Positions 1 through 64,000 of a DNA stretch of 64,000 bases are shown here, piece after piece. The position numbers were made by a program, and so were the translations under genes. The notes beneath the pieces are model-generated. The model had not been told where the DNA came from. It ran no database searches and worked only from the letters and a program-made list of their open reading frames with translations. The DNA comes from Sneathiella glossodoripedis JCM 23214. GTDB lineage: Bacteria; Pseudomonadota; Alphaproteobacteria; Sneathiellales; Sneathiellaceae. The DNA is taken from positions 620,001-684,000 of the forward strand of contig NZ_BAMS01000001.1 of NCBI RefSeq assembly GCF_000616095.1, in the 5' to 3' direction. Each line of letters opens with the position of its first letter. The first letter of the stretch is position 1.

Positions 1-213
1 TTCGCCCTTATAGACCAAATGGACGTGACAATCGGCGATTCCGGGCATTAGCGTTGCATCAGTGGTGTCTACGCGTTTGCCTTTGTAGTCCGCGTATTTT
101 TCAACAGGAGCTACATCAATAATGCTGTCACCCTCAACCAGAACGGCATAATTCTCTTGTAGATCACCCTCACCATCGAAAAGAAGGCCGCCTGAATAAA
201 GTGTTGTCGACAT
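1..213 (-). CDS. Amidohydrolase family protein, N-terminal part (runs off the window)
   Basis: Only the first 71 codons are present, and the gene continues beyond base 1. The peptide opens with the short beta-sandwich typical of amidohydrolases (STTLYSGGLLFDGEG, then VLVEGDSIIDVAP). It reaches LMPGIADCHVHL at about residues 55-66, where the H-x-H pair is the first metal-ligand motif of the family. The layout resembles imidazolonepropionase- or prolidase-like metal-dependent hydrolases acting on amide or cyclic amide substrates, but the substrate cannot be told from this fragment. The start is the ATG at 213, preceded by AGGAAACGCT, whose AGGA can serve as ribosome-binding site. Confidence 0.8.
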   Translation of the reverse strand, partial: MSTTLYSGGLLFDGEGDLQENYAVLVEGDSIIDVAPVEKYADYKGKRVDTTDATLMPGIADCHVHLVYKGE

Positions 214-324
214 AGCGTTTCCTGTCATTGTGTAGGAACTCTCACCAATCAGAGAGTTCTTGTATTTATTGTTTGAAGCCCCACAATTATGGCACGTCCG
301 GAAGTTCTTTTGCCAGCGAATATT

Positions 325-1296
325 CTAACGATTTTGTGTTTTGGAAGAGGTCATCTGAAGAAATGCATCTTCCAGATCCGGCTCCTCCGTCGTTAAATCC
401 TTGATACTTAGCCCGCTTTCCGAAATCCGACTTAAAATACTGCCAATATCCGCTTCACTGGGTTTGTATTGGATGGTCAAACGATGGCCCTGCGACAGGG
501 CCGGATTGAACACATGCAAGCTGTCAGGAATGTGCTCAATGTCCTGATCAAGTACAATGGTTATGGATTTCGCATCCAGTTTGGAGAGAAGTTTATCTGT
601 TGGCTCGCACGCGACAACCTCACCGTGGTTGATGATCGCTATTTCATCACATAGCTCTTCGGCTTCTTCCAGATAATGAGTTGTGAGGATAATCGTGGTT
701 CCAGCCTCGTTCAGCTTTCGGATATAACCCCATAACTGTTGGCGTAATTCAATATCTACGCCCGCCGTAGGTTCATCCAGAATGAGAACATCTGGCTGAT
801 GAACCATTGCCTTGGCCACCAGAAGACGTCTTCGCATACCGCCCGACAGGGTGCGTGCGTAGCTGTCTGCTTTATCGGAAAGGCCCATTGCTTCCAGAAT
901 TTCCGAGGTTCGCCGTTGTGATTTAGGAACGCCATAAAGGCCGGCCTGAAATTCCATCACTTCGCGGGCGGAAAAGAATGCATCCAGATTAAGTTCTTGA
1001 GGAACCACTCCAAGTGCGCGGCGGGCAAGGCGCATGTCTTTGTTGATGTCATATCCACAAACCGAAGCTGTTCCAGATGTTTTATTAACCAGACCTGCGA
1101 GGATGTTGATCAAAGTTGATTTGCCAGCTCCATTTGGTCCTAGCAGTCCAAAAAATGACCCGCGTGGGACAGAGAGTGATATACCTTTTAACGCTTCTTT
1201 GTCAGGGACCTTACCTTTGCCTTTATAGATTTTACGTAAATCTCTAACTTCGAGTGCATTTTCCGAGGACTGATTATAAGCTTTAACAGCGGTCAT
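325..1296 (-). CDS. ABC transporter ATP-binding protein (YadG/CcmA-like drug or polysaccharide class)
   Basis: This is a 323-residue ATPase subunit of an ABC-2 type exporter. Visible motifs are Walker A GPNGAGKST (about 53-61), a Q-loop in VVPQELNLD (about 98-106), signature LSGGM (about 149-153), Walker B LILDEPTAGVD (about 169-179) and the H-loop in LTTHYLEEAEE. A C-terminal extension of about 90 residues follows, as in YadG-type ATPases. The permease half normally encoded next door (YadH type) is absent: downstream lies the amidohydrolase and upstream a divergent zinc-ribbon gene. The cargo is therefore unknown, and the permease must be encoded elsewhere. The start is the ATG at 1296, without a clear Shine-Dalgarno sequence. 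Confidence 0.9.
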   Translation of the reverse strand: MTAVKAYNQSSENALEVRDLRKIYKGKGKVPDKEALKGISLSVPRGSFFGLLGPNGAGKSTLINILAGLVNKTSGTASVCGYDINKDMRLARRALGVVPQELNLDAFFSAREVMEFQAGLYGVPKSQRRTSEILEAMGLSDKADSYARTLSGGMRRRLLVAKAMVHQPDVLILDEPTAGVDIELRQQLWGYIRKLNEAGTTIILTTHYLEEAEELCDEIAIINHGEVVACEPTDKLLSKLDAKSITIVLDQDIEHIPDSLHVFNPALSQGHRLTIQYKPSEADIGSILSRISESGLSIKDLTTEEPDLEDAFLQMTSSKTQNR

Positions 1297-1461
1297 GAAG
1301 AAAAACCTGGCAGGAGTTGTATATTATATGCTTTTCGCCTTGCGAAAGCACCGGCATTCGATATCATCCGACGCGGAAAGCGGTGCTATTGGCCTATGAT
1401 TTAGTCACATTAGGCCATAGTTGCAAGTAGCACAGACCAAAAACAGAAGGTGATCACAGTT
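1297..1461. promoter_or_regulatory. Divergent intergenic region with two dyad elements
   Basis: This shared upstream region separates the minus-strand ABC ATPase gene from the plus-strand zinc-ribbon/polA genes. It holds a small hairpin (TTTCGC at 1333-1338, CTT loop, GCGAAA at 1342-1347). It also holds a perfect 7-bp dyad, TGGCCTA at 1390-1396 and TAGGCCA at 1411-1417, separated by 14 bases. The second could be an operator or an RNA hairpin. No convincing sigma-70 pair was assigned. Confidence 0.35.
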
Positions 1462-1641
1462 ATGGCTGCAGCGCAAAAAAGCGAAGTTGAAACCCTGAAG
1501 GTACATTGTGATGGTGGAAAAGGGGCTTTGGGCCATCCACGTGTCTATTTGAATTTGGGGGATAAGGGTGAAGTAGAATGCCCTTATTGCGGACATCTAT
1601 TTGTCCTCAAAGAAGGCGCGAAAATTTCTGACGCCCACTAA
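1462..1641 (+). CDS. Zinc-finger domain protein (zf-CHCC, NDUFS6-like)
   Basis: A 59-residue protein that ends with a zinc ribbon. Cys and His residues sit in VHCDGGKGALGHPRVYL and VECPYCGHLFVL, giving the C...H...C-x2-C arrangement of the zf-CHCC family. Mitochondrial NDUFS6, a complex I accessory subunit, belongs to this family. Stand-alone bacterial copies are common in alphaproteobacteria, and a role near respiratory complex I assembly is only an inference. An in-frame GTG at 1450 exists, but AGAAGG at 1445-1450 sits 11 bases before the ATG at 1462, so the ATG is preferred. polA follows after 32 bases. Confidence 0.8.
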   Translation: MAAAQKSEVETLKVHCDGGKGALGHPRVYLNLGDKGEVECPYCGHLFVLKEGAKISDAH

Positions 1642-1673
1642 GTTTGATTTTGGGCTCATAAAAGGGGACCGAC

Positions 1674-4547
1674 ATGAAGGAAGCCGACGTCACGGGCGAT
1701 CCTAATCAAAAGCATCGGGTATATCTTGTAGATGGCTCTGGCTATATATTCAGAGCTTATTTTGCAATGATCCGCGGGCGCGGACCGATTACAAGATCTG
1801 ATGGGACGCCGACCGGCGCGGTTCTTGGCTTTTCGAATATGTTATTCAAGCTTATTCAGGACACACAACGAGATGAGCGTGTAAGCCATCTGGCGGTGAT
1901 CTTTGATACAAGCCGAAAAACGTTTCGAACTGATATTTATCCAGAATATAAAGCTAACCGTGACGCTCCACCGGAGGATTTGATCCCTCAATTCCCCCTG
2001 GTTCGTGAGGCTACCCGAGCCTTCAATGTACCTGCCATCGAAAAGGAAGGGTTTGAAGCCGACGACATCATTGCCACTTATGCAAGGCAAGCGCGTGAGC
2101 AGGATATGGAATGCGTGATTGTCTCTTCTGACAAAGACCTGATGCAGCTTGTTGGCGGTCCGGTGACGATGCTTGATCCAATGAAGAACACTTCTATTGG
2201 TGTAGATCAGGTTTATGAGAAGTTTGGTGTTGGCCCGGAGAAGGTTGTTGATATTCAATCGCTCGCGGGTGATAGCGTAGACAATGTACCGGGTGTTCCC
2301 GGAATTGGCATCAAGACCGCCGCGCTCTTGATAAATGAGTATGGTGATTTGGACACGCTCTTGGAGCGGGCTGGCGAAATCAAGCAGAAAGGTCGGCGGG
2401 AAAAATTACTGGAAAACGCGGATAAGGCTCGTATTAGCCGAGAGTTGGTGCGTCTTAAAGACGATGTTGAACTGGACATAAATGTTCGGGATCTGAACAT
2501 CCAGGAACCTGTAGCAGAAGACCTGAAAAGCTTCTTGAAGGAAAATGAGTTTCGCCAACTGAGTAGCCGCGTTTCGGCCTTTTACGGCAGTGAGTTCACT
2601 GTAAGTATTCCACAAGCAAAAAAGGAAACGGGTTTAACTCAAGACTCCACCGCTCCAGCGCTTGATCTTTCCAACGTGGAAAAAAAATATACCACAGTCA
2701 CTCAGCAAGAACAGTTGATGAGTTGGATTGAAAGGGCTCAAAAATCTGGAGTTCTGGCCATTGATACTGAAACCACTAGCTTGAGTCCAATGGCGGCCGA
2801 GCTTGTCGGAATATCACTTTCTGTAGAACCCGGTGAAGCTTGCTATATTCCTGTTGGACATAAGCGGCCCCAGACCCAGGGTGGTTTCGATTTCGGTGCG
2901 GATATGCAAGAAAATACGGAGCCTGGTCTGGATCAATTACCCAAGTACGAGGTGATCAAGGTTCTGAAGCCTTTGCTGGAAGATCCCGGTGTTTTGAAAG
3001 TTGGTCAGAATATCAAATATGACATGACAATTCTCGCCAAGGAGGGGATTGGTGTTACACCAGTAGATGATACGATGCTGCTCTCCTACTGTCTCGATGC
3101 CGGCTTGCATGGACACGGAATGGATGAGCTTTCGAAGTTACATTTTGATATTGCCCCGATACCTTATAAGGAGATCACCGGTACTGGAAAGTCACAGATT
3201 AGCTTTGCTGAAGTGCCGATTGATAAAGCAACAGAGTACGCAGCTGAAGATGCAGATATTACGTTGCGCTTGCATAAAGTATTGAAACCAAACCTGTTTC
3301 GCAAACAGGTTGCACGTCTGTATGAAACCATCGAACGTCCGTTAATTCCAGTTATTTCGGAAATGGAACAAAATGGCATTAAAGTCGATTCTGCGTTCCT
3401 GAGTCAGCTTTCAGAAGACTTCGGTGGACGTATGGAAAGCCTTGTTTCTGAAATACATGAGCTGGCCGGTGAAGAATTTAATGTGGGCTCACCCAAGCAA
3501 TTGGGGGAAATCCTGTTTGATAAGATGGGTCTTGAAGGCGGTAAAAAAGGTAAGACGGGTGCCTATACCACGGATGTTACCGTACTTGAAACATTGGCTG
3601 CAGAAGGTGTTGAACTTGCACAGCGCGTCCTTGACTGGCGCCAATTGTCTAAGCTCAAAAGTACCTATACTGATGCCCTTCAGGCACAGATTAACCCAAA
3701 GACCAAAAGGGTTCACACGTCCTTTAGTTTAGCGGCTGCAGCCACAGGTCGTCTCGCATCCAGTGAGCCAAATCTTCAGAATATTCCAATTCGTACTGAG
3801 GAAGGCCGAAAGCTCAGGAAAGCTTTTATAGCCGAAGAGGGATACAAACTGATTAGCGCGGATTATTCTCAAATCGAACTGAGGATTTTGGCGCATATTG
3901 CGAATATTGAAAGCCTTAAGCAGGCTTTTGCGGATGGTTTGGATATCCATGCGAAGACGGCATCACAGGTGTTTGGAGTTCCACTCGACGGGATGGATCC
4001 AATGATGCGTAGATCCGCGAAAGCGATCAACTTTGGGATTATTTACGGCATCAGTGCATTTGGCCTCGCCAGACAACTTGGCGTGTTACGAACCGAAGCT
4101 CAAGGATATATCGAAGCATATTTTGAGCAATATCCGGGTATCCGCCGATATATGGATGAAACAAAGCAATTCTGCCGTGACAATGGCTATGTTGAAACCT
4201 TATTCGGCCGGAAAGTACATTTACCCGGTATTTCAGACAAAAACGGTGCTCGTCGCAGTTTTTCTGAACGGGCAGCAATCAATGCACCCATACAGGGGTC
4301 AGCGGCGGATATTATCAAACGAGCAATGATCCGCATCCCGGGTGCGCTTGAACGCGAGAAGCTGGACGCGAAAATGTTGCTTCAGGTACATGACGAGTTG
4401 ATTTTTGAAGTTCATGAAGACCAAACCGCAGAAGCCGTGAAAGTCATTCAGGAAATTATGCAAAATGCAGCAATGCCTGCTATTGAGATGTCAGTTCCGC
4501 TAACGGTTGATGCGGGTATTGGGGATAACTGGGGCGAAGCACACTAG
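1674..4547 (+). CDS. polA: DNA polymerase I
   Basis: The gene encodes a 957-residue three-domain repair and Okazaki-fragment polymerase. An N-terminal 5'-3' exonuclease (about 15-300) is followed by a proofreading domain and a family A polymerase domain. The proofreading residues are intact: AIDTETTS (about 362) for Exo I, GQNIKYDM for Exo II and YAAEDAD for Exo III, so the enzyme should be proofreading-competent. Polymerase motifs are DYSQIELR (about 730), RRSAKAINFG (about 779) and VHDE (about 905). AAAGGGG lies a few bases before the ATG at 1674. The length is normal for alphaproteobacterial PolA. No frame problem is seen here, in contrast to several genes later in the window. Confidence 0.98.
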   Translation: MKEADVTGDPNQKHRVYLVDGSGYIFRAYFAMIRGRGPITRSDGTPTGAVLGFSNMLFKLIQDTQRDERVSHLAVIFDTSRKTFRTDIYPEYKANRDAPPEDLIPQFPLVREATRAFNVPAIEKEGFEADDIIATYARQAREQDMECVIVSSDKDLMQLVGGPVTMLDPMKNTSIGVDQVYEKFGVGPEKVVDIQSLAGDSVDNVPGVPGIGIKTAALLINEYGDLDTLLERAGEIKQKGRREKLLENADKARISRELVRLKDDVELDINVRDLNIQEPVAEDLKSFLKENEFRQLSSRVSAFYGSEFTVSIPQAKKETGLTQDSTAPALDLSNVEKKYTTVTQQEQLMSWIERAQKSGVLAIDTETTSLSPMAAELVGISLSVEPGEACYIPVGHKRPQTQGGFDFGADMQENTEPGLDQLPKYEVIKVLKPLLEDPGVLKVGQNIKYDMTILAKEGIGVTPVDDTMLLSYCLDAGLHGHGMDELSKLHFDIAPIPYKEITGTGKSQISFAEVPIDKATEYAAEDADITLRLHKVLKPNLFRKQVARLYETIERPLIPVISEMEQNGIKVDSAFLSQLSEDFGGRMESLVSEIHELAGEEFNVGSPKQLGEILFDKMGLEGGKKGKTGAYTTDVTVLETLAAEGVELAQRVLDWRQLSKLKSTYTDALQAQINPKTKRVHTSFSLAAAATGRLASSEPNLQNIPIRTEEGRKLRKAFIAEEGYKLISADYSQIELRILAHIANIESLKQAFADGLDIHAKTASQVFGVPLDGMDPMMRRSAKAINFGIIYGISAFGLARQLGVLRTEAQGYIEAYFEQYPGIRRYMDETKQFCRDNGYVETLFGRKVHLPGISDKNGARRSFSERAAINAPIQGSAADIIKRAMIRIPGALEREKLDAKMLLQVHDELIFEVHEDQTAEAVKVIQEIMQNAAMPAIEMSVPLTVDAGIGDNWGEAH

Positions 4548-4579
4548 ACCCGATTGTCCGGTTAGGTAGGGAGTTCAGA

Positions 4580-5524
4580 ATGCTTACGGTACTCAGTGTC
4601 ATTGGGCCGGTTTTTGCCCTTGTGGCGCTGGGCTATTTGAGCGTTCGGATGCGCCTATACCCTGAAGGGGGAGTCGCTGGCTTAATCAGTTTTGTGAATA
4701 ATTTTGCAACTCCGTGTCTGCTGTTTCAAGCCATGCTGAAAGTGGATTTTGGGTCCACATTTAATCCGAAATATTTGCTTTCTTTTTATATTGGCGCTTT
4801 TTGCTGTTTTGGAATCTCATTCTTAATCGCCAGAAAAATTTTCAAGCGACGAGCAGGGGAATCTGTCGCAATTGGTTTTTCTGCCTATTTTACAAATACG
4901 GTTCTATTGGGTCTGCCAATTATCCAGAGGGCTTACGGAAATGAAGCCCTGCCCTTGTTATTTGCAATTGTGGGATTTCATGCACCGGTCCTGATGAGCT
5001 TTGGCATGGTGGTTATGGAATTTGCTCGTCGTGATGGGGAACCTTTGGCAAAAGCGATTGGTCAATCGTTGATGAGGGTAATTAAAAACCCGTTATTGAT
5101 TGGAATAAGTTTGGGAATTGCCGCTAATCTGCTGGATATATCAATTCCTGAAATTCTGGATGATGCGACCCAGATGATGGCAACAGCTGTATTACCGGCC
5201 GCGCTGTTTGGTCTCGGCGGCGCGCTGGTTCAGTATCGATTGCGCCAAAGCTGGGGTCAGGCTCTGATTTCCAGTGTTTTGAAGTTGGTGGTTCATCCGA
5301 TGATAGCGCTGGTATTTTCCTACTATGTATTTGATCTTGAATTTGAACTGGTACGGGTTGCTGTGCTGACAGCAGCCATGCCATCAGGGTTAAATGTTTA
5401 CATTTTTGCGACCTTTTACAATCGTTCTACAGATATTGCCGCAAACACGGTCCTGCAAAGTACAGTGCTTGGTGTACTGAGTATTTCTGCCTGGTTGTTG
5501 ATATTACAGTATTTGCAGGGGTGA
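4580..5524 (+). CDS. AEC family transporter (auxin efflux carrier-like permease)
   Basis: A 314-residue integral membrane protein with about ten hydrophobic segments in two repeats. It opens with LSVIGPVFALVALGYLSVRM, which is typical of the AEC family (PF03547). Conserved features include VNNFATPCLLFQAML near residue 45 and AVLTAAMPSGLNVYIFA near residue 265, the two discontinuous helix regions that line the carrier's substrate path. Bacterial relatives export or take up organic acids such as malate and malonate; the substrate here cannot be assigned. TAGGTAGGGAG precedes the ATG. The gene lies 32 bases after polA on the same strand and may be co-transcribed with it. Confidence 0.88.
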   Translation: MLTVLSVIGPVFALVALGYLSVRMRLYPEGGVAGLISFVNNFATPCLLFQAMLKVDFGSTFNPKYLLSFYIGAFCCFGISFLIARKIFKRRAGESVAIGFSAYFTNTVLLGLPIIQRAYGNEALPLLFAIVGFHAPVLMSFGMVVMEFARRDGEPLAKAIGQSLMRVIKNPLLIGISLGIAANLLDISIPEILDDATQMMATAVLPAALFGLGGALVQYRLRQSWGQALISSVLKLVVHPMIALVFSYYVFDLEFELVRVAVLTAAMPSGLNVYIFATFYNRSTDIAANTVLQSTVLGVLSISAWLLILQYLQG

Positions 5525-5746
5525 TTCGGTTGGTCAGCTCAAATGACAAATCATGTTATGGTTAACAAGCACCTACATTCTATCATCCATATTGAGTAGA
5601 AAACGTAAAATTATCTAAAATTTTATATAAATATCCGCGTTCATGTTTGACCCCTTTGTGTAAACATGAGAGAAAATCAAATATCACGTAGAGTTTTTGG
5701 CTTTTTTGGGCATTAAATTGCTCAATGGCAGAAGGGTAAAAATCAG
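5525..5746 (+). promoter_or_regulatory. AT-rich leader of the VPLPA-CTERM gene with 8-bp dyad
   Basis: A 222-bp intergenic region, strongly AT-rich around 5600-5640. It contains a perfect inverted repeat, TCATGTTT at 5641-5648 and AAACATGA at 5662-5669, separated by 13 bases, about 80 bp upstream of the start codon. This could be a binding site for a dimeric regulator. AGAAGGG (5730-5736) is the likely ribosome-binding site. No clear promoter hexamers were assigned. Confidence 0.4.
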
Positions 5747-6352
5747 ATGAATACATTGATTAAACATTTTTTGGCTGTCATGGCCCTGACTGTTGTGTTT
5801 GCGAGTCCTGCTCGTGCGGCCACAGTATCCATTATCACTGATGATCCCATTGCAGCTCTTCCCGTGTTAACTGCTTCTGCCACCAGCGGAACTGTTTACC
5901 AGAACGTAACTGGTTCAGTGGGCGGTCTACGTCGTTCCCCTTGGGATACGGTTTCCGGACTTGAAAGCAGTGCCTATACATCTGTCTCCGCTGGTTCTTG
6001 GGCCAGTTATGTATTTCAGACAGCTATGAATACCCTGACCTTTATGTGGGGTTCAGTGGATTTGTACAACTCCATCGAATTTTACAATGATGGCGTTCTT
6101 CTGAACGAGTCTATTGTGGGACAGGATGCCATTAATGCCGGCGCAGTTCGGGGTTCGGATTTTGTGATTGCAACGATCTTGACCAATGGCATGTTTGATG
6201 AAATTCGCTTCCTGTCTGGCAGAAATGCGTTTGAGTATGCGAACGTGGAAGTCTCTGCAGTACCACTGCCTGCCGCATTGCCTTTGTACGGCGCAGGAAT
6301 GGCGTTACTTGGCCTCTTAGGCTGGCGAAAACGCCGCGCTTCTATAGCGTAA
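5747..6352 (+). CDS. Secreted protein with VPLPA-CTERM exosortase sorting signal
   Basis: A 201-residue exported protein. The first about 24 residues form a signal peptide (lysine, hydrophobic core LAVMALTVVFA, then SPARAA). The middle is a beta-rich, Ser/Thr/Gly-rich domain of unknown function. The C-terminus has the tripartite VPLPA-CTERM signal: VPLPAALPLYGAG (about 171-183), a hydrophobic segment and the basic tail GWRKRRASIA. Such signals are recognised by exosortase-type transpeptidases, which cut the tail and attach or release the protein at the envelope. These systems are usually found with exopolysaccharide production. No exosortase is in the window, so it must be encoded elsewhere. 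A terminator follows. Confidence 0.85.
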   Translation: MNTLIKHFLAVMALTVVFASPARAATVSIITDDPIAALPVLTASATSGTVYQNVTGSVGGLRRSPWDTVSGLESSAYTSVSAGSWASYVFQTAMNTLTFMWGSVDLYNSIEFYNDGVLLNESIVGQDAINAGAVRGSDFVIATILTNGMFDEIRFLSGRNAFEYANVEVSAVPLPAALPLYGAGMALLGLLGWRKRRASIA

Positions 6353-6375
6353 CACTGATACTAATCAAACGAGAC

Positions 6376-6404
6376 TGGCGATCATATTTTGGTCGCCATT
6401 TTTT
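6376..6404 (+). terminator. Rho-independent terminator of the VPLPA-CTERM gene
   Basis: The stem is TGGCGA (6376-6381) pairing with TCGCCA (6393-6398), followed by a run of six T. It lies about 24 bases after the stop codon and suggests a single-gene transcript. A few bases further on, the convergent arfB gene ends at 6422. Confidence 0.8.
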
Positions 6405-6421
6405 GTGTCTATTTAGGCACC

Positions 6422-6847
6422 TTAAAAGTCTGATTTGGATATCCTGCCCCGGTTTTTCTTAATCGCTCCTCGCTGTTTCTTTGCATCAAGTCGTTTCACT
6501 TTTGAAGATCTAGTGGGTTTGGTCGCAATTCGTTTTTTAGGGCGAAAAGCGGCGCGGCGAATTAATTCCACCAGTCGCGAACGAGCTTCTTCACGGTTAC
6601 GGCTTTGCAGTCTGTGTGTATCTGCTGTGATGACAATCGTGCCTTCTTTCGTCATCAAATGATTGGCTAGGGTGCGAAGACGATTAAAGACGTAATCTGT
6701 TATTGCAGGGCAATTTTTTGCATTAAAACGCAGCTGCACGCTTGTTGAAACTTTATTGACATTTTGACCACCAGGACCTGAAGAGCGTACAAAGCTCTCT
6801 TCAAGGTCATCTTCAGAAATCTTGATCTGTGGTGTGATTTCAATCAT
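6422..6847 (-). CDS. arfB: Alternative ribosome-rescue factor, peptidyl-tRNA hydrolase ArfB
   Basis: A 141-residue release-factor-like hydrolase that frees peptides from ribosomes stalled on mRNAs lacking a stop codon. The catalytic GGQ motif is in VRSSGPGGQNVNKVSTSVQL (about 26-45). The long basic C-terminal tail (KPTRSSKVKRLDAKKQRG and so on) is the part that inserts into the empty mRNA channel in this family. The ATG at 6847 is chosen over an in-frame TTG at 6868, because that TTG lies inside the terminator hairpin of the upstream gene. No strong Shine-Dalgarno sequence is present. Expression may depend on read-through of that terminator. Confidence 0.92.
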   Translation of the reverse strand: MIEITPQIKISEDDLEESFVRSSGPGGQNVNKVSTSVQLRFNAKNCPAITDYVFNRLRTLANHLMTKEGTIVITADTHRLQSRNREEARSRLVELIRRAAFRPKKRIATKPTRSSKVKRLDAKKQRGAIKKNRGRISKSDF

Positions 6848-6853
6848 GCCAGT

Positions 6854-6880
6854 AAAAAGGCCCGCCAAATATTGCGGGCC
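6854..6880 (-). terminator. Terminator hairpin between the 2-hydroxyacid dehydrogenase gene and arfB
   Basis: On the minus strand GGCCCGC (6880-6874) pairs with GCGGGCC (6865-6859) around an 8-base loop and is followed by five T (6858-6854). It ends only 6 bases before the arfB start codon at 6847, so the hairpin occupies the position where arfB's ribosome-binding site would be expected. Confidence 0.8.
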
Positions 6881-6889
6881 ATTTCCTAT

Positions 6890-7885
6890 TCAAAGCATTG
6901 CTGCCAATACTCTGTCCGGGGGGGTATGCCCGTCAATGAAGGTTTTGATGTTGATGATTACTTTTTCACCCATATCAATTCGGCCTTCGATCGTGGCGGA
7001 CCCCATATGCGGCAAGAGCACCACATTATCAAGCTCCAGTAACTTGGGGTTAACTGCTGGCTCATGTTCAAATACGTCGAGCCCTGCTCCCGCAATTTCA
7101 TTGTTCCGCAACATGCGTGTGAGCGCATTTTCATCCACGACTTCGCCGCGGGACGTGTTTACAATATAGGAATGCTTCTGCAGCAGTTTCAAGCGGCGCG
7201 CATTCAAAAGGTGGAAGGTGCCGGGTGTGTGTGGGCAATTGATGGAGACAATGTCCATGCGGGCCAGCATCTGATCCAGACTTTCCCAATAGGTTGCCTC
7301 AAGCTCTTCCTCCACATAGTCAGGCAGCTTGTTTCGATTGTGATAGTGTATGGACAAGCCAAATGCTTTTGCTCTGCGGGCAACAGCCTGACCAATTCGT
7401 CCCATACCTACGATACCCAGCCGTTTACCCCAGATACGATGCCCGAGCATACCGGTTGGTGACCAGCCTTGCCATTCACCACTTCGCATGAGCCGTTCAC
7501 CTTCTGTCAGCCTTCGTGGAACAGCCATGATGAGTGCCATGGTCATATCCGCTGTATCTTCTGTCAGTACGCCCGGTGTATTGGTGACGGTAATATTGCG
7601 CTGACGCGCTGTTGCAAGATCAATATGATCAACGCCAGTGCCGAAGCTTGCAATCAGTTTCAAATCTGGATTGGCCTGACTAAGCACCCCAAGATCAATT
7701 TTATCCGTTACCGTTGGAACAAGAACGTCTGCTACCTTTACTGCCTCAACAAGATCGCTTTGACTCATGGGCTTGTCATCGTGATTCAAGCGTGTGTCAA
7801 ACAGTTCCATCATGCGGGTTTCTATCGCTTCTGGAAGCTTTCTTGTGACAACAACTACGGGTTTCTTTTTTGCTGTACTGGACAT
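6890..7885 (-). CDS. D-isomer 2-hydroxyacid dehydrogenase (glyoxylate/hydroxypyruvate reductase type)
   Basis: A 331-residue NAD(P)-dependent oxidoreductase that interconverts 2-oxoacids and D-2-hydroxyacids in the cytoplasm. The Rossmann motif is GIVGMGRIGQAVARR (about 159-173). Catalytic residues sit in NTSRGEVVDE (Arg), in the GLDVFEHEP stretch (Glu) and in LLPHMGSAT (His). The sequence is closest to the GyaR-like glyoxylate/hydroxypyruvate reductases of alphaproteobacteria. Exact substrate preference cannot be read from sequence. The start is the ATG at 7885. It is transcribed away from the SH3 protein gene and ends in the hairpin just before arfB. Confidence 0.9.
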   Translation of the reverse strand: MSSTAKKKPVVVVTRKLPEAIETRMMELFDTRLNHDDKPMSQSDLVEAVKVADVLVPTVTDKIDLGVLSQANPDLKLIASFGTGVDHIDLATARQRNITVTNTPGVLTEDTADMTMALIMAVPRRLTEGERLMRSGEWQGWSPTGMLGHRIWGKRLGIVGMGRIGQAVARRAKAFGLSIHYHNRNKLPDYVEEELEATYWESLDQMLARMDIVSINCPHTPGTFHLLNARRLKLLQKHSYIVNTSRGEVVDENALTRMLRNNEIAGAGLDVFEHEPAVNPKLLELDNVVLLPHMGSATIEGRIDMGEKVIINIKTFIDGHTPPDRVLAAML

Positions 7886-8037
7886 GTGAGGCCTCTCGTT
7901 CAGGGTCTCTTTTGATTATTACCTTTCTGTTTATCTAGCAGATCACGAAGAGGGAAACAATTATGTGCTTGCGCAAATCGCTTTTTTTGTGTTCTTGACC
8001 CCGGTGCTCATGCCTGCATATAAGGATGTAATTCTTG

Positions 8038-8565
8038 ATGACAGTCTTTTGGGGTGCACAGGTGAATATTCGTGTTTTAGCGAAACTATTGCTCTTTGGT
8101 ATATTCTGTTTTGGTGGGAGCGCAGTATTTCAGCCGCAATCCGCACCAGCATCTGATGCCAATGTCCCTCGTTTTGCCTCTCTCGCATCGTCAAAGGTAA
8201 ATGTTCGCGTCGGACCGGGAAAACGGTACCCGATTTCCTGGGTTTATGTTCGCTCAGGTTGGCCTGTTGAAATAATTGCGGAGTATGAACTTTGGCGTCA
8301 GATCCGTGATGTGGAGGGAGATACCGGGTGGATACATACCAGCCTGCTGTCCAATCGTAGAACCATTTTAATTACAGATGCACAGCGACCGCTATACGAA
8401 AACCCAAACGAAGAAAGCAGCGTCATCCTCCTTGCTGATCCCGGGGTTCAGGGGCGGCTTTTGGAGTGCGATGGTCATTGGTGTCTGGTCGATATAGCTG
8501 GTAACGAAGGTTGGTTGAAGACGACAGATTTTTATGGTGTTCACGAAAACGAAAAAATCCGCTAA
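8038..8565 (+). CDS. Exported protein with bacterial SH3-like domain
   Basis: A 175-residue protein with an N-terminal hydrophobic segment (LAKLLLFGIFCFGGSAVF) that looks like a signal sequence or membrane anchor. An SH3-like domain follows, with VNVRVGPGKRYPISWVYVRS (about 53-72) and GDTGWIHTSLLS. A second, weaker repeat ends in NEGWLKTTDFYG. SH3b domains of this sort usually bind peptidoglycan or act as periplasmic adaptors, and the specific role is unknown. Start choice: AAGGA at 8023-8027 precedes the ATG at 8038. A GTG at 8062 is an alternative. The 3' end overlaps the convergent DUF3501 gene by 4 bases. Confidence 0.8.
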   Translation: MTVFWGAQVNIRVLAKLLLFGIFCFGGSAVFQPQSAPASDANVPRFASLASSKVNVRVGPGKRYPISWVYVRSGWPVEIIAEYELWRQIRDVEGDTGWIHTSLLSNRRTILITDAQRPLYENPNEESSVILLADPGVQGRLLECDGHWCLVDIAGNEGWLKTTDFYGVHENEKIR

Positions 8566-9158
8566 TCCCCGAAGTCATTCGACAAAGACCGGCGGGTTGC
8601 CTCGTTCAGTTTTGTCATATGGGCATAACTATCGTGTTCTATCCCAATAATGATTTCAGCGCCCTCCTTTTTAAAAGCGTTAATTTGATCTTCGGATAAA
8701 TTAAAATGCAGAAAATGAATAGCTGAAGTTTTTCCGTCTTCCGTTGTTCTGTCCACATCCATTTCAGGCACCGCGAGCGTTTTCTTGCCGTTTACGGACA
8801 TGTATATCTTATCTTCGATATACCCTAATGAGTATAATGTTTGTTCCCGCTGAACAGGGTCATCAATTTCAATCATGAAAGTCGCCACCAGTTCTTTACC
8901 TTGCGGAATGAGGGGATTGTATGCAGCAAGTTCGTCTACAATCTGGTCCTCTCCCCCACGTTCTATAAAAAGCATTTCGTGAACCTGTGCCCACATGGTG
9001 TCGTAATTTTCGAAATAGAAAGTTGCATGGGGGCCAATCGCAACTCTCCGATCCCGCTTAATCTCAATCAGCTTTTTCTTTAAGTCATTGCGCTGCTTTT
9101 CATACTCAGCCATCGGCAGAATATCGCTGCGTTCGATTTTCCGAGATTGTGCCGTCAT
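8562..9158 (-). CDS. DUF3501 family protein
   Basis: A 198-residue soluble protein matching the DUF3501 family: MTAQSRKIERSDILPMAEY at the start, RRVAIGPHATFYFENYDTMW at about 40-60, and an acidic middle with FMIEIDD. The family's biochemical role is not established. In many proteobacteria it is encoded directly after a CCG-type Fe-S protein and a rubrerythrin, exactly as here, which ties it to iron or peroxide handling. AAAGGAAC lies just upstream of the ATG at 9158, so this start is chosen over the in-frame TTG at 9176. The gene begins 10 bases after the Fe-S protein gene, so the two are clearly co-transcribed. Confidence 0.88.
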   Translation of the reverse strand: MTAQSRKIERSDILPMAEYEKQRNDLKKKLIEIKRDRRVAIGPHATFYFENYDTMWAQVHEMLFIERGGEDQIVDELAAYNPLIPQGKELVATFMIEIDDPVQREQTLYSLGYIEDKIYMSVNGKKTLAVPEMDVDRTTEDGKTSAIHFLHFNLSEDQINAFKKEGAEIIIGIEHDSYAHMTKLNEATRRSLSNDFGD

Positions 9159-9168
9159 TTTTGTTCCT

Positions 9169-10509
9169 TTAGTCAAGGCCGTAGGCGCGCGCCATAAACT
9201 GAATTGGATGGGCTGCTGTTTTTGTTTTTACGGCTTCGGAGTCCTGCTTTTCAATTCCTTGTAAAAGATGTTCCGCAGCCAGTGGGCATTCAGATGCGAT
9301 GTTTGGGGCGCCTGACTGAAGAGCATTTTTGGCTGCTGTCTTGCCAACTTTAAGAGCTGTTTCGAAATTTTCTTTCATAATACCCCATGACCCTCCATGG
9401 CCAGAACAACGCTCTACAATGGTAAGGCGTGTATCTGGAATGAGCCTTAGCATTTCTGCACCTTTTGCGCCCATATTCTGGGCTCGCGCATGGCAAGCGA
9501 GATGCATGGATACTGCACCATTTAAGGGGTTCAGTCCTTCACACAATCCTTCATTCTTGGAAATATCTACGATGTATTCGCTAACATCGTATGTCGACGT
9601 GCTCAGAGTTTTGAGATTTTGATCATCCGGTAGAATAAGCGGCCATTCAAATTTCAGCATCAAAGCACAAGAAGAAACCAGAGCAATAACGTCGTAACCT
9701 TGGGATATCCACTCGCAAAGCTCGGCTGATACTTTTTTGGCAGTCTGCGCAACAGTGTCAATATTACCTTGCTCTAATTGTGGCATGCCGCAGCATCCGG
9801 GATACACAACTTTGGTTTCAACACCGTTCTTAGCGAGAACTTTTCGCGTGGCCTCCCCTATATCGGGGTTATTGTAATTTCCAAAGCATGTCGCATATAT
9901 GACAGCTTTTCGCCCAAATGCGGGTGCCTGATCATTTAATGGGTAGCTGTTTGCTTCCGCTAGGTCCTGTAATGTTTTGGAGTGATATTTTGGAAGTTCT
10001 GCGTCTTTATGGATGTGTAGCGTTTTTTCCATTATCCCCCGTGTAAGCGTGTTCTCGCGTTTGCTTGCCCAATTTGCAATACCTGCAACCGGTTTGGCCA
10101 ATTTCCCGTTTCTGTCTGTTTTTGCAAGTTGCCCGCTGACAAATCCCATTTCACCATTTTTTTGCTCAACCGCCCGATATCGCAACATAAGATGCGGAAA
10201 ATCCAAGTTAAATTCATGGGGTGGAACATAGGGGCACTTCGTCATGAAGCACATATCGCAGAGTGTGCATGCATCCACGACCGTTTTAAAATCCTCCGAT
10301 TTGACACTGTCCAACTCCTCGGTGGGAGCGGCATCTACCAGATCAAATAGCCGTGGAAATGAATCACAAAGATTGAAGCATCGTCGACAACCATGACAAA
10401 TATCAAATACCCGGCGCAGTTCCTGGTCGAGTAATTCTTCATCGTAAAAGGCATCGTTTTGCCAGTCTAAAGGGTGGCGTGTGGGCGCTTCCAAGCTGCC
10501 TTCGCGCAT
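9169..10509 (-). CDS. Heterodisulfide-reductase-related Fe-S protein (GlpC/HdrD-like)
   Basis: A 446-residue protein with two N-terminal ferredoxin-type cysteine clusters, CHGCRRCFNLC (about 39-49) and CTLCDMCFMTKCP (about 81-93), which are likely [4Fe-4S] sites. Two C-terminal CCG-type domains follow. The first has GCCGMPQLEQG. The second has ACHARAQNMG and then CSGHGGSWG, where the usual Cys-Cys-Gly is altered to Cys-Ser-Gly. Relatives such as GlpC and HdrD carry electrons between quinones, flavoproteins and thiols. Its partner redox reaction is unknown, but rubrerythrin and DUF3501 flank it. GGAGG precedes the ATG at 10509. Confidence 0.9.
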   Translation of the reverse strand: MREGSLEAPTRHPLDWQNDAFYDEELLDQELRRVFDICHGCRRCFNLCDSFPRLFDLVDAAPTEELDSVKSEDFKTVVDACTLCDMCFMTKCPYVPPHEFNLDFPHLMLRYRAVEQKNGEMGFVSGQLAKTDRNGKLAKPVAGIANWASKRENTLTRGIMEKTLHIHKDAELPKYHSKTLQDLAEANSYPLNDQAPAFGRKAVIYATCFGNYNNPDIGEATRKVLAKNGVETKVVYPGCCGMPQLEQGNIDTVAQTAKKVSAELCEWISQGYDVIALVSSCALMLKFEWPLILPDDQNLKTLSTSTYDVSEYIVDISKNEGLCEGLNPLNGAVSMHLACHARAQNMGAKGAEMLRLIPDTRLTIVERCSGHGGSWGIMKENFETALKVGKTAAKNALQSGAPNIASECPLAAEHLLQGIEKQDSEAVKTKTAAHPIQFMARAYGLD

Positions 10510-10541
10510 GTTTTGCCTCCAGTTTGATAGGGGAGGGGGGA

Positions 10542-10567
10542 GAGAATATGGATGTCTCCATATTCTC
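10542..10567. repeat. Perfect 11-bp inverted repeat (hairpin) between rubrerythrin and Fe-S protein genes
   Basis: GAGAATATGGA at 10542-10552 and TCCATATTCTC at 10557-10567 form a perfect stem with a 4-base loop. It begins 9 bases after the rubrerythrin gene's end. No T-run follows on the minus strand, so it is more likely an mRNA-processing or stability hairpin that sets different levels of the two products than a full terminator. Confidence 0.7.
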
Positions 10568-10575
10568 GATAGGCA

Positions 10576-10992
10576 TCAGCTCATTTCATCAAGAGCTTTT
10601 TGAAAACGACCAGCATGACTTTTTTCAGCTTTTGCAAGTGTTTCAAACCAATCAGCTATTTCGTCATGGCCTTCTTCTCGTGCAGTTTTGGCCATGCCCG
10701 GGTACATATCTGTATATTCATGCGTTTCACCAGCAATGGCAGCTTTCAGATTGTCGGATGTTGTGCCGATAGGTAGGCCAGTTGCAGGGTCGCCTGCCTC
10801 TTCCAGATATTCGAGATGTCCATGAGCGTGACCGGTCTCTCCCTCAGCTGTAGAACGGAAAACGGCGGATACATCATTGTAACCTTCAATGTCTGCTTTT
10901 TGTGCAAAATATAGGTAGCGACGATTAGCCTGAGACTCGCCAGCAAAGGCGTCTTTGAGATTTTGTTCGGTTTTACTTCCTTTGAGAGACAT
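10576..10992 (-). CDS. Rubrerythrin family protein (diiron domain only)
   Basis: A 138-residue four-helix di-iron protein. Helix motifs with the iron-binding Glu and His residues are visible: [16 protein letters not shown] (about 15-30), [20 protein letters not shown] (about 49-68), [16 protein letters not shown] (about 85-100) and [16 protein letters not shown]. The C-terminal rubredoxin domain of classic rubrerythrin is missing. The family reduces hydrogen peroxide using electrons from a separate donor; here the adjacent Fe-S protein is an obvious candidate. AGGAGG sits well before the ATG. It has its own promoter and an Irr-like box upstream. Confidence 0.9.
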
Positions 10993-11046
10993 GGACTTTC
11001 CTCCTGATCGTTAGCTCGGACCTGTTTATTAGTTTTTTATTTTTTA

Positions 11047-11076
11047 ACTATATGGAATAAAAAAAACAAATGTCAA
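11047..11076 (-). promoter_or_regulatory. Sigma-70-type promoter of the rubrerythrin operon
   Basis: Read on the minus strand, TTGACA (11076-11071) and TATAGT (11052-11047) are separated by 18 bases. This is a near-consensus promoter about 55 bp upstream of the rubrerythrin start codon. A Fur/Irr-like box lies directly upstream of the -35 hexamer. Confidence 0.65.
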
Positions 11077-11080
11077 TTGA

Positions 11081-11095
11081 TTAGAATTATTCCAA
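11081..11095. promoter_or_regulatory. Candidate Irr/Fur-family operator (7-1-7 dyad)
   Basis: TTAGAATTATTCCAA is a 7-1-7 near-palindrome with one mismatched pair, of the form seen in Irr (ICE), PerR and Fur boxes of alphaproteobacteria. It ends 4 bases from the -35 hexamer of the rubrerythrin promoter and lies just downstream of the irr-like gene. Control of the iron/peroxide operon by the neighbouring regulator is inferred. Confidence 0.55.
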
Positions 11096-11119
11096 TTCAG
11101 GTCGATGCTGAAAGGCCGT

Positions 11120-11539
11120 TTAGCCGGTGGGGTTCGAGCGAACCCTAACAAATATATCTACTGATGAAATATCTACCCCTTCCGGTAATTCCGGTAATTG
11201 GCGAAGGCGTATATTATCAGATTGGATATCTTCAAGACGTCCTTCATTCTCATAATATAGATGGTGGTGGGGAGAAGTGTTGGTGTCGAAATATGTTTTA
11301 CTCGAATCGACAATAACTTCTCGCAAAAGTCCTGCTTTGGTAAATTGGTGCAGATTATTGTAAACGGTGGCAAGAGAAAGAGGCAGCCGATAAGAGGAGA
11401 CCTCCTTGTGAAGTTCTTCCGCAGTAATATGACGATTTCCGTCTGCAAAAAGGGCGCTTGCCAAAGCCATCCGTTGTTTGGTTGGTCGTAGGCCTGCCGC
11501 CCTGATCAGGGCCTCATAACTGGAAAAATCATCCGGCAT
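11120..11539 (-). CDS. irr: Fur-family regulator of the Irr (iron response regulator) type
   Basis: A 139-residue Fur-superfamily transcription factor. The winged helix contains RPTKQRMALASALFADG (about 19-35) and LATVYNNLHQFTKAGLL (about 56-72). The C-x2-C zinc motifs of canonical Fur are absent, and the dimer domain has SPHHHLYYENEG, the His-rich signature of alphaproteobacterial Irr that senses haem and iron status. Irr acts mainly under iron limitation on iron-using and iron-storage genes. The ATG at 11539 is preferred; an in-frame TTG at 11605 would add 22 poorly conserved residues. The rubrerythrin-Fe-S-DUF3501 operon is immediately downstream. Confidence 0.82.
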   Translation of the reverse strand: MPDDFSSYEALIRAAGLRPTKQRMALASALFADGNRHITAEELHKEVSSYRLPLSLATVYNNLHQFTKAGLLREVIVDSSKTYFDTNTSPHHHLYYENEGRLEDIQSDNIRLRQLPELPEGVDISSVDIFVRVRSNPTG

Positions 11540-11568
11540 CCGAAATCTCGCATATAATTGCCAAAGCC

Positions 11569-11591
11569 TAATGAACAAATATAGTTCATTA
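11569..11591. promoter_or_regulatory. 8-bp inverted repeat upstream of irr
   Basis: TAATGAAC (11569-11576) and GTTCATTA (11584-11591) form a perfect dyad with a 7-base AT-only spacer, 30-52 bp upstream of the chosen irr start. It could be an autoregulatory operator. It differs from the box in front of the rubrerythrin gene, so a different regulator is also possible. Confidence 0.4.
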
Positions 11592-11630
11592 ATGCAGTGT
11601 GGCAAATCAACCGGACGAGAATGACCAGAA

Positions 11631-13031
11631 TTATTTCCCTGTCATAATCCGATCAACCAGCTGCTTCACTGTTGGCACGAACCCGTTTGCGTAAAATGGA
11701 TCCGTTGCAAAGCGATAAGCGCCATGACCCGCAAACATCAAATTGTTGTTGATGTTGCTGTCAGAATGGATCACATCCTGTAGCGTCTTTTGAATGCAAA
11801 AACTTCTAGGGTCGGCTTTTCGGCCTGTATTTCCTTTTTCGTTTTCCGCCCAGTTTGAGAAGCTGCACTGCGAAAGGCACCCCATACAATCAATTTGGTC
11901 TTTACGAATTTCCTGCATTTTTTCTTTAGTCACAAAAACCATGGTAGAATCCGGTGTTTTCATGACCTGATCAAAACCTGCGGCTACCCATTTTTGTGCA
12001 TTGACCAAATCTTGCTCTGTGAGAAAGACTTCCCGTTTACGTGCTCCCATGCTGAATGCAGCGGTATGTGCACCAACAGGTTCATTTGAATAGGCAACCT
12101 GACGTTCTGATCTTTCCTTGAGTTCGTCAAGAAAGTCGTTTCGAACAGCAGATGACCAGAAACCAGTTGGGCTAAAGCGGTTCAGGAAGACATCGCCTTT
12201 TTTAAGGGTGCCCAGTTTTTTCTTCCAAGCATCGGAAATTGGACTTTCTTTGGTCAGCAAGGGGCGTGTGCCAAATTGAAAAGCAATTGGACCAATTTCC
12301 GGGTTGTCGAGCCAGTCTTCCCAGTCTTCGATATGCCAAACACCACCAGCCATGATTATTGGGGTGTTGTGCAGGCCCATTTCATTCATCAACTTGCGAA
12401 GAGCCGCTACACGTGGATAGGGGTCTTCGGGCTTCATCGGATCTTCCGAGTTGCTCAAACCATTATGGCCGCCGGCAAGCCATGGATCCTCATATACGAC
12501 ACCGCCCAGCCATTCAGAGAATTTGTGATAGGCTCGTTTCCATAGGGCCCTAAAAGCACGGGCAGAGGAGATGATGGGGTAATAATGTACTTTATAGTCT
12601 GCGGCAATTTGTGCCACGCGATAAGGCATACCCGCGCCGCAAGTTATACCATTGATTAGACCTTTGGCACCTTCCAGAACACCGTGCAAAATCCGCTCAG
12701 CGCCGCCCATTTCCCATAGAACATTCATGTGAACAGCTCCCTGTCCACCTGCAATTTCATGAGAAATCTGAGCTTGTGTAATACCACCGCGAATACCATA
12801 GGCTACCAGCTCGTCATGGCGTTCCCGGCGTGTTCTACCGTGGTAGATTTGGGGAATGATGTCTCCGTTTTCGTCGTAACTATCTGCATTCACACCGGAG
12901 AATGTAGCGACACCTCCCGCAGCTGCCCAGGCACCTGAACTTTGGCCGGAGGATACAGCAATACCTTTACCGCCCTCAACGACCGGGAGAACTTCTTTAC
13001 CTGACATTACAATGGCATTTAGTGACTTCAC
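11631..13031 (-). CDS. Nitronate monooxygenase-like FMN oxidoreductase with C-terminal cysteine cluster
   Basis: A 466-residue TIM-barrel flavoprotein related to nitronate monooxygenase and 2-nitropropane dioxygenase. Family features include GLINGITCGAGMPY (about 124-137), WLAGGHNGL (about 184-192, with the conserved His) and PIIMAGGVW (about 224-232), part of the FMN phosphate site. It is about 100 residues longer than usual. The extra C-terminal part has Cys382, Cys385, Cys389 and Cys412 (C-x2-C-x3-C-x22-C), which could bind an Fe-S cluster. A strong AGGGA element 7 bases upstream supports the GTG start at 13031. The substrate is unknown. Confidence 0.8.
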   Translation of the reverse strand: MKSLNAIVMSGKEVLPVVEGGKGIAVSSGQSSGAWAAAGGVATFSGVNADSYDENGDIIPQIYHGRTRRERHDELVAYGIRGGITQAQISHEIAGGQGAVHMNVLWEMGGAERILHGVLEGAKGLINGITCGAGMPYRVAQIAADYKVHYYPIISSARAFRALWKRAYHKFSEWLGGVVYEDPWLAGGHNGLSNSEDPMKPEDPYPRVAALRKLMNEMGLHNTPIIMAGGVWHIEDWEDWLDNPEIGPIAFQFGTRPLLTKESPISDAWKKKLGTLKKGDVFLNRFSPTGFWSSAVRNDFLDELKERSERQVAYSNEPVGAHTAAFSMGARKREVFLTEQDLVNAQKWVAAGFDQVMKTPDSTMVFVTKEKMQEIRKDQIDCMGCLSQCSFSNWAENEKGNTGRKADPRSFCIQKTLQDVIHSDSNINNNLMFAGHGAYRFATDPFYANGFVPTVKQLVDRIMTGK

Positions 13032-13109
13032 GTGACAATCCCTAATACTTAGACCTAACCATTACCATTTAGCGCAAAGTTGCATTTACACCAAGCGGTA
13101 AAGACCTGC

Positions 13110-13140
13110 AAAGGCGGCAAAGTTTAACTGAACCGCCTTT
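13110..13140 (-). terminator. Probable terminator of pnp
   Basis: AAAGGCGG (13110-13117) and CCGCCTTT (13133-13140) form an 8-bp stem with a 15-base loop, starting 16 bases beyond the pnp stop codon. The T-tract on the minus strand is short (TTT then GCAGG), so termination may be partial or Rho-assisted. Confidence 0.6.
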
Positions 13141-13156
13141 ACAGCTAACTATACAC

Positions 13157-15277
13157 TTAGTCTTCGCTATTGTCTTCGGTTGTTGCATCATCCTCGGCTT
13201 CGTCAGCCAGAACTGCTTTTATAGACAACCGAACTTTACCGCGGCCATCAATTTCCAACACTTTTACGCGAACCTCGTCGCCTTCATTGACAACATCTGT
13301 AACTTTGGCGACCCGTTTTGGAGCAAGTTCAGAAATATGAACAAGTCCGTCCCGGTTGCCGAAGAAGTTTACAAATGCACCAAAATCAACAACTTTAACG
13401 ACCTTACCTGTATATGTAACGCCAACTTCCGGATCATCAACAATTGATTTGATCCAATTTACGGCAGCGTCAGCAGATTCAGTTGATGTTGCCGCAACTT
13501 TGACGGTTCCATCATCCTCGATATCAATTTTGGCACCTGTTGTTTCGCAAATTTCACGAATAACCTTACCACCTGTACCGATAATATCGCGGATTTTGTC
13601 TTTGGCAACGTTCAGTTGGGTGATACGAGGCGCGCCATCGCGAACACCGTCACGGGCAGCATCAAGTGCTTTTGCCATCTCTTCCAGAATATGCAAGCGA
13701 CCTTCGGTGGCCTGAGCCAGAGCCTGACGCATGATTTCCTCTGTGATACCTGCAATCTTGATATCCATTTGAAGAGAAGTAATTCCCTCGCCAGTGCCAG
13801 CAACCTTGAAGTCCATATCACCTAGATGATCTTCATCACCCAGAATATCGGACAGAACTGCAAACTGGCCGTCTTCTTCAAGGATCAGACCCATAGCGAT
13901 ACCAGCAACAGGTGCCTCTAGAGGAACACCAGCATCCATTAACGCCAATGAGGTTCCACAAACAGTCGCCATTGAGGAGGAACCGTTTGATTCAGTTACT
14001 TCTGATACAACACGTAAAGTATAGGGGAAACTCTCTTTACCCGGCAGTACAGGATGAATTGCACGCCATGCCAGTTTTCCATGTCCAACTTCGCGGCGGC
14101 CTGTAAAGCCAACACGCCCAGCTTCACCAACTGAGTAAGGTGGAAAGTTGTAATGAAGCATGAAGTTTTCGCGATATTCGCCTTCAAGGGCATCTACGAT
14201 TTGTTCATCCTGCCCGGTCCCGAGCGTTGTAACAACCAGCGCCTGAGTTTCACCCCGAGTAAACAGAGCAGAACCATGTGCGCGTGGTAATGCGCCCACT
14301 TCAGCAACGATTGGACGAACGGTTTTCGTGTCACGTCCATCAATTCGCTTGCCAGTAGAAATAATATTTCCGCGAACGATTTTCTTTTCGATCTTTTTCA
14401 GAATGGCATTCGCTGCTTCAATCTGGTCTTCTTCAAGCGTTTCAAGGACAGCCTGTTTGGCGGCATTAACCTGTTCAACGCGGTCCTGTTTAACCTGTAC
14501 CTTGTAGGCTTCAGTGAGCGCGTCTTCCGCTGCTGCTTTTACCTTTGCTTCGAGTTCAGCATCGACTTCGGCAGGTTGGTAATCCCACGGTTCTTTCGCA
14601 CATTCTTCAGCAAGATCGATAATCGCATCGATTACTGGCTGGAATTCACGATGACCATACATCACAGCGCCCAGCATTTGTTCTTCAGATAGTTCAGATG
14701 CCTCTGACTCAATCATCAAAACAGCTTCGCTTGTACCTGCAATTACCAGATCAAGATCTGTATCGGCCATCTGCTCTGCGGTTGGGTTGAGGATATATTC
14801 ACCATCAATCATACCAACACGGGCGGCACCTACTGGACCCATGAAAGGAATACCGGAAATGGTCAGTGCTGCTGAGGCACCGATCAACGAAATCACATCC
14901 GGATCATTTTCAAGATCATGCGCAAGAACGGTGCAGATAATCTGTGTTTCATTTTTAAAGCCGCTCACGAAAGAGGGGCGTAGCGGGCGATCGATCAAGC
15001 GGGAGACCAGTGTTTCCTTTTCGCTTGGACGTCCTTCACGTTTGAAAAAGCCACCCGGGATTTTACCCGCAGCATACGCTTTTTCCTGATAGTTTACAGT
15101 GAGTGGAAAAAAGTCCACTCCAGGCTTTTCAGCCTTCGCAGCAACAGCTGTACACAGAACCTGAGTTCCGCCATAGGTAATCATCACTGCACCATCAGCC
15201 TGACGGGCAACTTTACCTGTTTCCATTACGAGCGGACGTCCGCCCCACATCACTTCCTTGCGATGTACTTCAAACAT
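13157..15277 (-). CDS. pnp: Polynucleotide phosphorylase
   Basis: A 706-residue 3'-5' phosphorolytic exoribonuclease and degradosome component. Two RNase PH domains (about 1-230 and 310-540) flank an alpha-helical linker. A KH domain with [17 protein letters not shown] (about 560-580) and an S1 domain (about 620-690, starting near [17 protein letters not shown]) follow. The acidic tail ([15 protein letters not shown]) is usual in alphaproteobacteria. The ATG at 15277 is chosen because GGAAGGA precedes it; a TTG at 15292 is the alternative. rpsO lies upstream on the same strand with hairpins between them. Confidence 0.98.
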
Positions 15278-15394
15278 TTTTTTTCCTTCCAAAGCGGTTC
15301 AGCCCCATGCGTTCCCGCATTCACCCAGTACCCTATGTACTGAAAATCTATTTCATACCTTCACTTACGGTTTCCGATAAAATACCGGAAATAC

Positions 15395-15441
15395 AAAAAC
15401 GCCGGTGCATCGGACAAAAACTGCCCAAAGCAGAACCGGCG
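15395..15441 (-). terminator. Terminator or attenuator after rpsO
   Basis: On the minus strand CGCCGGT (15441-15435) pairs with ACCGGCG (15406-15400), followed by TTTTT. The long loop contains a second small hairpin (TGC..GCA). It separates rpsO from pnp and probably limits read-through into pnp. Confidence 0.65.
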
Positions 15442-15448
15442 CTTATAA

Positions 15449-15476
15449 TTTCCGGAACTCTTACGAGATCCGGAAA
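15449..15476 (-). ncRNA. Hairpin at rpsO-pnp junction (possible RNase processing site)
   Basis: TTTCCGGA (15449-15456) and TCCGGAAA (15469-15476) form a perfect 8-bp stem with a 12-base loop, 9 bases after the rpsO stop codon. In E. coli the rpsO-pnp junction is cut by RNase III or RNase E and mediates pnp autoregulation; a similar role here is inferred from position only. Confidence 0.45.
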
Positions 15477-15484
15477 ACTGGTTG

Positions 15485-15754
15485 TTACTTACGAATTCCA
15501 AGACGTTTAATCAGATCCTGATAGCGTTCTTCACTGTTTTTTCTCAAATAGTCGAGCAAACGACGACGTTTGCTGACCAGGCTCAACAAGCCACGACGCG
15601 AATGCACGTCTTTTTTGTGGTCTTTGAAATGCTCAGTGAGGTTGGAAATACGTGTTGTAAGAATAGCGATTTGCACTTCTGGTGAACCAGTGTCACCTTC
15701 AGTTGTTGCAAATTCCTTGATCAATTCTGCTTTTTTTTCAGCACTAATCGACAT
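15485..15754 (-). CDS. rpsO: 30S ribosomal protein S15
   Basis: An 89-residue primary 16S rRNA-binding protein, the standard length for S15. The conserved [21 protein letters not shown] (about 21-41) and [20 protein letters not shown] segments are present. The start is the ATG at 15754 ([11 protein letters not shown]); a longer in-frame extension would run into truB and is rejected. It begins 16 bases after truB, at the end of the nusA-infB-truB operon. Confidence 0.97.
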
Positions 15755-15770
15755 CGGTAAACTCCAATAA

Positions 15771-16667
15771 TTAAATATTAAAAACCCGGACCGGGTATAA
15801 AATGCCGTTTTCCACTCGAGAAATTGACAAAGGTTTATCCTGATCCATTGCACAGACAATTCCGTCTGCCAAATTTGGTACTGCCACGTCATTGCCGTGC
15901 CTCACGCGAATAGCCTGAGTTTCCGAAATGGCCACCGCCGGGATGTCGTCCAGCGCGGTCGTCAGTGGAAGCAAGTCCTCAAATTCCGCCGGACACTGCC
16001 ACAGCTTTTCCAACTTATCCAGTGAAATCGCATCTTTTTCTAAAAAAGGACCTACTTTTGTGCGGCGAAGTTGCGACAAGTGCGCAACGGTTCCTAAATA
16101 GACCGCCAAATCGCGGGCAAGTGCCCTGATATAGGTTCCTTTTGAACAGGTAACCGAAAATTGCGCATGATCAGAATCGATGATGTTGGTGAGATTCAAC
16201 TCATAAATCTCAACCTGGCGTTCAGGCATTTGGACATCCGAACCGCTTCGGGCCAGCTTGTATGCACGTTCGCCATTAATTTTGATTGCTGAATATGCTG
16301 GAGGAATTTGGGTAATCGAGCCTGTAAATGCTTGTAAGGCTTCCAATATCTCGGATTCCGAAGGGCATTTTTCGGCAGTTTCTTCAATCTCGCCTTCGAT
16401 ATCGTCGGTATTGGTTTTGGCTCCCCAGCGCGCTGTAAAGGAGTACTGTTTTCGATCATCCACTATAAAGGGAACCGTTTTGGTTGCTTCACCAAGTGCA
16501 ATTGGCAGAACGCCGGTTGCGAATGGATCAAGTGTTCCTGCATGCCCCGCTTTTTGGGCCTTTGTTATCCATTTGACTTTATTGACTACAGCCGCCGACG
16601 TCATGCCGGCGGGCTTGTCAATATTGAGCCAGCCGTGAATGGGTATTCCTTTTTTGCGACGTGCCAT
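15771..16667 (-). CDS. truB: tRNA pseudouridine(55) synthase
   Basis: A 298-residue enzyme that makes pseudouridine 55 in the T-loop of tRNAs. The catalytic aspartate lies in [17 protein letters not shown] (about 41-57). [30 protein letters not shown] and [13 protein letters not shown] are family motifs. A C-terminal PUA-like region ends the protein. The start is the ATG at 16667, 5 bases after the rbfA stop codon, so the two are tightly coupled. Confidence 0.96.
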
Positions 16668-16672
16668 AATCT

Positions 16673-17089
16673 TTAGGAGTCAGAGTCAGTTTCTGACTCT
16701 TGATCTTGGTTCCGTTCGGAGCTGGTTTTTCGAATGAGACTGTCTATATGATCCCCATATTCGAAAGAAGCGTCTATTTTGAAAGCCAATCTTGGAGTAA
16801 ATTTCATAGATAGCTGTCGACCCATTTCCGACTGAATAAATCCGGCGGACCGATTTAGGCCTTTAATAACAGCTTCTTCATTCATGCCCCCAAGAGGGAC
16901 AACATAAACCGTTGCATTGCGCATGTCCGGACTGGGCTGAACTTCGGTTACGGTCACGGGGGTGGAGCTCACATCCGGATCGTGAATATTTCCCTCAGCC
17001 AGTACTTCGGAAATTATGTGCCGAAGCTGTTCACCAACACGCAGTTGGCGCTTGCTCGCTGTTTTGGCGGATCGTTTCTGGTTAGTCAT
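16673..17089 (-). CDS. rbfA: 30S ribosome-binding factor A
   Basis: A 138-residue late-stage 30S maturation factor with a KH-like fold. Conserved parts are RQLRVGEQLRHIISEVLAEG (about 14-33), VTVTEVQPSPDMRNATVYV and SAGFIQSEMGRQLSMKFTPR. The acidic, Ser/Glu/Asp-rich tail after RLAFKIDASFEYGDHIDSLI is variable in the family. It sits between infB and truB as in most bacteria. Confidence 0.95.
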   Translation of the reverse strand: MTNQKRSAKTASKRQLRVGEQLRHIISEVLAEGNIHDPDVSSTPVTVTEVQPSPDMRNATVYVVPLGGMNEEAVIKGLNRSAGFIQSEMGRQLSMKFTPRLAFKIDASFEYGDHIDSLIRKTSSERNQDQESETDSDS

Positions 17090-17108
17090 AGAGGATGCCT
17101 CTCAAATC

Positions 17109-17132
17109 AAAAAAGGCAGGAGCAATTCTGCC
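17109..17132 (-). terminator. Partial terminator between infB and rbfA
   Basis: On the minus strand GGCAG (17132-17128) pairs with CTGCC (17119-17115) around an 8-base loop and is followed by six T. The stem is short, so it probably reduces rather than ends transcription into rbfA-truB-rpsO. Confidence 0.5.
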
Positions 17133-17167
17133 CCTGCGCTTTTGAAAAACGTGTCGCTGCGAATTGA

Positions 17168-19839
17168 TTAAAGTTCGCGAGCAACTTCCACAACTTCAAA
17201 GCATTCGATAAAATCTCCAACCTGAATATCGTGGTAATTTTCAAATGCCATGCCGCATTCCATACCGGACTTGACTTCCTTGACTTCATCCTTGAAGCGT
17301 TTGAGTGTCGCCAGTGTTCCTTCATGGATGACAACGTCATCCCGCAGTAGACGAACCTTGGCGCCGCGTTTGACAGTGCCTTCTGTGACCATGCAACCGC
17401 CAATTTTACCAACCTTGGATATGTTGAACACCTCGCGAATTTCCGCATACCCCAGGAAATCCTCGCGCAATGTTGGCGCCAACATACCAGACAGCATAGC
17501 CTTGATGTCGTCGATTACATTGTAGATGACGGAGTAATACTGAATATCAATGCCTTTTGCTGATGCAGCCTCACGTGCCTGTTTATTGGCTCGAGTGTTA
17601 AAAGCAATGATCATAGCGTTGGAGGCGGCCGCCAGATTGACGTCAGATTCAGTTATACCGCCAACCGCTGACAGAAGAACATTTACCTTCACTTCATCGG
17701 TCGCAAGCTTCTCAAGAGAAGCGGAGATGGCTTCCGCAGAGCCTTGAACGTCGGCTTTGATCACAACAGGAAGTTCATCTGCAGTCCCTTCCTGAATTGC
17801 AGTAAACATTTGTTCAATTGATCCGCGAGCGGTTGCTGTAACTTTCTTCTCTTTCGCGACCTGCTGACGATATTCAGCAATTTCTTTTGCTTTGGCTTCG
17901 TTTTCGGTAACAACAAATTCGTCACCTGCCTCTGGGGTTCCCTGAATACCAAGGACCTCAACCGGGATGGATGGACCAGCTTCTTCAACCTGATTTCCGC
18001 GATAATCCAGAAGTGCTCGAACTTTACCGTAAGCTGGACCAGCAACAAAGTTATCGCCGATACGTAAAGTGCCACGTTTCACCAATATTGTTGCCACCAT
18101 ACCGCGGCCTGTCTCAATTTTGGCTTCAACTACAGACCCTTGTGCGCTGCGATCTGGGTTCGCTTTCAGCTCAAGAATCTCTGCCTGAAGCATAATCGCT
18201 TCTTGCAATTTATCAAGACCCGTACCCTGAAGCGCAGACACCTCTACCGAGAGGACGTCACCACCCATTTCCTCAACAAATATTTCATGCTGCAGAAGTT
18301 CCTGTCTAACCTTGTCAGGGTTTGCGCCCGGCTTGTCGCATTTGTTGATCGCAACAATAATGGGTACTTCCGCTGCTTTGGCGTGTTTGATTGCTTCAAT
18401 AGTCTGCGGCATCACGCTGTCATCTGCAGCAACCACCAGAATTACAACATCGGTGACCTGAGCACCGCGCATACGCATTGCTGTAAAGCTTCATGGCCCG
18501 GAGTGTCAAGAAATGTGATTGTATCACCCGATTTCAGTTTTACCTGATAGGCACCGATATGCTGGGTAATACCACCTGCTTCGCCGGCGGCCACGTCAGT
18601 TTTGCGCATAGCGTCAAGCAAGGAGGTTTTACCATGGTCCACATGTCCCATTATCGCAACAACAGGGGCGCGTGGAACCATATTTTCGTCTGTGTCTTCC
18701 TCGTCATCACCACCAAGGCCAATTTCCACGTCTGAGGCGGCGACACGTTTTGGAGTATGACCCAAGTCAGTCACAATAAGTTCCGCAGTGTCAGCATCGA
18801 TTGTTTGCGGAGGAGTGGCCATGATACCAAGTTTCATCAATGCCTTGACCACATCGACGACGCGTTCGCTCATACGGTTTGCAAGTTCCTGAACGGAAAT
18901 GACTTCGGGAATTGTAACTTCGCGATACACTTTCTGAGGTAAGTCCTCTGGCTGCATTTGCTGTTTCTTGCGTGCGCGCTTGATCGAGGCCAATGAACGT
19001 TGTTTCGGGCCCCGGTCATTTAATGCATCGCCAATTGTCAGACGACCTGAGCGTCTGCGCTGATCGTCTGCTCCGCGACGTGCACCAGATGGACGTTCTT
19101 CATTCCCACGGCTCGGCTTGGCAACTTTTTTACGAACACCGGTACGATCGCGGCCTGTATCTTCGACTTCGCCGCCCGTATTCCCTGAATCAGGGCGCGC
19201 TGAGGTCTTGGCAACTCTCGGTGCTGTCGTGCGTTTGGGCTCTTCCGCTTGTGGTTTAGCTTTCGCTTTTTCACGATGCTTGGCAGCCTGCGCTTCTTTG
19301 GCAGCAGCAGCTTCTTCAAGCAGTCTTTTTGCTTCCTCTTCCTCGGCACGTCTGCGTTCTTCGGGAGATCGGCGTTTTGCCGCACGTTCTTTTTCTTTTT
19401 TCTCTTTTTCTTCGATGCGTTTGCGGGCAGCTTCTTCTTCGGCCCTTTTCGCTTCTTCTTCTGCTTTTAACGCATCAAGTTTTTGCTGTTCTTCCTGTTG
19501 CTTCTTCGCAAGCAGAAGTGCAGCGGCGCGTGCGCTTTTCTCATCCTGAGTTAGTAGATTTGGATCTGACGCGGTTTCTTTCGAGCTGGCAGTCGCTGTG
19601 TTCTTTTTAACACTCAGCGTTTTTTTGGCGGCACTCGGTTTGGCTGATACAGTGGTTTTGGTCGCGCCAGCCGCTGGCGAGGCTCCGCGTTTTTTCCGCA
19701 CTTCTACTTGCACGGTCTTTGAGCGACCATGGCTGATGTTCTGGCGAACCTGACCGCTGTCACCGGCGTTCTTTTTCATTTCCAGCGGTTTGTTCAGGCT
19801 AAGCGATTTACGCCCACCCTTGTCGTTTGTATCAGTCAT
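17168..19839 (-). CDS. infB: Translation initiation factor IF-2 (reading frame broken by a single-base loss)
   Basis: IF-2 GTPase, which places initiator fMet-tRNA on the 30S subunit. The N-terminal half (19839-18442) holds a long charged region rich in Lys, Glu and Ala, then G1 GHVDHGKTS (about 398) and G3 DTPGHE (about 445). The frame then breaks, and the rest (18478-17168) continues from [15 protein letters not shown] with NKCD and domains II-IV. Adding one T to the TTT at 18487-18485 (minus strand) restores the conserved [12 protein letters not shown] and a continuous 890-residue protein. Because IF-2 is essential, a sequencing or assembly error is the likely cause. It starts 20 bases after ylxR. 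Confidence 0.95.
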
Positions 19840-19859
19840 TCCTACTCCGACCCGGTTCC

Positions 19860-20492
19860 TTAACTTACATTGTCGACATCCCGAAATTCTTGCAGTCTCG
19901 AGACTTCAATCAAAAACTTATCCGTCAGTCCATCTGGGGTTATCGCAATATGGACTGCATTTTCAAGCCCCACAGCCTGACTTAACTCTTCACCACTGAA
20001 TAATTCCACCAGCTTCAGGCTATGTGCCAGACGACTTAACTTCTGTCGCCCATCTACTGCGCCGTCGCTTGCCGCAATTAATACAGCAGCTTTGTTTGAT
20101 TTTAAAGCTGCTTCTACCTTTGCAAACCCGGTTTTCAACAAACCACGTTTTCTGCAAAGGCCAAGCAAATTCAAACATTTTTCCAAAAGAGCTTTGTCTA
20201 TTGCTTCCAAGATGCTCTCTGGAATTACTATTTTCTGTTTTGCTGATCGGGAAAACAGACCTTTCCTAATCGCAAGTTCTATATACTTTTTTGGACGCCT
20301 GATCCAGATTCCTCTTCCCGGCAATGATTTCTGGTGATCAAAAACCAGCATCCCATCCGGGGAAACCACAAATCTGAACAGATCATCCTTGGGAAGAACC
20401 TCACCGGTTACGATACATTTTCGCAAGGCCGTCTTGTGCTCTTCCCTCGATTTTGCAGGTTTATTCAGTTTCCTGTTCACCTGCTGTTTCAT
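19860..20492 (-). CDS. ylxR: YlxR-like RNA-binding protein (DUF448 plus L7Ae-like domain)
   Basis: A protein of about 210 residues. The N-terminal YlxR/DUF448 domain shows [19 protein letters not shown] and [20 protein letters not shown]-terminal ribosomal L7Ae/L30e-like domain follows ([20 protein letters not shown], then [13 protein letters not shown]). Fused two-domain forms are usual in alphaproteobacteria, and the gene conventionally lies between nusA and infB. A role in RNA or ribosome-linked regulation is inferred. The 5' end overlaps the nusA 3' end by about 32 bases; the start could also be the GTG at 20480. Confidence 0.88.
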
Positions 20493-22008
20493 CCTCTTCG
20501 AACCAATGGGCACGAGCAGCCATTACGATCTCATTGGCTTGGTCAAGGCTTAGGTTTGACCCTTTCAAAATACCATCTTCGGAATTGACCAACTCGTCAC
20601 CTGAAAGGTCTGCCAGATCATCCAGTGTTTTGATACCAGCTTCGCCCAAGGCAACTGCCATCGCAGGGGTTAGCCCTTCAATGTTGATAACGTCATCACT
20701 AACGTCCAGCGTCTCAAGCTTCTCAGCCATCTGTTGGTTGAAGGTTTCGATATATTCCTGGGCGCGACGGATCAATTCCTCGGCAACGTCTTCGTCAAAC
20801 CCTTCAATTTCAGCAATTTCCGACACATCAGTGAAGGTGAGATCCTCAATTGAGGTAAAGCCTTCTGTTGTCAATAATTGGGCAATGGTCTCATCAACAT
20901 CAAGGGCTTCCATGAAGTTTTTGGTTCGTTCGGCAAATTCGGCCTGGCGACGATTTGATTCTTCCTCTTCAGTCAGGATATCAATATCCCAGCCGGAAAG
21001 TTGCGTGGCCAGTCTTACATTTTGCCCGCGGCGGCCAATGGCCAATGATAGCTGGTCATCTGGAACCACCACTTCAATTTTGTTGGCCTCTTCATCCAGA
21101 ACAACTTTGGCAACCTCGGCAGGTGCCAATGCGTTCACAATGAAACTTGCCTGATCAGGTGACCAGGGAATAATGTCAATTTTTTCGCCCTGAAGCTCGT
21201 TGACTACTGCCTGAACACGAGCACCACGCATACCGACACACGCACCGACCGGATCAATGCTGGGATCGTTGGAAGTAACCGCAAATTTTGCACGGCTCCC
21301 TGGATCGCGGGCAACAGCCTTGATTTCAATGACACCATCGTAAATTTCTGGAACTTCCTGAGTAAACAGTTTGGCCATAAATTGAGGATGACTGCGGGAG
21401 AGGAAAATTTGAGGACCCCGCTGCTCGCGGCGGACATCAAAGATGTATGCACGAATTCTGTCACCTTGACGGAATGTTTCCCTAGGCAGCAGCTCGTCCC
21501 GTCGTACAACAGCGTCAGCTTTACCCAAATCAACAGTTACATTGCCATACTCTACGCGCTTGACAATACCATTGATAATATCGCCAACTCGGTCTTTATA
21601 CTCTTCATACTGCCGTTCACGTTCGGCTTCACGGACCTTTTGGACAATGACCTGTTTTGCTGTCTGAGCAGCAATTCGACCAAAATCAATTGGTGGAAGC
21701 GGGTCAGTCAACAAATCACCGATTTCACTACCAGGGACTTCCGACTGGGCCTGCTCAAGCGTGACCTGAGTTGCTTCATTCTCAACTTCTTCAACGACTT
21801 CGCGAACGCGGGCCAGACGAATTTCACCTGTGCTTCGATTAATGTTCGCGCGAATATCGTTTTCGTGACCGTACTTGGCTCGTGCGGCCTTCTGAATAGC
21901 CTCTTCCATGGCTTCCAGAACGATATCCCGGTCTATTAATTTCTCTCTGGCTACTGCATCTGCAACTTGCAGCAGTTCCAACCGATTTAAGCTTGCAGCC
22001 GATTCCAT
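20461..22008 (-). CDS. nusA: Transcription termination/antitermination protein NusA
   Basis: A 515-residue RNA polymerase-binding elongation factor. Order of domains: N-terminal RNAP-binding domain (about 1-130), S1 (about 135-200, with DIINGIVKRVEYGNVTVDLG), two KH domains (about 230-350, with SIDPVGACVGMRGARVQAV and LAIGRRGQNVRLA), then C-terminal helix-hairpin-helix repeats (about 365-515) with an acidic end. The start is the ATG at 22008, after rimP with a 27-base gap. The gene is co-transcribed with rimP, ylxR and infB in the conserved order. Confidence 0.97.
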   Translation of the reverse strand: MESAASLNRLELLQVADAVAREKLIDRDIVLEAMEEAIQKAARAKYGHENDIRANINRSTGEIRLARVREVVEEVENEATQVTLEQAQSEVPGSEIGDLLTDPLPPIDFGRIAAQTAKQVIVQKVREAERERQYEEYKDRVGDIINGIVKRVEYGNVTVDLGKADAVVRRDELLPRETFRQGDRIRAYIFDVRREQRGPQIFLSRSHPQFMAKLFTQEVPEIYDGVIEIKAVARDPGSRAKFAVTSNDPSIDPVGACVGMRGARVQAVVNELQGEKIDIIPWSPDQASFIVNALAPAEVAKVVLDEEANKIEVVVPDDQLSLAIGRRGQNVRLATQLSGWDIDILTEEEESNRRQAEFAERTKNFMEALDVDETIAQLLTTEGFTSIEDLTFTDVSEIAEIEGFDEDVAEELIRRAQEYIETFNQQMAEKLETLDVSDDVINIEGLTPAMAVALGEAGIKTLDDLADLSGDELVNSEDGILKGSNLSLDQANEIVMAARAHWFEEDETAGEQETE

Positions 22009-22035
22009 GACTTCAATTCCGTCCTATAGCTTTGA

Positions 22036-22548
22036 TCAGGACTTGTTGCTGCTTTGACTTGCAGCAATCAACTCATCCGTTAACACCAGCTTTGCCTTTC
22101 GTAAATCTGAAAAAGGCAATTCCCATTTTTCTCCAGCACTATCAAGCACGAGAATATTTTCATCCTCAACGCCCAACAATTTTCCACGGTAACGGCGCTG
22201 GCCATTGACCGCTTCATCCAATTCAACTTTCGCCTCAAAACCGGCCCATTTTTCGAAGTCTTTCAGACGTGTCAAAGGGCGGTCGATGCCTGGAGAGGAG
22301 ACTTCCAGATTATAGGCATCAGAAATTGGATCTTCCACATCAAGTATTGCTGAAACTGCATGGCTGACTTCCTCGCAACCGTCAATGGTCATCGTTCCAT
22401 CTGCTTTTTCAGCCATCACCTGTAACACGGGGTTTTCGCCGCCGGTGAAGGTTACCCGCACCAGTTCGTAACCCAAATCCTGTAGTGTAGGTTCAATCAG
22501 ATCAGCAATTTTTGTAGTCGGATCCACTGAATATCTCTCACTTCTCAT
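22036..22548 (-). CDS. rimP: Ribosome maturation factor RimP
   Basis: About 170 residues; needed for late 30S assembly. The alpha/beta N-terminal domain has LGYELVRVTFTGGENPVLQV and SHAVSAILDVEDPISDAYNL. The diagnostic EVSSPGIDRPLTRLKDFEKW lies near the middle, and an Sm-like C-terminal domain follows. The ATG at 22548 is my preferred start. A TTG further upstream (22566) and a downstream GTG are possible. It is first in the rimP-nusA-ylxR-infB operon. Confidence 0.92.
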   Translation of the reverse strand: MRSERYSVDPTTKIADLIEPTLQDLGYELVRVTFTGGENPVLQVMAEKADGTMTIDGCEEVSHAVSAILDVEDPISDAYNLEVSSPGIDRPLTRLKDFEKWAGFEAKVELDEAVNGQRRYRGKLLGVEDENILVLDSAGEKWELPFSDLRKAKLVLTDELIAASQSSNKS

Positions 22549-22589
22549 CGACCCAAGGAGCAACAAAATGCTTTAAAAGGGCCCATAAA

Positions 22590-22614
22590 CAAAAACAGCG
22601 GACCAGAGGCCCAC
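22590..22614 (-). terminator. Possible leader attenuator upstream of rimP
   Basis: On the minus strand GTGGGCC (22614-22608) can pair with GGTCCGC (22604-22598), with two G-U pairs and a 3-base loop, and is followed by a T-rich stretch (TGTTTTTG). It lies between the candidate promoter and rimP, where nusA-operon leaders in other bacteria carry attenuators. The short loop makes this uncertain. Confidence 0.35.
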
Positions 22615-22664
22615 CGTTCAAACAGCTTATCCTTACGGTAAGCGAACAGTACTAATTTAGCGCT

Positions 22665-22692
22665 ATAATAGCCAAAGCGAAGGTAATGCCAA
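22665..22692 (-). promoter_or_regulatory. Candidate promoter of the rimP-nusA-infB operon
   Basis: On the minus strand TTGGCA (22692-22687) and TATTAT (22670-22665) are 16 bases apart, about 120 bp upstream of rimP. trmB ends at 22718, so this gap is the natural place for the operon promoter. Confidence 0.45.
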
Positions 22693-22717
22693 GTTTTTTC
22701 TTGTCTTCCCTACACTA

Positions 22718-23416
22718 TTAATGACGCGATTTGCGTTTGAAACGGTAATAAACAGACCTTCGGTCTTCGCGAAGTGCTTTAGCTTCATACCGGGTTTGCG
22801 GCCAGTCTTCGCCGCGAACAAGCCAGTCATTGGGTTGTTCAGCAAGCCACTCGAAGTCCTCTGACGCTAAAAAATGGTGAAGAATCCAAGCGCCATAGTC
22901 CAAATGGTCGGTACCCACTCGCAGGATGCAATTATCGTCCAAGACCCTTGCAAGGGCTCGAATGTTTGTTTCTGAAACGAATCGCCGTTTATGGTGAGAG
23001 GATTTTGGCCAGGGATCCGCGAATAACAAAAACGCTTTTTTGATTGAAGCGTCTGGTAGCTTTGCTAATAAATGCTCTGCCGCTTCATTATGGATACGAA
23101 CATTGTCTAGGTTTTTTGCTTCAATTTTTGCAAGCAAGGATGCGACGCCATTGAGAAAAGGTTCGCACCCGATAATGCCTGCGTCTGGATTATGTTCAGC
23201 TTGCCAAGCTAGATGTTCACCAGCACCAAATCCAATTTCCAGCCAGTATTCGGACTGGTTCTTTGAAAAAAGATCGCTTGGCGTCAGGCGTTCACCGTCC
23301 ATCGGAACGGTGAGTTTTGGCAGCATTCCGTCAACCAGTTTCTGTTGGCTTTGCCGAAGAGATTTACCTCTTCGGCGACCATACAGTATACGTTTTCTCT
23401 GGGAGCCAGTTTGCAT
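22718..23416 (-). CDS. trmB: tRNA (guanine-N7-)-methyltransferase
   Basis: A 232-residue SAM-dependent enzyme forming m7G46 in tRNA. The SAM-binding motif is WLEIGFGAGEHL (about 53-64). LLFADPWPKSSHHKRRFV (about 130-147) is the catalytic and tRNA-binding hallmark. The N-terminal basic stretch RKRILYGRRRGKSLR is typical. The start is the ATG at 23416; it lies 11 bases beyond the metK stop codon on the same strand, and the enzyme uses the SAM that MetK makes. Confidence 0.96.
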   Translation of the reverse strand: MQTGSQRKRILYGRRRGKSLRQSQQKLVDGMLPKLTVPMDGERLTPSDLFSKNQSEYWLEIGFGAGEHLAWQAEHNPDAGIIGCEPFLNGVASLLAKIEAKNLDNVRIHNEAAEHLLAKLPDASIKKAFLLFADPWPKSSHHKRRFVSETNIRALARVLDDNCILRVGTDHLDYGAWILHHFLASEDFEWLAEQPNDWLVRGEDWPQTRYEAKALREDRRSVYYRFKRKSRH

Positions 23417-23427
23417 TGGTCTGAAAA

Positions 23428-24596
23428 TCAGGCGAAGGCAGATTTCAGCTCGTCAACCAGATCCAGTTTCTCCCAAGAGAAACCGCCATCATCTTGAGCA
23501 TGCCGGCCAAAATGACCATATGCTGCTGTTCGTGCATAAATGGGCCGGTTAAGTTTCAGGTGCTCTCTAATACCGCGCGGGCTCAAATCCATGACCTGCA
23601 TCAGTACTTCAGAAAGCCTGTTTTCATCTACTTGCCCTGTCCCGTAAAGGTCCACATACAGCGAGAGTGGTTTTGAAACACCGATAGCATAGGATACCTG
23701 TATGCAGCATTTTTCAGCGAGTCCGGCTGCCACAACATTTTTCGCCAGATAACGCGATGCGTAAGCTGCTGAGCGGTCAACTTTGGTAGGGTCCTTGCCA
23801 GAAAAGGCACCGCCACCATGTGGGGCAGCGCCGCCATAAGTGTCCACGATGATTTTGCGGCCGGTCAAACCTGCGTCACCATCTGGCCCTCCAATAACGA
23901 ACTTACCTGTTGGGTTTACATAAAACTCATCTTCTGGGCACATCCAGCCATCGGGTAGTGCTTCCGTTACATATTTGCGCACTACTTCACGGACTTCCTC
24001 AGTCTCAACACCATCTGCATGCTGCGTGGATACAACGACAGAGGTTGCTCGGACCGGTTTCCCATTTTCGTAAGCAAGTGTTACTTGGCTTTTTGAATCG
24101 GGCCCTAGGATGCTTTCCGCACCAGAGTGTCGAGCTCCGGCCAGAAGTTTGAGAATATTGTGGGAGTAGTATATGGGAGCCGGCATCAGTACGTCTGTTT
24201 CATTCACAGCAAAGCCGAACATTATCCCCTGATCACCCGCGCTTCATCTTTATTGCCAGCAGCATCAACACCCTGGGCAATATCCACAGATTGTTCGTGA
24301 AGAAAAATATCCACGGCAGCATTTTTCCAATGAAAGCCGTCCTGCTCATAACCGATTTCGCGTACTGCTTCGCGAGCTGTTTCCTCGATAAGGTCTTTGG
24401 TAATTTCTGCAGGGCCCCGCACTTCGCCGCCCAAAACAATCCTGTTTGTGGTTGTTAAGGTTTCGCAAGCTACTCGGGAGTAGGGATCTTTTGAAAGATA
24501 CAGATCAACGATTGCATCAGAAATGCGATCGCATACTTTATCAGGATGTCCTTCGGACACTGATTCACTTGTAAATAGATAATTGGAATTTTGCAC
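23428..24596 (-). CDS. metK: S-adenosylmethionine synthetase (reading frame broken by a single-base loss)
   Basis: MetK makes SAM from methionine and ATP. The N-terminal part (24596-24222) holds [20 protein letters not shown] and ends prematurely after GNKDE. The rest (from about 24241 down to 23428) has [36 protein letters not shown] and the usual C-terminus. Adding one G after GAA, at plus 24241-24243, restores [16 protein letters not shown] and a 389-residue enzyme, the normal length. metK is essential, so a sequence error is likely. The start is a GTG at 24596, with no ATG in frame and no strong ribosome-binding site. Confidence 0.94.
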
Positions 24597-24630
24597 TGTC
24601 AGTCTCGACTTTCATATCAGTGATTGCTGC

Positions 24631-24643
24631 AAACCAATGGTTT
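24631..24643. promoter_or_regulatory. Palindrome in the metK leader
   Basis: AAACCAATGGTTT is a perfect 6-1-6 palindrome flanked by GC and CGC, about 35 bases upstream of the metK start and downstream of the candidate promoter. Its place in the leader fits a repressor operator, possibly for the adjacent XRE regulator. That link is inferred. Confidence 0.4.
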
Positions 24644-24667
24644 CGCAAATTGATTGTAAGATCGAGC

Positions 24668-24695
24668 AATGTAACTTTCTTGCCCGAGGGGTCAA
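24668..24695 (-). promoter_or_regulatory. Candidate metK promoter
   Basis: On the minus strand TTGACC (24695-24690) and TACATT (24673-24668) are separated by 16 bases, about 70 bp upstream of metK and just after the XRE regulator gene. Confidence 0.4.
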
Positions 24696-24704
24696 GAAGA
24701 ATAT

Positions 24705-25115
24705 TTATTCGTCATCCGAGTCCAGTTGCTGATCACTGATCGCTTTTATGAGTTCCAGCACTCTCCTGCGCGTATCTTCGTCTGATATGCTATAATATGC
24801 TCGGGTCAGTTGTTGTGTTTCTCGTTTATCAAATGGATGGGCAACAAACGATTCACCGTTTTCGGCAACGGCACCGTTTGAATGTTGGATGCTTTCGGGC
24901 ATATCTTCAAAGAAATAGGCAGTTGGAACTTTCAGAAGGCGGCTGATTTCATAAAGCCGACTTGCTCCAACTCGATTGGCCCCTTTTTCGTATTTTTGAA
25001 TTTGTTGGAATGTCAACCCCAGATCCTTGCCGAGTTTTTCCTGACTAATGCGCAAGAAATTGCGGCGTTCTCTCAATCGACTTCCAACATGAACATCTAC
25101 CGGATGATGTGACAT
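24705..25115 (-). CDS. XRE-family (Cro/C1-type HTH) transcriptional regulator
   Basis: A 136-residue DNA-binding protein. An HTH_3 domain covers about residues 10-70 (GSRLRERRNFLRISQEKLGK, then LTFQQIQKYEKGANRVGASR). An acidic, helical C-terminal part follows (EDTRRRVLELIKAISDQQLD). This type is widely conserved between lnt and metK in alphaproteobacteria; PhrR of Sinorhizobium is a similar protein. The target is not known, but the palindrome before metK is a candidate. The start is the ATG at 25115. Confidence 0.88.
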   Translation of the reverse strand: MSHHPVDVHVGSRLRERRNFLRISQEKLGKDLGLTFQQIQKYEKGANRVGASRLYEISRLLKVPTAYFFEDMPESIQHSNGAVAENGESFVAHPFDKRETQQLTRAYYSISDEDTRRRVLELIKAISDQQLDSDDE

Positions 25116-25235
25116 TGCATGTACCCCTCTTTTGTCAACGGAACATATTCTAGTTGATTTAAAGAACCCTTAACAACTACCGGCATGGCAAATTAAGGTG
25201 ATTTTTGTGAAATTTTTGACTGAAAATCTGGTAAA

Positions 25236-26786
25236 TTAGTGAAACCTTCTAATCGTGAGACCGATAGTTAAAAAAATCACACATGTTACCAAAGGTAGAA
25301 TCTCGCCGATTCTGCCATAAAGAGTTCTATTCTCCAAGGCCTTAGGAATACTTGTATCGATGATTCCGGCTTTTGTCGGGGGGATCTCATCTAATATGCG
25401 GCCGTACCCATCCACTACAGCAGATATTCCCTTGTTTGCAGATCTGATCAATGAAACTCCTTGTTCTATGGCCCGAGTTCGAGAGATTACGAAATGTTGA
25501 TAGGGGCCAGACGTGTGCCCAAACCAGGCATCATTTGTTACGTTGAGGATCCAGTCGAACTCGTCGTCAGATTTAACTTCCCACGGGAATGTGACCTCGT
25601 AGCAAATCAATGTGCGAAAAGGTGGCAATCCAGCAAGTTTCATCACATCATTAGCTCCTGGAGGAGGAAATGAAAAATCAGACATGTTATCCAATGCCGG
25701 AATAAGACTTGAAACCCCTGAACTTTCGAGGAAGGATCGCAGAGGTAAGTATTCGCCATATGGCAATAGGTGCCTTTTGTCATAAACACCGATTATCTCT
25801 CCAGTGCTCGACAAGGCCTGAACGCTGTTCCAGTATTTGCGCTCAACTGGATCCCGTCTAGGGGCACCGGTGATAAGCGCTCCTTCTTTTGGAGCAAGTC
25901 GTTGCAAATACCCTGAAATCCGCTCATCCGTGGTTATAAAGAAAGGAACTGCTGTCTCTGGCCAGATCAGATATCTAAACTCACCGGCCTCGGAACGGCT
26001 TAACTTCTCAAGATTTTGAACATGCGAAAATCGTGTTTCGGTTTTCCACTTGGTTTCCTGATCATTGTTTGGCTGGACTATTCGGATTTCACTGTTTTCT
26101 ATATTTTCTAAGGGGGGAGAATTAAGGCGCAAGGTTCCTATGGTTACGAGGGCCAAAATCAACAGGCTGTCAGCCAGCATGAAGTAGTTTTTTTTCCGAA
26201 CAGATAGTGATGTTTCGGTTAAAAGTGCGGGCACGGAACAGACGAAAACAGTTACCAGTGTAAGCCCGTATATCCCAACATAGGCGGTCCATTGCAACAT
26301 GGGAAGGATGTCCCCCCAAGCATACCCAATCAGGTTCCATGGAAATCCAGTGAATAATATTCCGCGAATATATTCGAGCATTGTCCACGAGGCAGCAAAG
26401 ATAAAAATCCGGGCAATGCCTTTTGCTTGCAAGACATATAAAATAAAAGTTGAAAGCCCGGTAAATATGGCCAGACATGCGGGTAGAACTAAAGTTGGAA
26501 TTGGAATTAGGGCAGCATGGGCTCCCGCGTCAATCGTAAAGGCAACGCCTATCCAGTAAAGACCAGCTGTGAAATATCCAAATCCAAACCACCAACCGAT
26601 GAAGAAGGATTGCTTTTTGTTTCGGGTTTCTGCTGTCAGGATAAGTAACAGAGAAAGGCAGACAGGTAGTAGAAAGATAATATGAAGTGGCGCCAATGTC
26701 GCCGCCAGTAATATACCTGCAAACAGCGATAATGCTGATTTTTTCCAGAATGTGAGCTCTGACAGACGGATAAGCTTTAAATTCAT
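25236..26786 (-). CDS. lnt: Apolipoprotein N-acyltransferase
   Basis: A 516-residue inner-membrane enzyme that adds the third acyl chain to bacterial lipoproteins. The N-terminal half has six to seven membrane helices. The periplasmic nitrilase domain (about 225-480) carries the Glu-Lys-Cys triad in YLIWPETAVPF, YDKRHLLPYGEYLP and RTLICYEVTFP. A final C-terminal helix follows. Its ATG overlaps the corC stop codon (ATGA, 26783-26786), showing translational coupling. Confidence 0.96.
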   Translation of the reverse strand: MNLKLIRLSELTFWKKSALSLFAGILLAATLAPLHIIFLLPVCLSLLLILTAETRNKKQSFFIGWWFGFGYFTAGLYWIGVAFTIDAGAHAALIPIPTLVLPACLAIFTGLSTFILYVLQAKGIARIFIFAASWTMLEYIRGILFTGFPWNLIGYAWGDILPMLQWTAYVGIYGLTLVTVFVCSVPALLTETSLSVRKKNYFMLADSLLILALVTIGTLRLNSPPLENIENSEIRIVQPNNDQETKWKTETRFSHVQNLEKLSRSEAGEFRYLIWPETAVPFFITTDERISGYLQRLAPKEGALITGAPRRDPVERKYWNSVQALSSTGEIIGVYDKRHLLPYGEYLPLRSFLESSGVSSLIPALDNMSDFSFPPPGANDVMKLAGLPPFRTLICYEVTFPWEVKSDDEFDWILNVTNDAWFGHTSGPYQHFVISRTRAIEQGVSLIRSANKGISAVVDGYGRILDEIPPTKAGIIDTSIPKALENRTLYGRIGEILPLVTCVIFLTIGLTIRRFH

Positions 26787-27706
26787 TCTATGTCTGCTAA
26801 TAACTCTGGGCTTCTTCGAATGCGCACGCGTTTGACTTTGCGAGGATCTGCATCCGTTATTTCAAAATCCAGTCCGCTGTCATGATGGATGATTTCACCT
26901 CGAACAGGGATATGTCCAGCCAACTGGAATACAAGACCGCCAACGGTATCAACCTCTTCATCTTCGTCTTCGGGCAGGAGGTCGACTTCCAAAAGTTCTT
27001 CAAGATCCGTAATTTGGGCGCGTGCGTCGGCTTCAATCGTCCCATTACCCGCTACAAAAATTAACGGTCCTTCCTGTTCGTCATGCTCGTCTTCAATGTC
27101 TCCGACAATTTCTTCAACCAGATCTTCGATGGTTACAAGGCCATCAATGCCCCCATATTCATCGACAACAGTAGCCATATGGATATGGGTTGCCCGCATT
27201 TTAAGTAACAAGTCCTGTACAGACATTGAAGGAGGCACGAATAGGACCTCGCGAGTGAAATTTTGCCAGTTGGAAGCGTCTTTCTTTCCCCAGAAATTTA
27301 TAAGGTCCTTGATATGGAACATTCCGATGACGTTATCAAGGCTATCTTCATAGACGGGAAGTCTGGAATGGCTTGTTTCGGCGAAGCGGGCAACGACCTG
27401 GTCCAGTTGAAGGCTAGCGTCAATGGCTTCAATATCAGCACGTGGAACCATGACATCACTAATATTCATATCGCCAATACCAAGAATATTGGTCAGCATG
27501 GCCCGTTCCGAGGGATTTATTTCCTGTTCGGGGTCATCGTGTTCTTCAATAAGCTCTTCCAGAGTTGATCGAACGGTGCTGTCATTTTGACCACCAATAC
27601 CAATCGTTTTTAACAGACGCTGAAATACCCCTCCTGAACTATCCACGTCAGTTCTACTGACTTGATCAATTGGTTCGATGTTATTTTTAGTTAATTCGTC
27701 ACTCAT
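26783..27706 (-). CDS. corC: CorC/HlyC-type hemolysin-like protein with CBS pair
   Basis: A 307-residue soluble protein of the CorC/YbeX family. Two CBS domains (about 85-210) contain VMVPRADIEAIDASLQLDQV and MATVVDEYGGIDGLVTIEDL. A C-terminal transporter-associated CorC_HlyC domain follows (DTVGGLVFQLAGHIPVRGEI). It has been linked to magnesium efflux and, by location, to ribosome and lipoprotein processes, but the biochemical activity is uncertain. It sits between ybeY and lnt in the conserved alphaproteobacterial order. Confidence 0.93.
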   Translation of the reverse strand: MSDELTKNNIEPIDQVSRTDVDSSGGVFQRLLKTIGIGGQNDSTVRSTLEELIEEHDDPEQEINPSERAMLTNILGIGDMNISDVMVPRADIEAIDASLQLDQVVARFAETSHSRLPVYEDSLDNVIGMFHIKDLINFWGKKDASNWQNFTREVLFVPPSMSVQDLLLKMRATHIHMATVVDEYGGIDGLVTIEDLVEEIVGDIEDEHDEQEGPLIFVAGNGTIEADARAQITDLEELLEVDLLPEDEDEEVDTVGGLVFQLAGHIPVRGEIIHHDSGLDFEITDADPRKVKRVRIRRSPELLADIE

Positions 27707-27726
27707 GGCGGCTTACTGAAAGGTCC

Positions 27727-28296
27727 TCAAAGATCCGTGATGTAGGGGTTCTGTATATTAAAGGTATCCAAAATGGCGATTTCAAGTGTTTCCATTTCAT
27801 TCGCTTGGGCGTCATCTACATGATCATAACCCAATAAATGTAAAATTCCGTGAATAACAAGGTGGGTAAAATGGTCCATTTCTGATTTACTCTGCTCACG
27901 GGCTTCATTCCGGATGACTCCATCAGCCAAGGCAATATCACCTAGGCACAGGTTTTCCTCAAATTCATTTGCCAGAAGTAAGTTTTGGGCTGTGAGCTCT
28001 GTATCAGGAAAAGAGAGGACATTTGTTGGCTTGTCTTTGCCCCGAAATTCAGAATTCAGGTCCTGAATTTCAGCATCGGAAGTAAGTAGAAAACTCACTT
28101 CTATAAACGTGGAAGCTGCTTGGGTTTTTAGACTGTCATCCAAGGGTACCTGATCGAGTACGGATTGCAGTAGTGAGTTGAGAAGCTTTTCGAAATCCTG
28201 TTTCCAATCGTTCCAGTCATCGGATGCGATCCGAACGGATGCCAAACAACGTAAGTTCACTTCCTCAGAAGCGCCTGCATTCAAATGTGTGTTCAA
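27727..28296 (-). CDS. ybeY: Endoribonuclease YbeY (rRNA maturation factor)
   Basis: A zinc-dependent single-strand endoribonuclease involved in 16S rRNA 3' maturation and ribosome quality control. The metal site HGILHLLGYDH is at about residues 149-159. FRGKDKPTNVLSFPDTEL is a second family hallmark. Start choice is unsure: a TTG at 28296 has a GAGGT element about 12 bases upstream, while a GTG at 28260 would give a protein of 177 residues that begins closer to the conserved fold. Confidence 0.93.
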   Translation of the reverse strand: MNTHLNAGASEEVNLRCLASVRIASDDWNDWKQDFEKLLNSLLQSVLDQVPLDDSLKTQAASTFIEVSFLLTSDAEIQDLNSEFRGKDKPTNVLSFPDTELTAQNLLLANEFEENLCLGDIALADGVIRNEAREQSKSEMDHFTHLVIHGILHLLGYDHVDDAQANEMETLEIAILDTFNIQNPYITDL

Positions 28297-28340
28297 TTTC
28301 GGTTTATTACCTCAAAATAATTTGATGGGGTAGCTGCCAT

Positions 28341-29399
28341 TTAACCTGTTTCAAGCCCTTCCTTGGCTTTTTTCTTAATTTCAAGGTTCAGCTTTTTTTC
28401 TCGGTCATGTTCTCCATAGGCCCGGACAATGCGGGTGACAAGAGGATGTCGAACGACGTCAGCTTCTCCAAAATCAATAATATCAACACCTTTGACCCCG
28501 CGTAGGATCTTGACCGCTTCTTTAAGGCCAGATGGGACGCCAAGGGGTAGATCAATCTGTGACAGGTCACCAGTTACCGCCATTGATGAATTCTCCCCCA
28601 TTCGGGTGAGTAGCATTTTCATCTGAACGGGGGTCGTGTTTTGTGCTTCATCCAGAATAATTGCAGCATTGGATAGGGTTCGCCCCCTCATAAAGGCAAG
28701 CGCTGCAACTTCAATCTCACCATTTTCCAGCCTGCTCACAACCTCTTCAGCAGGCAACATATCATAGAGAGCATCATATAGCGGTCTCAGATATGGATCA
28801 ATCTTGTCGCGCATGTCTCCGGGCAGAAAGCCTAGCTTTTCACCGGCCTCTACCGCCGGTCTTGCCAATATGATTCTATCGACCTTGTTCTCTATCAGCA
28901 TGGACACTGCGTTTGCGACTGCCAGATAGGTTTTACCTGTACCCGCAGGCCCAAGGCCAAATACCAGTTCGTGATCACGTAATGATTTTACGTAATAGGA
29001 TTGATTGGTGGATCGCGGAGTAATATGTCTCCGCTTGGTGACAATCATGGCGCCCTTTTCAGATACCGAACCCCGTTTTCCCTCAATGGGCGGAGAGTCA
29101 TTTGCCATTCGGATGGCAGCATCCACTTCACCTTCTGTCACTTCCAGACCGCTTTGAAGGCGGGAATACAGATCTTCCAAAACCTGCTTAGCTAAAAGGC
29201 GCGCATGTGATGGGCCATCAATCGCCATTTTATTGCCGCGGGGTGTGACGGAAACTTTCAGTCCTTGTTCTATGCGTGCCAAATATCGATCATGTTCTCC
29301 TACAAGCTGAGCCAGCAAATGGTTGTCTTCAAACTCCACCAAAATAGACTTGTTTTTGGGCTTTTTCGGCGTGTTGGGATCGATTATCGGATTGGACAC
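28341..29399 (-). CDS. phoH: PhoH family ATPase
   Basis: A 352-residue protein with an N-terminal KH-like region and a P-loop helicase-like ATPase domain. Walker A is GPAGTGKTYLAV (about 150-161), and RPAVEAGEKLGFLPGD, AALAFMRGRTLSNAAIILDE (Walker B) and MTGDLSQIDLP-like VTGDLSQIDLP are family motifs. PhoH proteins are thought to act in RNA metabolism together with YbeY. AAGGAG a few bases upstream supports the GTG start at 29399. It lies 14 bases after miaB. Confidence 0.95.
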   Translation of the reverse strand: MSNPIIDPNTPKKPKNKSILVEFEDNHLLAQLVGEHDRYLARIEQGLKVSVTPRGNKMAIDGPSHARLLAKQVLEDLYSRLQSGLEVTEGEVDAAIRMANDSPPIEGKRGSVSEKGAMIVTKRRHITPRSTNQSYYVKSLRDHELVFGLGPAGTGKTYLAVANAVSMLIENKVDRIILARPAVEAGEKLGFLPGDMRDKIDPYLRPLYDALYDMLPAEEVVSRLENGEIEVAALAFMRGRTLSNAAIILDEAQNTTPVQMKMLLTRMGENSSMAVTGDLSQIDLPLGVPSGLKEAVKILRGVKGVDIIDFGEADVVRHPLVTRIVRAYGEHDREKKLNLEIKKKAKEGLETG

Positions 29400-29413
29400 A
29401 TTCTCTCCTTGGT

Positions 29414-30775
29414 TCAGGCCACGTCCTGAGCGCTGCCAGTATCTATACGGCCACGCAAGGAATTGGCATTTCCTTCTTCAACTATGATATTTGCAATTCT
29501 GCCGATCCGGTGAGCGGGAGATTGCACAAAAACCGATTGCATATATGGACTGCGTCCAACGAGTTGGCCTTCCCTTTTGCCTTCTCTCTCAAGAAGAACC
29601 GGAATTGTTTTACCTTCGAACGTGCGGTTAAATTCAAGCTGCTGCTCATTTAGCAAAGCCTGTAAACGCGCTAGACGTTCTGATTTCACTTCTTCGGGGA
29701 TCATTTGGTCTGCTAATCCTGCAGCAGGTGTTCCCGGGCGTGGGCTGTACTTAAAGCTATAGGCTTGAGCATATTTGACGTCCCGAACAAGTTGAAGTGT
29801 GTCTTCAAAATCTGCGTCTGTTTCGCCAGGAAATCCGACAATAAAATCGCCGGATAAAGCAAGATCTGGTCGATATTTGCGTAATTTTTCGATAATGCGT
29901 CTATATTCGTCGCCTGTATGACGACGATTCATGGCTTCCAGGATTTTGTCTGATCCAGCCTGCACAGGCAAATGTAAATATGGCATCAGAATATCCACAT
30001 CGCGATGAGCCTGACAGAGTTCCTCGGTCATTTCCAATGGGTGTGACGTGGTGTATCTCAATCTCTGCAAGCCATCCAATTCGGATAGCATGTAAATCAA
30101 CTCGGCCAGTGACGCAGATTTTCCATCATCTTTCAGGCCATGATAGGCATTTACATTTTGGCCAAGCAAAGTGATTTCTCGTGTTCCGCCATCAATCATT
30201 CGTTTTGCTTCCGAAATAATATCGGCGGTCGTTCTTGAGAATTCTGCACCTCTTGTATAAGGGACTACGCAGAATGCACAAAACTTGTCACATCCTTCCT
30301 GAACAGTCAGAAAAGCGCTTAGGTTAGTGTCGATAGCCTCGTCTGGAAGATGGTCAAATTTTGGCTCTACAGGAAAGTCAGTATCCAGAACCTGACCAGC
30401 ACCACGCGTTGCTTCGGCCAGCATTTCAGGGAGTTTATGGTAGGATTGCGGACCAAAGACCATATTCACATATGGCGCACGCTTCATAATCTCATCACCT
30501 TCGGCCTGGGCAACACAGCCGGCAACTGCAATTAGCATGTCGCCTTTTCCTTTTTCTTCTTTTGCCTTGCGCAGGTTTCGCAGGCGCCCAAGTTCTGAAA
30601 AAGTTTTTTCTGATGCTTTTTCGCGAATATGACACGTGTTCAGGATTGCCATATCTGCATTGGCAGGTTCCTGTGTCAGGCTATATCCGAGTGGAGAAAG
30701 AATATCGGCCATACGGGCAGAATCGTATACATTCATCTGGCAGCCGTACGTAGAAATATAAAGCTTCTTGGTCAC
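29414..30775 (-). CDS. miaB: tRNA-2-methylthio-N6-dimethylallyladenosine synthase
   Basis: A 453-residue radical SAM methylthiotransferase that modifies A37 of tRNAs reading UNN codons. The N-terminal UPF0004 domain has cysteines in [17 protein letters not shown] and VAGCVAQ for the auxiliary cluster. The radical SAM motif is [13 protein letters not shown] (about 160-172). A TRAM domain is at the C-terminus. GAGGA 5 bases upstream supports a GTG start at 30775. Confidence 0.97.
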
Positions 30776-30889
30776 TTGTCCTCACTGACCACATACATGG
30801 CGTCGCGGTATAATACAATTAATATATGGGTACTAAACCGCGTCTTTTAACAGGAAACTCTTCAAGAATGAAGAAATTGATGGAAAATG

Positions 30890-31687
30890 TCAAAATTCAC
30901 TGAAATTTGGCTCTGCTCTATGTGTCATTGCCCTTGAAAGACCCTCTGCTACCCTTTTTTGGCAATCAACTGCCATTGATTTACGAGAATCATAGGATGT
31001 AATTGTGACGGGGCGATGAAACCGCAGTTCGGCTGTTACGCGCCCTTCTTTCAAAAAATTCCAAACATGACCTAACAGTTCTTCGTCACCGATCCATGCA
31101 ATCTTTTTCATCAGATCACGTCCAACATATAGACGATCCATTTTACTATAGGCGAGGGATACAGGTTGTACTGTCAGCGGTTTTTCCCCTTGGTATTGTT
31201 CGGCAAGTGCAAAATATGCACTTTTGAAATTTTGGACGACAAACCCGTTGGAGGAGGTGCCTTCGGGAAAAAGAAAAATATTATCGCCTTTTTCCAAGTG
31301 CTCTTTCATACCATCTTTATGGATTTTCACAGACGGTCGGGTTCTGGCGATGAAGATAGTTTCCTGCAAGGAAGCTGCAAAACCCACAAGGGGGTATCCG
31401 GCAACCTCTTCCTTTGCGACAAAGCTACCCTTAAGAGCACTGCCAACCACAGGTATATCAAGCCATGAAATGTGGTTCAAAACAAAGAGTGTAGGGCTAT
31501 CATTTGACGGAATGCCAGAGACAACAACTTTAAGCCCTAAGAGTTTGCAAAGCCCGCTATGAAATAGCTTTGGGATCGTATAGCGAGAAGATGGGCTAAT
31601 GGTTTTTAATACCAGATGCACCGGAATAAGTAGCCCGATCCACAGGAATACTGCCAGGATAACCAACACAGCGCGTATTTGTCTCAT
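30890..31687 (-). CDS. plsC: 1-acyl-sn-glycerol-3-phosphate acyltransferase (lysophospholipid acyltransferase)
   Basis: A 265-residue membrane-associated acyltransferase of phospholipid synthesis. A membrane helix at about 5-28 is followed by the catalytic NHISWLD (H-x4-D, about 71-77) and FPEGTSSNG (about 140-148). Position between fur and miaB is conserved in alphaproteobacteria. The start is the ATG at 31687. Confidence 0.93.
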   Translation of the reverse strand: MRQIRAVLVILAVFLWIGLLIPVHLVLKTISPSSRYTIPKLFHSGLCKLLGLKVVVSGIPSNDSPTLFVLNHISWLDIPVVGSALKGSFVAKEEVAGYPLVGFAASLQETIFIARTRPSVKIHKDGMKEHLEKGDNIFLFPEGTSSNGFVVQNFKSAYFALAEQYQGEKPLTVQPVSLAYSKMDRLYVGRDLMKKIAWIGDEELLGHVWNFLKEGRVTAELRFHRPVTITSYDSRKSMAVDCQKRVAEGLSRAMTHRAEPNFSEF

Positions 31688-31721
31688 GCGAAAACTGCTT
31701 TACTAACTGATACGAGTCGCG

Positions 31722-32207
31722 TCAAAGGTCTTTACGCTGCAATGCCGTGTGTTTGATATTGACTACAGATTCTTCAGGTTTGACCGCTTTCTGGCTTAAG
31801 CCTTTCTTCGGTCGGCCGTAAAGCTCCAAGCGATGATCAACAAGGTCAAATCCAAGCTCCTCTGCAACTGCGTGCTGCAAAGCTTCAATTTTATCACTCG
31901 TAAACTCGATAACCTGACCGGTTTCAATGTTGATCAGATGATCATGATGTTCGTCAGAAACTTCTTCGTAGCGTGCACGACCATCCCCAAAATCGTGCCG
32001 TTCCAAGATTCCATTTTCTTCAAACATCCTGACCGTACGGTATACAGTTGAAATGCTAATAGTGTCGTCGACCAGAACAGCCCGTTTATAGACCATTTCC
32101 GCATCGGGATGATCTTCTGATTCTGATAGAACACGCGCAATTACGCGGCGTTGTTCGGTCATACGAAGTCCTTTGTCGATACATAGCTGTTCAACTCTTG
32201 AAGACAT
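31722..32207 (-). CDS. fur: Fur-family metal regulator (Fur/Mur type)
   Basis: A 161-residue metalloregulator. The winged helix includes RMTEQRRVIARVLSESEDHP (about 15-34) and SISTVYRTVRMFEENGIL (about 52-69). The dimer domain has HHDHLINIETGQVIEF (about 90-105). The structural C-x2-C zinc sites of enteric Fur are missing, as in alphaproteobacterial Fur/Mur proteins, which often answer to manganese rather than iron. The window also has an Irr-type paralogue at 11120-11539, so iron control here is probably divided between the two. Confidence 0.9.
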   Translation of the reverse strand: MSSRVEQLCIDKGLRMTEQRRVIARVLSESEDHPDAEMVYKRAVLVDDTISISTVYRTVRMFEENGILERHDFGDGRARYEEVSDEHHDHLINIETGQVIEFTSDKIEALQHAVAEELGFDLVDHRLELYGRPKKGLSQKAVKPEESVVNIKHTALQRKDL

Positions 32208-32289
32208 TCGGGCCTCTATCCTTACTTGTAAATTGAGTATCCGACCGATAGTTTATACACAAATTTGGGACGGTTCCAGAAAAGAAAAA

Positions 32290-32706
32290 CTAACTGGCTG
32301 CGCTTTTCTTGCGGCGAGTGCCCAATCCGATTTTTTTTGCAAGGTTTCGGCGCTGGTTGGCATAATTTGGAGCGACCATTGGATAGTCTGATGGCAGGCC
32401 CCAGCGTTGACGATACTCTTCCGGAGTCATGTTGTAAGCTGTCTTCAGGTGACGTTTAAGCATTTTCAGCTTTTTGCCGTCTTCCAGACAAATAATATAG
32501 TCCGGCTGCACGGACTTTCGAATGGAGATAGCCGGCTGAGGCCGGTCAGTTACCGGCTCTGTGGTGCCTACAGTTGCTAAAGTGGAGTATATTTCACGGA
32601 TCAACCCCGGAATTTCGCTTGCCTCTACCGCGTTACGCGATAAATGTGAGGTAATGATATCCGTTGTAAGAGCCAGTAGCTCCATTTTTTCAACTTTATC
32701 AGACAC
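32290..32706 (-). CDS. mucR: MucR/Ros-family transcriptional regulator
   Basis: A 138-residue Ros/MucR-type DNA-binding protein; relatives control exopolysaccharide, motility and virulence genes in alphaproteobacteria. Core motifs are SRNAVEASEIPGLIREIYSTL, CLEDGKKLKMLKRHLKTAYN (about 74-93) and MTPEEYRQRWGLPSDYPM. The zinc-finger position that is His in Ros (HLxTH) is Ala here, so the finger may lack a ligand, as in some M. loti homologues. The tail RRNLAKKIGLGTRRKKS is basic. GTG start, with AGGAGG 10 bases upstream. Phased TGCAATA repeats lie upstream. Confidence 0.88.
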   Translation of the reverse strand: MSDKVEKMELLALTTDIITSHLSRNAVEASEIPGLIREIYSTLATVGTTEPVTDRPQPAISIRKSVQPDYIICLEDGKKLKMLKRHLKTAYNMTPEEYRQRWGLPSDYPMVAPNYANQRRNLAKKIGLGTRRKKSAAS

Positions 32707-32919
32707 TTTTAGAGGTCCTCCTTTAAATAGCTGCAGACTTATAGTGTATGATGCTTATATGTGCAATAGATCTGCAATAAAAAAAGAGCTTGGACCAAAA
32801 AAAAATGCAATAAAAATCAGCTTTCAACTAGTGCTGTACTTATTGGTGCTGGATATACATATTTGAAATTCGAACGAATGTTGCTATCGGGAGTTTTGTC
32901 ACTTTACAAAAATTTGTTA
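32707..32919. other. AT-rich 213-bp intergenic region between mucR and rimI
   Basis: The stretch contains the TGCAATA repeats, several A-tracts and the mucR ribosome-binding site, and no reading frame with coding character. It probably serves as the mucR control region and as the end of the tsaB-rimI transcript, although no clear terminator hairpin is visible. Confidence 0.5.
32762..32812. promoter_or_regulatory. Three helically phased TGCAATA repeats upstream of mucR
   Basis: TGCAATA occurs at 32762-32768, 32773-32779 and 32806-32812. The start-to-start distances are 11 and 33 bases, one and three DNA turns, so all three face the same side of the helix. The surrounding region is very A/T-rich with A-tracts, like known MucR targets. 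Autoregulation by MucR is a reasonable inference. Confidence 0.5.
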
Positions 32920-33369
32920 TTAAAGAACATGTTCAAGGATTAAGGCATCAAAGTTTTCGCCGCCGATCTGATAATAACCGGCTCGTTTACCAATTTCACG
33001 AAAACCAGCCTTTTGGTATAGTCGTTGAGCAGATAAGTTGTCGGTTGAAACCTCAAGTAATACTTTTGCGACACCCTGCTCTTTAAGGTGCTCCAGTCCT
33101 GCCCGAAGCAAGTGACTTCCAAAATTCTGATTACGCTGCAGAGGGAGTATTCCAAGGGTGAGAATTTCTGCTTCGTCCAACGTTTTTTGATATAGGGCAA
33201 AGCCTACGGGTTGGTCATTTGACAGAGTAACCTGAGCAATTGTGCCATTTAACAGCAGCAGTTTTTCAAAAGCCGTTTCACTCCAAGGCTCGGAAAAGCA
33301 GCTTTTGTGAAGTTCCGCCAGAAGCTTCGCGATTTCTGGCGTGGAAATAAACTGATGACTAAGTGACAT
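32920..33369 (-). CDS. rimI: Ribosomal-protein-alanine N-acetyltransferase RimI
   Basis: A 149-residue GNAT acetyltransferase. Motifs: CFSEPWSETAFEKLL near the start, ILTLGILPLQRNQNFGSHLL (acetyl-CoA site, although the RxxGxG loop is degenerate here) and LLEVSTDNLSAQRLYQKAGF followed by KRAGYY, typical of RimI. Its ATG at 33369 lies within the tsaB 3' end, overlapping the stop codon region by 11 bases. In the raw sequence it appears fused to TsaB, but that comes from a frame error. Adjacent tsaB-rimI pairs are usual. Confidence 0.9.
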   Translation of the reverse strand: MSLSHQFISTPEIAKLLAELHKSCFSEPWSETAFEKLLLLNGTIAQVTLSNDQPVGFALYQKTLDEAEILTLGILPLQRNQNFGSHLLRAGLEHLKEQGVAKVLLEVSTDNLSAQRLYQKAGFREIGKRAGYYQIGGENFDALILEHVL

Positions 33370-34068
33370 CTTTGCCTTTCGGATCCAGACCGCCGGGCAG
33401 CTTGGCATCAGGTGCCCTAAGATACAGGGGAGAGGGTGGTGATACGTAAGTACCTCATCTAATTTTCTGAGGGCGAGTCTGGCGACAATACGCGAATCCG
33501 GATCGGGAGATTTTTCCAGCTCGGTCCAATTGGATTTGGTGTCAGTTGCGTGTTCAATCAAAGAAACACCGTTTCCAAGGACGATTGCTTTGTCATTTTT
33601 TAGCTGGCTTGCAATACCCTTGATTGAGCTCGCCATCGGCTCGGATATTGCTCGAAGCATTTCGCTATCTTGAGAATAGCAAAATGATTGATGGTAAACC
33701 TCGTTTCGTCGCGCATCGATAATTGGAACGATATCCGCTCCATTGGCTTCCACGCAACTTACACTGGCCGCCAGGCATTCGAGAGTTGAAACTCCAATAC
33801 AGGGCAGCTGGGCCGCCAGTGAAATGGCGCGGGCAGCAGAAAGCCCAATTCTGAGTCCGGTAAATGTTCCTGGGCCTATGGTAACACCAATTGCATCAAG
33901 TTCTTCGAAAGCCAAGTCATTTTGCTGCATTAACTCACGAATAACAGGTAGCAATTTTTCAGCATGCCCGCGGGATCTCGTCTCATGCGAATATGCGATT
34001 TCCCGTTCACCATCCATTAACGCGACAGAACATGCATTGAGTGCAGTATCAATTGCCAGTATCTTCAT
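33359..34068 (-). CDS. tsaB: tRNA threonylcarbamoyladenosine synthesis protein TsaB (reading frame broken by a single-base loss)
   Basis: TsaB is the pseudo-peptidase partner of TsaD in t6A37 synthesis. The N-terminal ILAIDTALNACSVAL and IGVTIGPGTFTGLRIGLSAA are diagnostic. The frame breaks at the C-run near 33427-33430. Adding one C there gives the family's proper C-terminal PLYLRAPDAKLPGGLDPKG and a TAG stop at 33359, for 236 residues. Without it the frame runs into rimI. Start: the ATG at 34068, just before the conserved KILAIDT; an ATG at 34083 is also possible. The gene is essential in many bacteria, so an error is likely. Confidence 0.92.
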
Positions 34069-34182
34069 TGCCTTGAGGTTCATCTGATTGTAGGCTCCAA
34101 TGTTTGACAGCTAGTATCATATCTTTAAGGGCGAAGTCTGGCTAAAAATCGAAATTTGTAGCAACGGAAAGTAAAAGCGTAA

Positions 34183-34737
34183 ATGGAACTCGTTGAAATA
34201 ACCGAAGATAAGTATGACGTGTTGCTTGATATCCGTTACGCCAGCACCAATAATTTTACCGGCGCACAAATATATGGGCGGGCCGCCTGCTATTTGAACC
34301 CCGAAGCCGAAGGCTTGCTTTGTAAAGCGATCGAACTTGCAGCCAAGGCAGGTTATCGCTTCAGAATATTCGATGCGTTTCGTCCAACAGAAGCCGTTCA
34401 GAAGCTTTGGGACCATACACCGAACCCTCAGTATTTGGCTCCGCCTTCCAGTGGTTCACCCCATGCCAGAGGGGCGGCTGTCGATCTGACACTAGTCGAT
34501 GATGAGGGCGAAGACTTAGAAATGGGAATAAATTTTGATGCGATGACACCCCTTTCACATCACGGTGCACTCCAGATTAGTGAAGATGCGCAGCGTAATA
34601 GGGCTATTCTTCTGGGAATTATGACGGCCGCGGGGTGGGATTTTTATAGAAATGAATGGTGGCACTATCAATTGTTTAAACCACGACGATACCCAACCTT
34701 GTCGGATGCCGCTGCGAAGACAAATATGATGGGGTAG
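34183..34737 (+). CDS. ddpX: D-alanyl-D-alanine dipeptidase (VanX/DdpX family)
   Basis: A 184-residue zinc dipeptidase of peptidase family M15D. The zinc site is SPHARGAAVDL (S-x-H-x6-D type, about 87-97) together with EWWHYQL (about 157-163). The substrate-binding Arg is in FDAFRPTEAVQ (about 63-73). The enzyme cleaves D-Ala-D-Ala released during peptidoglycan turnover. In non-resistant bacteria this is a recycling or scavenging function, and no vanHA genes are present here. No signal peptide is seen, so it probably acts in the cytoplasm. Confidence 0.9.
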   Translation: MELVEITEDKYDVLLDIRYASTNNFTGAQIYGRAACYLNPEAEGLLCKAIELAAKAGYRFRIFDAFRPTEAVQKLWDHTPNPQYLAPPSSGSPHARGAAVDLTLVDDEGEDLEMGINFDAMTPLSHHGALQISEDAQRNRAILLGIMTAAGWDFYRNEWWHYQLFKPRRYPTLSDAAAKTNMMG

Positions 34738-34781
34738 AATTTGATAATTTTCACGAGTGTGGAGAGTACAGGAAATACAGG

Positions 34782-35816
34782 ATGAATATTTTTTCGAGAT
34801 ACCTGTTAAGTTGTTTGGCGCTTTTCTGTTTTTTGAGCACCATCAGCATTTCATATGCAGCGGATTGGGCAAGCGTGATCATGTATCATCGCTTTGGAGA
34901 GGATAAATATCCGTCTACGAATATTTCCATGGACAAATTTCAGGCTCATCTTGATGAGTTGTCATCTTCCAAATATTCGGTACTTCCGCTTGGTGAAATT
35001 GTACAGCGGCTTGAAAAGGGAGAGGAACTTCCTGATCGCACTGTCGCGATTACAATCGATGACGCATATTTGTCCGTATATGAAAAGGCATGGCCTGCAT
35101 TAAAAGAGGTAGGATTACCCTTTACCGTGTTTGCCTCCACCGATCATTTGAATATGGGCAGCGGTGATTTCATGAACTGGCAGCAACTTCAGGAAATGTT
35201 GGAGGGCGGCGGCGTTTATGTCGGGCATCATAGTGCGGCCCATGCACATTTGCCAGAACTGAGCAATGAGGAAGTCCGGGATCAGATCCGTATCGCCAAT
35301 GCCCAATTTAAGGAGCATCTGGGATTCGTTCCCGCTCTTTTTGCCTATCCTTATGGAGAGTACGGAACCGAAATCAAAAATATTATTGCTGAATTTGGAT
35401 TTGCAGCAGCCTTTGGGCAGCAGTCTGGCGTCATGTATGCGGGACAGGACCGTTTTGCCTATCCCCGTTTTCCCATGAGCGATAACTATGGCACGATCGG
35501 GAGGTTGCGTCTGGCAGCAAATGCGATGCCACTGAGAGCTAAAAATGTTTTACCCAGTGATAATATTCTGAAGCGCAATCCGCCTGCTTTTGGTTTTACA
35601 CTTGCAGAAACGTATCAAAATATCAGGCAACTGAGTTGTTACGCGTCCAATCAGTCAGGTGGTGCCGTTCCCATCGAACGCGTTGGTGACGACCGCATTG
35701 AAATTCGCTTATCCAAACCCTATCAGCCGGGACGAGGCAGAATAAATTGCACTCTTCCCGGTCCCGATGGTCGGTTTCGCTGGTTTGGCACGCTTTTCTA
35801 TATTCCAAGAAAGTAA
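34782..35816 (+). CDS. Exported polysaccharide deacetylase
   Basis: A 344-residue protein with an N-terminal signal peptide (LLSCLALFCFLSTISISYA). The NodB homology domain has TVAITIDDAYLSVYEKAWP (about 87-105, with the catalytic and metal Asp residues), GHHSAAHAHLPEL (about 148-160, with the two metal-binding His) and FAYPYGEYG (about 187-195). About 90 residues at the C-terminus form a non-catalytic beta-rich region. The substrate, a cell-wall or exported polysaccharide, is unknown. The stop codon is 3 bases before the next gene, which indicates an operon with the aldolase gene. Confidence 0.88.
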   Translation: MNIFSRYLLSCLALFCFLSTISISYAADWASVIMYHRFGEDKYPSTNISMDKFQAHLDELSSSKYSVLPLGEIVQRLEKGEELPDRTVAITIDDAYLSVYEKAWPALKEVGLPFTVFASTDHLNMGSGDFMNWQQLQEMLEGGGVYVGHHSAAHAHLPELSNEEVRDQIRIANAQFKEHLGFVPALFAYPYGEYGTEIKNIIAEFGFAAAFGQQSGVMYAGQDRFAYPRFPMSDNYGTIGRLRLAANAMPLRAKNVLPSDNILKRNPPAFGFTLAETYQNIRQLSCYASNQSGGAVPIERVGDDRIEIRLSKPYQPGRGRINCTLPGPDGRFRWFGTLFYIPRK

Positions 35817-35819
35817 AAA

Positions 35820-36590
35820 ATGAATTATTTGGGCAGGTTGAAACGTAAATTGCAAGAAGGTCAAAAAACGACTGGTGCTTGGCTGTTTACCCCTTCTACA
35901 GATATGGCCGAAGTCATTGGTGGCTGTAACTTTGACGCTATTATGATTGATCAGGAGCACGGTCCGGGAGTGCCGGGTGAAGCGGTTGCCCAGCACCGGG
36001 CTATTCGATTTGCAGGAGACAGCAGCACTTTAATTCGAATTCCCTGGAATGATCCGGTTATGGTCAAAAAAGCGCTGGATGCCGGTATGGAAGGGATAAT
36101 GTTTCCCTGCGTCAATACGGCTGAGGAGGCCCGCAAAGCTGTAGATGCCTGTTATTTCCCGCCGCGTGGAAGCAGGGGCGCAGGTTTGAGTGCAACTCAT
36201 GCGACCAGATATGGGCGGATGAACGAGGAATATTTGCAGAAATTTGAAGATAACCTGCTGATCATCTGCCAAATTGAAACTGCTCAGGCAGTTGAGAATA
36301 TTGAGGAAATCGCAGCAGTTGACGGTGTCGATATGCTCTTTATCGGACCATATGATTTATCTGGTAGCATTGGTAAGCTGGGCCAGTTTGAAGATCCTGA
36401 AGTTAAAGCCCTTTACGATAGGGCAGTGCAAAAAATCAAGGCAAGCGGCAAGTGGCTAGGAACGATTAGCAGCGGTGTTGAGCAGTCAAAACGCTATTTT
36501 GCGCAAGGTCATGATTTTCTGCTATGCGCATCTGAAACAAGCTTGGTTTCAACCGCAGCGGATCAGTTGCTTTCTGAGCTGACAACCTGA
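35820..36590 (+). CDS. HpcH/HpaI-family aldolase
   Basis: A 256-residue class II pyruvate-type aldolase or citrate-lyase-like TIM barrel. Motifs: AIMIDQEHGPG (about 40-50), RIPWNDPVMVKKALDAGMEGIMFP (about 73-96), PPRGSRGAG (about 113-121), IICQIETAQAVEN (about 143-155, with the metal-binding Glu) and LFIGPYDLSGSIG (about 167-179). The family cleaves 2-keto-3-deoxy sugar acids or related hydroxy-keto acids. The substrate here is open. The 3' end overlaps the convergent Bax-type gene by 28 bases. Confidence 0.88.
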   Translation: MNYLGRLKRKLQEGQKTTGAWLFTPSTDMAEVIGGCNFDAIMIDQEHGPGVPGEAVAQHRAIRFAGDSSTLIRIPWNDPVMVKKALDAGMEGIMFPCVNTAEEARKAVDACYFPPRGSRGAGLSATHATRYGRMNEEYLQKFEDNLLIICQIETAQAVENIEEIAAVDGVDMLFIGPYDLSGSIGKLGQFEDPEVKALYDRAVQKIKASGKWLGTISSGVEQSKRYFAQGHDFLLCASETSLVSTAADQLLSELTT

Positions 36591-37606
36591 GCAAAGCGTT
36601 CAGGCGATAGCTCGACTGTGTCGAAATCTGTGAGATTGTTCGCGTCTATCAGTGATTTGAGTGTCTGGACATATTCCTCACCTCGTTCAGAATACGATAG
36701 CAATGTGTCTGCCAGATCATATCCAGTGGGGCTTGCTCCAGTGCTTTTCAGGTAAGCGCGGCGCAGACGAAAATCTTCATATGCAGTGTGTCTGTTGAGG
36801 TTGGTGGCATAAGAGAGGATAGATTGTTCCAAGTGATCGAAGGCTTGAACTTCATAAGTTGCACCTTCTTCTCGCTCTTGAGGAATTATACCTTTCCCGG
36901 TAGCCCAGACGCGCTGCCCGAACAGGGCATTACCATTACGAGCAAATCGAGACGTACCCCAGCCAGATTCTTCAATACTCTGTGCAAGTGCAAGAGACAC
37001 TGGAATTGTATCTACTTTAAGCAATAGATCAAACAGATTGCTAGTTGTACTTTGATATCTTTTTGCAAGACGTTGAAGCCATTTCTGGTCAGTTTCAGGA
37101 ACTTGTTTACCTGATTTTACAAGTGTCACGATATTAAGTAAGCGGTCTCTTTCCGCTTCGATCTTCTCGTTTACTTTCAGGATCAAAGGAAGCGTTACAG
37201 ACAGAAAAATCTTTTTCTTTTTCTGCACCTGTTCGATATCCAGAATATCCACAGGCATGGTGTCTACAAAAATCCTGGGAACCGGGTTTCCACTGCGAAT
37301 ATCCGCTAGATTGAACGATAGGGAATTCAAGCTGTTTGATAGGGAAACAACCGTTAACTGATAAGGTTGCTCGACTGTGGGCAGATTTGAGGGTCGAGAC
37401 AACGGCTTAGGGACTGCATCTAAAGATAGCTTGTCTTCACCGATCAGCTTTTCATGAGTGCTGGCGAGTTGAGAAGCAGGAAGTTTTGCCTCGGCCATAT
37501 GGGAGGGGTGGTTTCCATATTCGGTGATGGCATATCCTGCCAGCAGCGAAAGCGCGAGTAATGAAGCAATTCTGCTTGATTTTAAAGCTGTCGTTAATTG
37601 TCGCAT
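36563..37606 (-). CDS. Glucosaminidase-domain protein (Bax/LytG-like, membrane-anchored)
   Basis: A 347-residue protein with an N-terminal membrane anchor (IASLLALSLLAGYAITEYG, about 11-29). A C-terminal glucosaminidase domain of the Bax type follows, with VSLALAQSIEESGWGTSRFA (about 196-215, including the catalytic Glu) and NGNALFGQRVW. The long middle is polar and alpha-helical. It should cleave peptidoglycan in the periplasm. The start is the ATG at 37606; a GTG 18 bases upstream is less likely. Confidence 0.85.
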   Translation of the reverse strand: MRQLTTALKSSRIASLLALSLLAGYAITEYGNHPSHMAEAKLPASQLASTHEKLIGEDKLSLDAVPKPLSRPSNLPTVEQPYQLTVVSLSNSLNSLSFNLADIRSGNPVPRIFVDTMPVDILDIEQVQKKKKIFLSVTLPLILKVNEKIEAERDRLLNIVTLVKSGKQVPETDQKWLQRLAKRYQSTTSNLFDLLLKVDTIPVSLALAQSIEESGWGTSRFARNGNALFGQRVWATGKGIIPQEREEGATYEVQAFDHLEQSILSYATNLNRHTAYEDFRLRRAYLKSTGASPTGYDLADTLLSYSERGEEYVQTLKSLIDANNLTDFDTVELSPERFAQVVSSESN

Positions 37607-37774
37607 GTCTTTCCAGTGTTGCACGACCTCTGGCTTTGAATATTAGATTATACCACTATATTTGGTATGTGCAACGATTAGTACTCACTATATACAGTCA
37701 ATTCATCGAAAATCGAAATGAATTTAAGCCAAATCGGCGCGCAATATGTCTTAATAAAAAGTTAATTGCAACCC

Positions 37775-37806
37775 TTTCAGCATAGTGCTGAAATCTCCTT
37801 TAGGAG
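37775..37806. repeat. Tandem hairpins between uspA and the Bax-type gene
   Basis: A perfect 8-bp stem with 3-base loop (TTTCAGCA 37775-37782, TGCTGAAA 37786-37793) is followed at once by CTCC/GGAG around TTTA (37795-37806). They lie within a 276-bp gap after the uspA stop codon. No T-run directly follows on either strand. Function could be mRNA end formation or a protein-binding site. Confidence 0.5.
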
Positions 37807-37882
37807 TCAGAGGTTTATATCTAGTGAGAAAATTGCGATTTCAAGGGAAATAGGTAAAATTTTACGAATCACCGGATTAGGG

Positions 37883-38371
37883 CTATGTGACAGCATCCAG
37901 TTGGCTGTTACTCATATGCCCGGGGACGACAGTTATGGGAATGGCAAATGTGCCTGACATTTCCCCAACCAGACTTTTGACAAGTGGGCCTGGCCCACCA
38001 GAGTCCGGTGATGCTGCGAGCACCAGAATGCGTATGTCGGGATCGTCTTCGATTAGCGATAGAAGTTCATCCTTGATATATCCATCCCTAATGACAAACT
38101 CTGGGATAATATTGGTATCTCTTCGGATTTCTTCGGCCAATTCCTGCAAAAGTTCTTCTGCCGCTTCACGGGCTTCTTCGCGCATGACCTGTTCGACACC
38201 CATCCAGTGTTGAAAATCAGGCGGTTCAATGACTTTAAGAAGAATGACACCTCCGCCAACATGCCAAGCTCGACGACAGGCAAACCGGATTGCCGATTTG
38301 CATTCTGGTGTGTCATCCACAACCACAAGAAATTTGTTTCGCCGCGGCGGCGAAGGGGCTTCATCTGTCAT
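37883..38371 (-). CDS. Universal stress protein (UspA family)
   Basis: A 162-residue cytoplasmic UspA-fold protein. It starts with FLVVVDDTPECKSAIRFACR (about 13-32), the nucleotide-binding beta1 strand. The C-terminal ATP-binding loop region reads KSLVGEMSGTFAIPITVVPG. Such proteins support survival under stress by unclear means. The neighbour DUF2333 gene lies 51 bases upstream on the same strand, and trpS further upstream, as in related genomes. Confidence 0.88.
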   Translation of the reverse strand: MTDEAPSPPRRNKFLVVVDDTPECKSAIRFACRRAWHVGGGVILLKVIEPPDFQHWMGVEQVMREEAREAAEELLQELAEEIRRDTNIIPEFVIRDGYIKDELLSLIEDDPDIRILVLAASPDSGGPGPLVKSLVGEMSGTFAIPITVVPGHMSNSQLDAVT

Positions 38372-38422
38372 GAAGTCTCCAGACTTGGTTTCCTCGATCC
38401 CATCCTGCCATCAAGATTAGCT

Positions 38423-39391
38423 CTATTTCAAGAGAATGTTGCTGATCTCGCGAAGTTGCGTTCGCGCCCGAAGGATATAAAAGCCCTGTACAGCAAGGTG
38501 GTTCGGGAAAAGTTGACCATCGTTTTTGGCGTTGGATATCACAAAGGGGTCAAGTTCAACAACCGAGCGAAAACTACCCAGCATTTGACCCCAGGCGTTA
38601 CCCAGCTCTCGCTCGCGAATGAGAGTTTCGTAGTCTTTGGCGAGTGCGTCGAGGATCATATAATAAGCGTAGGCCTGACCTTTAAAGCCATAAAAAAGAT
38701 CATCTGCCTCAAAATCAATGTAAGCGCCTGAATGTTCCGCGATGTGTTTGTCTATGACAGCAGTGGAGGATCCTATATCAAGTGCAATTCGGTCGATGGT
38801 TGCCAGTAGATTGTCCCCGCGTTTTTCAAAAACTGCGCGGCCTTCAGCCAATCGTTGATTATACGAAATCAAAGATTTGCGAGCTTTTTCATATTGTTTT
38901 TCAGAAGAGGCTGTTGGCAGAAGTGAAACTGTCGGATCCCAGCTCCAGACGTCGCCTGCATATTGAAGTAAGCCCGCCGCATTTTGAAGATCCACATCTG
39001 TCTGGCTGGATCCTCTTGTTCGGCCTATCTGATCTGTAAGTTCAAAACTGAACCGGGCAAGCGCCGAGATAATGCCCTGTTGGTAGTTGGGCATGTTATC
39101 CAGCAGGGCAGCTGGCATGAAAAACGGATCATTTGAAGTCCAGCTATTTATGTTGATTTCTCTGTCGATGAGACCCGCGGCCACTTCAACCGCCCTACTG
39201 CCACCGGCTGTCTGATTATGTTCAGCAGGCGTAAATTTCAGATCATCATCGACTTTATGGATCCAGATCATTCCAATGGCATAATAGAGAAAGATGGCCC
39301 CAAATATGCCAATAAAGAATTTTCCAACATGACCCTGGAGCGAAATTCTACGGCTAATTGGTGTGCTATCCCCGGTTCCAATTTCACTCAT
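38423..39391 (-). CDS. DUF2333 family membrane protein
   Basis: A protein of 322 residues in the DUF2333 family. One N-terminal membrane helix (FFIGIFGAIFLYYAIGMIW) is followed by a large, probably periplasmic region with SRAVEVAAGLIDREININSW and WTSNDPFFMPAALLDNMPNY. The function is unknown. The gene is widespread in alpha- and gammaproteobacteria of marine origin. AGGGA sits 8 bases before the ATG at 39391; an in-frame ATG at 39397 is also possible. Confidence 0.85.
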   Translation of the reverse strand: MSEIGTGDSTPISRRISLQGHVGKFFIGIFGAIFLYYAIGMIWIHKVDDDLKFTPAEHNQTAGGSRAVEVAAGLIDREININSWTSNDPFFMPAALLDNMPNYQQGIISALARFSFELTDQIGRTRGSSQTDVDLQNAAGLLQYAGDVWSWDPTVSLLPTASSEKQYEKARKSLISYNQRLAEGRAVFEKRGDNLLATIDRIALDIGSSTAVIDKHIAEHSGAYIDFEADDLFYGFKGQAYAYYMILDALAKDYETLIRERELGNAWGQMLGSFRSVVELDPFVISNAKNDGQLFPNHLAVQGFYILRARTQLREISNILLK

Positions 39392-39479
39392 GGCCATTTT
39401 CCCTGTTTTGCTTTCAGCATGATAACCAAAATGTAAGAGGTGGAGCAGCCTATACAAGACCTGCTCCACCAATTGCATA

Positions 39480-40478
39480 TCAGTCGGTCAGAAAACCAAC
39501 AACTTCCTTAACCTCACGAATGATGGGAGCTGCAATGGCTCGAGCCCGCTCAGCGCCATCTTTTAAAACGCTGTCAACGTAGGATGGGTCGTCCATCAGC
39601 CGCTTCATTTCACTGCCAATTGGACCGAATTTTTCAACGGCGAGTTCTGTTAATGCGGGTTTAAAAGTTGAAAACTGTGAACCGGCGAACTCTTGCAGGA
39701 TTTCTGAACGTGTTTTATCCGCAAGAGCTGCATAAATACCCACAAGATTTGCAGCCTCTGGCCGACCTTCAAGGTCTTCCAGTTTCTCTGGAAGAGGTTC
39801 GGGATCAGTTCTTGCCTTTCGAAGTTTTTTGGAAATTTCGTCCGGCCCATCCATCAATGTAATACGTGAATAATCACTAGGATCAGATTTCGACATCTTT
39901 TTAGAACCATCCCGCAGTGACATTACGCGCGTTGCTTCACCAAAGATGAGAGGCTCCACCAATGGAAATAATTCAATCTCGTAATCATTGTTAAATTTTT
40001 GCGCAATATCACGAGTGAGCTCCAGATGCTGTTTTTGATCTTCACCCACGGGGACATGTGTGGCTTTGTAAACTAGAATGTCCGCAGCCATCAAATTTGG
40101 ATAGGCATAAAGGCCAACTGAAGCGTTTTCCCGATTTTTTCCAGCTTTCTCTTTAAACTGGGTCATTCTGTTCAACCAGCCGAGGCGTGCGACGCAATTG
40201 AAAATCCAGGCTAGTTCCGCGTGAGCTGCAACAGCGCTTTGCGCAAAAACAATGGACTTTTTGGGATCTACACCAGATGCCAGATAGGCTGCGGCCACCT
40301 CGCGAATGTTACTGCGAAGCTCTTTGGGATCTTTCCAGACAGTAATGGCATGCATGTCGACTGCACAGTAGATGCATTCATAATCATCTTGCAGACGAAC
40401 AAAGTTGCGGATTGCACCCAGATAATTACCCAAATGCAAATTACCAGTTGGCTGAACACCAGAAAAAATACGAGACAT
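39480..40478 (-). CDS. trpS: Tryptophanyl-tRNA synthetase
   Basis: A 332-residue class I aminoacyl-tRNA synthetase. The HIGH-type motif is [13 protein letters not shown] (about 10-22), and the KMSKS motif is in [13 protein letters not shown] (about 193-205). Length and both motifs are normal, and the frame is intact. The start is the ATG at 40478, following murJ with a gap of 120 bases that shows no clear gene. Confidence 0.97.
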
Positions 40479-40598
40479 AAAAAACGCTCCTCACGCTTTG
40501 GACACGGCCCGGTTGTTCAATGCTCCTCTTGAGACATTGGCCGAGCTGGAGTTAAGGGGAAGGGATTTATTGCAGGCGCCTTGATATACGTCAACTGT

Positions 40599-42158
40599 TT
40601 ATGATTGTGGTGTTCGCCTTAGCATTGTCTTTAGTTCCGAAATTCGCGCGGCACCGAACAAAAGGCTTGTGATTGCATATATTGATCCTCCACCAAGGAT
40701 GAGTAATGCAAGGCTGGCAACTTTCGTCAACAGGTCATTCGCGAGTAACTGATCTTTTAGAAAATCTGCTGTGAAGTTTAAAAATACGACCATCAGAGCA
40801 GAAGCCAAAAGCGCACCAGAAACTCGTTTAAGCAGCCGAATATCCATGCGGTGGTGACCCCTTATCAACAATAACAAGAGCAAGGTCCCAGCGTTCAGCC
40901 AGGCTGCCAGCGAGGTTGCAATCGCTATTCCTACATGTGCGAATGTGTCAATGAGGATCAGACTTAAAACGATATTCAAAATCATTGCCACCACACCAAC
41001 TATTACAGGTGTTGTGGTGTCTTCGCGTGCAAAGAAACCGGGTGCGTAGACTTTCGTTAATACATATGCGGGAAGTCCACTTGCGAATGCGACGAGCGCT
41101 TCTGCGGTGGTTTGCGTGGCTAGCGAGTCAAATTTTCCATGTTCAAACAAAACGGATATGATCGGGACATCGATTGTCATGAGCGCAGCCGTGGCTGGTA
41201 AGGTCAATAACATGGAAAGCTCTACAGCTCTGTTCATGCTGGCATTAGCTTGTGCTTCAACTCCACTACGTAGCTGCCGGGTTAGCATGGGAAGTAAGGC
41301 TGTTCCAATAGCAATGCCAATAACACCAAGCGGTAGCTGATATACTCGATCAGCGTAATATAGGTACGATATGGAACCTGTCGCCAATAACGAAGCAATA
41401 ATGGTTCCAACAAGGATGTTGATCTGAAGGACGCCCGCACCAAGCAGACCGGGTAGCATCAACTTGAAAAGTCTGCGAACTTTTTCGGTAAAACGCGGCC
41501 AGATAATGGGAGGAAGAACGCCTTCGCGTTTACAGGCAATAACCAGATAGGCGACTTGAGCGACACCTGCGATTGTAACTCCAATTGACAGGGCGAGTCC
41601 CGGATCTGAGTCTAGCCAGACCAATTGCACGATCAATACAGAGATAAGAATAATATTTAGCAGAATTGGTGCGGCCGACATCGCTGCAAACTTATAGTAG
41701 GCATTTAATACGCCCCCCAAAAGTGCCACAATGGACATTGCCATGAGGTATGGGAAAGTGATGCGAGTATATAGGACCGCACGCTCAAATCGATCACCCC
41801 CGACTTCAAAACCCGGTGCCAGATACTGCATCAGGAAGGGCATGAAAATCATGAACAAGCAGGAGAATAAGGTGAGAAACCCAGTTAAAAACCCAAGAGC
41901 ATGAGAGGCAAAATTTAAACCGGTTTCTTTTGATTCCTCTTCAATCTGCCGAGCAAAAAGAGGGACGAATGCTGCAGAAAAAGCTCCTTCAGCGACAAGC
42001 CTGCGAAACATGTTTGGAATTCTAAAGGCTACAAAAAAGGCGTCTGAAATTGGCCCAGCACCCAACACTACAGCGATCAGGATATCCCGGATAAAGCCCA
42101 GAATACGACTGATCATGGTGAACCCACCTACAGTAACGACTGATTTAACGAGACTCAA
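40599..42158 (-). CDS. murJ: Lipid II flippase MurJ
   Basis: A 519-residue membrane protein with 14 predicted helices of the MOP superfamily. It moves lipid II across the inner membrane for peptidoglycan synthesis. Family marks are VGGFTMISRILGFIRDILIA (about 10-29), SDAFFVAFRIPNMFRRLVAEGAFS and AFVPLFARQIEEE. The start is a TTG at 42158: a strong GGGAGG 6 bases away supports it, and the protein then begins MSLVKSV as in relatives. Confidence 0.96.
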   Translation of the reverse strand: MSLVKSVVTVGGFTMISRILGFIRDILIAVVLGAGPISDAFFVAFRIPNMFRRLVAEGAFSAAFVPLFARQIEEESKETGLNFASHALGFLTGFLTLFSCLFMIFMPFLMQYLAPGFEVGGDRFERAVLYTRITFPYLMAMSIVALLGGVLNAYYKFAAMSAAPILLNIILISVLIVQLVWLDSDPGLALSIGVTIAGVAQVAYLVIACKREGVLPPIIWPRFTEKVRRLFKLMLPGLLGAGVLQINILVGTIIASLLATGSISYLYYADRVYQLPLGVIGIAIGTALLPMLTRQLRSGVEAQANASMNRAVELSMLLTLPATAALMTIDVPIISVLFEHGKFDSLATQTTAEALVAFASGLPAYVLTKVYAPGFFAREDTTTPVIVGVVAMILNIVLSLILIDTFAHVGIAIATSLAAWLNAGTLLLLLLIRGHHRMDIRLLKRVSGALLASALMVVFLNFTADFLKDQLLANDLLTKVASLALLILGGGSIYAITSLLFGAARISELKTMLRRTPQS

Positions 42159-42185
42159 AGCCCGCCTCCCCCAACATTTAGCACT

Positions 42186-44978
42186 TTAACTGGCGGCTCT
42201 TTGCGCTGCTTTAGCGTTCTGGTTTTGTGTTGCTCCATCTGAAGAGCCACTCAAAGCCGACATTAGTTTCTCTTCGATGGATGCTATCTTCACATTGTTG
42301 GTGATTTTAAGGCCAAACATGTCTTTGACGTAAAAAACGTCCACAACACGCTCGCCAAATGTGGAAATATGGGCAGAAGAGACTGAGAGTGATAATTCAA
42401 ACAGTGCACGTGTAAGATCTGCTAGTAGCCCATTTCTGTCTCGGCCACGGACTTCGATAACTGTATGGATGTTTGAGGCTGCGTTGTTTACCAGAACCGA
42501 AGGTGTCGCTTTAAATACGCGTGTGCGGCTAGGTAGTGAATTTTTTGTCCTTTGACTTAACTCTTTACGCGCGTGGATTTCTCCTTTCAGTGTGTCTTCA
42601 ATTGTTTTTTTCAGTTTCGCAATTCTGTCGCCGCGGTCAAATGCGTTCCCTTCGTCGTCCTGAATAAAGAATGTGTCCAGCGCCATTCCATCGGTTGTCG
42701 TGTGAATTTTAGCATCCACAATATTGGCGGCTGAAATAGACATGGCAGCGGCTATTCTTGCAAACAGTCCAGGGTGATCAGGTGTATAGACGGTTACTTC
42801 TGTAACTGCGCGGAAGGGATCGCTTTTGGCATCGATTGTAAGAACAGTGTTTTGCTTGATGGCTTTGCGAATTAATTCGGCATGTGCCTGTTGCGTCTCA
42901 AGGCTGTTGGCTAACCAGTAAGACTCATAGAATCTTTCCATATGTGCGGAAATTTCATCATCATTCCAACCATTTAGCGTTTCCTTCAGAATTTCCTGCA
43001 TGTGGCGGGCTCGTTCTGCACGTCCTTCTGAAGTGTGTCCACCGGTCAAGGCTGTTTCGCTTGCGTAATAAAGCTCACGAAGCAGCTGCCCTTTCCAGCC
43101 ATTCCAGACATTTGGTCCAACTGCGCGGATATCAACAACAGTTAGAATCAAAAGTAACTTCAAATGTTCGGGGCTTTGAACAACCTGTACGAAATCCTCA
43201 ATGGTTTTTGGGTCGGCCAAGTCCCGTTTGAACGCTGTGTTGCTCATTAATAGATGATACCGCACAAGCCAGGAAACAGTCTCGGTCTCTGACTCGCTCA
43301 GACCAAGTCTGGGACATAGTTTGTCCGCAACTTCTGCACCTAAGACAGAATGATCACCGCCGCGCCCCTTGGCAATATCATGTAGCAGGACGGCCACGTA
43401 GAGTACGGGCCGAGACAAAATTTTAGGCATGATTTTGTGGCTCAAAGGATGCTCTTCCGCGAGTAGTCCATCTTCGATTTGAGCAAGTATGCCAATAGCA
43501 CGAATAGTATGCTCATCCACTGTGTAAACGTGATACATATCGTGTTGCATCTGCGCTACGACACGGCCAAAATCAGGGATAAAACGGCCGAGCACACCAG
43601 CTTCACTCAAGCGGCGTAAAGTGGTTTCCGGGTCTTTTCGCGAAGTCAGCATCTCCAGAAACATCTTGTTAGCTTCCGGCTCGCTGCGCAGTTTCTTGTT
43701 GATGAGTTTAAGATTTTGCCGAATTAGCCTGAGGGCGTTGGGATGCACATCAAGGTCTTTTTGTTGAGCCAGATGGAACAACCCCAGAATTTTCAATGGG
43801 TCTTCCTTAAAGTCCTCATCGGTTTGAACATTTAGTCGGCCCCCATCGACAAGAAACCCATCCAGTTTTCGGCGGAGCAGACCAAAGCGGGGAATTGGCA
43901 AGCGGCTCTTTTTTTGTTGTTCCGCTTCAAGGTTGGCACAGAAGATACGGGTTAGGTTACCTACATCTTTGGCGACAAGGAAATAATGTTTCATAAAACG
44001 CTCTACGCCTAATGTGCCTGCGTGATCGGTGTACCCCAACCTTTTCGCAAGTTCACTCTGGACATCGAACGTCAGTCGTTCTTCGGGGCGATTGGTCAGA
44101 TAGTGCAGGTGGCATCGCACTGTTCTTAAAAAATTGGAGGCTTTGGTAAATTTCTTCCGCTCTGTCTCCGTAAAAACCCCGTTTGCCTGTAATTCGGAAA
44201 CATCATTGGTGCTATAGACAAACTTGGCGAGCCAAAAGAGAGTTTGCAGGTCGCGAAGGCCTCCTTTGCCCTCTTTAATATTGGGCTCTACAACATATCT
44301 TGAGTTACCGAATTTTTTGTGGCGTTCATCACGTTCGTTGAGTTTGGCGTCGATGAAAGCTCGGCTGTTACCCGGAATGATTTCCTTCTTAAATTTACTC
44401 CTGACTTCATTGGCCAGATCCTGATCGCCCCAGATATAACGCATCTCCAGAAGTGCCGTCTGAATGGTGATATCGTTTTTGGCCAACCGGATGCATTCAT
44501 CAGGGTTGCGGGTGGCATGACCCACTTTCAATCCGAGATCCCAAAGCAGGTAAAGGCAATATTCGATTATCTGCTCAGACCACGGAGTCTGCTTGTATGG
44601 AAACAGAAACAGCAAATCCACATCCGAGTGTGGAGCAAGCTCCCCGCGACCATAGCCACCGACAGCGACAAGAGAGAGTTTCTCTTCTGAAGTTGGATTA
44701 TTAAGAGGGTAAACATACTGCGTGGCAGAATCGTAAATTGTTCGAATGACCTGGTCTACCAGAAAGGCGTAGGCATACATGGAGGGTCTGCCTTTATTGC
44801 TTTTCATAAACCGGTCTTTAACCACCTGTTGACCAGACGTGAGCGCAGACTTTAATGTTTTTAACAACGCAGCCCTGAAATCCGTACTATCTGGTGCATA
44901 TCGCTGAGCCATCTCAGCGATTTCTGCGACCACCTGTTTGCGGTCAATGATCTCTCGGCGGTTCGGGATTTTTCTCAT
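42186..44978 (-). CDS. glnD: Bifunctional uridylyltransferase/uridylyl-removing enzyme (PII)
   Basis: A 930-residue sensor of glutamine that modifies PII proteins. The nucleotidyltransferase domain has VGGYGRGELAPHSDVDLLFL, and the PII-uridylyltransferase linker follows. The HD domain has VAVLLHDIAKGRGGDHS with the expected HD pair. Two C-terminal ACT domains bind glutamine (TVYTPDHPGLFARIAAAMS and EVRGRDRNGLLADLTRALF). The ATG at 44978 matches the conserved MRKIPNRREIID. Longer in-frame extensions would reach into lysE and are rejected. murJ lies 27 bases downstream. Confidence 0.96.
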   Translation of the reverse strand: MRKIPNRREIIDRKQVVAEIAEMAQRYAPDSTDFRAALLKTLKSALTSGQQVVKDRFMKSNKGRPSMYAYAFLVDQVIRTIYDSATQYVYPLNNPTSEEKLSLVAVGGYGRGELAPHSDVDLLFLFPYKQTPWSEQIIEYCLYLLWDLGLKVGHATRNPDECIRLAKNDITIQTALLEMRYIWGDQDLANEVRSKFKKEIIPGNSRAFIDAKLNERDERHKKFGNSRYVVEPNIKEGKGGLRDLQTLFWLAKFVYSTNDVSELQANGVFTETERKKFTKASNFLRTVRCHLHYLTNRPEERLTFDVQSELAKRLGYTDHAGTLGVERFMKHYFLVAKDVGNLTRIFCANLEAEQQKKSRLPIPRFGLLRRKLDGFLVDGGRLNVQTDEDFKEDPLKILGLFHLAQQKDLDVHPNALRLIRQNLKLINKKLRSEPEANKMFLEMLTSRKDPETTLRRLSEAGVLGRFIPDFGRVVAQMQHDMYHVYTVDEHTIRAIGILAQIEDGLLAEEHPLSHKIMPKILSRPVLYVAVLLHDIAKGRGGDHSVLGAEVADKLCPRLGLSESETETVSWLVRYHLLMSNTAFKRDLADPKTIEDFVQVVQSPEHLKLLLILTVVDIRAVGPNVWNGWKGQLLRELYYASETALTGGHTSEGRAERARHMQEILKETLNGWNDDEISAHMERFYESYWLANSLETQQAHAELIRKAIKQNTVLTIDAKSDPFRAVTEVTVYTPDHPGLFARIAAAMSISAANIVDAKIHTTTDGMALDTFFIQDDEGNAFDRGDRIAKLKKTIEDTLKGEIHARKELSQRTKNSLPSRTRVFKATPSVLVNNAASNIHTVIEVRGRDRNGLLADLTRALFELSLSVSSAHISTFGERVVDVFYVKDMFGLKITNNVKIASIEEKLMSALSGSSDGATQNQNAKAAQRAAS

Positions 44979-45095
44979 TTTGGAGTTCCGATTTTGGCGC
45001 TTTAAGGCCGGTTGTAATGAATTACCTGCTTCTGTATAACATAAGTTAGTAAATGCTTCCCAATTCCTCCATAGATATTTTAATCTGCAAATTTC

Positions 45096-45722
45096 ATGTA
45101 TTTGTCTGCTTTGATAAACGGATCGCTTCTTGGCGGTGCCCTGATTATTGCGATTGGCGCCCAAAACATGTTTGTTATCAAGCAGGGTCTGGCGCGTGAT
45201 CGGGTACTCGTAGTTGTACTGATCAGCTCAATTGTAGATGCTACTCTTATTGCCTTGGGGGCATTGGGGTTAGGAAGTTTGATCGCAGCCTTTCCACTTG
45301 CGATAACAATTGCCACGATAGGCGGATCAGCTTTTTTGCTCGTATATGGGACGATGTCTCTCTATCGGGCGGCGAAACCGCAGCAAAGCCAGTCCTTTAG
45401 CGACGTGAAATCTACGTCCAGTCTGAAGCGGGCGGCTCTGATGACATTGGCATTTAGTCTTTTAAATCCCCATGTTTATCTGGACACGGTTATATTATTG
45501 GGAGGCATTGCGTCCAGCTATCCGTTTGATGAGCGTCTGTATTTTCTGTCAGGAGCAATTGCGACATCGTTCGTTTGGTTTTTTACCATTGGATTTGGGG
45601 CAACTGCCTTGGCGCCCTTTATGAAGCATCCGGCGGGGGCAAGAGTGCTGGATTTATTGGTCGCAATTATGATGTTTATTGTTGCTGCCGGATTAATCAG
45701 CGATTTTCTATCGCAAAGCTGA
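45096..45722 (+). CDS. LysE/ArgO-family amino acid exporter
   Basis: A 208-residue inner-membrane transporter with six hydrophobic segments. Family features are IAIGAQNMFVIKQGLARDRV (about 19-38) and the LLNPHVYLDTVILLGGIA motif (about 121-138), which is diagnostic of LysE/ArgO basic amino acid exporters. Arginine or lysine export is likely but not proven. It is divergent from glnD, a neighbour in nitrogen control. Confidence 0.9.
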   Translation: MYLSALINGSLLGGALIIAIGAQNMFVIKQGLARDRVLVVVLISSIVDATLIALGALGLGSLIAAFPLAITIATIGGSAFLLVYGTMSLYRAAKPQQSQSFSDVKSTSSLKRAALMTLAFSLLNPHVYLDTVILLGGIASSYPFDERLYFLSGAIATSFVWFFTIGFGATALAPFMKHPAGARVLDLLVAIMMFIVAAGLISDFLSQS

Positions 45723-45752
45723 TTGTGTTTTCTGGACTTAATATCCTGATTT

Positions 45753-45776
45753 AAAAAGGGGAGGATAAACCTCCCC
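45753..45776 (-). terminator. Terminator downstream of the SDR gene
   Basis: On the minus strand GGGGAGG (45776-45770) pairs with CCTCCCC (45764-45758), with loop TTTAT, followed by five T. It lies about 17 bases after the SDR stop codon in the 70-bp gap between convergent lysE and the SDR gene. Confidence 0.8.
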
Positions 45777-45792
45777 CAAACCGTCTGAGATA

Positions 45793-46563
45793 TTAAGTAA
45801 TCGTCTGGCCACCATCAATGGTGATGGTTTGGCCCGTCATAAACGTGCCTGCGTCTGATGCCATATAAATGGCCATTCCCGCAATTTCTTCGGGCAATCC
45901 AATTCTTTGCAAAGGTGCCCGTGACGTGGCTTTCTTGAGAATTTCTGGATTTTCCCATAAAGCCCGCGCAAAATCGGTCTTAATGAGGCCCGGAGCAATT
46001 GCATTTACCCGGATGTTATCTGCGCCATGTTCAACCGCTAGATTTCGAACCAGTTGCATGTCAGCGGCTTTTGAAATGCTGTAGGCACCCAGAACAGGTG
46101 AGCCTCTCAAACCGCCGATGGATGAAACAACGATTATAGAGCCGTCTTTGCGTTTTTTCATCTCTGGCAGAACCATATTGCACAGCCAGTGATTGGATTT
46201 GATGTTTGCGGACATGATCTTGTCAAACGCATCGTCTGGAATATCCATTGAAGAGCCAAAAAACGGGTTGAGTGCCGCGTTACAAACAAGCACATCAATC
46301 TGTCCGAGCTTTTCATGGGTTTGATCGACAAGGTTTTGAAGGCTTTCCTTGGAGTTGATATTACATGGAATTACAACCGCCCCGCCGCTTGAACCTTCAG
46401 GAAGACTTTCGTTTATTTCTTTTGCAACTTCGTTGCAAACGTCTTCCTTGCGGCTTGAAATGGTGACTTTAGCACCCTGTAATGCCATTTGGTGTGCAAT
46501 TGCTTTGCCAATGCCCTTACTGGATCCTGTAATGAGAACGTTTTTGCCTGAAAGGTCGAACAT
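45793..46563 (-). CDS. Short-chain dehydrogenase/reductase
   Basis: A 256-residue classical SDR. The dinucleotide-binding motif is GSSKGIGKAIA (about 13-23), NAALNPFFG holds the NAG-like Asn, and the catalytic Ser, Tyr and Lys lie in VVSSIGGLRGSPVLGAYSIS followed by KAADMQ. PG-motif-containing NAIAPGLIKTDFAR indicates the substrate side. The substrate is unknown; FabG-like and sorbose- or glucose-dehydrogenase-like relatives both fit. Confidence 0.88.
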   Translation of the reverse strand: MFDLSGKNVLITGSSKGIGKAIAHQMALQGAKVTISSRKEDVCNEVAKEINESLPEGSSGGAVVIPCNINSKESLQNLVDQTHEKLGQIDVLVCNAALNPFFGSSMDIPDDAFDKIMSANIKSNHWLCNMVLPEMKKRKDGSIIVVSSIGGLRGSPVLGAYSISKAADMQLVRNLAVEHGADNIRVNAIAPGLIKTDFARALWENPEILKKATSRAPLQRIGLPEEIAGMAIYMASDAGTFMTGQTITIDGGQTIT

Positions 46564-46632
46564 GCTTTTTTCCTATATTTTCTTTTTATTGTGGTGGCAG
46601 ATTAACGCCAGCGGACCAATCTGTCACCTGTG

Positions 46633-49297
46633 TTATGCGCCGATCAAGTCTTTTAGTTGATAAAGCAGAGCATGCGCTTCACGGGGTGTCATGTCGTCTA
46701 TGTTGTATTCTTTCAGTTTTTCTTCAATCTCGGACGATTTCTCTGATACTTGGCTTTCTTCGCTATTTTCCACTACTGAGGCAAATAAGGGCAGGTCATC
46801 AACAAGCTTGCTGGTCCCTGATTTTTGATCTTTCTCCTGCAGATGGGTTAGCACTGACTCAGCACGTGTGATAACCGCTTTGGGAAGTCCCGCGAGTTTT
46901 GCGACCTGAATTCCGTAAGAGCGGTCGGCTGATCCAGCTCCTACTTCATGCAGGAAGATAACATCTCCCTGCCATTCTCGAACCTTCATGCTGTGATTTG
47001 AAAGAGCGGTCAGCTTCTCTGAAAGAGCTGTTAATTCGTGATAATGAGTTGCAAACAGTCCTCTGCACTTATTTATGTCATGCAAATGCTCGACCGTTGC
47101 CCACGCTATGGATAAACCGTCAAATGTAGCCGTGCCGCGCCCAATCTCATCCAGAATGACGAGCGCCCTTTCACTTGACTGATTGAGAATTGACGCAGTT
47201 TCTACCATTTCAACCATAAATGTTGATCGGCCTCGAGCGAGATCATCGGCGGCTCCAACCCGACTGAACAGGCGATCAATTATACCTATATGCGCGCTAT
47301 TAGCCGGGACGTAAGCTCCTATCTGTGCAAGAATAGCAATGACGGCGTTCTGCCTGAGAAAGGTACTTTTACCTGCCATGTTGGGGCCGGTCAGGAGCCA
47401 AAGCCGGTTATCAATATCCAGGTTGCAGTCATTGGCAATGAAACTTCCTTCATTTGTAGCATTAAGCGCTGCCTCGACCACAGGATGCCGGCCACCTTTA
47501 ATGTTAAACGCCAGACTGTTATCAACAATTGGTCTGGTGAAATTTTGACTGACGGCAAGTTCAGCATGGCTTGCGGCCACATCGAGTTTTGCCATGGCTT
47601 CGGCGGCGGCCAATATTTGCGGTCCGTTTTGCGTTATTTTTTTCAGAAGCTGGTCAAATAATTCAAGCTCAAGTGCGACAGCCCGATCGGCAGCTCTTGA
47701 AATTTTATCCTCCAGCTCCCCCAGTTCAACGGTGTATATCGAATGGCATTTGCATGGTTTGACGGTGAATGTATCCATTCGTCATATTGTCTGCAAATCG
47801 AGGCGTGATTTCGATAAAATAACCCAATACATTATTATGCTTGATCTTAAGCGATGGGATTTTTGTATCTTCAGAATAGCGGGCTTGCAGGTTTGCAATA
47901 TGCCTGCGGCTTTCATCCCGCAATGTCTTGAGCTCATCCAGATCCAGACGATACCCCTTCGCAATAAAACCCCCATCCCTTGCAAGCAGAGGCAGTTCCG
48001 CCGAAAGTGCTTTTTTTAACTCATCAACCAGCTCGGCATGAAAGCCCAGTTGTTCGGACGCTGTTTTGATCCCCTCGACGGGTCCCGTAAGGTCATCAAA
48101 CACTAAATAGGAACGTAAATTTGCCGTTTCGGCGAGCGCATCTCTAATCGCAGCCATGTCCCGCGGTCCGCCGCGACCGAGTGAAAGACGCGAAAGCGCA
48201 CGTTCAATGTCCGGACATTTCTTGAGGGTTTCTCTCACTTTTTCCCGCCGACTGTTATCCGCCTGAAAATAGGCAACCATATCCAGTCGTTCCTGGATCT
48301 GCGCTACATTTGTAAGAGGGCTTGAAATATCAGCAGCGAGTTTTCGGGCACCAGCCCCTGTAATTGTCCGGTCAATTGTAGAGAGCAGACTCCCTTTCCT
48401 TTCACCTGACATGGTTCGGACAAGTTCAAGGTTTCGCCTTGTGGCTCCATCAATTGCCATTATGTCATTGCTGGGCTGTTGGATGGGGGGTTTAATTAAA
48501 GGGAATTTACCTTTTTGGGTCAGCTCCACATAATCAACCAAAGATCCACAAGCCGCTAGCTCCGCGCGACCAAAATGTCCAAACGCATCAAGTGCGCTTA
48601 CTTCAAAAAGATCCTTCAGCCTCCGTTCACCATTTTGGCTATCGAACCGTGCAGATGGTAATGGTGTTAGCTGGCTGTCCCAGTCAGATAATGCGGGTTG
48701 CATGGAGGGTTCATCAAGCCATAAATCGGAGATAAGAATTTCTCCGGGATTTAGCCTTGAAAGCTGCGTTGAAATTTCTTCCAATGCCACTGCAGCTGTC
48801 TGGAAATCACCTGTAGACATATCGAGCCAAGCCAAAGCGTAGTCTTTTGCCGCTCGTGCAATTGCCACCAAATAGTTATGAGATCTGGAGTCCAGAAGAC
48901 TGTCTTCCGTAATGGTGCCAGGTGTAACCAGTCTGACAACTTCTCGAGCGACTACAGCCTTGTGCCCTCTTTTTTTTGCCTCAGCCGGGCTTTCGGTTTG
49001 TTCAGCTACGGCGACACGGTGCCCTTGACGGATTAGGCGTTGCAAATACCCATCGGCAGAATGAACAGGTACACCGCACATAGGAATATCGTCGCCATTA
49101 TGCTTGCCCCGCTTGGTTAGGGCAATATCCAGTGCCTTCGCAGCGATAACGGCATCTTCAAAAAACAGTTCATAGAAATCCCCCATTCTGTAGAATAGGA
49201 GACTGTCAGAGTGTGCTTCCTTGATAGCCATATATTGGGCCATCATTGGGGTTACTGACTTATTCTGTTGCGACTTTGATTTGACTATTGTAGGCAT
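46633..49297 (-). CDS. mutS: DNA mismatch repair protein MutS (reading frame broken by base losses)
   Basis: MutS recognises mismatches and recruits MutL. The N-terminal part (49297-47726) has [34 protein letters not shown] and the core and lever domains. The C-terminal part (from about 47730 down to 46633) has [19 protein letters not shown] (Walker A, about 638) and [16 protein letters not shown]. The break sits at the clamp. Adding two bases 19 bp apart (near plus 47752 and 47733) restores [20 protein letters not shown] and a continuous 888-residue protein. The standard length makes a natural truncation unlikely. Confidence 0.94.
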
Positions 49298-49400
49298 GAT
49301 GGAAAACTATCACAGACGCCGGTTTTGCCAACAGCTTTGTCAAAAAAAATGTGTTGGGGATTAAATCGAAAAATATGCTGTATGCTGAGGGAAAAGTGAA

Positions 49401-51665
49401 ATGAGCGACAAGCGGGATTCCAGCCAATATGATGAAGCGTTGCGCTATCACGCGCAAGGTAAGCCCGGAAAACTTGAAATTGTTGCAACGAAGGCAGTTG
49501 CAACCCAGCAAGATCTGTCACTGGCTTATTCACCGGGGGTTGCAGCTCCTTGCCTTGCAATCACTGAAGACCCTGACACGGTTTATGACTATACAACAAA
49601 AGGCAACCGGGTTGCCGTAATTTCAAACGGAACCGCTGTTCTTGGCCTTGGAAATTTGGGCGCGCTTGGATCAAAACCTGTAATGGAAGGTAAAGCGGTT
49701 CTGTTTAAACGCTTCGCTGATCTGGATTGCTTTGATCTTGAGCTTGATACTGAGGATGTTGATGAGTTTGTAAACTCAGTGCGTCTGATGGGTCCAAGTT
49801 TTGGCGGCATAAATCTGGAAGATATTAAAGCACCTGAATGCTTTATCATTGAGCAGCGGTTGCGTGAAGCGATGGATATACCCGTTTTTCACGATGATCA
49901 ACACGGGACCGCCATTATTTGTGCAGCAGGGGTTATTAATGCGCTCGATCTGACAGGACGGACAATCAAGGATGTCAAGGTTGTGGTCAATGGTGCGGGC
50001 GCTGCGGCTATCGCATGTCTTGAACTGATCAAGGCCATGGGTCTGCCACATAATAATGCTATTCTCTGTGACACTAAAGGCGTCATTTACAAGGGACGTG
50101 AAAATGGTATGAACCAGTGGAAATCAGCGCATGCAGTGGAAACTGAAGCGCGGACACTGGAAGAGGCGATGGTTGGTGCTGACATCTTCCTGGGCTTGTC
50201 AGTTAAAGATGCAGTGACAAAGCAAATGGTCAAGGATATGGCGGCAAAGCCAATAATTTTCGCCATGGCAAATCCTGATCCGGAAATTCGGCCCGAGGAG
50301 ATTGCTGAAGTTCGCGGTGATGCAATTGTGGCAACTGGTCGTTCGGACTATCCAAATCAGGTGAATAATGTATTGGGTTTCCCATACATTTTCCGCGGTG
50401 CACTGGATGTGCGTGCAACTACCATCAACGAGGAAATGAAGATTGCTGCTGCAGAAGCGTTGGCGGAACTCGCTCGCGAAGATGTTCCTGATGAGGTGGC
50501 GGCAGCTTATAAAGGTAATCGTCCTGTTTATGGCCCCAATTACATAATCCCGGTTCCTTTTGACCCTCGTTTGATCAGCCATGTCCCAACAGCGGTTGCC
50601 AAGGCGGCCATGGATAGTGGTGTGGCTCGAAAACCAATTGTCGATGAGACAGCTTACCGCAACGAACTGCGCGCACGGCTTGATCCAACCGCTGGGTCAT
50701 TGCAATTGATTATGGACGAAGTTCGCGCGGCTCCGCGCCGGGTCATTTTCGCTGAAGGTGAGGAAGAAAAAGTCATTCGCGCCGCGCTTGAGTTTAAAAA
50801 AGCGGGATATGGGGAGCCGGTCCTTATTGGCCGTGAGGAAGTTGTCCGTGATACGATGTCCCAGTTGGGCATTGAAATTGACGAAGCGCTTGAAATTTAT
50901 AACGCTTACGAAATGGAAGATCGGGAACGTTATTATGATTTTCTGTATTCACGTTTGCAACGTAAGGGATATCTGTATCGGGACTGCGTTCGATTGGTAA
51001 ATCGCGATCGGAATATCTTTGCAGCCTGTATGGTGGCAAATGGGGATGCAGATGCCATGGTTACAGGTACCACGCGGCGTTTTTCTGTATCTTTCAAGGA
51101 AATCAACAAGGTTATTGATCCAAAAGAAGGTGAAAAACCGATTGGTGTTTCCATTGCCGTTGGGCGCGAACGCACGGTGTTTTTGGCCGATACTGCGGTT
51201 ACTACGCTTCCAAATGCCCAAGAGCTTGTTCAAATTACCAAACAAAGTGCAGAAGTTGCGCGGCGTCTTGGACATGAGCCACGCGTTGCACTGCTATCTT
51301 ATTCAAACTTTGGCAACCCTGCCCATGAAACGGCTGAGCAGGTTCGTGAAGCCGTTCGTTTGCTGGACCAGCAAGAGCTTGATTTTGAGTATGATGGAGA
51401 AATGTCTGCCGATGTTGCGCTTAATCCAGACATTATGGCGCTCTATCCGTTTTGCCGTCTGTCCGGCCCTGCAAATGTGTTGGTAATGCCGGGACTGCAT
51501 TCTGCTCATATTACTTCGAAACTCATGCCTGTGCTTGGTGAAACAGAAGTGATTGGTCCGCTTTTGGTCGGGCTTGCTAAACCGGTGCAGATTGTCCCCA
51601 TAGGCGCGACTGTATCTGATTTGGTTAATATGGCGGCGCTTGCAGCGCATGAGGCAGGCCACTAA
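49401..51665 (+). CDS. maeB: NADP-dependent malic enzyme (MaeB type, malic enzyme-phosphotransacetylase fusion)
   Basis: A 754-residue enzyme converting malate to pyruvate and CO2 with NADP+. The malic domain (about 15-430) has LAYSPGVAAPCLAI (about 38-51), GNRVAVISNGTAVLGLGNLG and the NADP site VVVNGAGAAAIACLEL (about 194-209). The C-terminal part (about 440-754) resembles phosphotransacetylase (EVRAAPRRVIFAEGEEEKVI, MVTGTTRRFSVSF, NVLVMPGLHSAHITSKLMP); in MaeB proteins this half is regulatory rather than catalytic. A strong terminator follows. Confidence 0.97.
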   Translation: MSDKRDSSQYDEALRYHAQGKPGKLEIVATKAVATQQDLSLAYSPGVAAPCLAITEDPDTVYDYTTKGNRVAVISNGTAVLGLGNLGALGSKPVMEGKAVLFKRFADLDCFDLELDTEDVDEFVNSVRLMGPSFGGINLEDIKAPECFIIEQRLREAMDIPVFHDDQHGTAIICAAGVINALDLTGRTIKDVKVVVNGAGAAAIACLELIKAMGLPHNNAILCDTKGVIYKGRENGMNQWKSAHAVETEARTLEEAMVGADIFLGLSVKDAVTKQMVKDMAAKPIIFAMANPDPEIRPEEIAEVRGDAIVATGRSDYPNQVNNVLGFPYIFRGALDVRATTINEEMKIAAAEALAELAREDVPDEVAAAYKGNRPVYGPNYIIPVPFDPRLISHVPTAVAKAAMDSGVARKPIVDETAYRNELRARLDPTAGSLQLIMDEVRAAPRRVIFAEGEEEKVIRAALEFKKAGYGEPVLIGREEVVRDTMSQLGIEIDEALEIYNAYEMEDRERYYDFLYSRLQRKGYLYRDCVRLVNRDRNIFAACMVANGDADAMVTGTTRRFSVSFKEINKVIDPKEGEKPIGVSIAVGRERTVFLADTAVTTLPNAQELVQITKQSAEVARRLGHEPRVALLSYSNFGNPAHETAEQVREAVRLLDQQELDFEYDGEMSADVALNPDIMALYPFCRLSGPANVLVMPGLHSAHITSKLMPVLGETEVIGPLLVGLAKPVQIVPIGATVSDLVNMAALAAHEAGH

Positions 51666-51686
51666 ACTTTAATTTCAGACATTTGT

Positions 51687-51719
51687 AAAAAAGCCACGCT
51701 AGTTACGCGTGGCTTTTTT
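51687..51719 (+). terminator. Rho-independent terminator of maeB
   Basis: GCCACGC (51693-51699) pairs with GCGTGGC (51707-51713), with a 7-base loop, followed by six T (51714-51719). Six A on the left side give it bidirectional form. It starts 21 bases after the maeB stop codon. Confidence 0.9.
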
Positions 51720-51804
51720 GGTTCTGCGCAAGCGATTTGGATTGGTACTTTTAAGTATCTGCTTTGCATCATACTGATGGGGCCAGTTAAAAAGAGGTGC
51801 GTAA

Positions 51805-52401
51805 ATGACTTGGCTATCCCCAGTAACTTTGAAAATGAAAGATGTTGAGTTATTGCCGCTTGAGACAGCGCATGAAGCCGAATTATGTGACGCAGTGGCT
51901 GATGGGGAATTGTGGAACCTTTGGTATACTTTTATTCCAAGGCCAAATGACATGGCATTGGAAATTGACCGTCGATTGTCCCTTCAGGCTGCTGGTACCA
52001 TGCTGCCCTATACAGCCGTAGATACCGGGCAGGGGCGCGTTGTGGGGATGACGACATTTATGAATGCCGACGCGCAGAACAGACGCGTAGAAATTGGAAG
52101 TACATGGTTCAGAAAATCCAGCCAAAGAACCGGAATTAACAGAAAATGCAAACTGTTAATGCTGACACATGCTTTTGAAAAATTGGGCTGTAATGCTGTA
52201 GAGTTTAGAACTCACTTTTTTAACAGTCAAAGCCGTGCGGCCATAGAAGGATTGGGCGCAAAACTTGATGGTATTCTCCGCAATCATATGGTGATGCCTG
52301 ATGGCAGTCTGCGTGATACATGTGTTTACAGCATCTTAAATACAGAATGGCCAGCGACCAAAAGGCACCTTGAGTATTTGGTCAATCGCACTTGCACGTG
52401 A
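51805..52401 (+). CDS. GNAT-family N-acetyltransferase (RimJ/RimL-like)
   Basis: A 198-residue acetyltransferase of the Acetyltransf_3 type. Visible parts are VELLPLETAHEAELCDAVAD near the start, VVGMTTFMNADAQNRRVEIG and WFRKSSQRTGINRKCKLLML in the acetyl-CoA region, and FFNSQSRAAIEGLGAKLDGI. The acetylated substrate is not known; RimL-like relatives act on protein N-termini or small molecules. Its stop codon abuts the convergent acyl-CoA ligase gene with no gap. Confidence 0.85.
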   Translation: MTWLSPVTLKMKDVELLPLETAHEAELCDAVADGELWNLWYTFIPRPNDMALEIDRRLSLQAAGTMLPYTAVDTGQGRVVGMTTFMNADAQNRRVEIGSTWFRKSSQRTGINRKCKLLMLTHAFEKLGCNAVEFRTHFFNSQSRAAIEGLGAKLDGILRNHMVMPDGSLRDTCVYSILNTEWPATKRHLEYLVNRTCT

Positions 52402-53913
52402 TCAGAGTTCTTTGCGCAATTCAGTTTTCAGAATTTTTCCATAGTTGTTTTTGGGAAGTTCATCTTTGAAAACATATTCCTTGGGGCGCTTGAAGCGTGC
52501 CATCTTCTGCAGGCAAAACTCATCCAGATCTTCCGCTGTTGCGGTGGCATCTGGTTTGAAGCTGATAAAGGCAACCACTTCTTCTCCCCATTCTTCGTGA
52601 GCCCGTCCCACCACAGAAACTTCATCAATTGCTGGGTGAGTTAATAGAACTTCTTCAATTTCCCTTGGGTAGATGTTGGTCCCACCTGAAATGATCAGGT
52701 CTTTTGACCTATCTTTAAGGGTGATAAAACCATCTTCATCCCGACTACCCATATCACCTGTATAGAGCCAGCCGTTACGGATCGTTTCACGTGTAGCTTT
52801 GGGGTTTTTCCAATAACCAAGCATGACAACGTCGCCGCGCACAGTGATTTCACCAACTTCCCCGTCGCTGACTTCGTGACCATTTTTATCGACAATGCGC
52901 ACTTCGACGTCCGTTCGCTCCGCTCCGACGGATGCGAGGCGTTCTGAGCGTTTCGGATGAGAAGTATTATGCGCCAATTCCCACTGACTGAGTGCGGTTA
53001 TGGTCATCGGTGCTTCACCTTGCCCATAAATCTGGCAGAATTTTGGCCCGATTGCATCAAGGGCTTTGCGAATTTCTGCTTCGTACATTGGACCGCCGCC
53101 ATACACAATCAGCTTTAAGTTTTGAAGGTTTGCTGATTCTAGCGCGGGTGAGTTGATCAAACGATGTATCATTGTGGGGGCAAAGAAAAAGCAGGACCCG
53201 GGATAATGTTGTATAAGATCGAATGTTTCTGCAGGTTCGAAGCCACCGCTTAAAGGTGTGACCTGTATGCCGCCTTTCGCAACTAGAGGAAGTCCGTATA
53301 GACCGGAGCCGTGGGTTTGAGGGGCAGAATGGATGACCGCATCACCGGGATTAATAGATGCAACATCAGAAAAATAACTTGTGACGGCACATAAAAGATT
53401 TCGATGGCTTAGCATTGCCCCTTTTGGTTTGCCTGTGGTGCCGGATGTGTAAAATAACCAGGCTAGATCATCCGGTGCACGTGGAACCATTTCCATCGGA
53501 TCATGTGAAAAAAGCGAGCCATATTCCGGATCCGAAATATTTATGACTATCAACTTCTGTTCAAGCGTTTGTAACTGCTTTGCATGCTTGTCAGTTGCGA
53601 TACACACGTGGCTATCTGAGTTTTCCAAAATATATTGAAACTCACTAATGTGCAGTTTCGCATTCACCGGCACAGCTACGAGGCCGGCGTGCCAAACGGC
53701 AAAGAGCGATATCCAGTATTCGGGGTGGTTGCTCATGATGAGAGCAACTCTATCTCCTTCGTTAAGGTGATAGTGCGTGCGAAGGGCCCTTGCCAAGGAA
53801 GATACTTTTGCCTGAAATTCTTCGTATGTCGCCGTGATGTTGGTTCCATGGGCTAGTGCTGGAAAATCCTTGAAAGTTAGCGCGCTGCGTCTTAGCAAAT
53901 TGGCAATATTCAT
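52402..53913 (-). CDS. AMP-binding enzyme, acyl-CoA synthetase type
   Basis: A 503-residue ANL-superfamily ligase. The ATP/AMP motif is LFYTSGTTGKPKGAML (about 153-168). Others are QIYGQGEAPMTIT, WLYTGDMGSRDEDGF (about 385-399), IYPREIEEVLLTHPAIDEV and the C-terminal lysine in NNYGKILKTEL. It activates a carboxylic acid as its CoA thioester; chain length is not clear. It is last in the operon ABC-cNMP-AmpG-ligase (16 bases after the AmpG-type gene). Confidence 0.9.
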   Translation of the reverse strand: MNIANLLRRSALTFKDFPALAHGTNITATYEEFQAKVSSLARALRTHYHLNEGDRVALIMSNHPEYWISLFAVWHAGLVAVPVNAKLHISEFQYILENSDSHVCIATDKHAKQLQTLEQKLIVINISDPEYGSLFSHDPMEMVPRAPDDLAWLFYTSGTTGKPKGAMLSHRNLLCAVTSYFSDVASINPGDAVIHSAPQTHGSGLYGLPLVAKGGIQVTPLSGGFEPAETFDLIQHYPGSCFFFAPTMIHRLINSPALESANLQNLKLIVYGGGPMYEAEIRKALDAIGPKFCQIYGQGEAPMTITALSQWELAHNTSHPKRSERLASVGAERTDVEVRIVDKNGHEVSDGEVGEITVRGDVVMLGYWKNPKATRETIRNGWLYTGDMGSRDEDGFITLKDRSKDLIISGGTNIYPREIEEVLLTHPAIDEVSVVGRAHEEWGEEVVAFISFKPDATATAEDLDEFCLQKMARFKRPKEYVFKDELPKNNYGKILKTELRKEL

Positions 53914-53929
53914 CAGAATCTCCCTGTCC

Positions 53930-55249
53930 TTATAAGGCTTCTTTTTTATCGATTGTACGTGTCCGTTGCCCTGGTCTGGTGAGTAACCACAATAGTATCA
54001 AGCCGGGAACCGCGGCAATTGTGGTTATCAAAAAGAATTGAACCCAACCCATCTGTTCTGCAAGCCATCCGCCCGGGGATGAGAACCAGATACGTGCTGT
54101 TGCCATAAAAGATGACAGCAAAGCATATTGTGTTGCAGTGAAAGAGATATTGCACAGGCTGGATAGATAGGCGACGAATGCTGCAGTGCCCATACCACCA
54201 GCCAGATTTTCGATCCCCACAGTGAGTGCCAATACAGTAATATCATTTCCGGCCAGTGCCTGAATTGCGAACATCAGGTTTGACCCCAGTTGAAGGAAGC
54301 CACAGATCCACAGCGTTTTATACAGTCCGCTGGCAGCCATAAGCCATCCACCAAGGGCAAGGCCGATAAAAGTTGCTGCTGTTCCATAGACCTTACTTAC
54401 ATTTGCGATGTCAATTTTTGTAAAACCCAAATCATAAAAGAATGGTGTGCTCATCACACCAGCGAGACTGTCCCCGAATTTATACAGTGCGACAAACAGG
54501 AGAATGGGCAGCCATCCGGGGCGTTGTAGAAATTCAGCAAATGGATCGATCACAGCTTCCTTAAGCCAGTTTAGATATGCATTTAATCGAGTAGTTTTCT
54601 GTTGAACGACGCTCTGTTGTGGCTCTATGTGAATGTTTGGCTCGCCTGCAATTAGGATTGTAAGCGTTCCGATTAGCATTAAGGCTGCCATAATGTTGAA
54701 AGTCATTTGCCAATCGAGTGCGGTTGCCAGATATAACGCTCCAGCGCCAGAAACCAACATTCCAATTCTATAGCCAAATACGATTGCTGCGGCTCCGGCA
54801 GCCATATTTTTCTCATCGGATATCTCAACCCGATAAGCATCAATAACGATATCCTGACTCGCCGAGGAAAAGGCGATCAAAAAAGCAAAAATGGCAGTGA
54901 GGCCTATGTTCGTGGCAGGGTCAGTACTTCCAAGCCCGATGATTGAAAGCATCAGACAAATCTGGGTCAGGATCATCCATCCGCGTCTTCGTCCGAACAT
55001 TCGTCCCAGCAAAGGGATTGGCAGTTTGTCAATTAAGGGTGCCCATAGAAATTTGAGGGCATAAGGGGTTGCGACATTGGCAAAAAGTCCAATCGATGTG
55101 AGGGTTAAACCCTCCTCTCGAAGCCAAAGGGCAAGTGTTGTCCCGGTTAGTGCAAGCGGTAGACCTGAAGAGAAACCCAGAAACAGGATCGCAATGACGC
55201 GGGGGTCTTTATAAATGGATATGGCTGTAAACCAGCGCTTTAGAAGCAC
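53930..55249 (-). CDS. ampG: AmpG-like MFS permease (muropeptide uptake type)
   Basis: A 439-residue major facilitator protein with 12 or more hydrophobic segments. LGFSSGLPLALTGTTLALWL (about 24-43) and YLSSLCNISFTATQYALLSS are AmpG hallmarks, and FSSASQDIVIDAYRVE is another conserved segment. AmpG imports anhydromuropeptides for cell-wall recycling. The start is a GTG at 55249 with a weak ribosome-binding site, 31 bases after the cNMP-binding gene. Substrate assignment is by family resemblance. Confidence 0.85.
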   Translation of the reverse strand: MLLKRWFTAISIYKDPRVIAILFLGFSSGLPLALTGTTLALWLREEGLTLTSIGLFANVATPYALKFLWAPLIDKLPIPLLGRMFGRRRGWMILTQICLMLSIIGLGSTDPATNIGLTAIFAFLIAFSSASQDIVIDAYRVEISDEKNMAAGAAAIVFGYRIGMLVSGAGALYLATALDWQMTFNIMAALMLIGTLTILIAGEPNIHIEPQQSVVQQKTTRLNAYLNWLKEAVIDPFAEFLQRPGWLPILLFVALYKFGDSLAGVMSTPFFYDLGFTKIDIANVSKVYGTAATFIGLALGGWLMAASGLYKTLWICGFLQLGSNLMFAIQALAGNDITVLALTVGIENLAGGMGTAAFVAYLSSLCNISFTATQYALLSSFMATARIWFSSPGGWLAEQMGWVQFFLITTIAAVPGLILLWLLTRPGQRTRTIDKKEAL

Positions 55250-55280
55250 GAAATCAAACTTTCACATTATATCGTCGGAA

Positions 55281-55751
55281 TTATTCTTCGCCGGTTTCCT
55301 TACGAAGGGACTCTTTGGCTTTCTGGAGTTCCTCAGTCGTTCTGACCAGCCGCTCTGCAAGTACTCTCATCATCTCAACAGACATTTCCGGAAACTCGGA
55401 GATGGTTCGAAGAAAAAGATCTTTTGTGATGCGCAGTGTGGTTAATTCGGATGCAGCTTTAATCGTTGCGGTGCGCGGAATATTGATCAGAATGGCGATT
55501 TCCCCAACAACGTCATTTTTTTGCATTGTTGCAACGGTGAGCGGGCCGGTTGGCGAATCCACAACAACATCTGCTTTTCCGTTGATAATAACATAGGCAG
55601 CATCCCCCATTTCTCCTTGCTTGCACAGAATATCACCGGCCTGAAATGTCAGACGCTCTGAGGTAAAAGCAAGCAGCTTGATTTTGGATGGATCTACTTT
55701 GGCAAACAGGGGAATTTGCCTGAGTGTTTCAACCTCTTCTCTTAAGCTCAC
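55281..55751 (-). CDS. Stand-alone cyclic nucleotide-binding domain protein
   Basis: A 156-residue protein made of one CNBD (about 15-130) and a charged, helical C-terminal tail. The phosphate-binding cassette is present: VGEIAILINIPRTATIKA (about 84-101), with the Glu and Arg that hold the cyclic phosphate. No HTH or other effector domain is present, so it should work through protein contact. It is encoded between the degenerate ABC protein (24 bases upstream) and the AmpG-type permease. GAGGAG 8 bases from the GTG start supports the start. Regulation of the ABC protein by cAMP or cGMP is inferred. Confidence 0.88.
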   Translation of the reverse strand: MSLREEVETLRQIPLFAKVDPSKIKLLAFTSERLTFQAGDILCKQGEMGDAAYVIINGKADVVVDSPTGPLTVATMQKNDVVGEIAILINIPRTATIKAASELTTLRITKDLFLRTISEFPEMSVEMMRVLAERLVRTTEELQKAKESLRKETGEE

Positions 55752-55775
55752 TTTAGTTACTCCTCTTGCTGAAGG

Positions 55776-58427
55776 TTAATTGATCAGCATCTTGAACTGT
55801 TCGCTGCGCTTTTGCAGATCTTCGAACGTCCCGGTGTCCGCGATTACACCGCCATTAATCAGTAAAATCTGGTCAAATAGATAGGATAGTTCAGGTTTTT
55901 CGAGCGACCAGATAACGCCTCTTCCCTCAAATTCATTGAGAATATTCTCAAGAATGCGTTGCTGTGACCGTGCATCCAGGGAGGCCGTTGCCTGATTAAT
56001 CACCAAAAAGTCAGGTTTTTTGAGGATTGATCTGGCAATGCATAACTTCTGGCGCTGGTTTTCACTAAGACGTGAGCCACCAGAGCCAACGGGGAAGTTG
56101 AGGCCTACTTTGATAATAGCGCGTTTTAGCTCCATTTCAGAGACGACATCTGAAAGAAGTGCACCGATTTTTTCACTTGCTTGCGCATAGCCATAGGCAA
56201 TTTTACCAAAAAGGATGTTGTCCTGAATGTTTGCCGCGGCGTTATATTCGTCGGGGTTAAAGAAGGCGATGCTGCCTTTGAGCTCGTCAGGCAAGTGATC
56301 TACAAACTGTTTGCGCGCTTTGACAATTTTTTCCTGTATTTCCTCTGTGATTACACCCAGACGATGCCTTGAAGGAATGACTTTGAATGGCAAAGACATG
56401 AACCGCAGTTTGTCTTCTTCTCTCATTTGATCGAGTTTTTCGGGGTTTACGCGCGTTAAAATGGCTTGATATTCGGGCAGGTCATCGGAGCTGATAAAAC
56501 CATATTGTTGGAAAAATTCATGATCTGGTGGCAAATCGGCAAATAGCTCAACCATCAGCGAGGCCACTTGATAGCCCATTTTGAGAAACTCTGTCTTCAG
56601 ATTAGCTTCATCGATTACCTTCTGAACATATGTATTTTCAGCCAGACGTTCCAGATCAAAGCTTTCATCCACCGGGGTTCCGAATAGTAAGTTTTCACCC
56701 AGTGTGGCGTTTGTATTGTATTTATCCGGCTCAAATGCCTCCACAAGGTTCTTCAGCCCGCCCCCATTTTCGATTTTTTCAAAAAAGCGCTTACGAGCCG
56801 AGAGTATCAATGCCGCTGTTTCAGGGTCTTCCTCCGGATCTAGTGTACTGCGCAGGCCAAATTGATAAACATCATCACCCAGTTCTACCATTTGCAGAAC
56901 ATCAATGGCGCGTCCATCCAGTTCTTCAAGGCTGTTCACACCCGCGCTTTCATAATCAATCCAGTCGTGGCGCACGTTGAAGGGGCTGTTATCAGTTAAT
57001 TCAATCTCAGACTGATCACGCAGCAGGAAAGTCTTCTCATCTTCGTCCTCTATGTCTAATTCGCGTAACGGGCGATGCTTTAATCCGAAGAACAGGTTAT
57101 CCCCAATTGTCGAATTAAAGACATAGCCAGATTGCCCAATATAAGAAATCCGCCGACCGGTAACTGATTGGGGGGCATCAAGCAGATTGACCTCACCCGC
57201 GGCCAGGTTTCCTTTATCGGGGTCTATTAGCCGCGCGAGAATTCGTGTAAGCGCGTCTCGACCTGAACCGGCATTTCCTACGATAGCCACTTTGCTGTCG
57301 AGAGGGACTTTAATATTCAGGCCTTCTAGTTGAGCAGACCCTGTATCATCCGAAAGTATCAGGTTGCTACCCACCAACTCACCAGACAGTTTGGGAAACG
57401 GATCGGGTTCATCCTGTTGATAGGAATCATCACGAAGGCCCGCAGGTTCAAATTGCTCAACGACCTGCTCATATTTGATACGCGCGTCTTCGCGGCGCTG
57501 ATAATAGGCGAGCAGCTCTTTCCAGGGCGCCGCCATTTCCTTGTGGGCGTTAATCGCAGCGACGAGTGTACCAATTTCAAGGTTTCCTGCGATCACCATG
57601 GTTCCGCCAATGGCATAAAAGAAGAAGGGGCCCAACTGCTGAATAAAGTTATTGAGAAACTTGATCACAAATTTCAGCAGATAAATACGGTACCTTACAA
57701 AATAAATACGGCCCAGTTGGTTGGTAAAGTCGGCCCGCATCAAATTTGAGGCATCATGGACATGAATTTCCTGAATGCCCGCAACAGTCTCCCCAATTTT
57801 ATCAGAAAGGATGCGGACCCTTTGAACCCGTTCCTTGCCGAGCAGGTTTACCTTTCGCTGCATTTTCGGAATGAAATAGGCCTGAAGCGGATATAAGGCA
57901 ATTGCGGCCAGTGCCATATAAACATTCTGCACAAGCAGGAAGCCCATAATGACAAGCAGGTATCCGCCCTGAAATGCAGGGAGTACAAACGCTTCTCCAA
58001 TAAACCCGCCGAGTGGTTCTACTTCCGCCGTGATCATGGGGATAATTTCACCAGAGCTTTTTTTCCGAAATGTTGGAAGGGGGAAGCGCATGATGCGGCT
58101 GTAGAGCTCATAGCGCAGCCTGCGCAGCATACGCTCTCCCGTGATACCCTGATAAACGTTGATTGCGTATTTGAAGCCCTGATTAATCAGCACCAGAATA
58201 AGAAAAGCCGCTACCGAAACATATAGAAACTCCTCCTGATCGATTGAGATATCCATGAATTCGACAGGAAAAACGATATCTTTGGCCTGTATGGCCTGAT
58301 CAATTATGATTTTTGGAAGTTCCAGATAATAATACAAAAATGGAAAAGACGCGCAGGAAAGCAACAGAAGGATGATCTGCTGTTTTTTACTGTGACGCAG
58401 TATGTACTTGTAAATACTATGTTCCAT
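55776..58427 (-). CDS. ABC exporter-like protein with expanded, degenerate nucleotide-binding domain
   Basis: An 883-residue fusion. The N-terminal transmembrane region (about 1-320) looks like a type IV ABC exporter half (ERMLRRLRYELYSRIMRFPL). The nucleotide-binding part (about 350-883) is about 530 residues, over twice the usual size. Its motifs are altered: GNAGSGRD for Walker A (384-391, Lys to Arg and Ser/Thr to Asp), LSENQ for LSGGQ (787-791), INQATASLD at Walker B (810-818, with Asn-Gln where Asp-Glu is expected) and no H-loop His in WSLEKPE. The post-Q-loop motif occurs three times: STIGDNLFFG (439-448), ATLGENLLFG (574-583) and ANIQDNILFG (732-741). It is probably a poor ATPase. AGGG precedes the ATG at 58427. 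Confidence 0.85.
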   Translation of the reverse strand: MEHSIYKYILRHSKKQQIILLLLSCASFPFLYYYLELPKIIIDQAIQAKDIVFPVEFMDISIDQEEFLYVSVAAFLILVLINQGFKYAINVYQGITGERMLRRLRYELYSRIMRFPLPTFRKKSSGEIIPMITAEVEPLGGFIGEAFVLPAFQGGYLLVIMGFLLVQNVYMALAAIALYPLQAYFIPKMQRKVNLLGKERVQRVRILSDKIGETVAGIQEIHVHDASNLMRADFTNQLGRIYFVRYRIYLLKFVIKFLNNFIQQLGPFFFYAIGGTMVIAGNLEIGTLVAAINAHKEMAAPWKELLAYYQRREDARIKYEQVVEQFEPAGLRDDSYQQDEPDPFPKLSGELVGSNLILSDDTGSAQLEGLNIKVPLDSKVAIVGNAGSGRDALTRILARLIDPDKGNLAAGEVNLLDAPQSVTGRRISYIGQSGYVFNSTIGDNLFFGLKHRPLRELDIEDEDEKTFLLRDQSEIELTDNSPFNVRHDWIDYESAGVNSLEELDGRAIDVLQMVELGDDVYQFGLRSTLDPEEDPETAALILSARKRFFEKIENGGGLKNLVEAFEPDKYNTNATLGENLLFGTPVDESFDLERLAENTYVQKVIDEANLKTEFLKMGYQVASLMVELFADLPPDHEFFQQYGFISSDDLPEYQAILTRVNPEKLDQMREEDKLRFMSLPFKVIPSRHRLGVITEEIQEKIVKARKQFVDHLPDELKGSIAFFNPDEYNAAANIQDNILFGKIAYGYAQASEKIGALLSDVVSEMELKRAIIKVGLNFPVGSGGSRLSENQRQKLCIARSILKKPDFLVINQATASLDARSQQRILENILNEFEGRGVIWSLEKPELSYLFDQILLINGGVIADTGTFEDLQKRSEQFKMLIN

Positions 58428-58648
58428 ACAGCCCTGTTTGTTTTGTCCATTAAGCGTTTTGTCCTGCATGCTCGCAGGTTAGGATTAGTTTTTCATATTT
58501 TTTATAAATTCCGCAAGGAGCAAATTGACAATTACATGTCTTAGTCCATAGGAATGTGATTATCGTGACGAAGAATTGGATTGAACGCTTGAATTTGCGA
58601 CATACAGTCCTTACTACAATTATTTCAGTTCTTTCCGATTGTTGCCGC
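58428..58648. promoter_or_regulatory. Divergent promoter region between the ABC operon and the glycan operon
   Basis: About 220 bases separate the start codons of the two operons, depending on the true start of the first glycosyltransferase. The region is AT-rich around 58490-58550. I could not assign hexamers with confidence, and no terminator or repeat of note was found. Confidence 0.35.
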
Positions 58649-59902
58649 ATGCTTTATCAACCAGAGTCAAAAAGTGTTATCACCGTCGTCCTCAAAGGCT
58701 ATCCTCGTCTTTCTGAAACGTTTATTGCTCAGGAACTGAGAGCGCTTGAAAAACTGGGACATCGCCTGCATTTGATTTCCTTGCGCCATCCAACGGATAA
58801 GAAGCGGCATCCCATCCATTCTGAAATTGAAGCCCCGGTTACATATTTACCGGAATACTTGTACCAAGAGCCGTTACGTGTATTGAAAAGTTGGTGGAAG
58901 GTTCGAAAACTACCAACCTATCGTCAGGTTTTTTCTCAATGGCTAAAAGATTTGAAACGGGATTTCTCATCCAACAGAGTGCGGCGGTTCGGTCAGGCGC
59001 TTGTACTGGCAGCAGAGCTTCCTAAAAATAGCTCTCATATTTACGCTCATTTTCTACATACGCCTGCGAGTGTAGCCAGATATGCTGCCAAGTTTTGTGA
59101 TCTCCCCTGGAGTTGTTCTGCACATGCAAAAGATATTTATACCTCCCAAGAGTGGGAGATAGGCGAAAAACTGGACGATTTGAAGTGGCTGGTGACATGC
59201 ACTTCATTCAACGTATCCCATCTTCGAAAGCTGGCCACGGCTCCGGATAAGATTGAATTGCTGTATCATGGACTGGATTTATCTCGTTTTCCGAAGGTGA
59301 ACGGCAAACGTCATATTTCAGACGGCCGATCTGCTGATGCAAAGGTCAGAATTTTGTCAGTAGGGAGAATGGTTGCCAAAAAAGGGTATGATGATTTGAT
59401 TAACGCGCTTGCGTTACTTCCTGACAATCTTCACTGGGAGTTTGAGCATATTGGCGGTGGTTCAATTTTATCAGAGTTGCAAAAACAGGCAGAAAAACTG
59501 GGAATAGCGGGTCAAATTAATTGGCGTGGCGCGCAATCACAGCAGACAGTTTTACAGGCGATGCAGGAGGCAGATATTTTTGTTCTGGCCAGTAGAATTG
59601 CTGAGGACGGAGATCGGGACGGCCTGCCCAATGTGCTGATGGAGGCACAAAGCCAAAAGGCTGCGATCCTCTCAACGCGCGTATCAGCAATCCCCGAACT
59701 GATTGAACATGAGAAAACGGGGCTGCTTGTTGAGCAGCGAGATCCAGAAGGTATGGCGCAAGCGTTGGCGACCTTGATCACAACGCCAACGCTTCGTGAG
59801 AAATTGACTGAGGCGGGGGATAGCTTTTTACGCGATAACTTTGATGCCAATAAATGGATTGGCAAACTGTCCAGTAAATTTGCAAAAGAAAGTCAGCGAT
59901 GA
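58649..59902 (+). CDS. Glycosyltransferase family 4 protein
   Basis: A GT-B glycosyltransferase of about 417 residues. The N-terminal domain opens with VITVVLKGYPRLSETFIAQE, typical of colanic-acid or exopolysaccharide GT4 enzymes. The C-terminal domain has ILSVGRMVAKKGYDDLINAL and the E-x7-E type nucleotide-sugar motif near DGLPNVLMEAQSQKAAILST. Start is uncertain: the ATG at 58649 is closest to the conserved N-terminus, whereas a GTG at 58556 would add 31 residues. It is the first gene of a coupled operon (stop overlaps next start). Confidence 0.88.
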   Translation: MLYQPESKSVITVVLKGYPRLSETFIAQELRALEKLGHRLHLISLRHPTDKKRHPIHSEIEAPVTYLPEYLYQEPLRVLKSWWKVRKLPTYRQVFSQWLKDLKRDFSSNRVRRFGQALVLAAELPKNSSHIYAHFLHTPASVARYAAKFCDLPWSCSAHAKDIYTSQEWEIGEKLDDLKWLVTCTSFNVSHLRKLATAPDKIELLYHGLDLSRFPKVNGKRHISDGRSADAKVRILSVGRMVAKKGYDDLINALALLPDNLHWEFEHIGGGSILSELQKQAEKLGIAGQINWRGAQSQQTVLQAMQEADIFVLASRIAEDGDRDGLPNVLMEAQSQKAAILSTRVSAIPELIEHEKTGLLVEQRDPEGMAQALATLITTPTLREKLTEAGDSFLRDNFDANKWIGKLSSKFAKESQR

Positions 59903-61026
59903 AGGTCGCGTTTTACGCCCCTATGAAGTCTCCCAATCATCCGACTCCGTCAGGTGACAGGCGCATGGCGCGTTTGTTAATGGAAGCGTTGACCCAGGCG
60001 GGTTATTCAGTGGATATCGCGAGTGAATTTAGAAGTTTCGAAGGGACAGGCGATGCCGCAGTACAGGAAGCCATAAGGCGAGAGGGAGAACAAAGAGCGC
60101 AGGAGTTGATAAATACCTACGCCGGTATGGTCAGAGATGAGCGTCCTGACGTTTGGTTCACCTATCACTTATATCATAAAGCGCCTGATTGGATTGGTCC
60201 TGCGGTGTGTAGGGCACTTGGAATACCTTATTTTGTTGCTGAAGCCAGCCATGCTCCCAAGCAAAAGTCGGGAAATTGGGCGACGGGTTTTACAGCAGCT
60301 GAAGCTGCTATAGGTATGGCATCACGCGTGTTTCATTTAACGACACTGGATGCCGAATGTCTTCGTTTGATCGTGAAGTCGCCGGAAAAGCTTGTGCACC
60401 TCCCTCCCTTTATCGAGCAAGTGAACGAACCCGCGGATCCAGAGCTGGGCCAGAAGTTGATCTTGGAGCACGGGGGTCGGGAAAATCGTGTTACTCTCTT
60501 ATGTGTCGCTATGATGCGGGCTGGAGATAAATTCCAGTCTTATCAACAGCTTGCTGACGTTGTGGGGCGCCTCACAGAAGAGAGCTGGCAACTCGTTATC
60601 GTAGGTGACGGAGATTATTGTCAAAAAGTTCGCGCATTATTTTCCCGATTTGAAGAGCAAATTGTGTATCTGGGCCTTCAAGATGGTAAAACTTTGCAAT
60701 CGGTTTATGCTGCTGCAGACTTGTATGTTTGGCCCGCATGTGGTGAGGCCTTTGGTATGGCTTTTTTGGAAGCGCAGCGTCAAGGGACACCAGTTGTTTC
60801 TGCTATGGTTCGCGGTGTTCCGGATGTCGTAGTGAATGGGCAGACGGGAATACTGGTACCCCCGAATGACACACAAGAGATGGCTCGGCAGGTATCCACG
60901 TTGATGGTGGATGAGAATAGGCGTCGGCAATACGGCCGGTCCGCTCAGGATTTTGTTTTTCGTGAAAGAAGCATGAAGATGGCGAGTGATATTTTGGGCA
61001 AAGCGATTAGAGAGGTTGTTGGATGA
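59899..61026 (+). CDS. Glycosyltransferase family 4 protein
   Basis: A 375-residue GT-B enzyme. It opens with KVAFYAPMKSPNHPTPSGDRR. The C-terminal domain has LLCVAMMRAGDKFQSYQQLA, LVIVGDGDYCQKVRAL and the donor-binding WPACGEAFGMAFLEAQRQGT (about 278-297). The acceptor and sugar donor are unknown. The ATG overlaps the previous stop codon (ATGA), so translation is coupled. It is distinct from its neighbour, so the operon encodes at least two different sugar-transfer steps. Confidence 0.88.
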   Translation: MKVAFYAPMKSPNHPTPSGDRRMARLLMEALTQAGYSVDIASEFRSFEGTGDAAVQEAIRREGEQRAQELINTYAGMVRDERPDVWFTYHLYHKAPDWIGPAVCRALGIPYFVAEASHAPKQKSGNWATGFTAAEAAIGMASRVFHLTTLDAECLRLIVKSPEKLVHLPPFIEQVNEPADPELGQKLILEHGGRENRVTLLCVAMMRAGDKFQSYQQLADVVGRLTEESWQLVIVGDGDYCQKVRALFSRFEEQIVYLGLQDGKTLQSVYAAADLYVWPACGEAFGMAFLEAQRQGTPVVSAMVRGVPDVVVNGQTGILVPPNDTQEMARQVSTLMVDENRRRQYGRSAQDFVFRERSMKMASDILGKAIREVVG

Positions 61027-61607
61027 TCCCGCTGTTGCTGATAAGGCACGGAAAAACTGAGTGGAATTTACAAAAGAAGCTTCAGGGCCGACAGGATATC
61101 AGTTTATGTGAAGTGGGCATTACTGAATTGAAGCAAATGTCGTTGCCAACGGAATTTAATCATTTTGAATGGTGTGTTAGTCCTTTGAAGCGGGCGCAAG
61201 AGACGGCGAAATTACTGGGCGCTGAAAATTTCGCGACAGACGACAGGCTGATCGAAATGGATTTTGGAGAGTGGGAAGGTTGCACGATTAAAGCCTTGAG
61301 AGAACGCTATGGCCAATCCATGCTGGATAATGAAGCTAAGGGAATATATATGACGCCGCCACAGGGGGAGAGCCCATATGACGTGCAGCAGCGTCTGCGT
61401 TCTTTTCTAAGAGGCTTAAGGAACCCAACTATTGCCGTGACGCACAAAGGAGTGATTAGAGCTATCAAATCACTCGCATATGATTGGGATATGAAAGATA
61501 AATTCCCGATGGAGTTTAAATGGAATGCAGCACATCTATTCGAAGTGACGAGTGAAGGCATTCCTGTAGGAAAGAAATTGAACATTAAGCTGGACGCTGC
61601 CAAATGA
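61023..61607 (+). CDS. Histidine phosphatase family protein
   Basis: A 194-residue protein with the phosphoglycerate-mutase-like RHG motif LLIRHGKTEWNLQKKLQGRQ (about 5-24), the second core Arg in SPLKRAQETAKLL, and the second His in IAVTHKGVIRAI (about 136-147). It should remove phosphate from a sugar phosphate or similar substrate. Its place among coupled glycosyltransferase genes points to a phosphorylated glycan precursor, which is inference only. The ATG overlaps the previous stop codon. Confidence 0.9.
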   Translation: MIPLLLIRHGKTEWNLQKKLQGRQDISLCEVGITELKQMSLPTEFNHFEWCVSPLKRAQETAKLLGAENFATDDRLIEMDFGEWEGCTIKALRERYGQSMLDNEAKGIYMTPPQGESPYDVQQRLRSFLRGLRNPTIAVTHKGVIRAIKSLAYDWDMKDKFPMEFKWNAAHLFEVTSEGIPVGKKLNIKLDAAK

Positions 61608-62758
61608 CTGAAAATACGCCTGTGAAAATTCTGTTTTATGTGCAGCATTTGCTTGGAATTGGACATTTGCGTAGAACGGCGACGCTTTCACGTGCGATGG
61701 TTGGGGCTGGTTTTGACGTAACTGTCGTTTCAGGCGGCCATAAAATCGACGTGGATTTAGGCGGCGCACGGCTTGTACAGTTGCCAGCCACGCGGGCTAC
61801 CGATTTGTTCTTTAAGCAACTTGTCGATGAAGATGGAAATCACATAGACGATACTTGGCGTCAAAAGAGGGCCAGCAGGTTGCTTGATTTATATCATGAG
61901 ATTAGGCCTGATATTCTGATTACTGAGCTGTTTCCATTTGGCCGAAGGCAAATGCGCTTTGAGTTGCTGCCTTTGCTGGATGCGGCCAAAGCTGCTGAAA
62001 ACCCTCCGCTTATCATATCCTCTGTTCGGGATATTCTCGTCGCACAAACCAAGCCCGGGCGAAATGATGAAATGCTGGATCTTGTGAAGCGGTATTTTGA
62101 CACGGTTCTGGTGCATGGTGATCCAGATCTGATCTCGCTGGATCAGACTTTTCCACACACAACAGCAATATCAAATCTTATTTTTTATACAGGATATGTT
62201 GTCGATAGATCCGGTCAAAAAGGGGGTGAAGAGGCCCCCGGCTATGACGAGGTTATTGTTTCAAGTGGCGGAGGTGCAGTAGGGACACAATTGTTGAAAA
62301 CAGCAATTGAAGCGAAACAGCTGAGCAAGCTGAATGATAAGGTCTGGCGTCTATTAGTGGGGGCCACTGTAGAGGAAGAGGTTTTTGAAGAGCTGAGGGC
62401 CTTGTCTGGCGATGGCGTCATCGTCGAACGCGCCCGAAAAGATTTTCCGACACTTCTCATGAATTGTGCGCTTTCGATCAGCCAGGGGGGATACAATACA
62501 GTCATGGAGATACTGTATGCGAAGTGTAAAGCCGTTATTGTCCCTTATGCAGGTGGCGTAGAGACTGAACAGACATTGCGTGCGCAGTTGCTTGCGGACA
62601 AGGGTGTTTTACAAATCGCCGATGAAGAAGGGCTGGATGCGGTGAAATTGGCTGCAAAAGTGGATCTGGCCTATGACGGACCACCTGCGCAAGCTGAAAT
62701 TAATGTAAATGGCGCGCAAAAGACCGTGGAGCTTCTTAAGAGCTGGGTGGCAAAGTAA
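61604..62758 (+). CDS. Glycosyltransferase, MurG/GT28-like
   Basis: A 384-residue GT-B enzyme. It opens with KILFYVQHLLGIGHLRRTAT (about 8-27), with the glycine-rich GIGHLRR loop of GT28-type enzymes, and has VVSGGHKIDVD nearby. The C-terminal domain has RARKDFPTLLMNCALSISQG and YNTVMEILYAKCKAVIVPY. The donor is unknown. The ATG overlaps the previous stop codon (ATGA), and its own TAA overlaps the next ATG. Similar proteins lie beside deacetylase-fold genes in related genomes. Confidence 0.87.
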   Translation: MTENTPVKILFYVQHLLGIGHLRRTATLSRAMVGAGFDVTVVSGGHKIDVDLGGARLVQLPATRATDLFFKQLVDEDGNHIDDTWRQKRASRLLDLYHEIRPDILITELFPFGRRQMRFELLPLLDAAKAAENPPLIISSVRDILVAQTKPGRNDEMLDLVKRYFDTVLVHGDPDLISLDQTFPHTTAISNLIFYTGYVVDRSGQKGGEEAPGYDEVIVSSGGGAVGTQLLKTAIEAKQLSKLNDKVWRLLVGATVEEEVFEELRALSGDGVIVERARKDFPTLLMNCALSISQGGYNTVMEILYAKCKAVIVPYAGGVETEQTLRAQLLADKGVLQIADEEGLDAVKLAAKVDLAYDGPPAQAEINVNGAQKTVELLKSWVAK

Positions 62759-63546
62759 TGTTTGGGTCTTGGGACGCGTTATCTGCGGAGCTTGATATTT
62801 GGTCTAAAGGCCGGAAGAAGGCTACGTTTTGGTGGCGGGATGATGACCTGAATGAACCTTCTTTGGCGTTGGAGCGTTTACTGTCGCTACGTCAGCGTTT
62901 GGATCTCCCGCTCACGCTTGCAACTATACCTGACAATGTAGACCCGGTTTTATCTGACTATATTGATGGTTGCGAACTGGTGCAGCACGGCGTGACACAT
63001 GTATCTCACGCAGAAAAAGGGGAAAAGAAATCTGAATTTCCCGCTTCCAGAGATTTAAATGAAGCTAAAGTGCAATTATTGGCAGGTAAAGCCAGACTGG
63101 AAGAGTTGTTTCCAAATGATTTTTTTGCGTTCTTCGTTCCACCTTGGAACAGAATTTCGGCTGAGACGCTAAATCTACTTCCGGGGTTAGGGTTTATTGG
63201 AGTATCCCGATTTAAATCACGGCAAAGCGCTTGCCCCTTTCCAGCGTTTGCTGAAGTTAATACGCATATCGACCCGGTTAACTGGCGCTTGGATCGAAGT
63301 GCCTATCCTGAACATGTAATTCTGTCCGATATTATTCAGGCCTTGAAAAACAGAAGGCTTGGAAAAGCTGATATTTTGGAGCCCATAGGCATCCTCACTC
63401 ATCATTTGATGTTTGACGAGCCTTTGTGGGAAATAACCTATAAGCTTCTTACTTTTTTGGAAAACCACGAAGCTGTAAGATTTCTGACATTGAGAGGCGC
63501 TATTTCCCTCATCGATGAAATGCCGGATTTACCAGAGTATAACTAG
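62758..63546 (+). CDS. Polysaccharide deacetylase-like protein
   Basis: A 262-residue protein with a NodB-like fold. FWWRDDDLNEPSLALERLLS (about 24-43) carries acidic residues where deacetylases have their Asp pair, and QHGVTHVSHAEKGEKKSEF (about 79-97) holds the likely metal-binding His residues. FFVPPWNRISAETLNLLPGL corresponds to the later family motif. It has no signal peptide, so the target is probably a cytoplasmic glycan precursor made by the preceding enzymes. It is coupled to the upstream glycosyltransferase by a 1-base overlap. Confidence 0.8.
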   Translation: MFGSWDALSAELDIWSKGRKKATFWWRDDDLNEPSLALERLLSLRQRLDLPLTLATIPDNVDPVLSDYIDGCELVQHGVTHVSHAEKGEKKSEFPASRDLNEAKVQLLAGKARLEELFPNDFFAFFVPPWNRISAETLNLLPGLGFIGVSRFKSRQSACPFPAFAEVNTHIDPVNWRLDRSAYPEHVILSDIIQALKNRRLGKADILEPIGILTHHLMFDEPLWEITYKLLTFLENHEAVRFLTLRGAISLIDEMPDLPEYN

Positions 63547-63560
63547 TTACAGTTGAAGAG

Positions 63561-64000
63561 ATGCCGAAAACCTACAGCTACCCCGGAAATGAAATTCGAA
63601 AAGAATATTACAGATCCGGTGCGGGAATGCTGTTATCGGGCGTTCCCCTCTTGTTGTTCGGGCCATCATCTGTCATTGTTTCCCTATTGGGATGTTTTTT
63701 CTGCCTGTTTTCTCTCTATGGGATCAGGGCTTTCCGTCGCAGTCGCTTAAAGATCGTCCTTGGCAAGGATACGATCAAAGTTACGGGGTTAAGAGAGAAA
63801 ACAATTTTGTGGGAGGAACTTGAGGGCGTCAAATTATCCTATTACTCAACCGCCGGGATGGGGAAAAGGGGTGGATGCAACTCAAGCTGAAAGCAAGGGG
63901 AGTCAGATTGAGGGTAGAGTCGACCATCACTGATTTTTGGGATTTGGTAGATACTTGCGCGTTGATTGCAAATGACAGGGGGCTGTTACTGGATTCAACT
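63561..64000 (+). CDS. Small membrane protein with PH-like segment (partial; frame broken)
   Basis: The gene starts with MPKTYSYPGNEIRKEYYRSG and has two hydrophobic segments (about 22-56). A PH-like beta region follows, with RLKIVLGKDTIKVTGLREK and ILWEELEGVKLSYYSTAG. The frame ends early near 63890. Adding one base to the G/A runs at 63860-63871 lets it continue with WMQLKLKARGVRLRVES to the window edge, at least 147 residues. It may be part of the glycan operon (14-base gap). The function is unknown. Confidence 0.7.

Follow-up and report, generated by a model that had tools for sequence, protein, structure and literature searches.

What remains of the work of a nucleotide-binding domain (NBD) when most of its catalytic residues are missing and one of its segments appears to be present three times? 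This question is raised by a gene at positions 55776 to 58427 (minus strand) of the 64,000-nucleotide stretch of Sneathiella glossodoripedis DNA analysed here (hereafter the window). The gene translates to 883 residues and a stop, and its product (P0001) is an ABC-exporter-like protein; an ATG further upstream, at 58469, is also open, but homologues nevertheless align from the first methionine of the 883-residue form. Pfam matches to ABC_membrane (PF00664; E 7.3e-22, 78.8 bits against a cut-off of 28) and ABC_tran (PF00005; E 7.9e-13, 49.6 bits against a cut-off of 25) identify an exporter-type transmembrane domain (TMD), which fold matches also find, and an ABC-type NBD fold. The best NCBIfam score is that of MsbA, TIGR02203, whose equivalog cut-off of 602 bits is not reached (161.4 bits, in two pieces).

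The TMD comprises residues 1–326 (57450..58427) and includes, by analogy with exporters, the regions of intracellular loop 1 (about residues 113–137; 58017..58091) and intracellular loop 2 (about residues 213–243; 57699..57791). The remainder is a single NBD of about 540 residues (345–883), in good agreement with the roughly 530 proposed in an earlier sequence-only reading. Because 239 of these residues superpose on all 239 of the ComA NBD (rmsd 1.8, Z 29.3), the fold is that of a normal NBD apart from an insert of about 285 residues, which accounts for the excess. A PADLOC match to mad3 (E 3.3e-9) covers residues 689–858; it falls in the general signature region, and we rejected it as an indication of a defence function.

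This protein is not a local oddity: relatives occur in 97 of 289 sampled genomes of its class, and they conserve the motif residues described below. We compared them in two alignments, one of 79 rows and one of 85, the latter holding the full-length rows (at least 850 residues) from 90 ORF matches after five short ones (L059, L060, L062, L063 and L066) had been left out; the window protein is in both, and the two have 18 rows in common. By record titles, the family is mostly alphaproteobacterial, with further loci titled Gammaproteobacteria (L153, L176–L179) and Anaerolineae (L144), again by record title only. Of 398 genomes from the phylum, 31 contain a match to the second of the repeat units introduced below, all of them the organism's own genome or of the same class; the 20 listed among the 367 phylum genomes without a match are likewise all of this class, so that other classes may be unsampled.

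The most conspicuous feature of the NBD is the motif TI-x-[DE]-N-L-x-FG, for which three copies had been claimed and which translation indeed yields three times: STIGDNLFFG (439–448), ATLGENLLFG (574–583) and ANIQDNILFG (732–741). Its asparagines, N444, N579 and N737, are each present in 85 of 85 rows, as are R545 and R705, the arginines that follow two pseudo-signature helices; in the smaller alignment, N444 is found in 77 of 79 rows and the other four residues in all 79. Around these motifs we delimit three units, all on the minus strand. Unit 1 (427–555; 56763..57149) would contain the true Q-loop strand, followed by diverged helices ending in ARKRFF; unit 2 (556–716; 56280..56762) would be an extra copy of the helical subdomain with a pseudo-signature helix (ARKQF); and unit 3 (717–802; 56022..56279) would hold the true helical subdomain and signature helix. 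In the AlphaFold model, in which most NBD blocks have a pLDDT of at least 85, the same order of elements recurs three times. In ABC proteins, the helical subdomain bears the signature motif and is where the membrane domain docks, and three copies of it in one NBD are therefore an unusual architecture; among the matches listed in our searches of open-access full texts, going by their titles and the opening lines of their abstracts, we found neither an NBD with three helical subdomains nor a name for the family.

Could the three motifs be a coincidence of sequence within an unrelated helical insert? Unit 2 of the window protein has no Pfam match, and its structural scores, taken by themselves, are low: against 614 chains (VIA-align), the best Z was only 5.0 and 33 chains reached a Z of at least 2, so that we give weight to the ranking of the chains and to the region aligned rather than to Z. 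Likewise, a scan of unit 2 from 78 members against Pfam gave no ABC match, with 16 families matching one to three members at E ≤1 (best 2e-4, DUF6576), a Foldseek search of the PDB with the isolated unit 2 returned nothing at E ≤0.001, and its profile found no ABC protein among PDB chain sequences (best E 0.5). Yet the unit profiles match one another (units 2 and 3, E 7.6e-13; 1 and 2, 2.3e-6; 1 and 3, 8.3e-5) and a profile of 32 canonical exporter segments (unit 1, 2.5e-9, over the Q-loop; unit 2, 4.4e-4; unit 3, 3.6e-23, up to the signature), and none of 40 column shuffles per pair reached any of these six scores. The likeness between units 2 and 3 runs beyond the motif into the helices, and each of the three units has an arginine after its signature-like helix (85, 85 and 83 of 85 rows). 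Folded alone, unit 2 gives a confident model (pLDDT 90.5, pTM 0.84), whose six best structural matches among the 614 chains are ABC NBDs over one and the same corresponding region (e.g. 7a65, 476–547; 8sb9, 1121–1195; 4q7k, 413–490). We consequently regard coincidence as very improbable. That one segment, which starts with the Q-loop strand, takes in the helical subdomain and ends with the signature helix, is present three times throughout the family is well supported by profiles and models. The partial domain duplication suggested earlier is thereby supported and exceeded: the segment would have been tandemly triplicated within one NBD. The second half of unit 1 (450–555) gives the weakest support for the repeat and is also the least conserved stretch (mean top-residue share 0.52), which indicates that strong constraint does not apply to all of the extra copies. 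By the same measure, the TMD is the most conserved part (0.70), followed by unit 3 (0.67), unit 2 (0.64) and the NBD before (0.56) and after (0.53) the units.

The catalytic motifs depart from the canonical pattern much as first described. Walker A reads GNAGSGRD (384–391; 57255..57278), with Arg in place of Lys and Asp in place of Ser/Thr, Walker B reads FLVINQ (807–812; 55992..56009), the signature is LSENQ (787–791; 56055..56069) and the H-loop position is Glu843 (55899..55901). The protein thus lacks K390, S/T391, D811, E812 and H843 and keeps only the Q-loop glutamine (Gln432) of the catalytic set. None of the 79 and none of the 85 rows has all six canonical residues (Walker A K-S/T, Q-loop Q, Walker B D-E, H-loop H). 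Rarest are S/T391 (10/79 and 3/85) and D811 (8/79 and 10/85), both of them Mg ligands. The Walker A Lys, by contrast with these, is kept in 40/79 and 40/85 rows, the Walker B Glu in 53/79 and 37/85 and the H-loop His in 36/79 and 19/85; K, E and H occur together in 16/79 and 11/85, and one member, L117, is nearly canonical. Furthermore, G384 and G389 are largely retained, position 390 holds a basic residue, K or R, in 72/79 and 82/85 rows, Q791 of the signature is present in 79/79 and 73/85, and R792 in 81/85. The conserved signature LS..Q would fit retained nucleotide binding.

The term ‘non-hydrolysing’, applied earlier to the window protein, is thus supported only in part, by the five residues missing from that protein. 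With about half of the rows retaining the Walker A Lys, ‘ATPase-dead’ fits it better than the family as a whole, in which, given also the Walker B Glu and L117, binding or hydrolysis of ATP may persist in some members. It had been argued that homologues with an intact Walker A Lys and Walker B Glu would reduce the case to an oddity of one protein; many do keep one or the other, but the repeat is found family-wide. The catalytic positions rank at percentiles 12–64 of conservation within the NBD core. Since changes have accumulated at these residues but the membrane domain, unit 2 and the coupling loops have remained conserved, the NBD is most likely not a normal ATPase.

A regulatory role is suggested most strongly by the next gene downstream (55281..55751, minus strand), which encodes a cyclic-nucleotide-binding-domain protein of 156 residues, a candidate regulatory subunit. 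Counting distinct ORFs and domain positions, we found this partner linked or fused in 116 of 120 family loci: it is fused to the C-terminus of the ABC protein in 12, lies within 400 bases downstream in 101 and within 1500 in three, and is absent from four. As four of these loci occur twice (L091/L152, L093/L167, L096/L171 and L099/L180), the figures for the 116 distinct loci are 12, 97, 3 and 4. At 20 control loci, which include one overlapping pair and mostly have flanks of about 6 kb against 8 kb at most family loci, no such partner was found. An Arg and a Glu that presumably belong to the cyclic-nucleotide pocket are present in 117/117 and 110/117 partners, so the predicted pocket of this exporter-linked domain is intact.

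A possible cargo is suggested by the divergent operon on the plus strand (58556..63546), which encodes two GT4 glycosyltransferases, a histidine phosphatase, a GT28-like protein and a DUF2334-like protein (below the Pfam cut-off), and which we propose as the source of the substrate. Three distinct glycosyltransferase ORFs (GT4a, GT4b and GT28; at least 100 bits each) are present at 70 of the 120 loci; at the other 50, some of them cut by contig ends, they were not all found. These counts make no use of an all-against-all ORF clustering, which merged the glycosyltransferases and antisense frames. The downstream MFS protein (AmpG family) and acyl-CoA ligase, whose relatives occur at just 7 and 10 of the 120 loci, were rejected as parts of the system. 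A second exporter-like ORF (at least 200 bits against canonical exporters) was found at a single locus (L088) of the 120, so the ABC chain probably forms a homodimer, unless a partner chain is encoded elsewhere in the genome.

Searching 240 genomes of the class with the TMD profile (E ≤1e-30) returned long frames of 876–1386 residues, three that are broken or are contig fragments (G178:C170, G139:C115, G210), and 18 short ones of 292–425 residues, one with an internal stop; no frame of 550–700 residues, as for a relative with an ordinary NBD, was found in these genomes. The short frames are stand-alone membrane domains without an NBD. In a quick tree, which leaves out L066 and L239 and has three long branches, they group with the family against 14 MsbA-like TMDs, across a very long separating branch; the family on its own has a support of 15, the NBD-less group being either nested in it or its sister. 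Their coupling-loop segments are shortened, loop 1 in most of them and loop 2 as well, whereas the full-length proteins keep both regions. These NBD-less relatives and the linkage to a cyclic-nucleotide protein are new here.

Computation supports the triplication, the missing full catalytic set, and the linkage and fusion of the partner. The reading that we favour, with a probability of about 0.6, is that of an exporter-fold transporter regulated by cyclic nucleotides, whose NBD has turned into a mechanical and regulatory module. Most likely, the NBD would have lost hydrolysis, and the partner, adjacent or fused, would dock on the enlarged NBD and switch the membrane domain; the cargo is likely a glycan or glycolipid from the divergent operon. 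A more far-reaching version is possible, if doubtful: transport would be gated by cyclic nucleotides and independent of ATP, the NBD, enlarged by the tandem triplication of its helical subdomain, having changed from an engine to an allosteric switch, and a related branch would have dropped the NBD and eroded its coupling loops, as a second, independent route besides that of SbmA.

Export may instead still be driven by ATP that is bound, or perhaps slowly hydrolysed, where Walker A of one chain meets the conserved signature of the other, like at the degenerate sites of heterodimeric exporters, with the extra units only tuning the process. The retained Walker A glycines, the basic residue at position 390, Gln791, the rows with a Walker B Glu or with K, E and H together, and L117 all suit this explanation, and PMC7756269 reports that degenerate sites hold ATP stably. 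We nevertheless consider it unlikely, since the Mg ligands are rare, a second exporter-like ORF is almost never found nearby and unit 2 is on average better conserved than the catalytic positions. Similarly unlikely is that the TMD has become a secondary transporter or channel drawing on another energy source, with the NBD as a leftover scaffold. The placement of the NBD-less paralogues with the family speaks for this, and so do their shortened coupling loops, which parallel the loss of the NBD and coupling helices that PMC13316013 describes for SbmA-like transporters (SLiPTs), there derived from a YddA ancestor. But the NBD-less group may branch inside or beside the family, no proton-binding ladder of glutamates became apparent, and in the full-length proteins, which retain the coupling-loop regions and an NBD fold, the NBD has probably kept its mechanical link.

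Comparison with known systems sets the family apart in several respects. Like the homodimeric type IV exporters (MsbA TIGR02203; the NBDs of ComA/PCAT), it has an exporter TMD and one NBD per chain, but it adds the insert with two extra helical-subdomain copies, and none of the rows aligned has the full catalytic set. Exporters with one degenerate site, such as TM287/288, TmrAB, TAP and CFTR, likewise lack the Walker B Glu and other motif residues, yet they pair the degenerate site with a canonical one, and here a second exporter-like gene lies nearby at only the one locus noted above. SbmA/BacA-like SLiPTs are peptide transporters with an exporter-type TMD that works without ATP; the window protein, retaining NBD and coupling-loop regions, does not match this type, and the NBD-less paralogues resemble it through a parallel change, the shortening of their coupling-loop segments. 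Finally, HetC of Nostoc is also an exporter with a cyclic-nucleotide-type domain, which, according to PMC10986499, is needed for function and bound ppGpp but not cAMP in vitro; HetC also contains a peptidase domain and depends on a catalytic ATPase residue, and its cyclic-nucleotide domain is N-terminal, whereas here it is C-terminal or a separate protein.

If the family is indeed non-hydrolysing, it would offer a conserved and widespread system for studying the roles of an ABC NBD other than hydrolysis, and for asking whether an exporter fold can be gated by cyclic nucleotides directly. The NBD-less paralogues, whose coupling loops are shortened, may represent a natural series for the change from primary to secondary transporter. 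The common presence of a cyclic-nucleotide partner suggests a transporter that is switched by a small signal molecule.

The minus-strand frame at 55776-58427 translates to 883 residues, in which Pfam recognizes the membrane domain of an exporter and, in two pieces, an ABC domain; MsbA is the top curated model, its 161 bits falling short of the cut-off of 602. At E <= 1e-60, 97 of 289 class genomes and 22 of 25 genomes of the taxonomic family encode a relative, the own genome counted in each case; within that genome, the protein is the single match at this threshold, the runner-up being at 4e-13. A contig scan yielded at least 591 pattern matches; among the matches listed, 573 encode a relative. 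We kept 80 loci, which include Sneathiella, Oceanibacterium, Tistrella, Thalassobaculum, Azospirillum, Nisaea, Geminicoccus and Ferrovibrio, one Kordiimonadales strain and many metagenome bins. The protein thus belongs to a family and is not a local oddity. Two alignments were built: one of 85 rows, the full-length members of a set of 90 ORFs (five shorter ones excluded), and one of 79 rows, comprising the window protein and 78 of the 80 kept loci (the partial L111 and L113 excluded). The window protein is a row of both, and 18 of the 79 rows are also among the 85. One member, L098:6483-10643, lies in an unusually long open frame of 1386 residues, whose N-terminal extension is only putative.

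The sequence-only reading had described a motif, TI-x-[DE]-N-[LI]-x-FG, present three times in a single nucleotide-binding domain (NBD), and had proposed that part of the domain was duplicated. Translation confirmed the copies at 439-448, 574-583 and 732-741, and each contributes one Asn (N444, N579 and N737) that is invariant across the 85 rows, as are R545, R705 and G741. A pseudo-signature helix comes before each of R545 and R705, and the preceding residue is Ala in 72/85 and 76/85 rows, respectively; their counterpart after the true signature is R799 (83/85). For profile comparison with HHalign, we cut three units, each proposed to run from a Q-loop strand through a helical subdomain to a signature helix, at 424-560, 558-718 and 716-815. 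Units 2 and 3 match over 61 columns (E 7.6e-13), units 1 and 3 over 59 (8.3e-5), and units 1 and 2 over the 22 columns of the motif (2.3e-6), with a weaker second alignment (5.6e-4) that pairs PETAALILSARKRFFEKI of unit 1 with EEIQEKIVKARKQFVDHL of unit 2. Compared with a profile of 32 canonical exporter segments, unit 1 matches across the Q-loop (2.5e-9), unit 3 through the signature (3.6e-23) and unit 2 weakly (4.4e-4). Each of these six comparisons scored higher than any of its 40 column-shuffled controls.

A ligand-free monomer model of the entire chain, computed with AlphaFold from the 79-row alignment (mean pLDDT 85.7, pTM 0.80), shows a similar order of elements three times, namely Q-loop strand, motif helix, helices and signature-like helix. 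Unit 1 consists of strand 427-430 and helices 441-449, 500-513, 517-525 and 535-554; unit 2 of strand 562-564, helix 576-581, strand 583-585 and helices 599-607, 611-629 and 695-710; and unit 3 of strand 720-722, helix 734-739, strand 741-743 and helices 750-764, 768-775 and 789-802. Apart from the insert, which is looped out, the NBD superposes on ComA along 239 of 239 residues (rmsd 1.8 A). Unit 2 alone folds confidently (pLDDT 90.5, pTM 0.84); a Foldseek search with it returned no match at E <= 0.001. When 614 chains were realigned to it, the top six were all ABC NBDs (among them both halves of ABCB1, FtsE and TM287), with Z 5.0-4.1 over 68-77 residues and rmsd 2.7-3.7, directly followed by the first non-ABC chain at Z 3.3. 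The regions aligned (476-547, 1121-1195, 474-548, 1120-1193, 96-164 and 413-490) presumably correspond to the stretch from Q-loop to signature helix. Because the absolute Z-scores are low, these matches count as support for the repeat, not as proof. Together, profile matches, shuffle controls and the repeated fold support the proposed duplication and extend it to three units.

The degenerate motifs were likewise confirmed: Walker A reads GNAGSGRD, Walker B INQ and the signature LSENQ, and the H-loop position lacks His. Gln432 is the only one of six canonical catalytic residues retained. Across the family, K390 is kept in 40 of the 79 and 40 of the 85 rows, S/T391 in 10 and 3, Q432 in 21 and 28, D811 in 8 and 10, E812 in 53 and 37, and H843 in 36 and 19. 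The full set occurs in 0/79 and 0/85 rows; Lys, Glu and His are jointly retained in 16/79 and 11/85. L117:4722-7379 has near-canonical motifs (GAAGSGKS, Q, VNE, H) with the insert still present; it lacks only the Walker B Asp, has LSAAQ for LSGGQ, and by its motifs is the strongest candidate for residual ATPase activity. Degeneracy therefore differs in degree across the family, with the window protein near the degenerate end: whereas the three motif Asn are invariant in the 85 rows, the catalytic substitutions vary between members. The window protein itself is likely inactive, judging from its sequence, and inactivity is not uniform in the family. Mean conservation is 0.70 in the membrane domain, 0.64 in unit 2, 0.67 in unit 3, 0.52 in the second half of unit 1, and 0.56 and 0.53 in the NBD stretches before and after the units, with the catalytic positions at percentiles 12 to 64 within the NBD core. 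Constraint on unit 2 is therefore stronger than that on the catalytic residues, which does not hold for the second half of unit 1.

Besides the long proteins, in frames of 876-1386 residues, a search of 240 genomes with a membrane-domain profile (E <= 1e-30) recovered 18 membrane domains that stand alone, in frames of 292-425 residues, and no frames of 550-700. Our set of these NBD-less paralogs comprises 17 such loci (L223-L239, e.g. L223:5977-7062; copies in L225 and L239 incomplete or interrupted) and two additional ones, one of them present twice (L066:1441-2664; L187:7917-9194). In a tree, 18 of them group with 41 family members against 14 MsbA-like exporters. In most cases the segments of their intracellular loops are reduced in length. 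SbmA-like transporters are reported to have lost their coupling helices, a parallel change (PMC13316013), and it is possible that the NBD-less paralogs form a second SbmA-like lineage. A multicopper oxidase and CopB near the paralogs in L187, L188 and L225 (the last by similarity only) suggest a link of these three to copper handling.

The next gene downstream in the window (55281-55751, minus) encodes a cyclic-nucleotide-binding protein. Among 120 sampled loci (40 + 80; 116 distinct), a relative of it is C-terminally fused to the family protein in 12 and encoded nearby in 104, downstream on the same strand within 400 bases in 101 and within 1500 in three. It is missing in four, L068, L104, L113 and L186; the sequence of L113 stops within the gene, and that of L186 soon after it. 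Pfam confirmed the fused domain in 4/4 proteins scanned (L083, L086, L101 and L163), of which L086 falls short of the ABC_tran model at E 0.01. The nine fused forms included in a tree make up a single clade, together with two unfused members (SH-aLRT 97). One genome, G154, carries three divergent family copies (L087, L088 and L089), each with a fused domain. The partner's pocket is conserved, with Arg in 117/117 and Glu in 110/117 rows, window counted; these residues contact the phosphate and the ribose. HetC offers a precedent for an exporter that carries a sensor of this kind: its domain is reported to bind ppGpp in vitro and to be needed for function (PMC10986499).

Farther downstream on the minus strand lie an AmpG-family MFS transporter (53930-55249), which scores above its NCBIfam cut-off, and an acyl-CoA ligase (52402-53913), with relatives in 7/120 and 10/120 loci, respectively. 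The window's divergent operon encodes two GT4 glycosyltransferases, a histidine phosphatase, a GT28-like and a DUF2334-like protein; GT4a, GT4b and GT28 occur as three distinct ORFs (>= 100 bits) in 70/120 loci (67/116 distinct), mostly upstream on the opposite strand. At 20 control loci with NBD-less paralogs (shorter flanks), glycosyltransferases and cyclic-nucleotide-binding proteins were each found in 0/20. Since a further exporter-like ORF appears in only 1/120 loci (L088, 4502-6331), the family gene does not as a rule have a canonical partner chain encoded beside it.

In full-length family proteins the coupling-loop regions are retained and the NBD has a normal fold, and the NBD therefore probably still contacts the membrane domain. 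An economical reading would be that a cyclic nucleotide controls the membrane domain by way of this NBD, whose chemistry is worn, and that the predicted cargo would be of a glycan type, supplied by the divergent operon.
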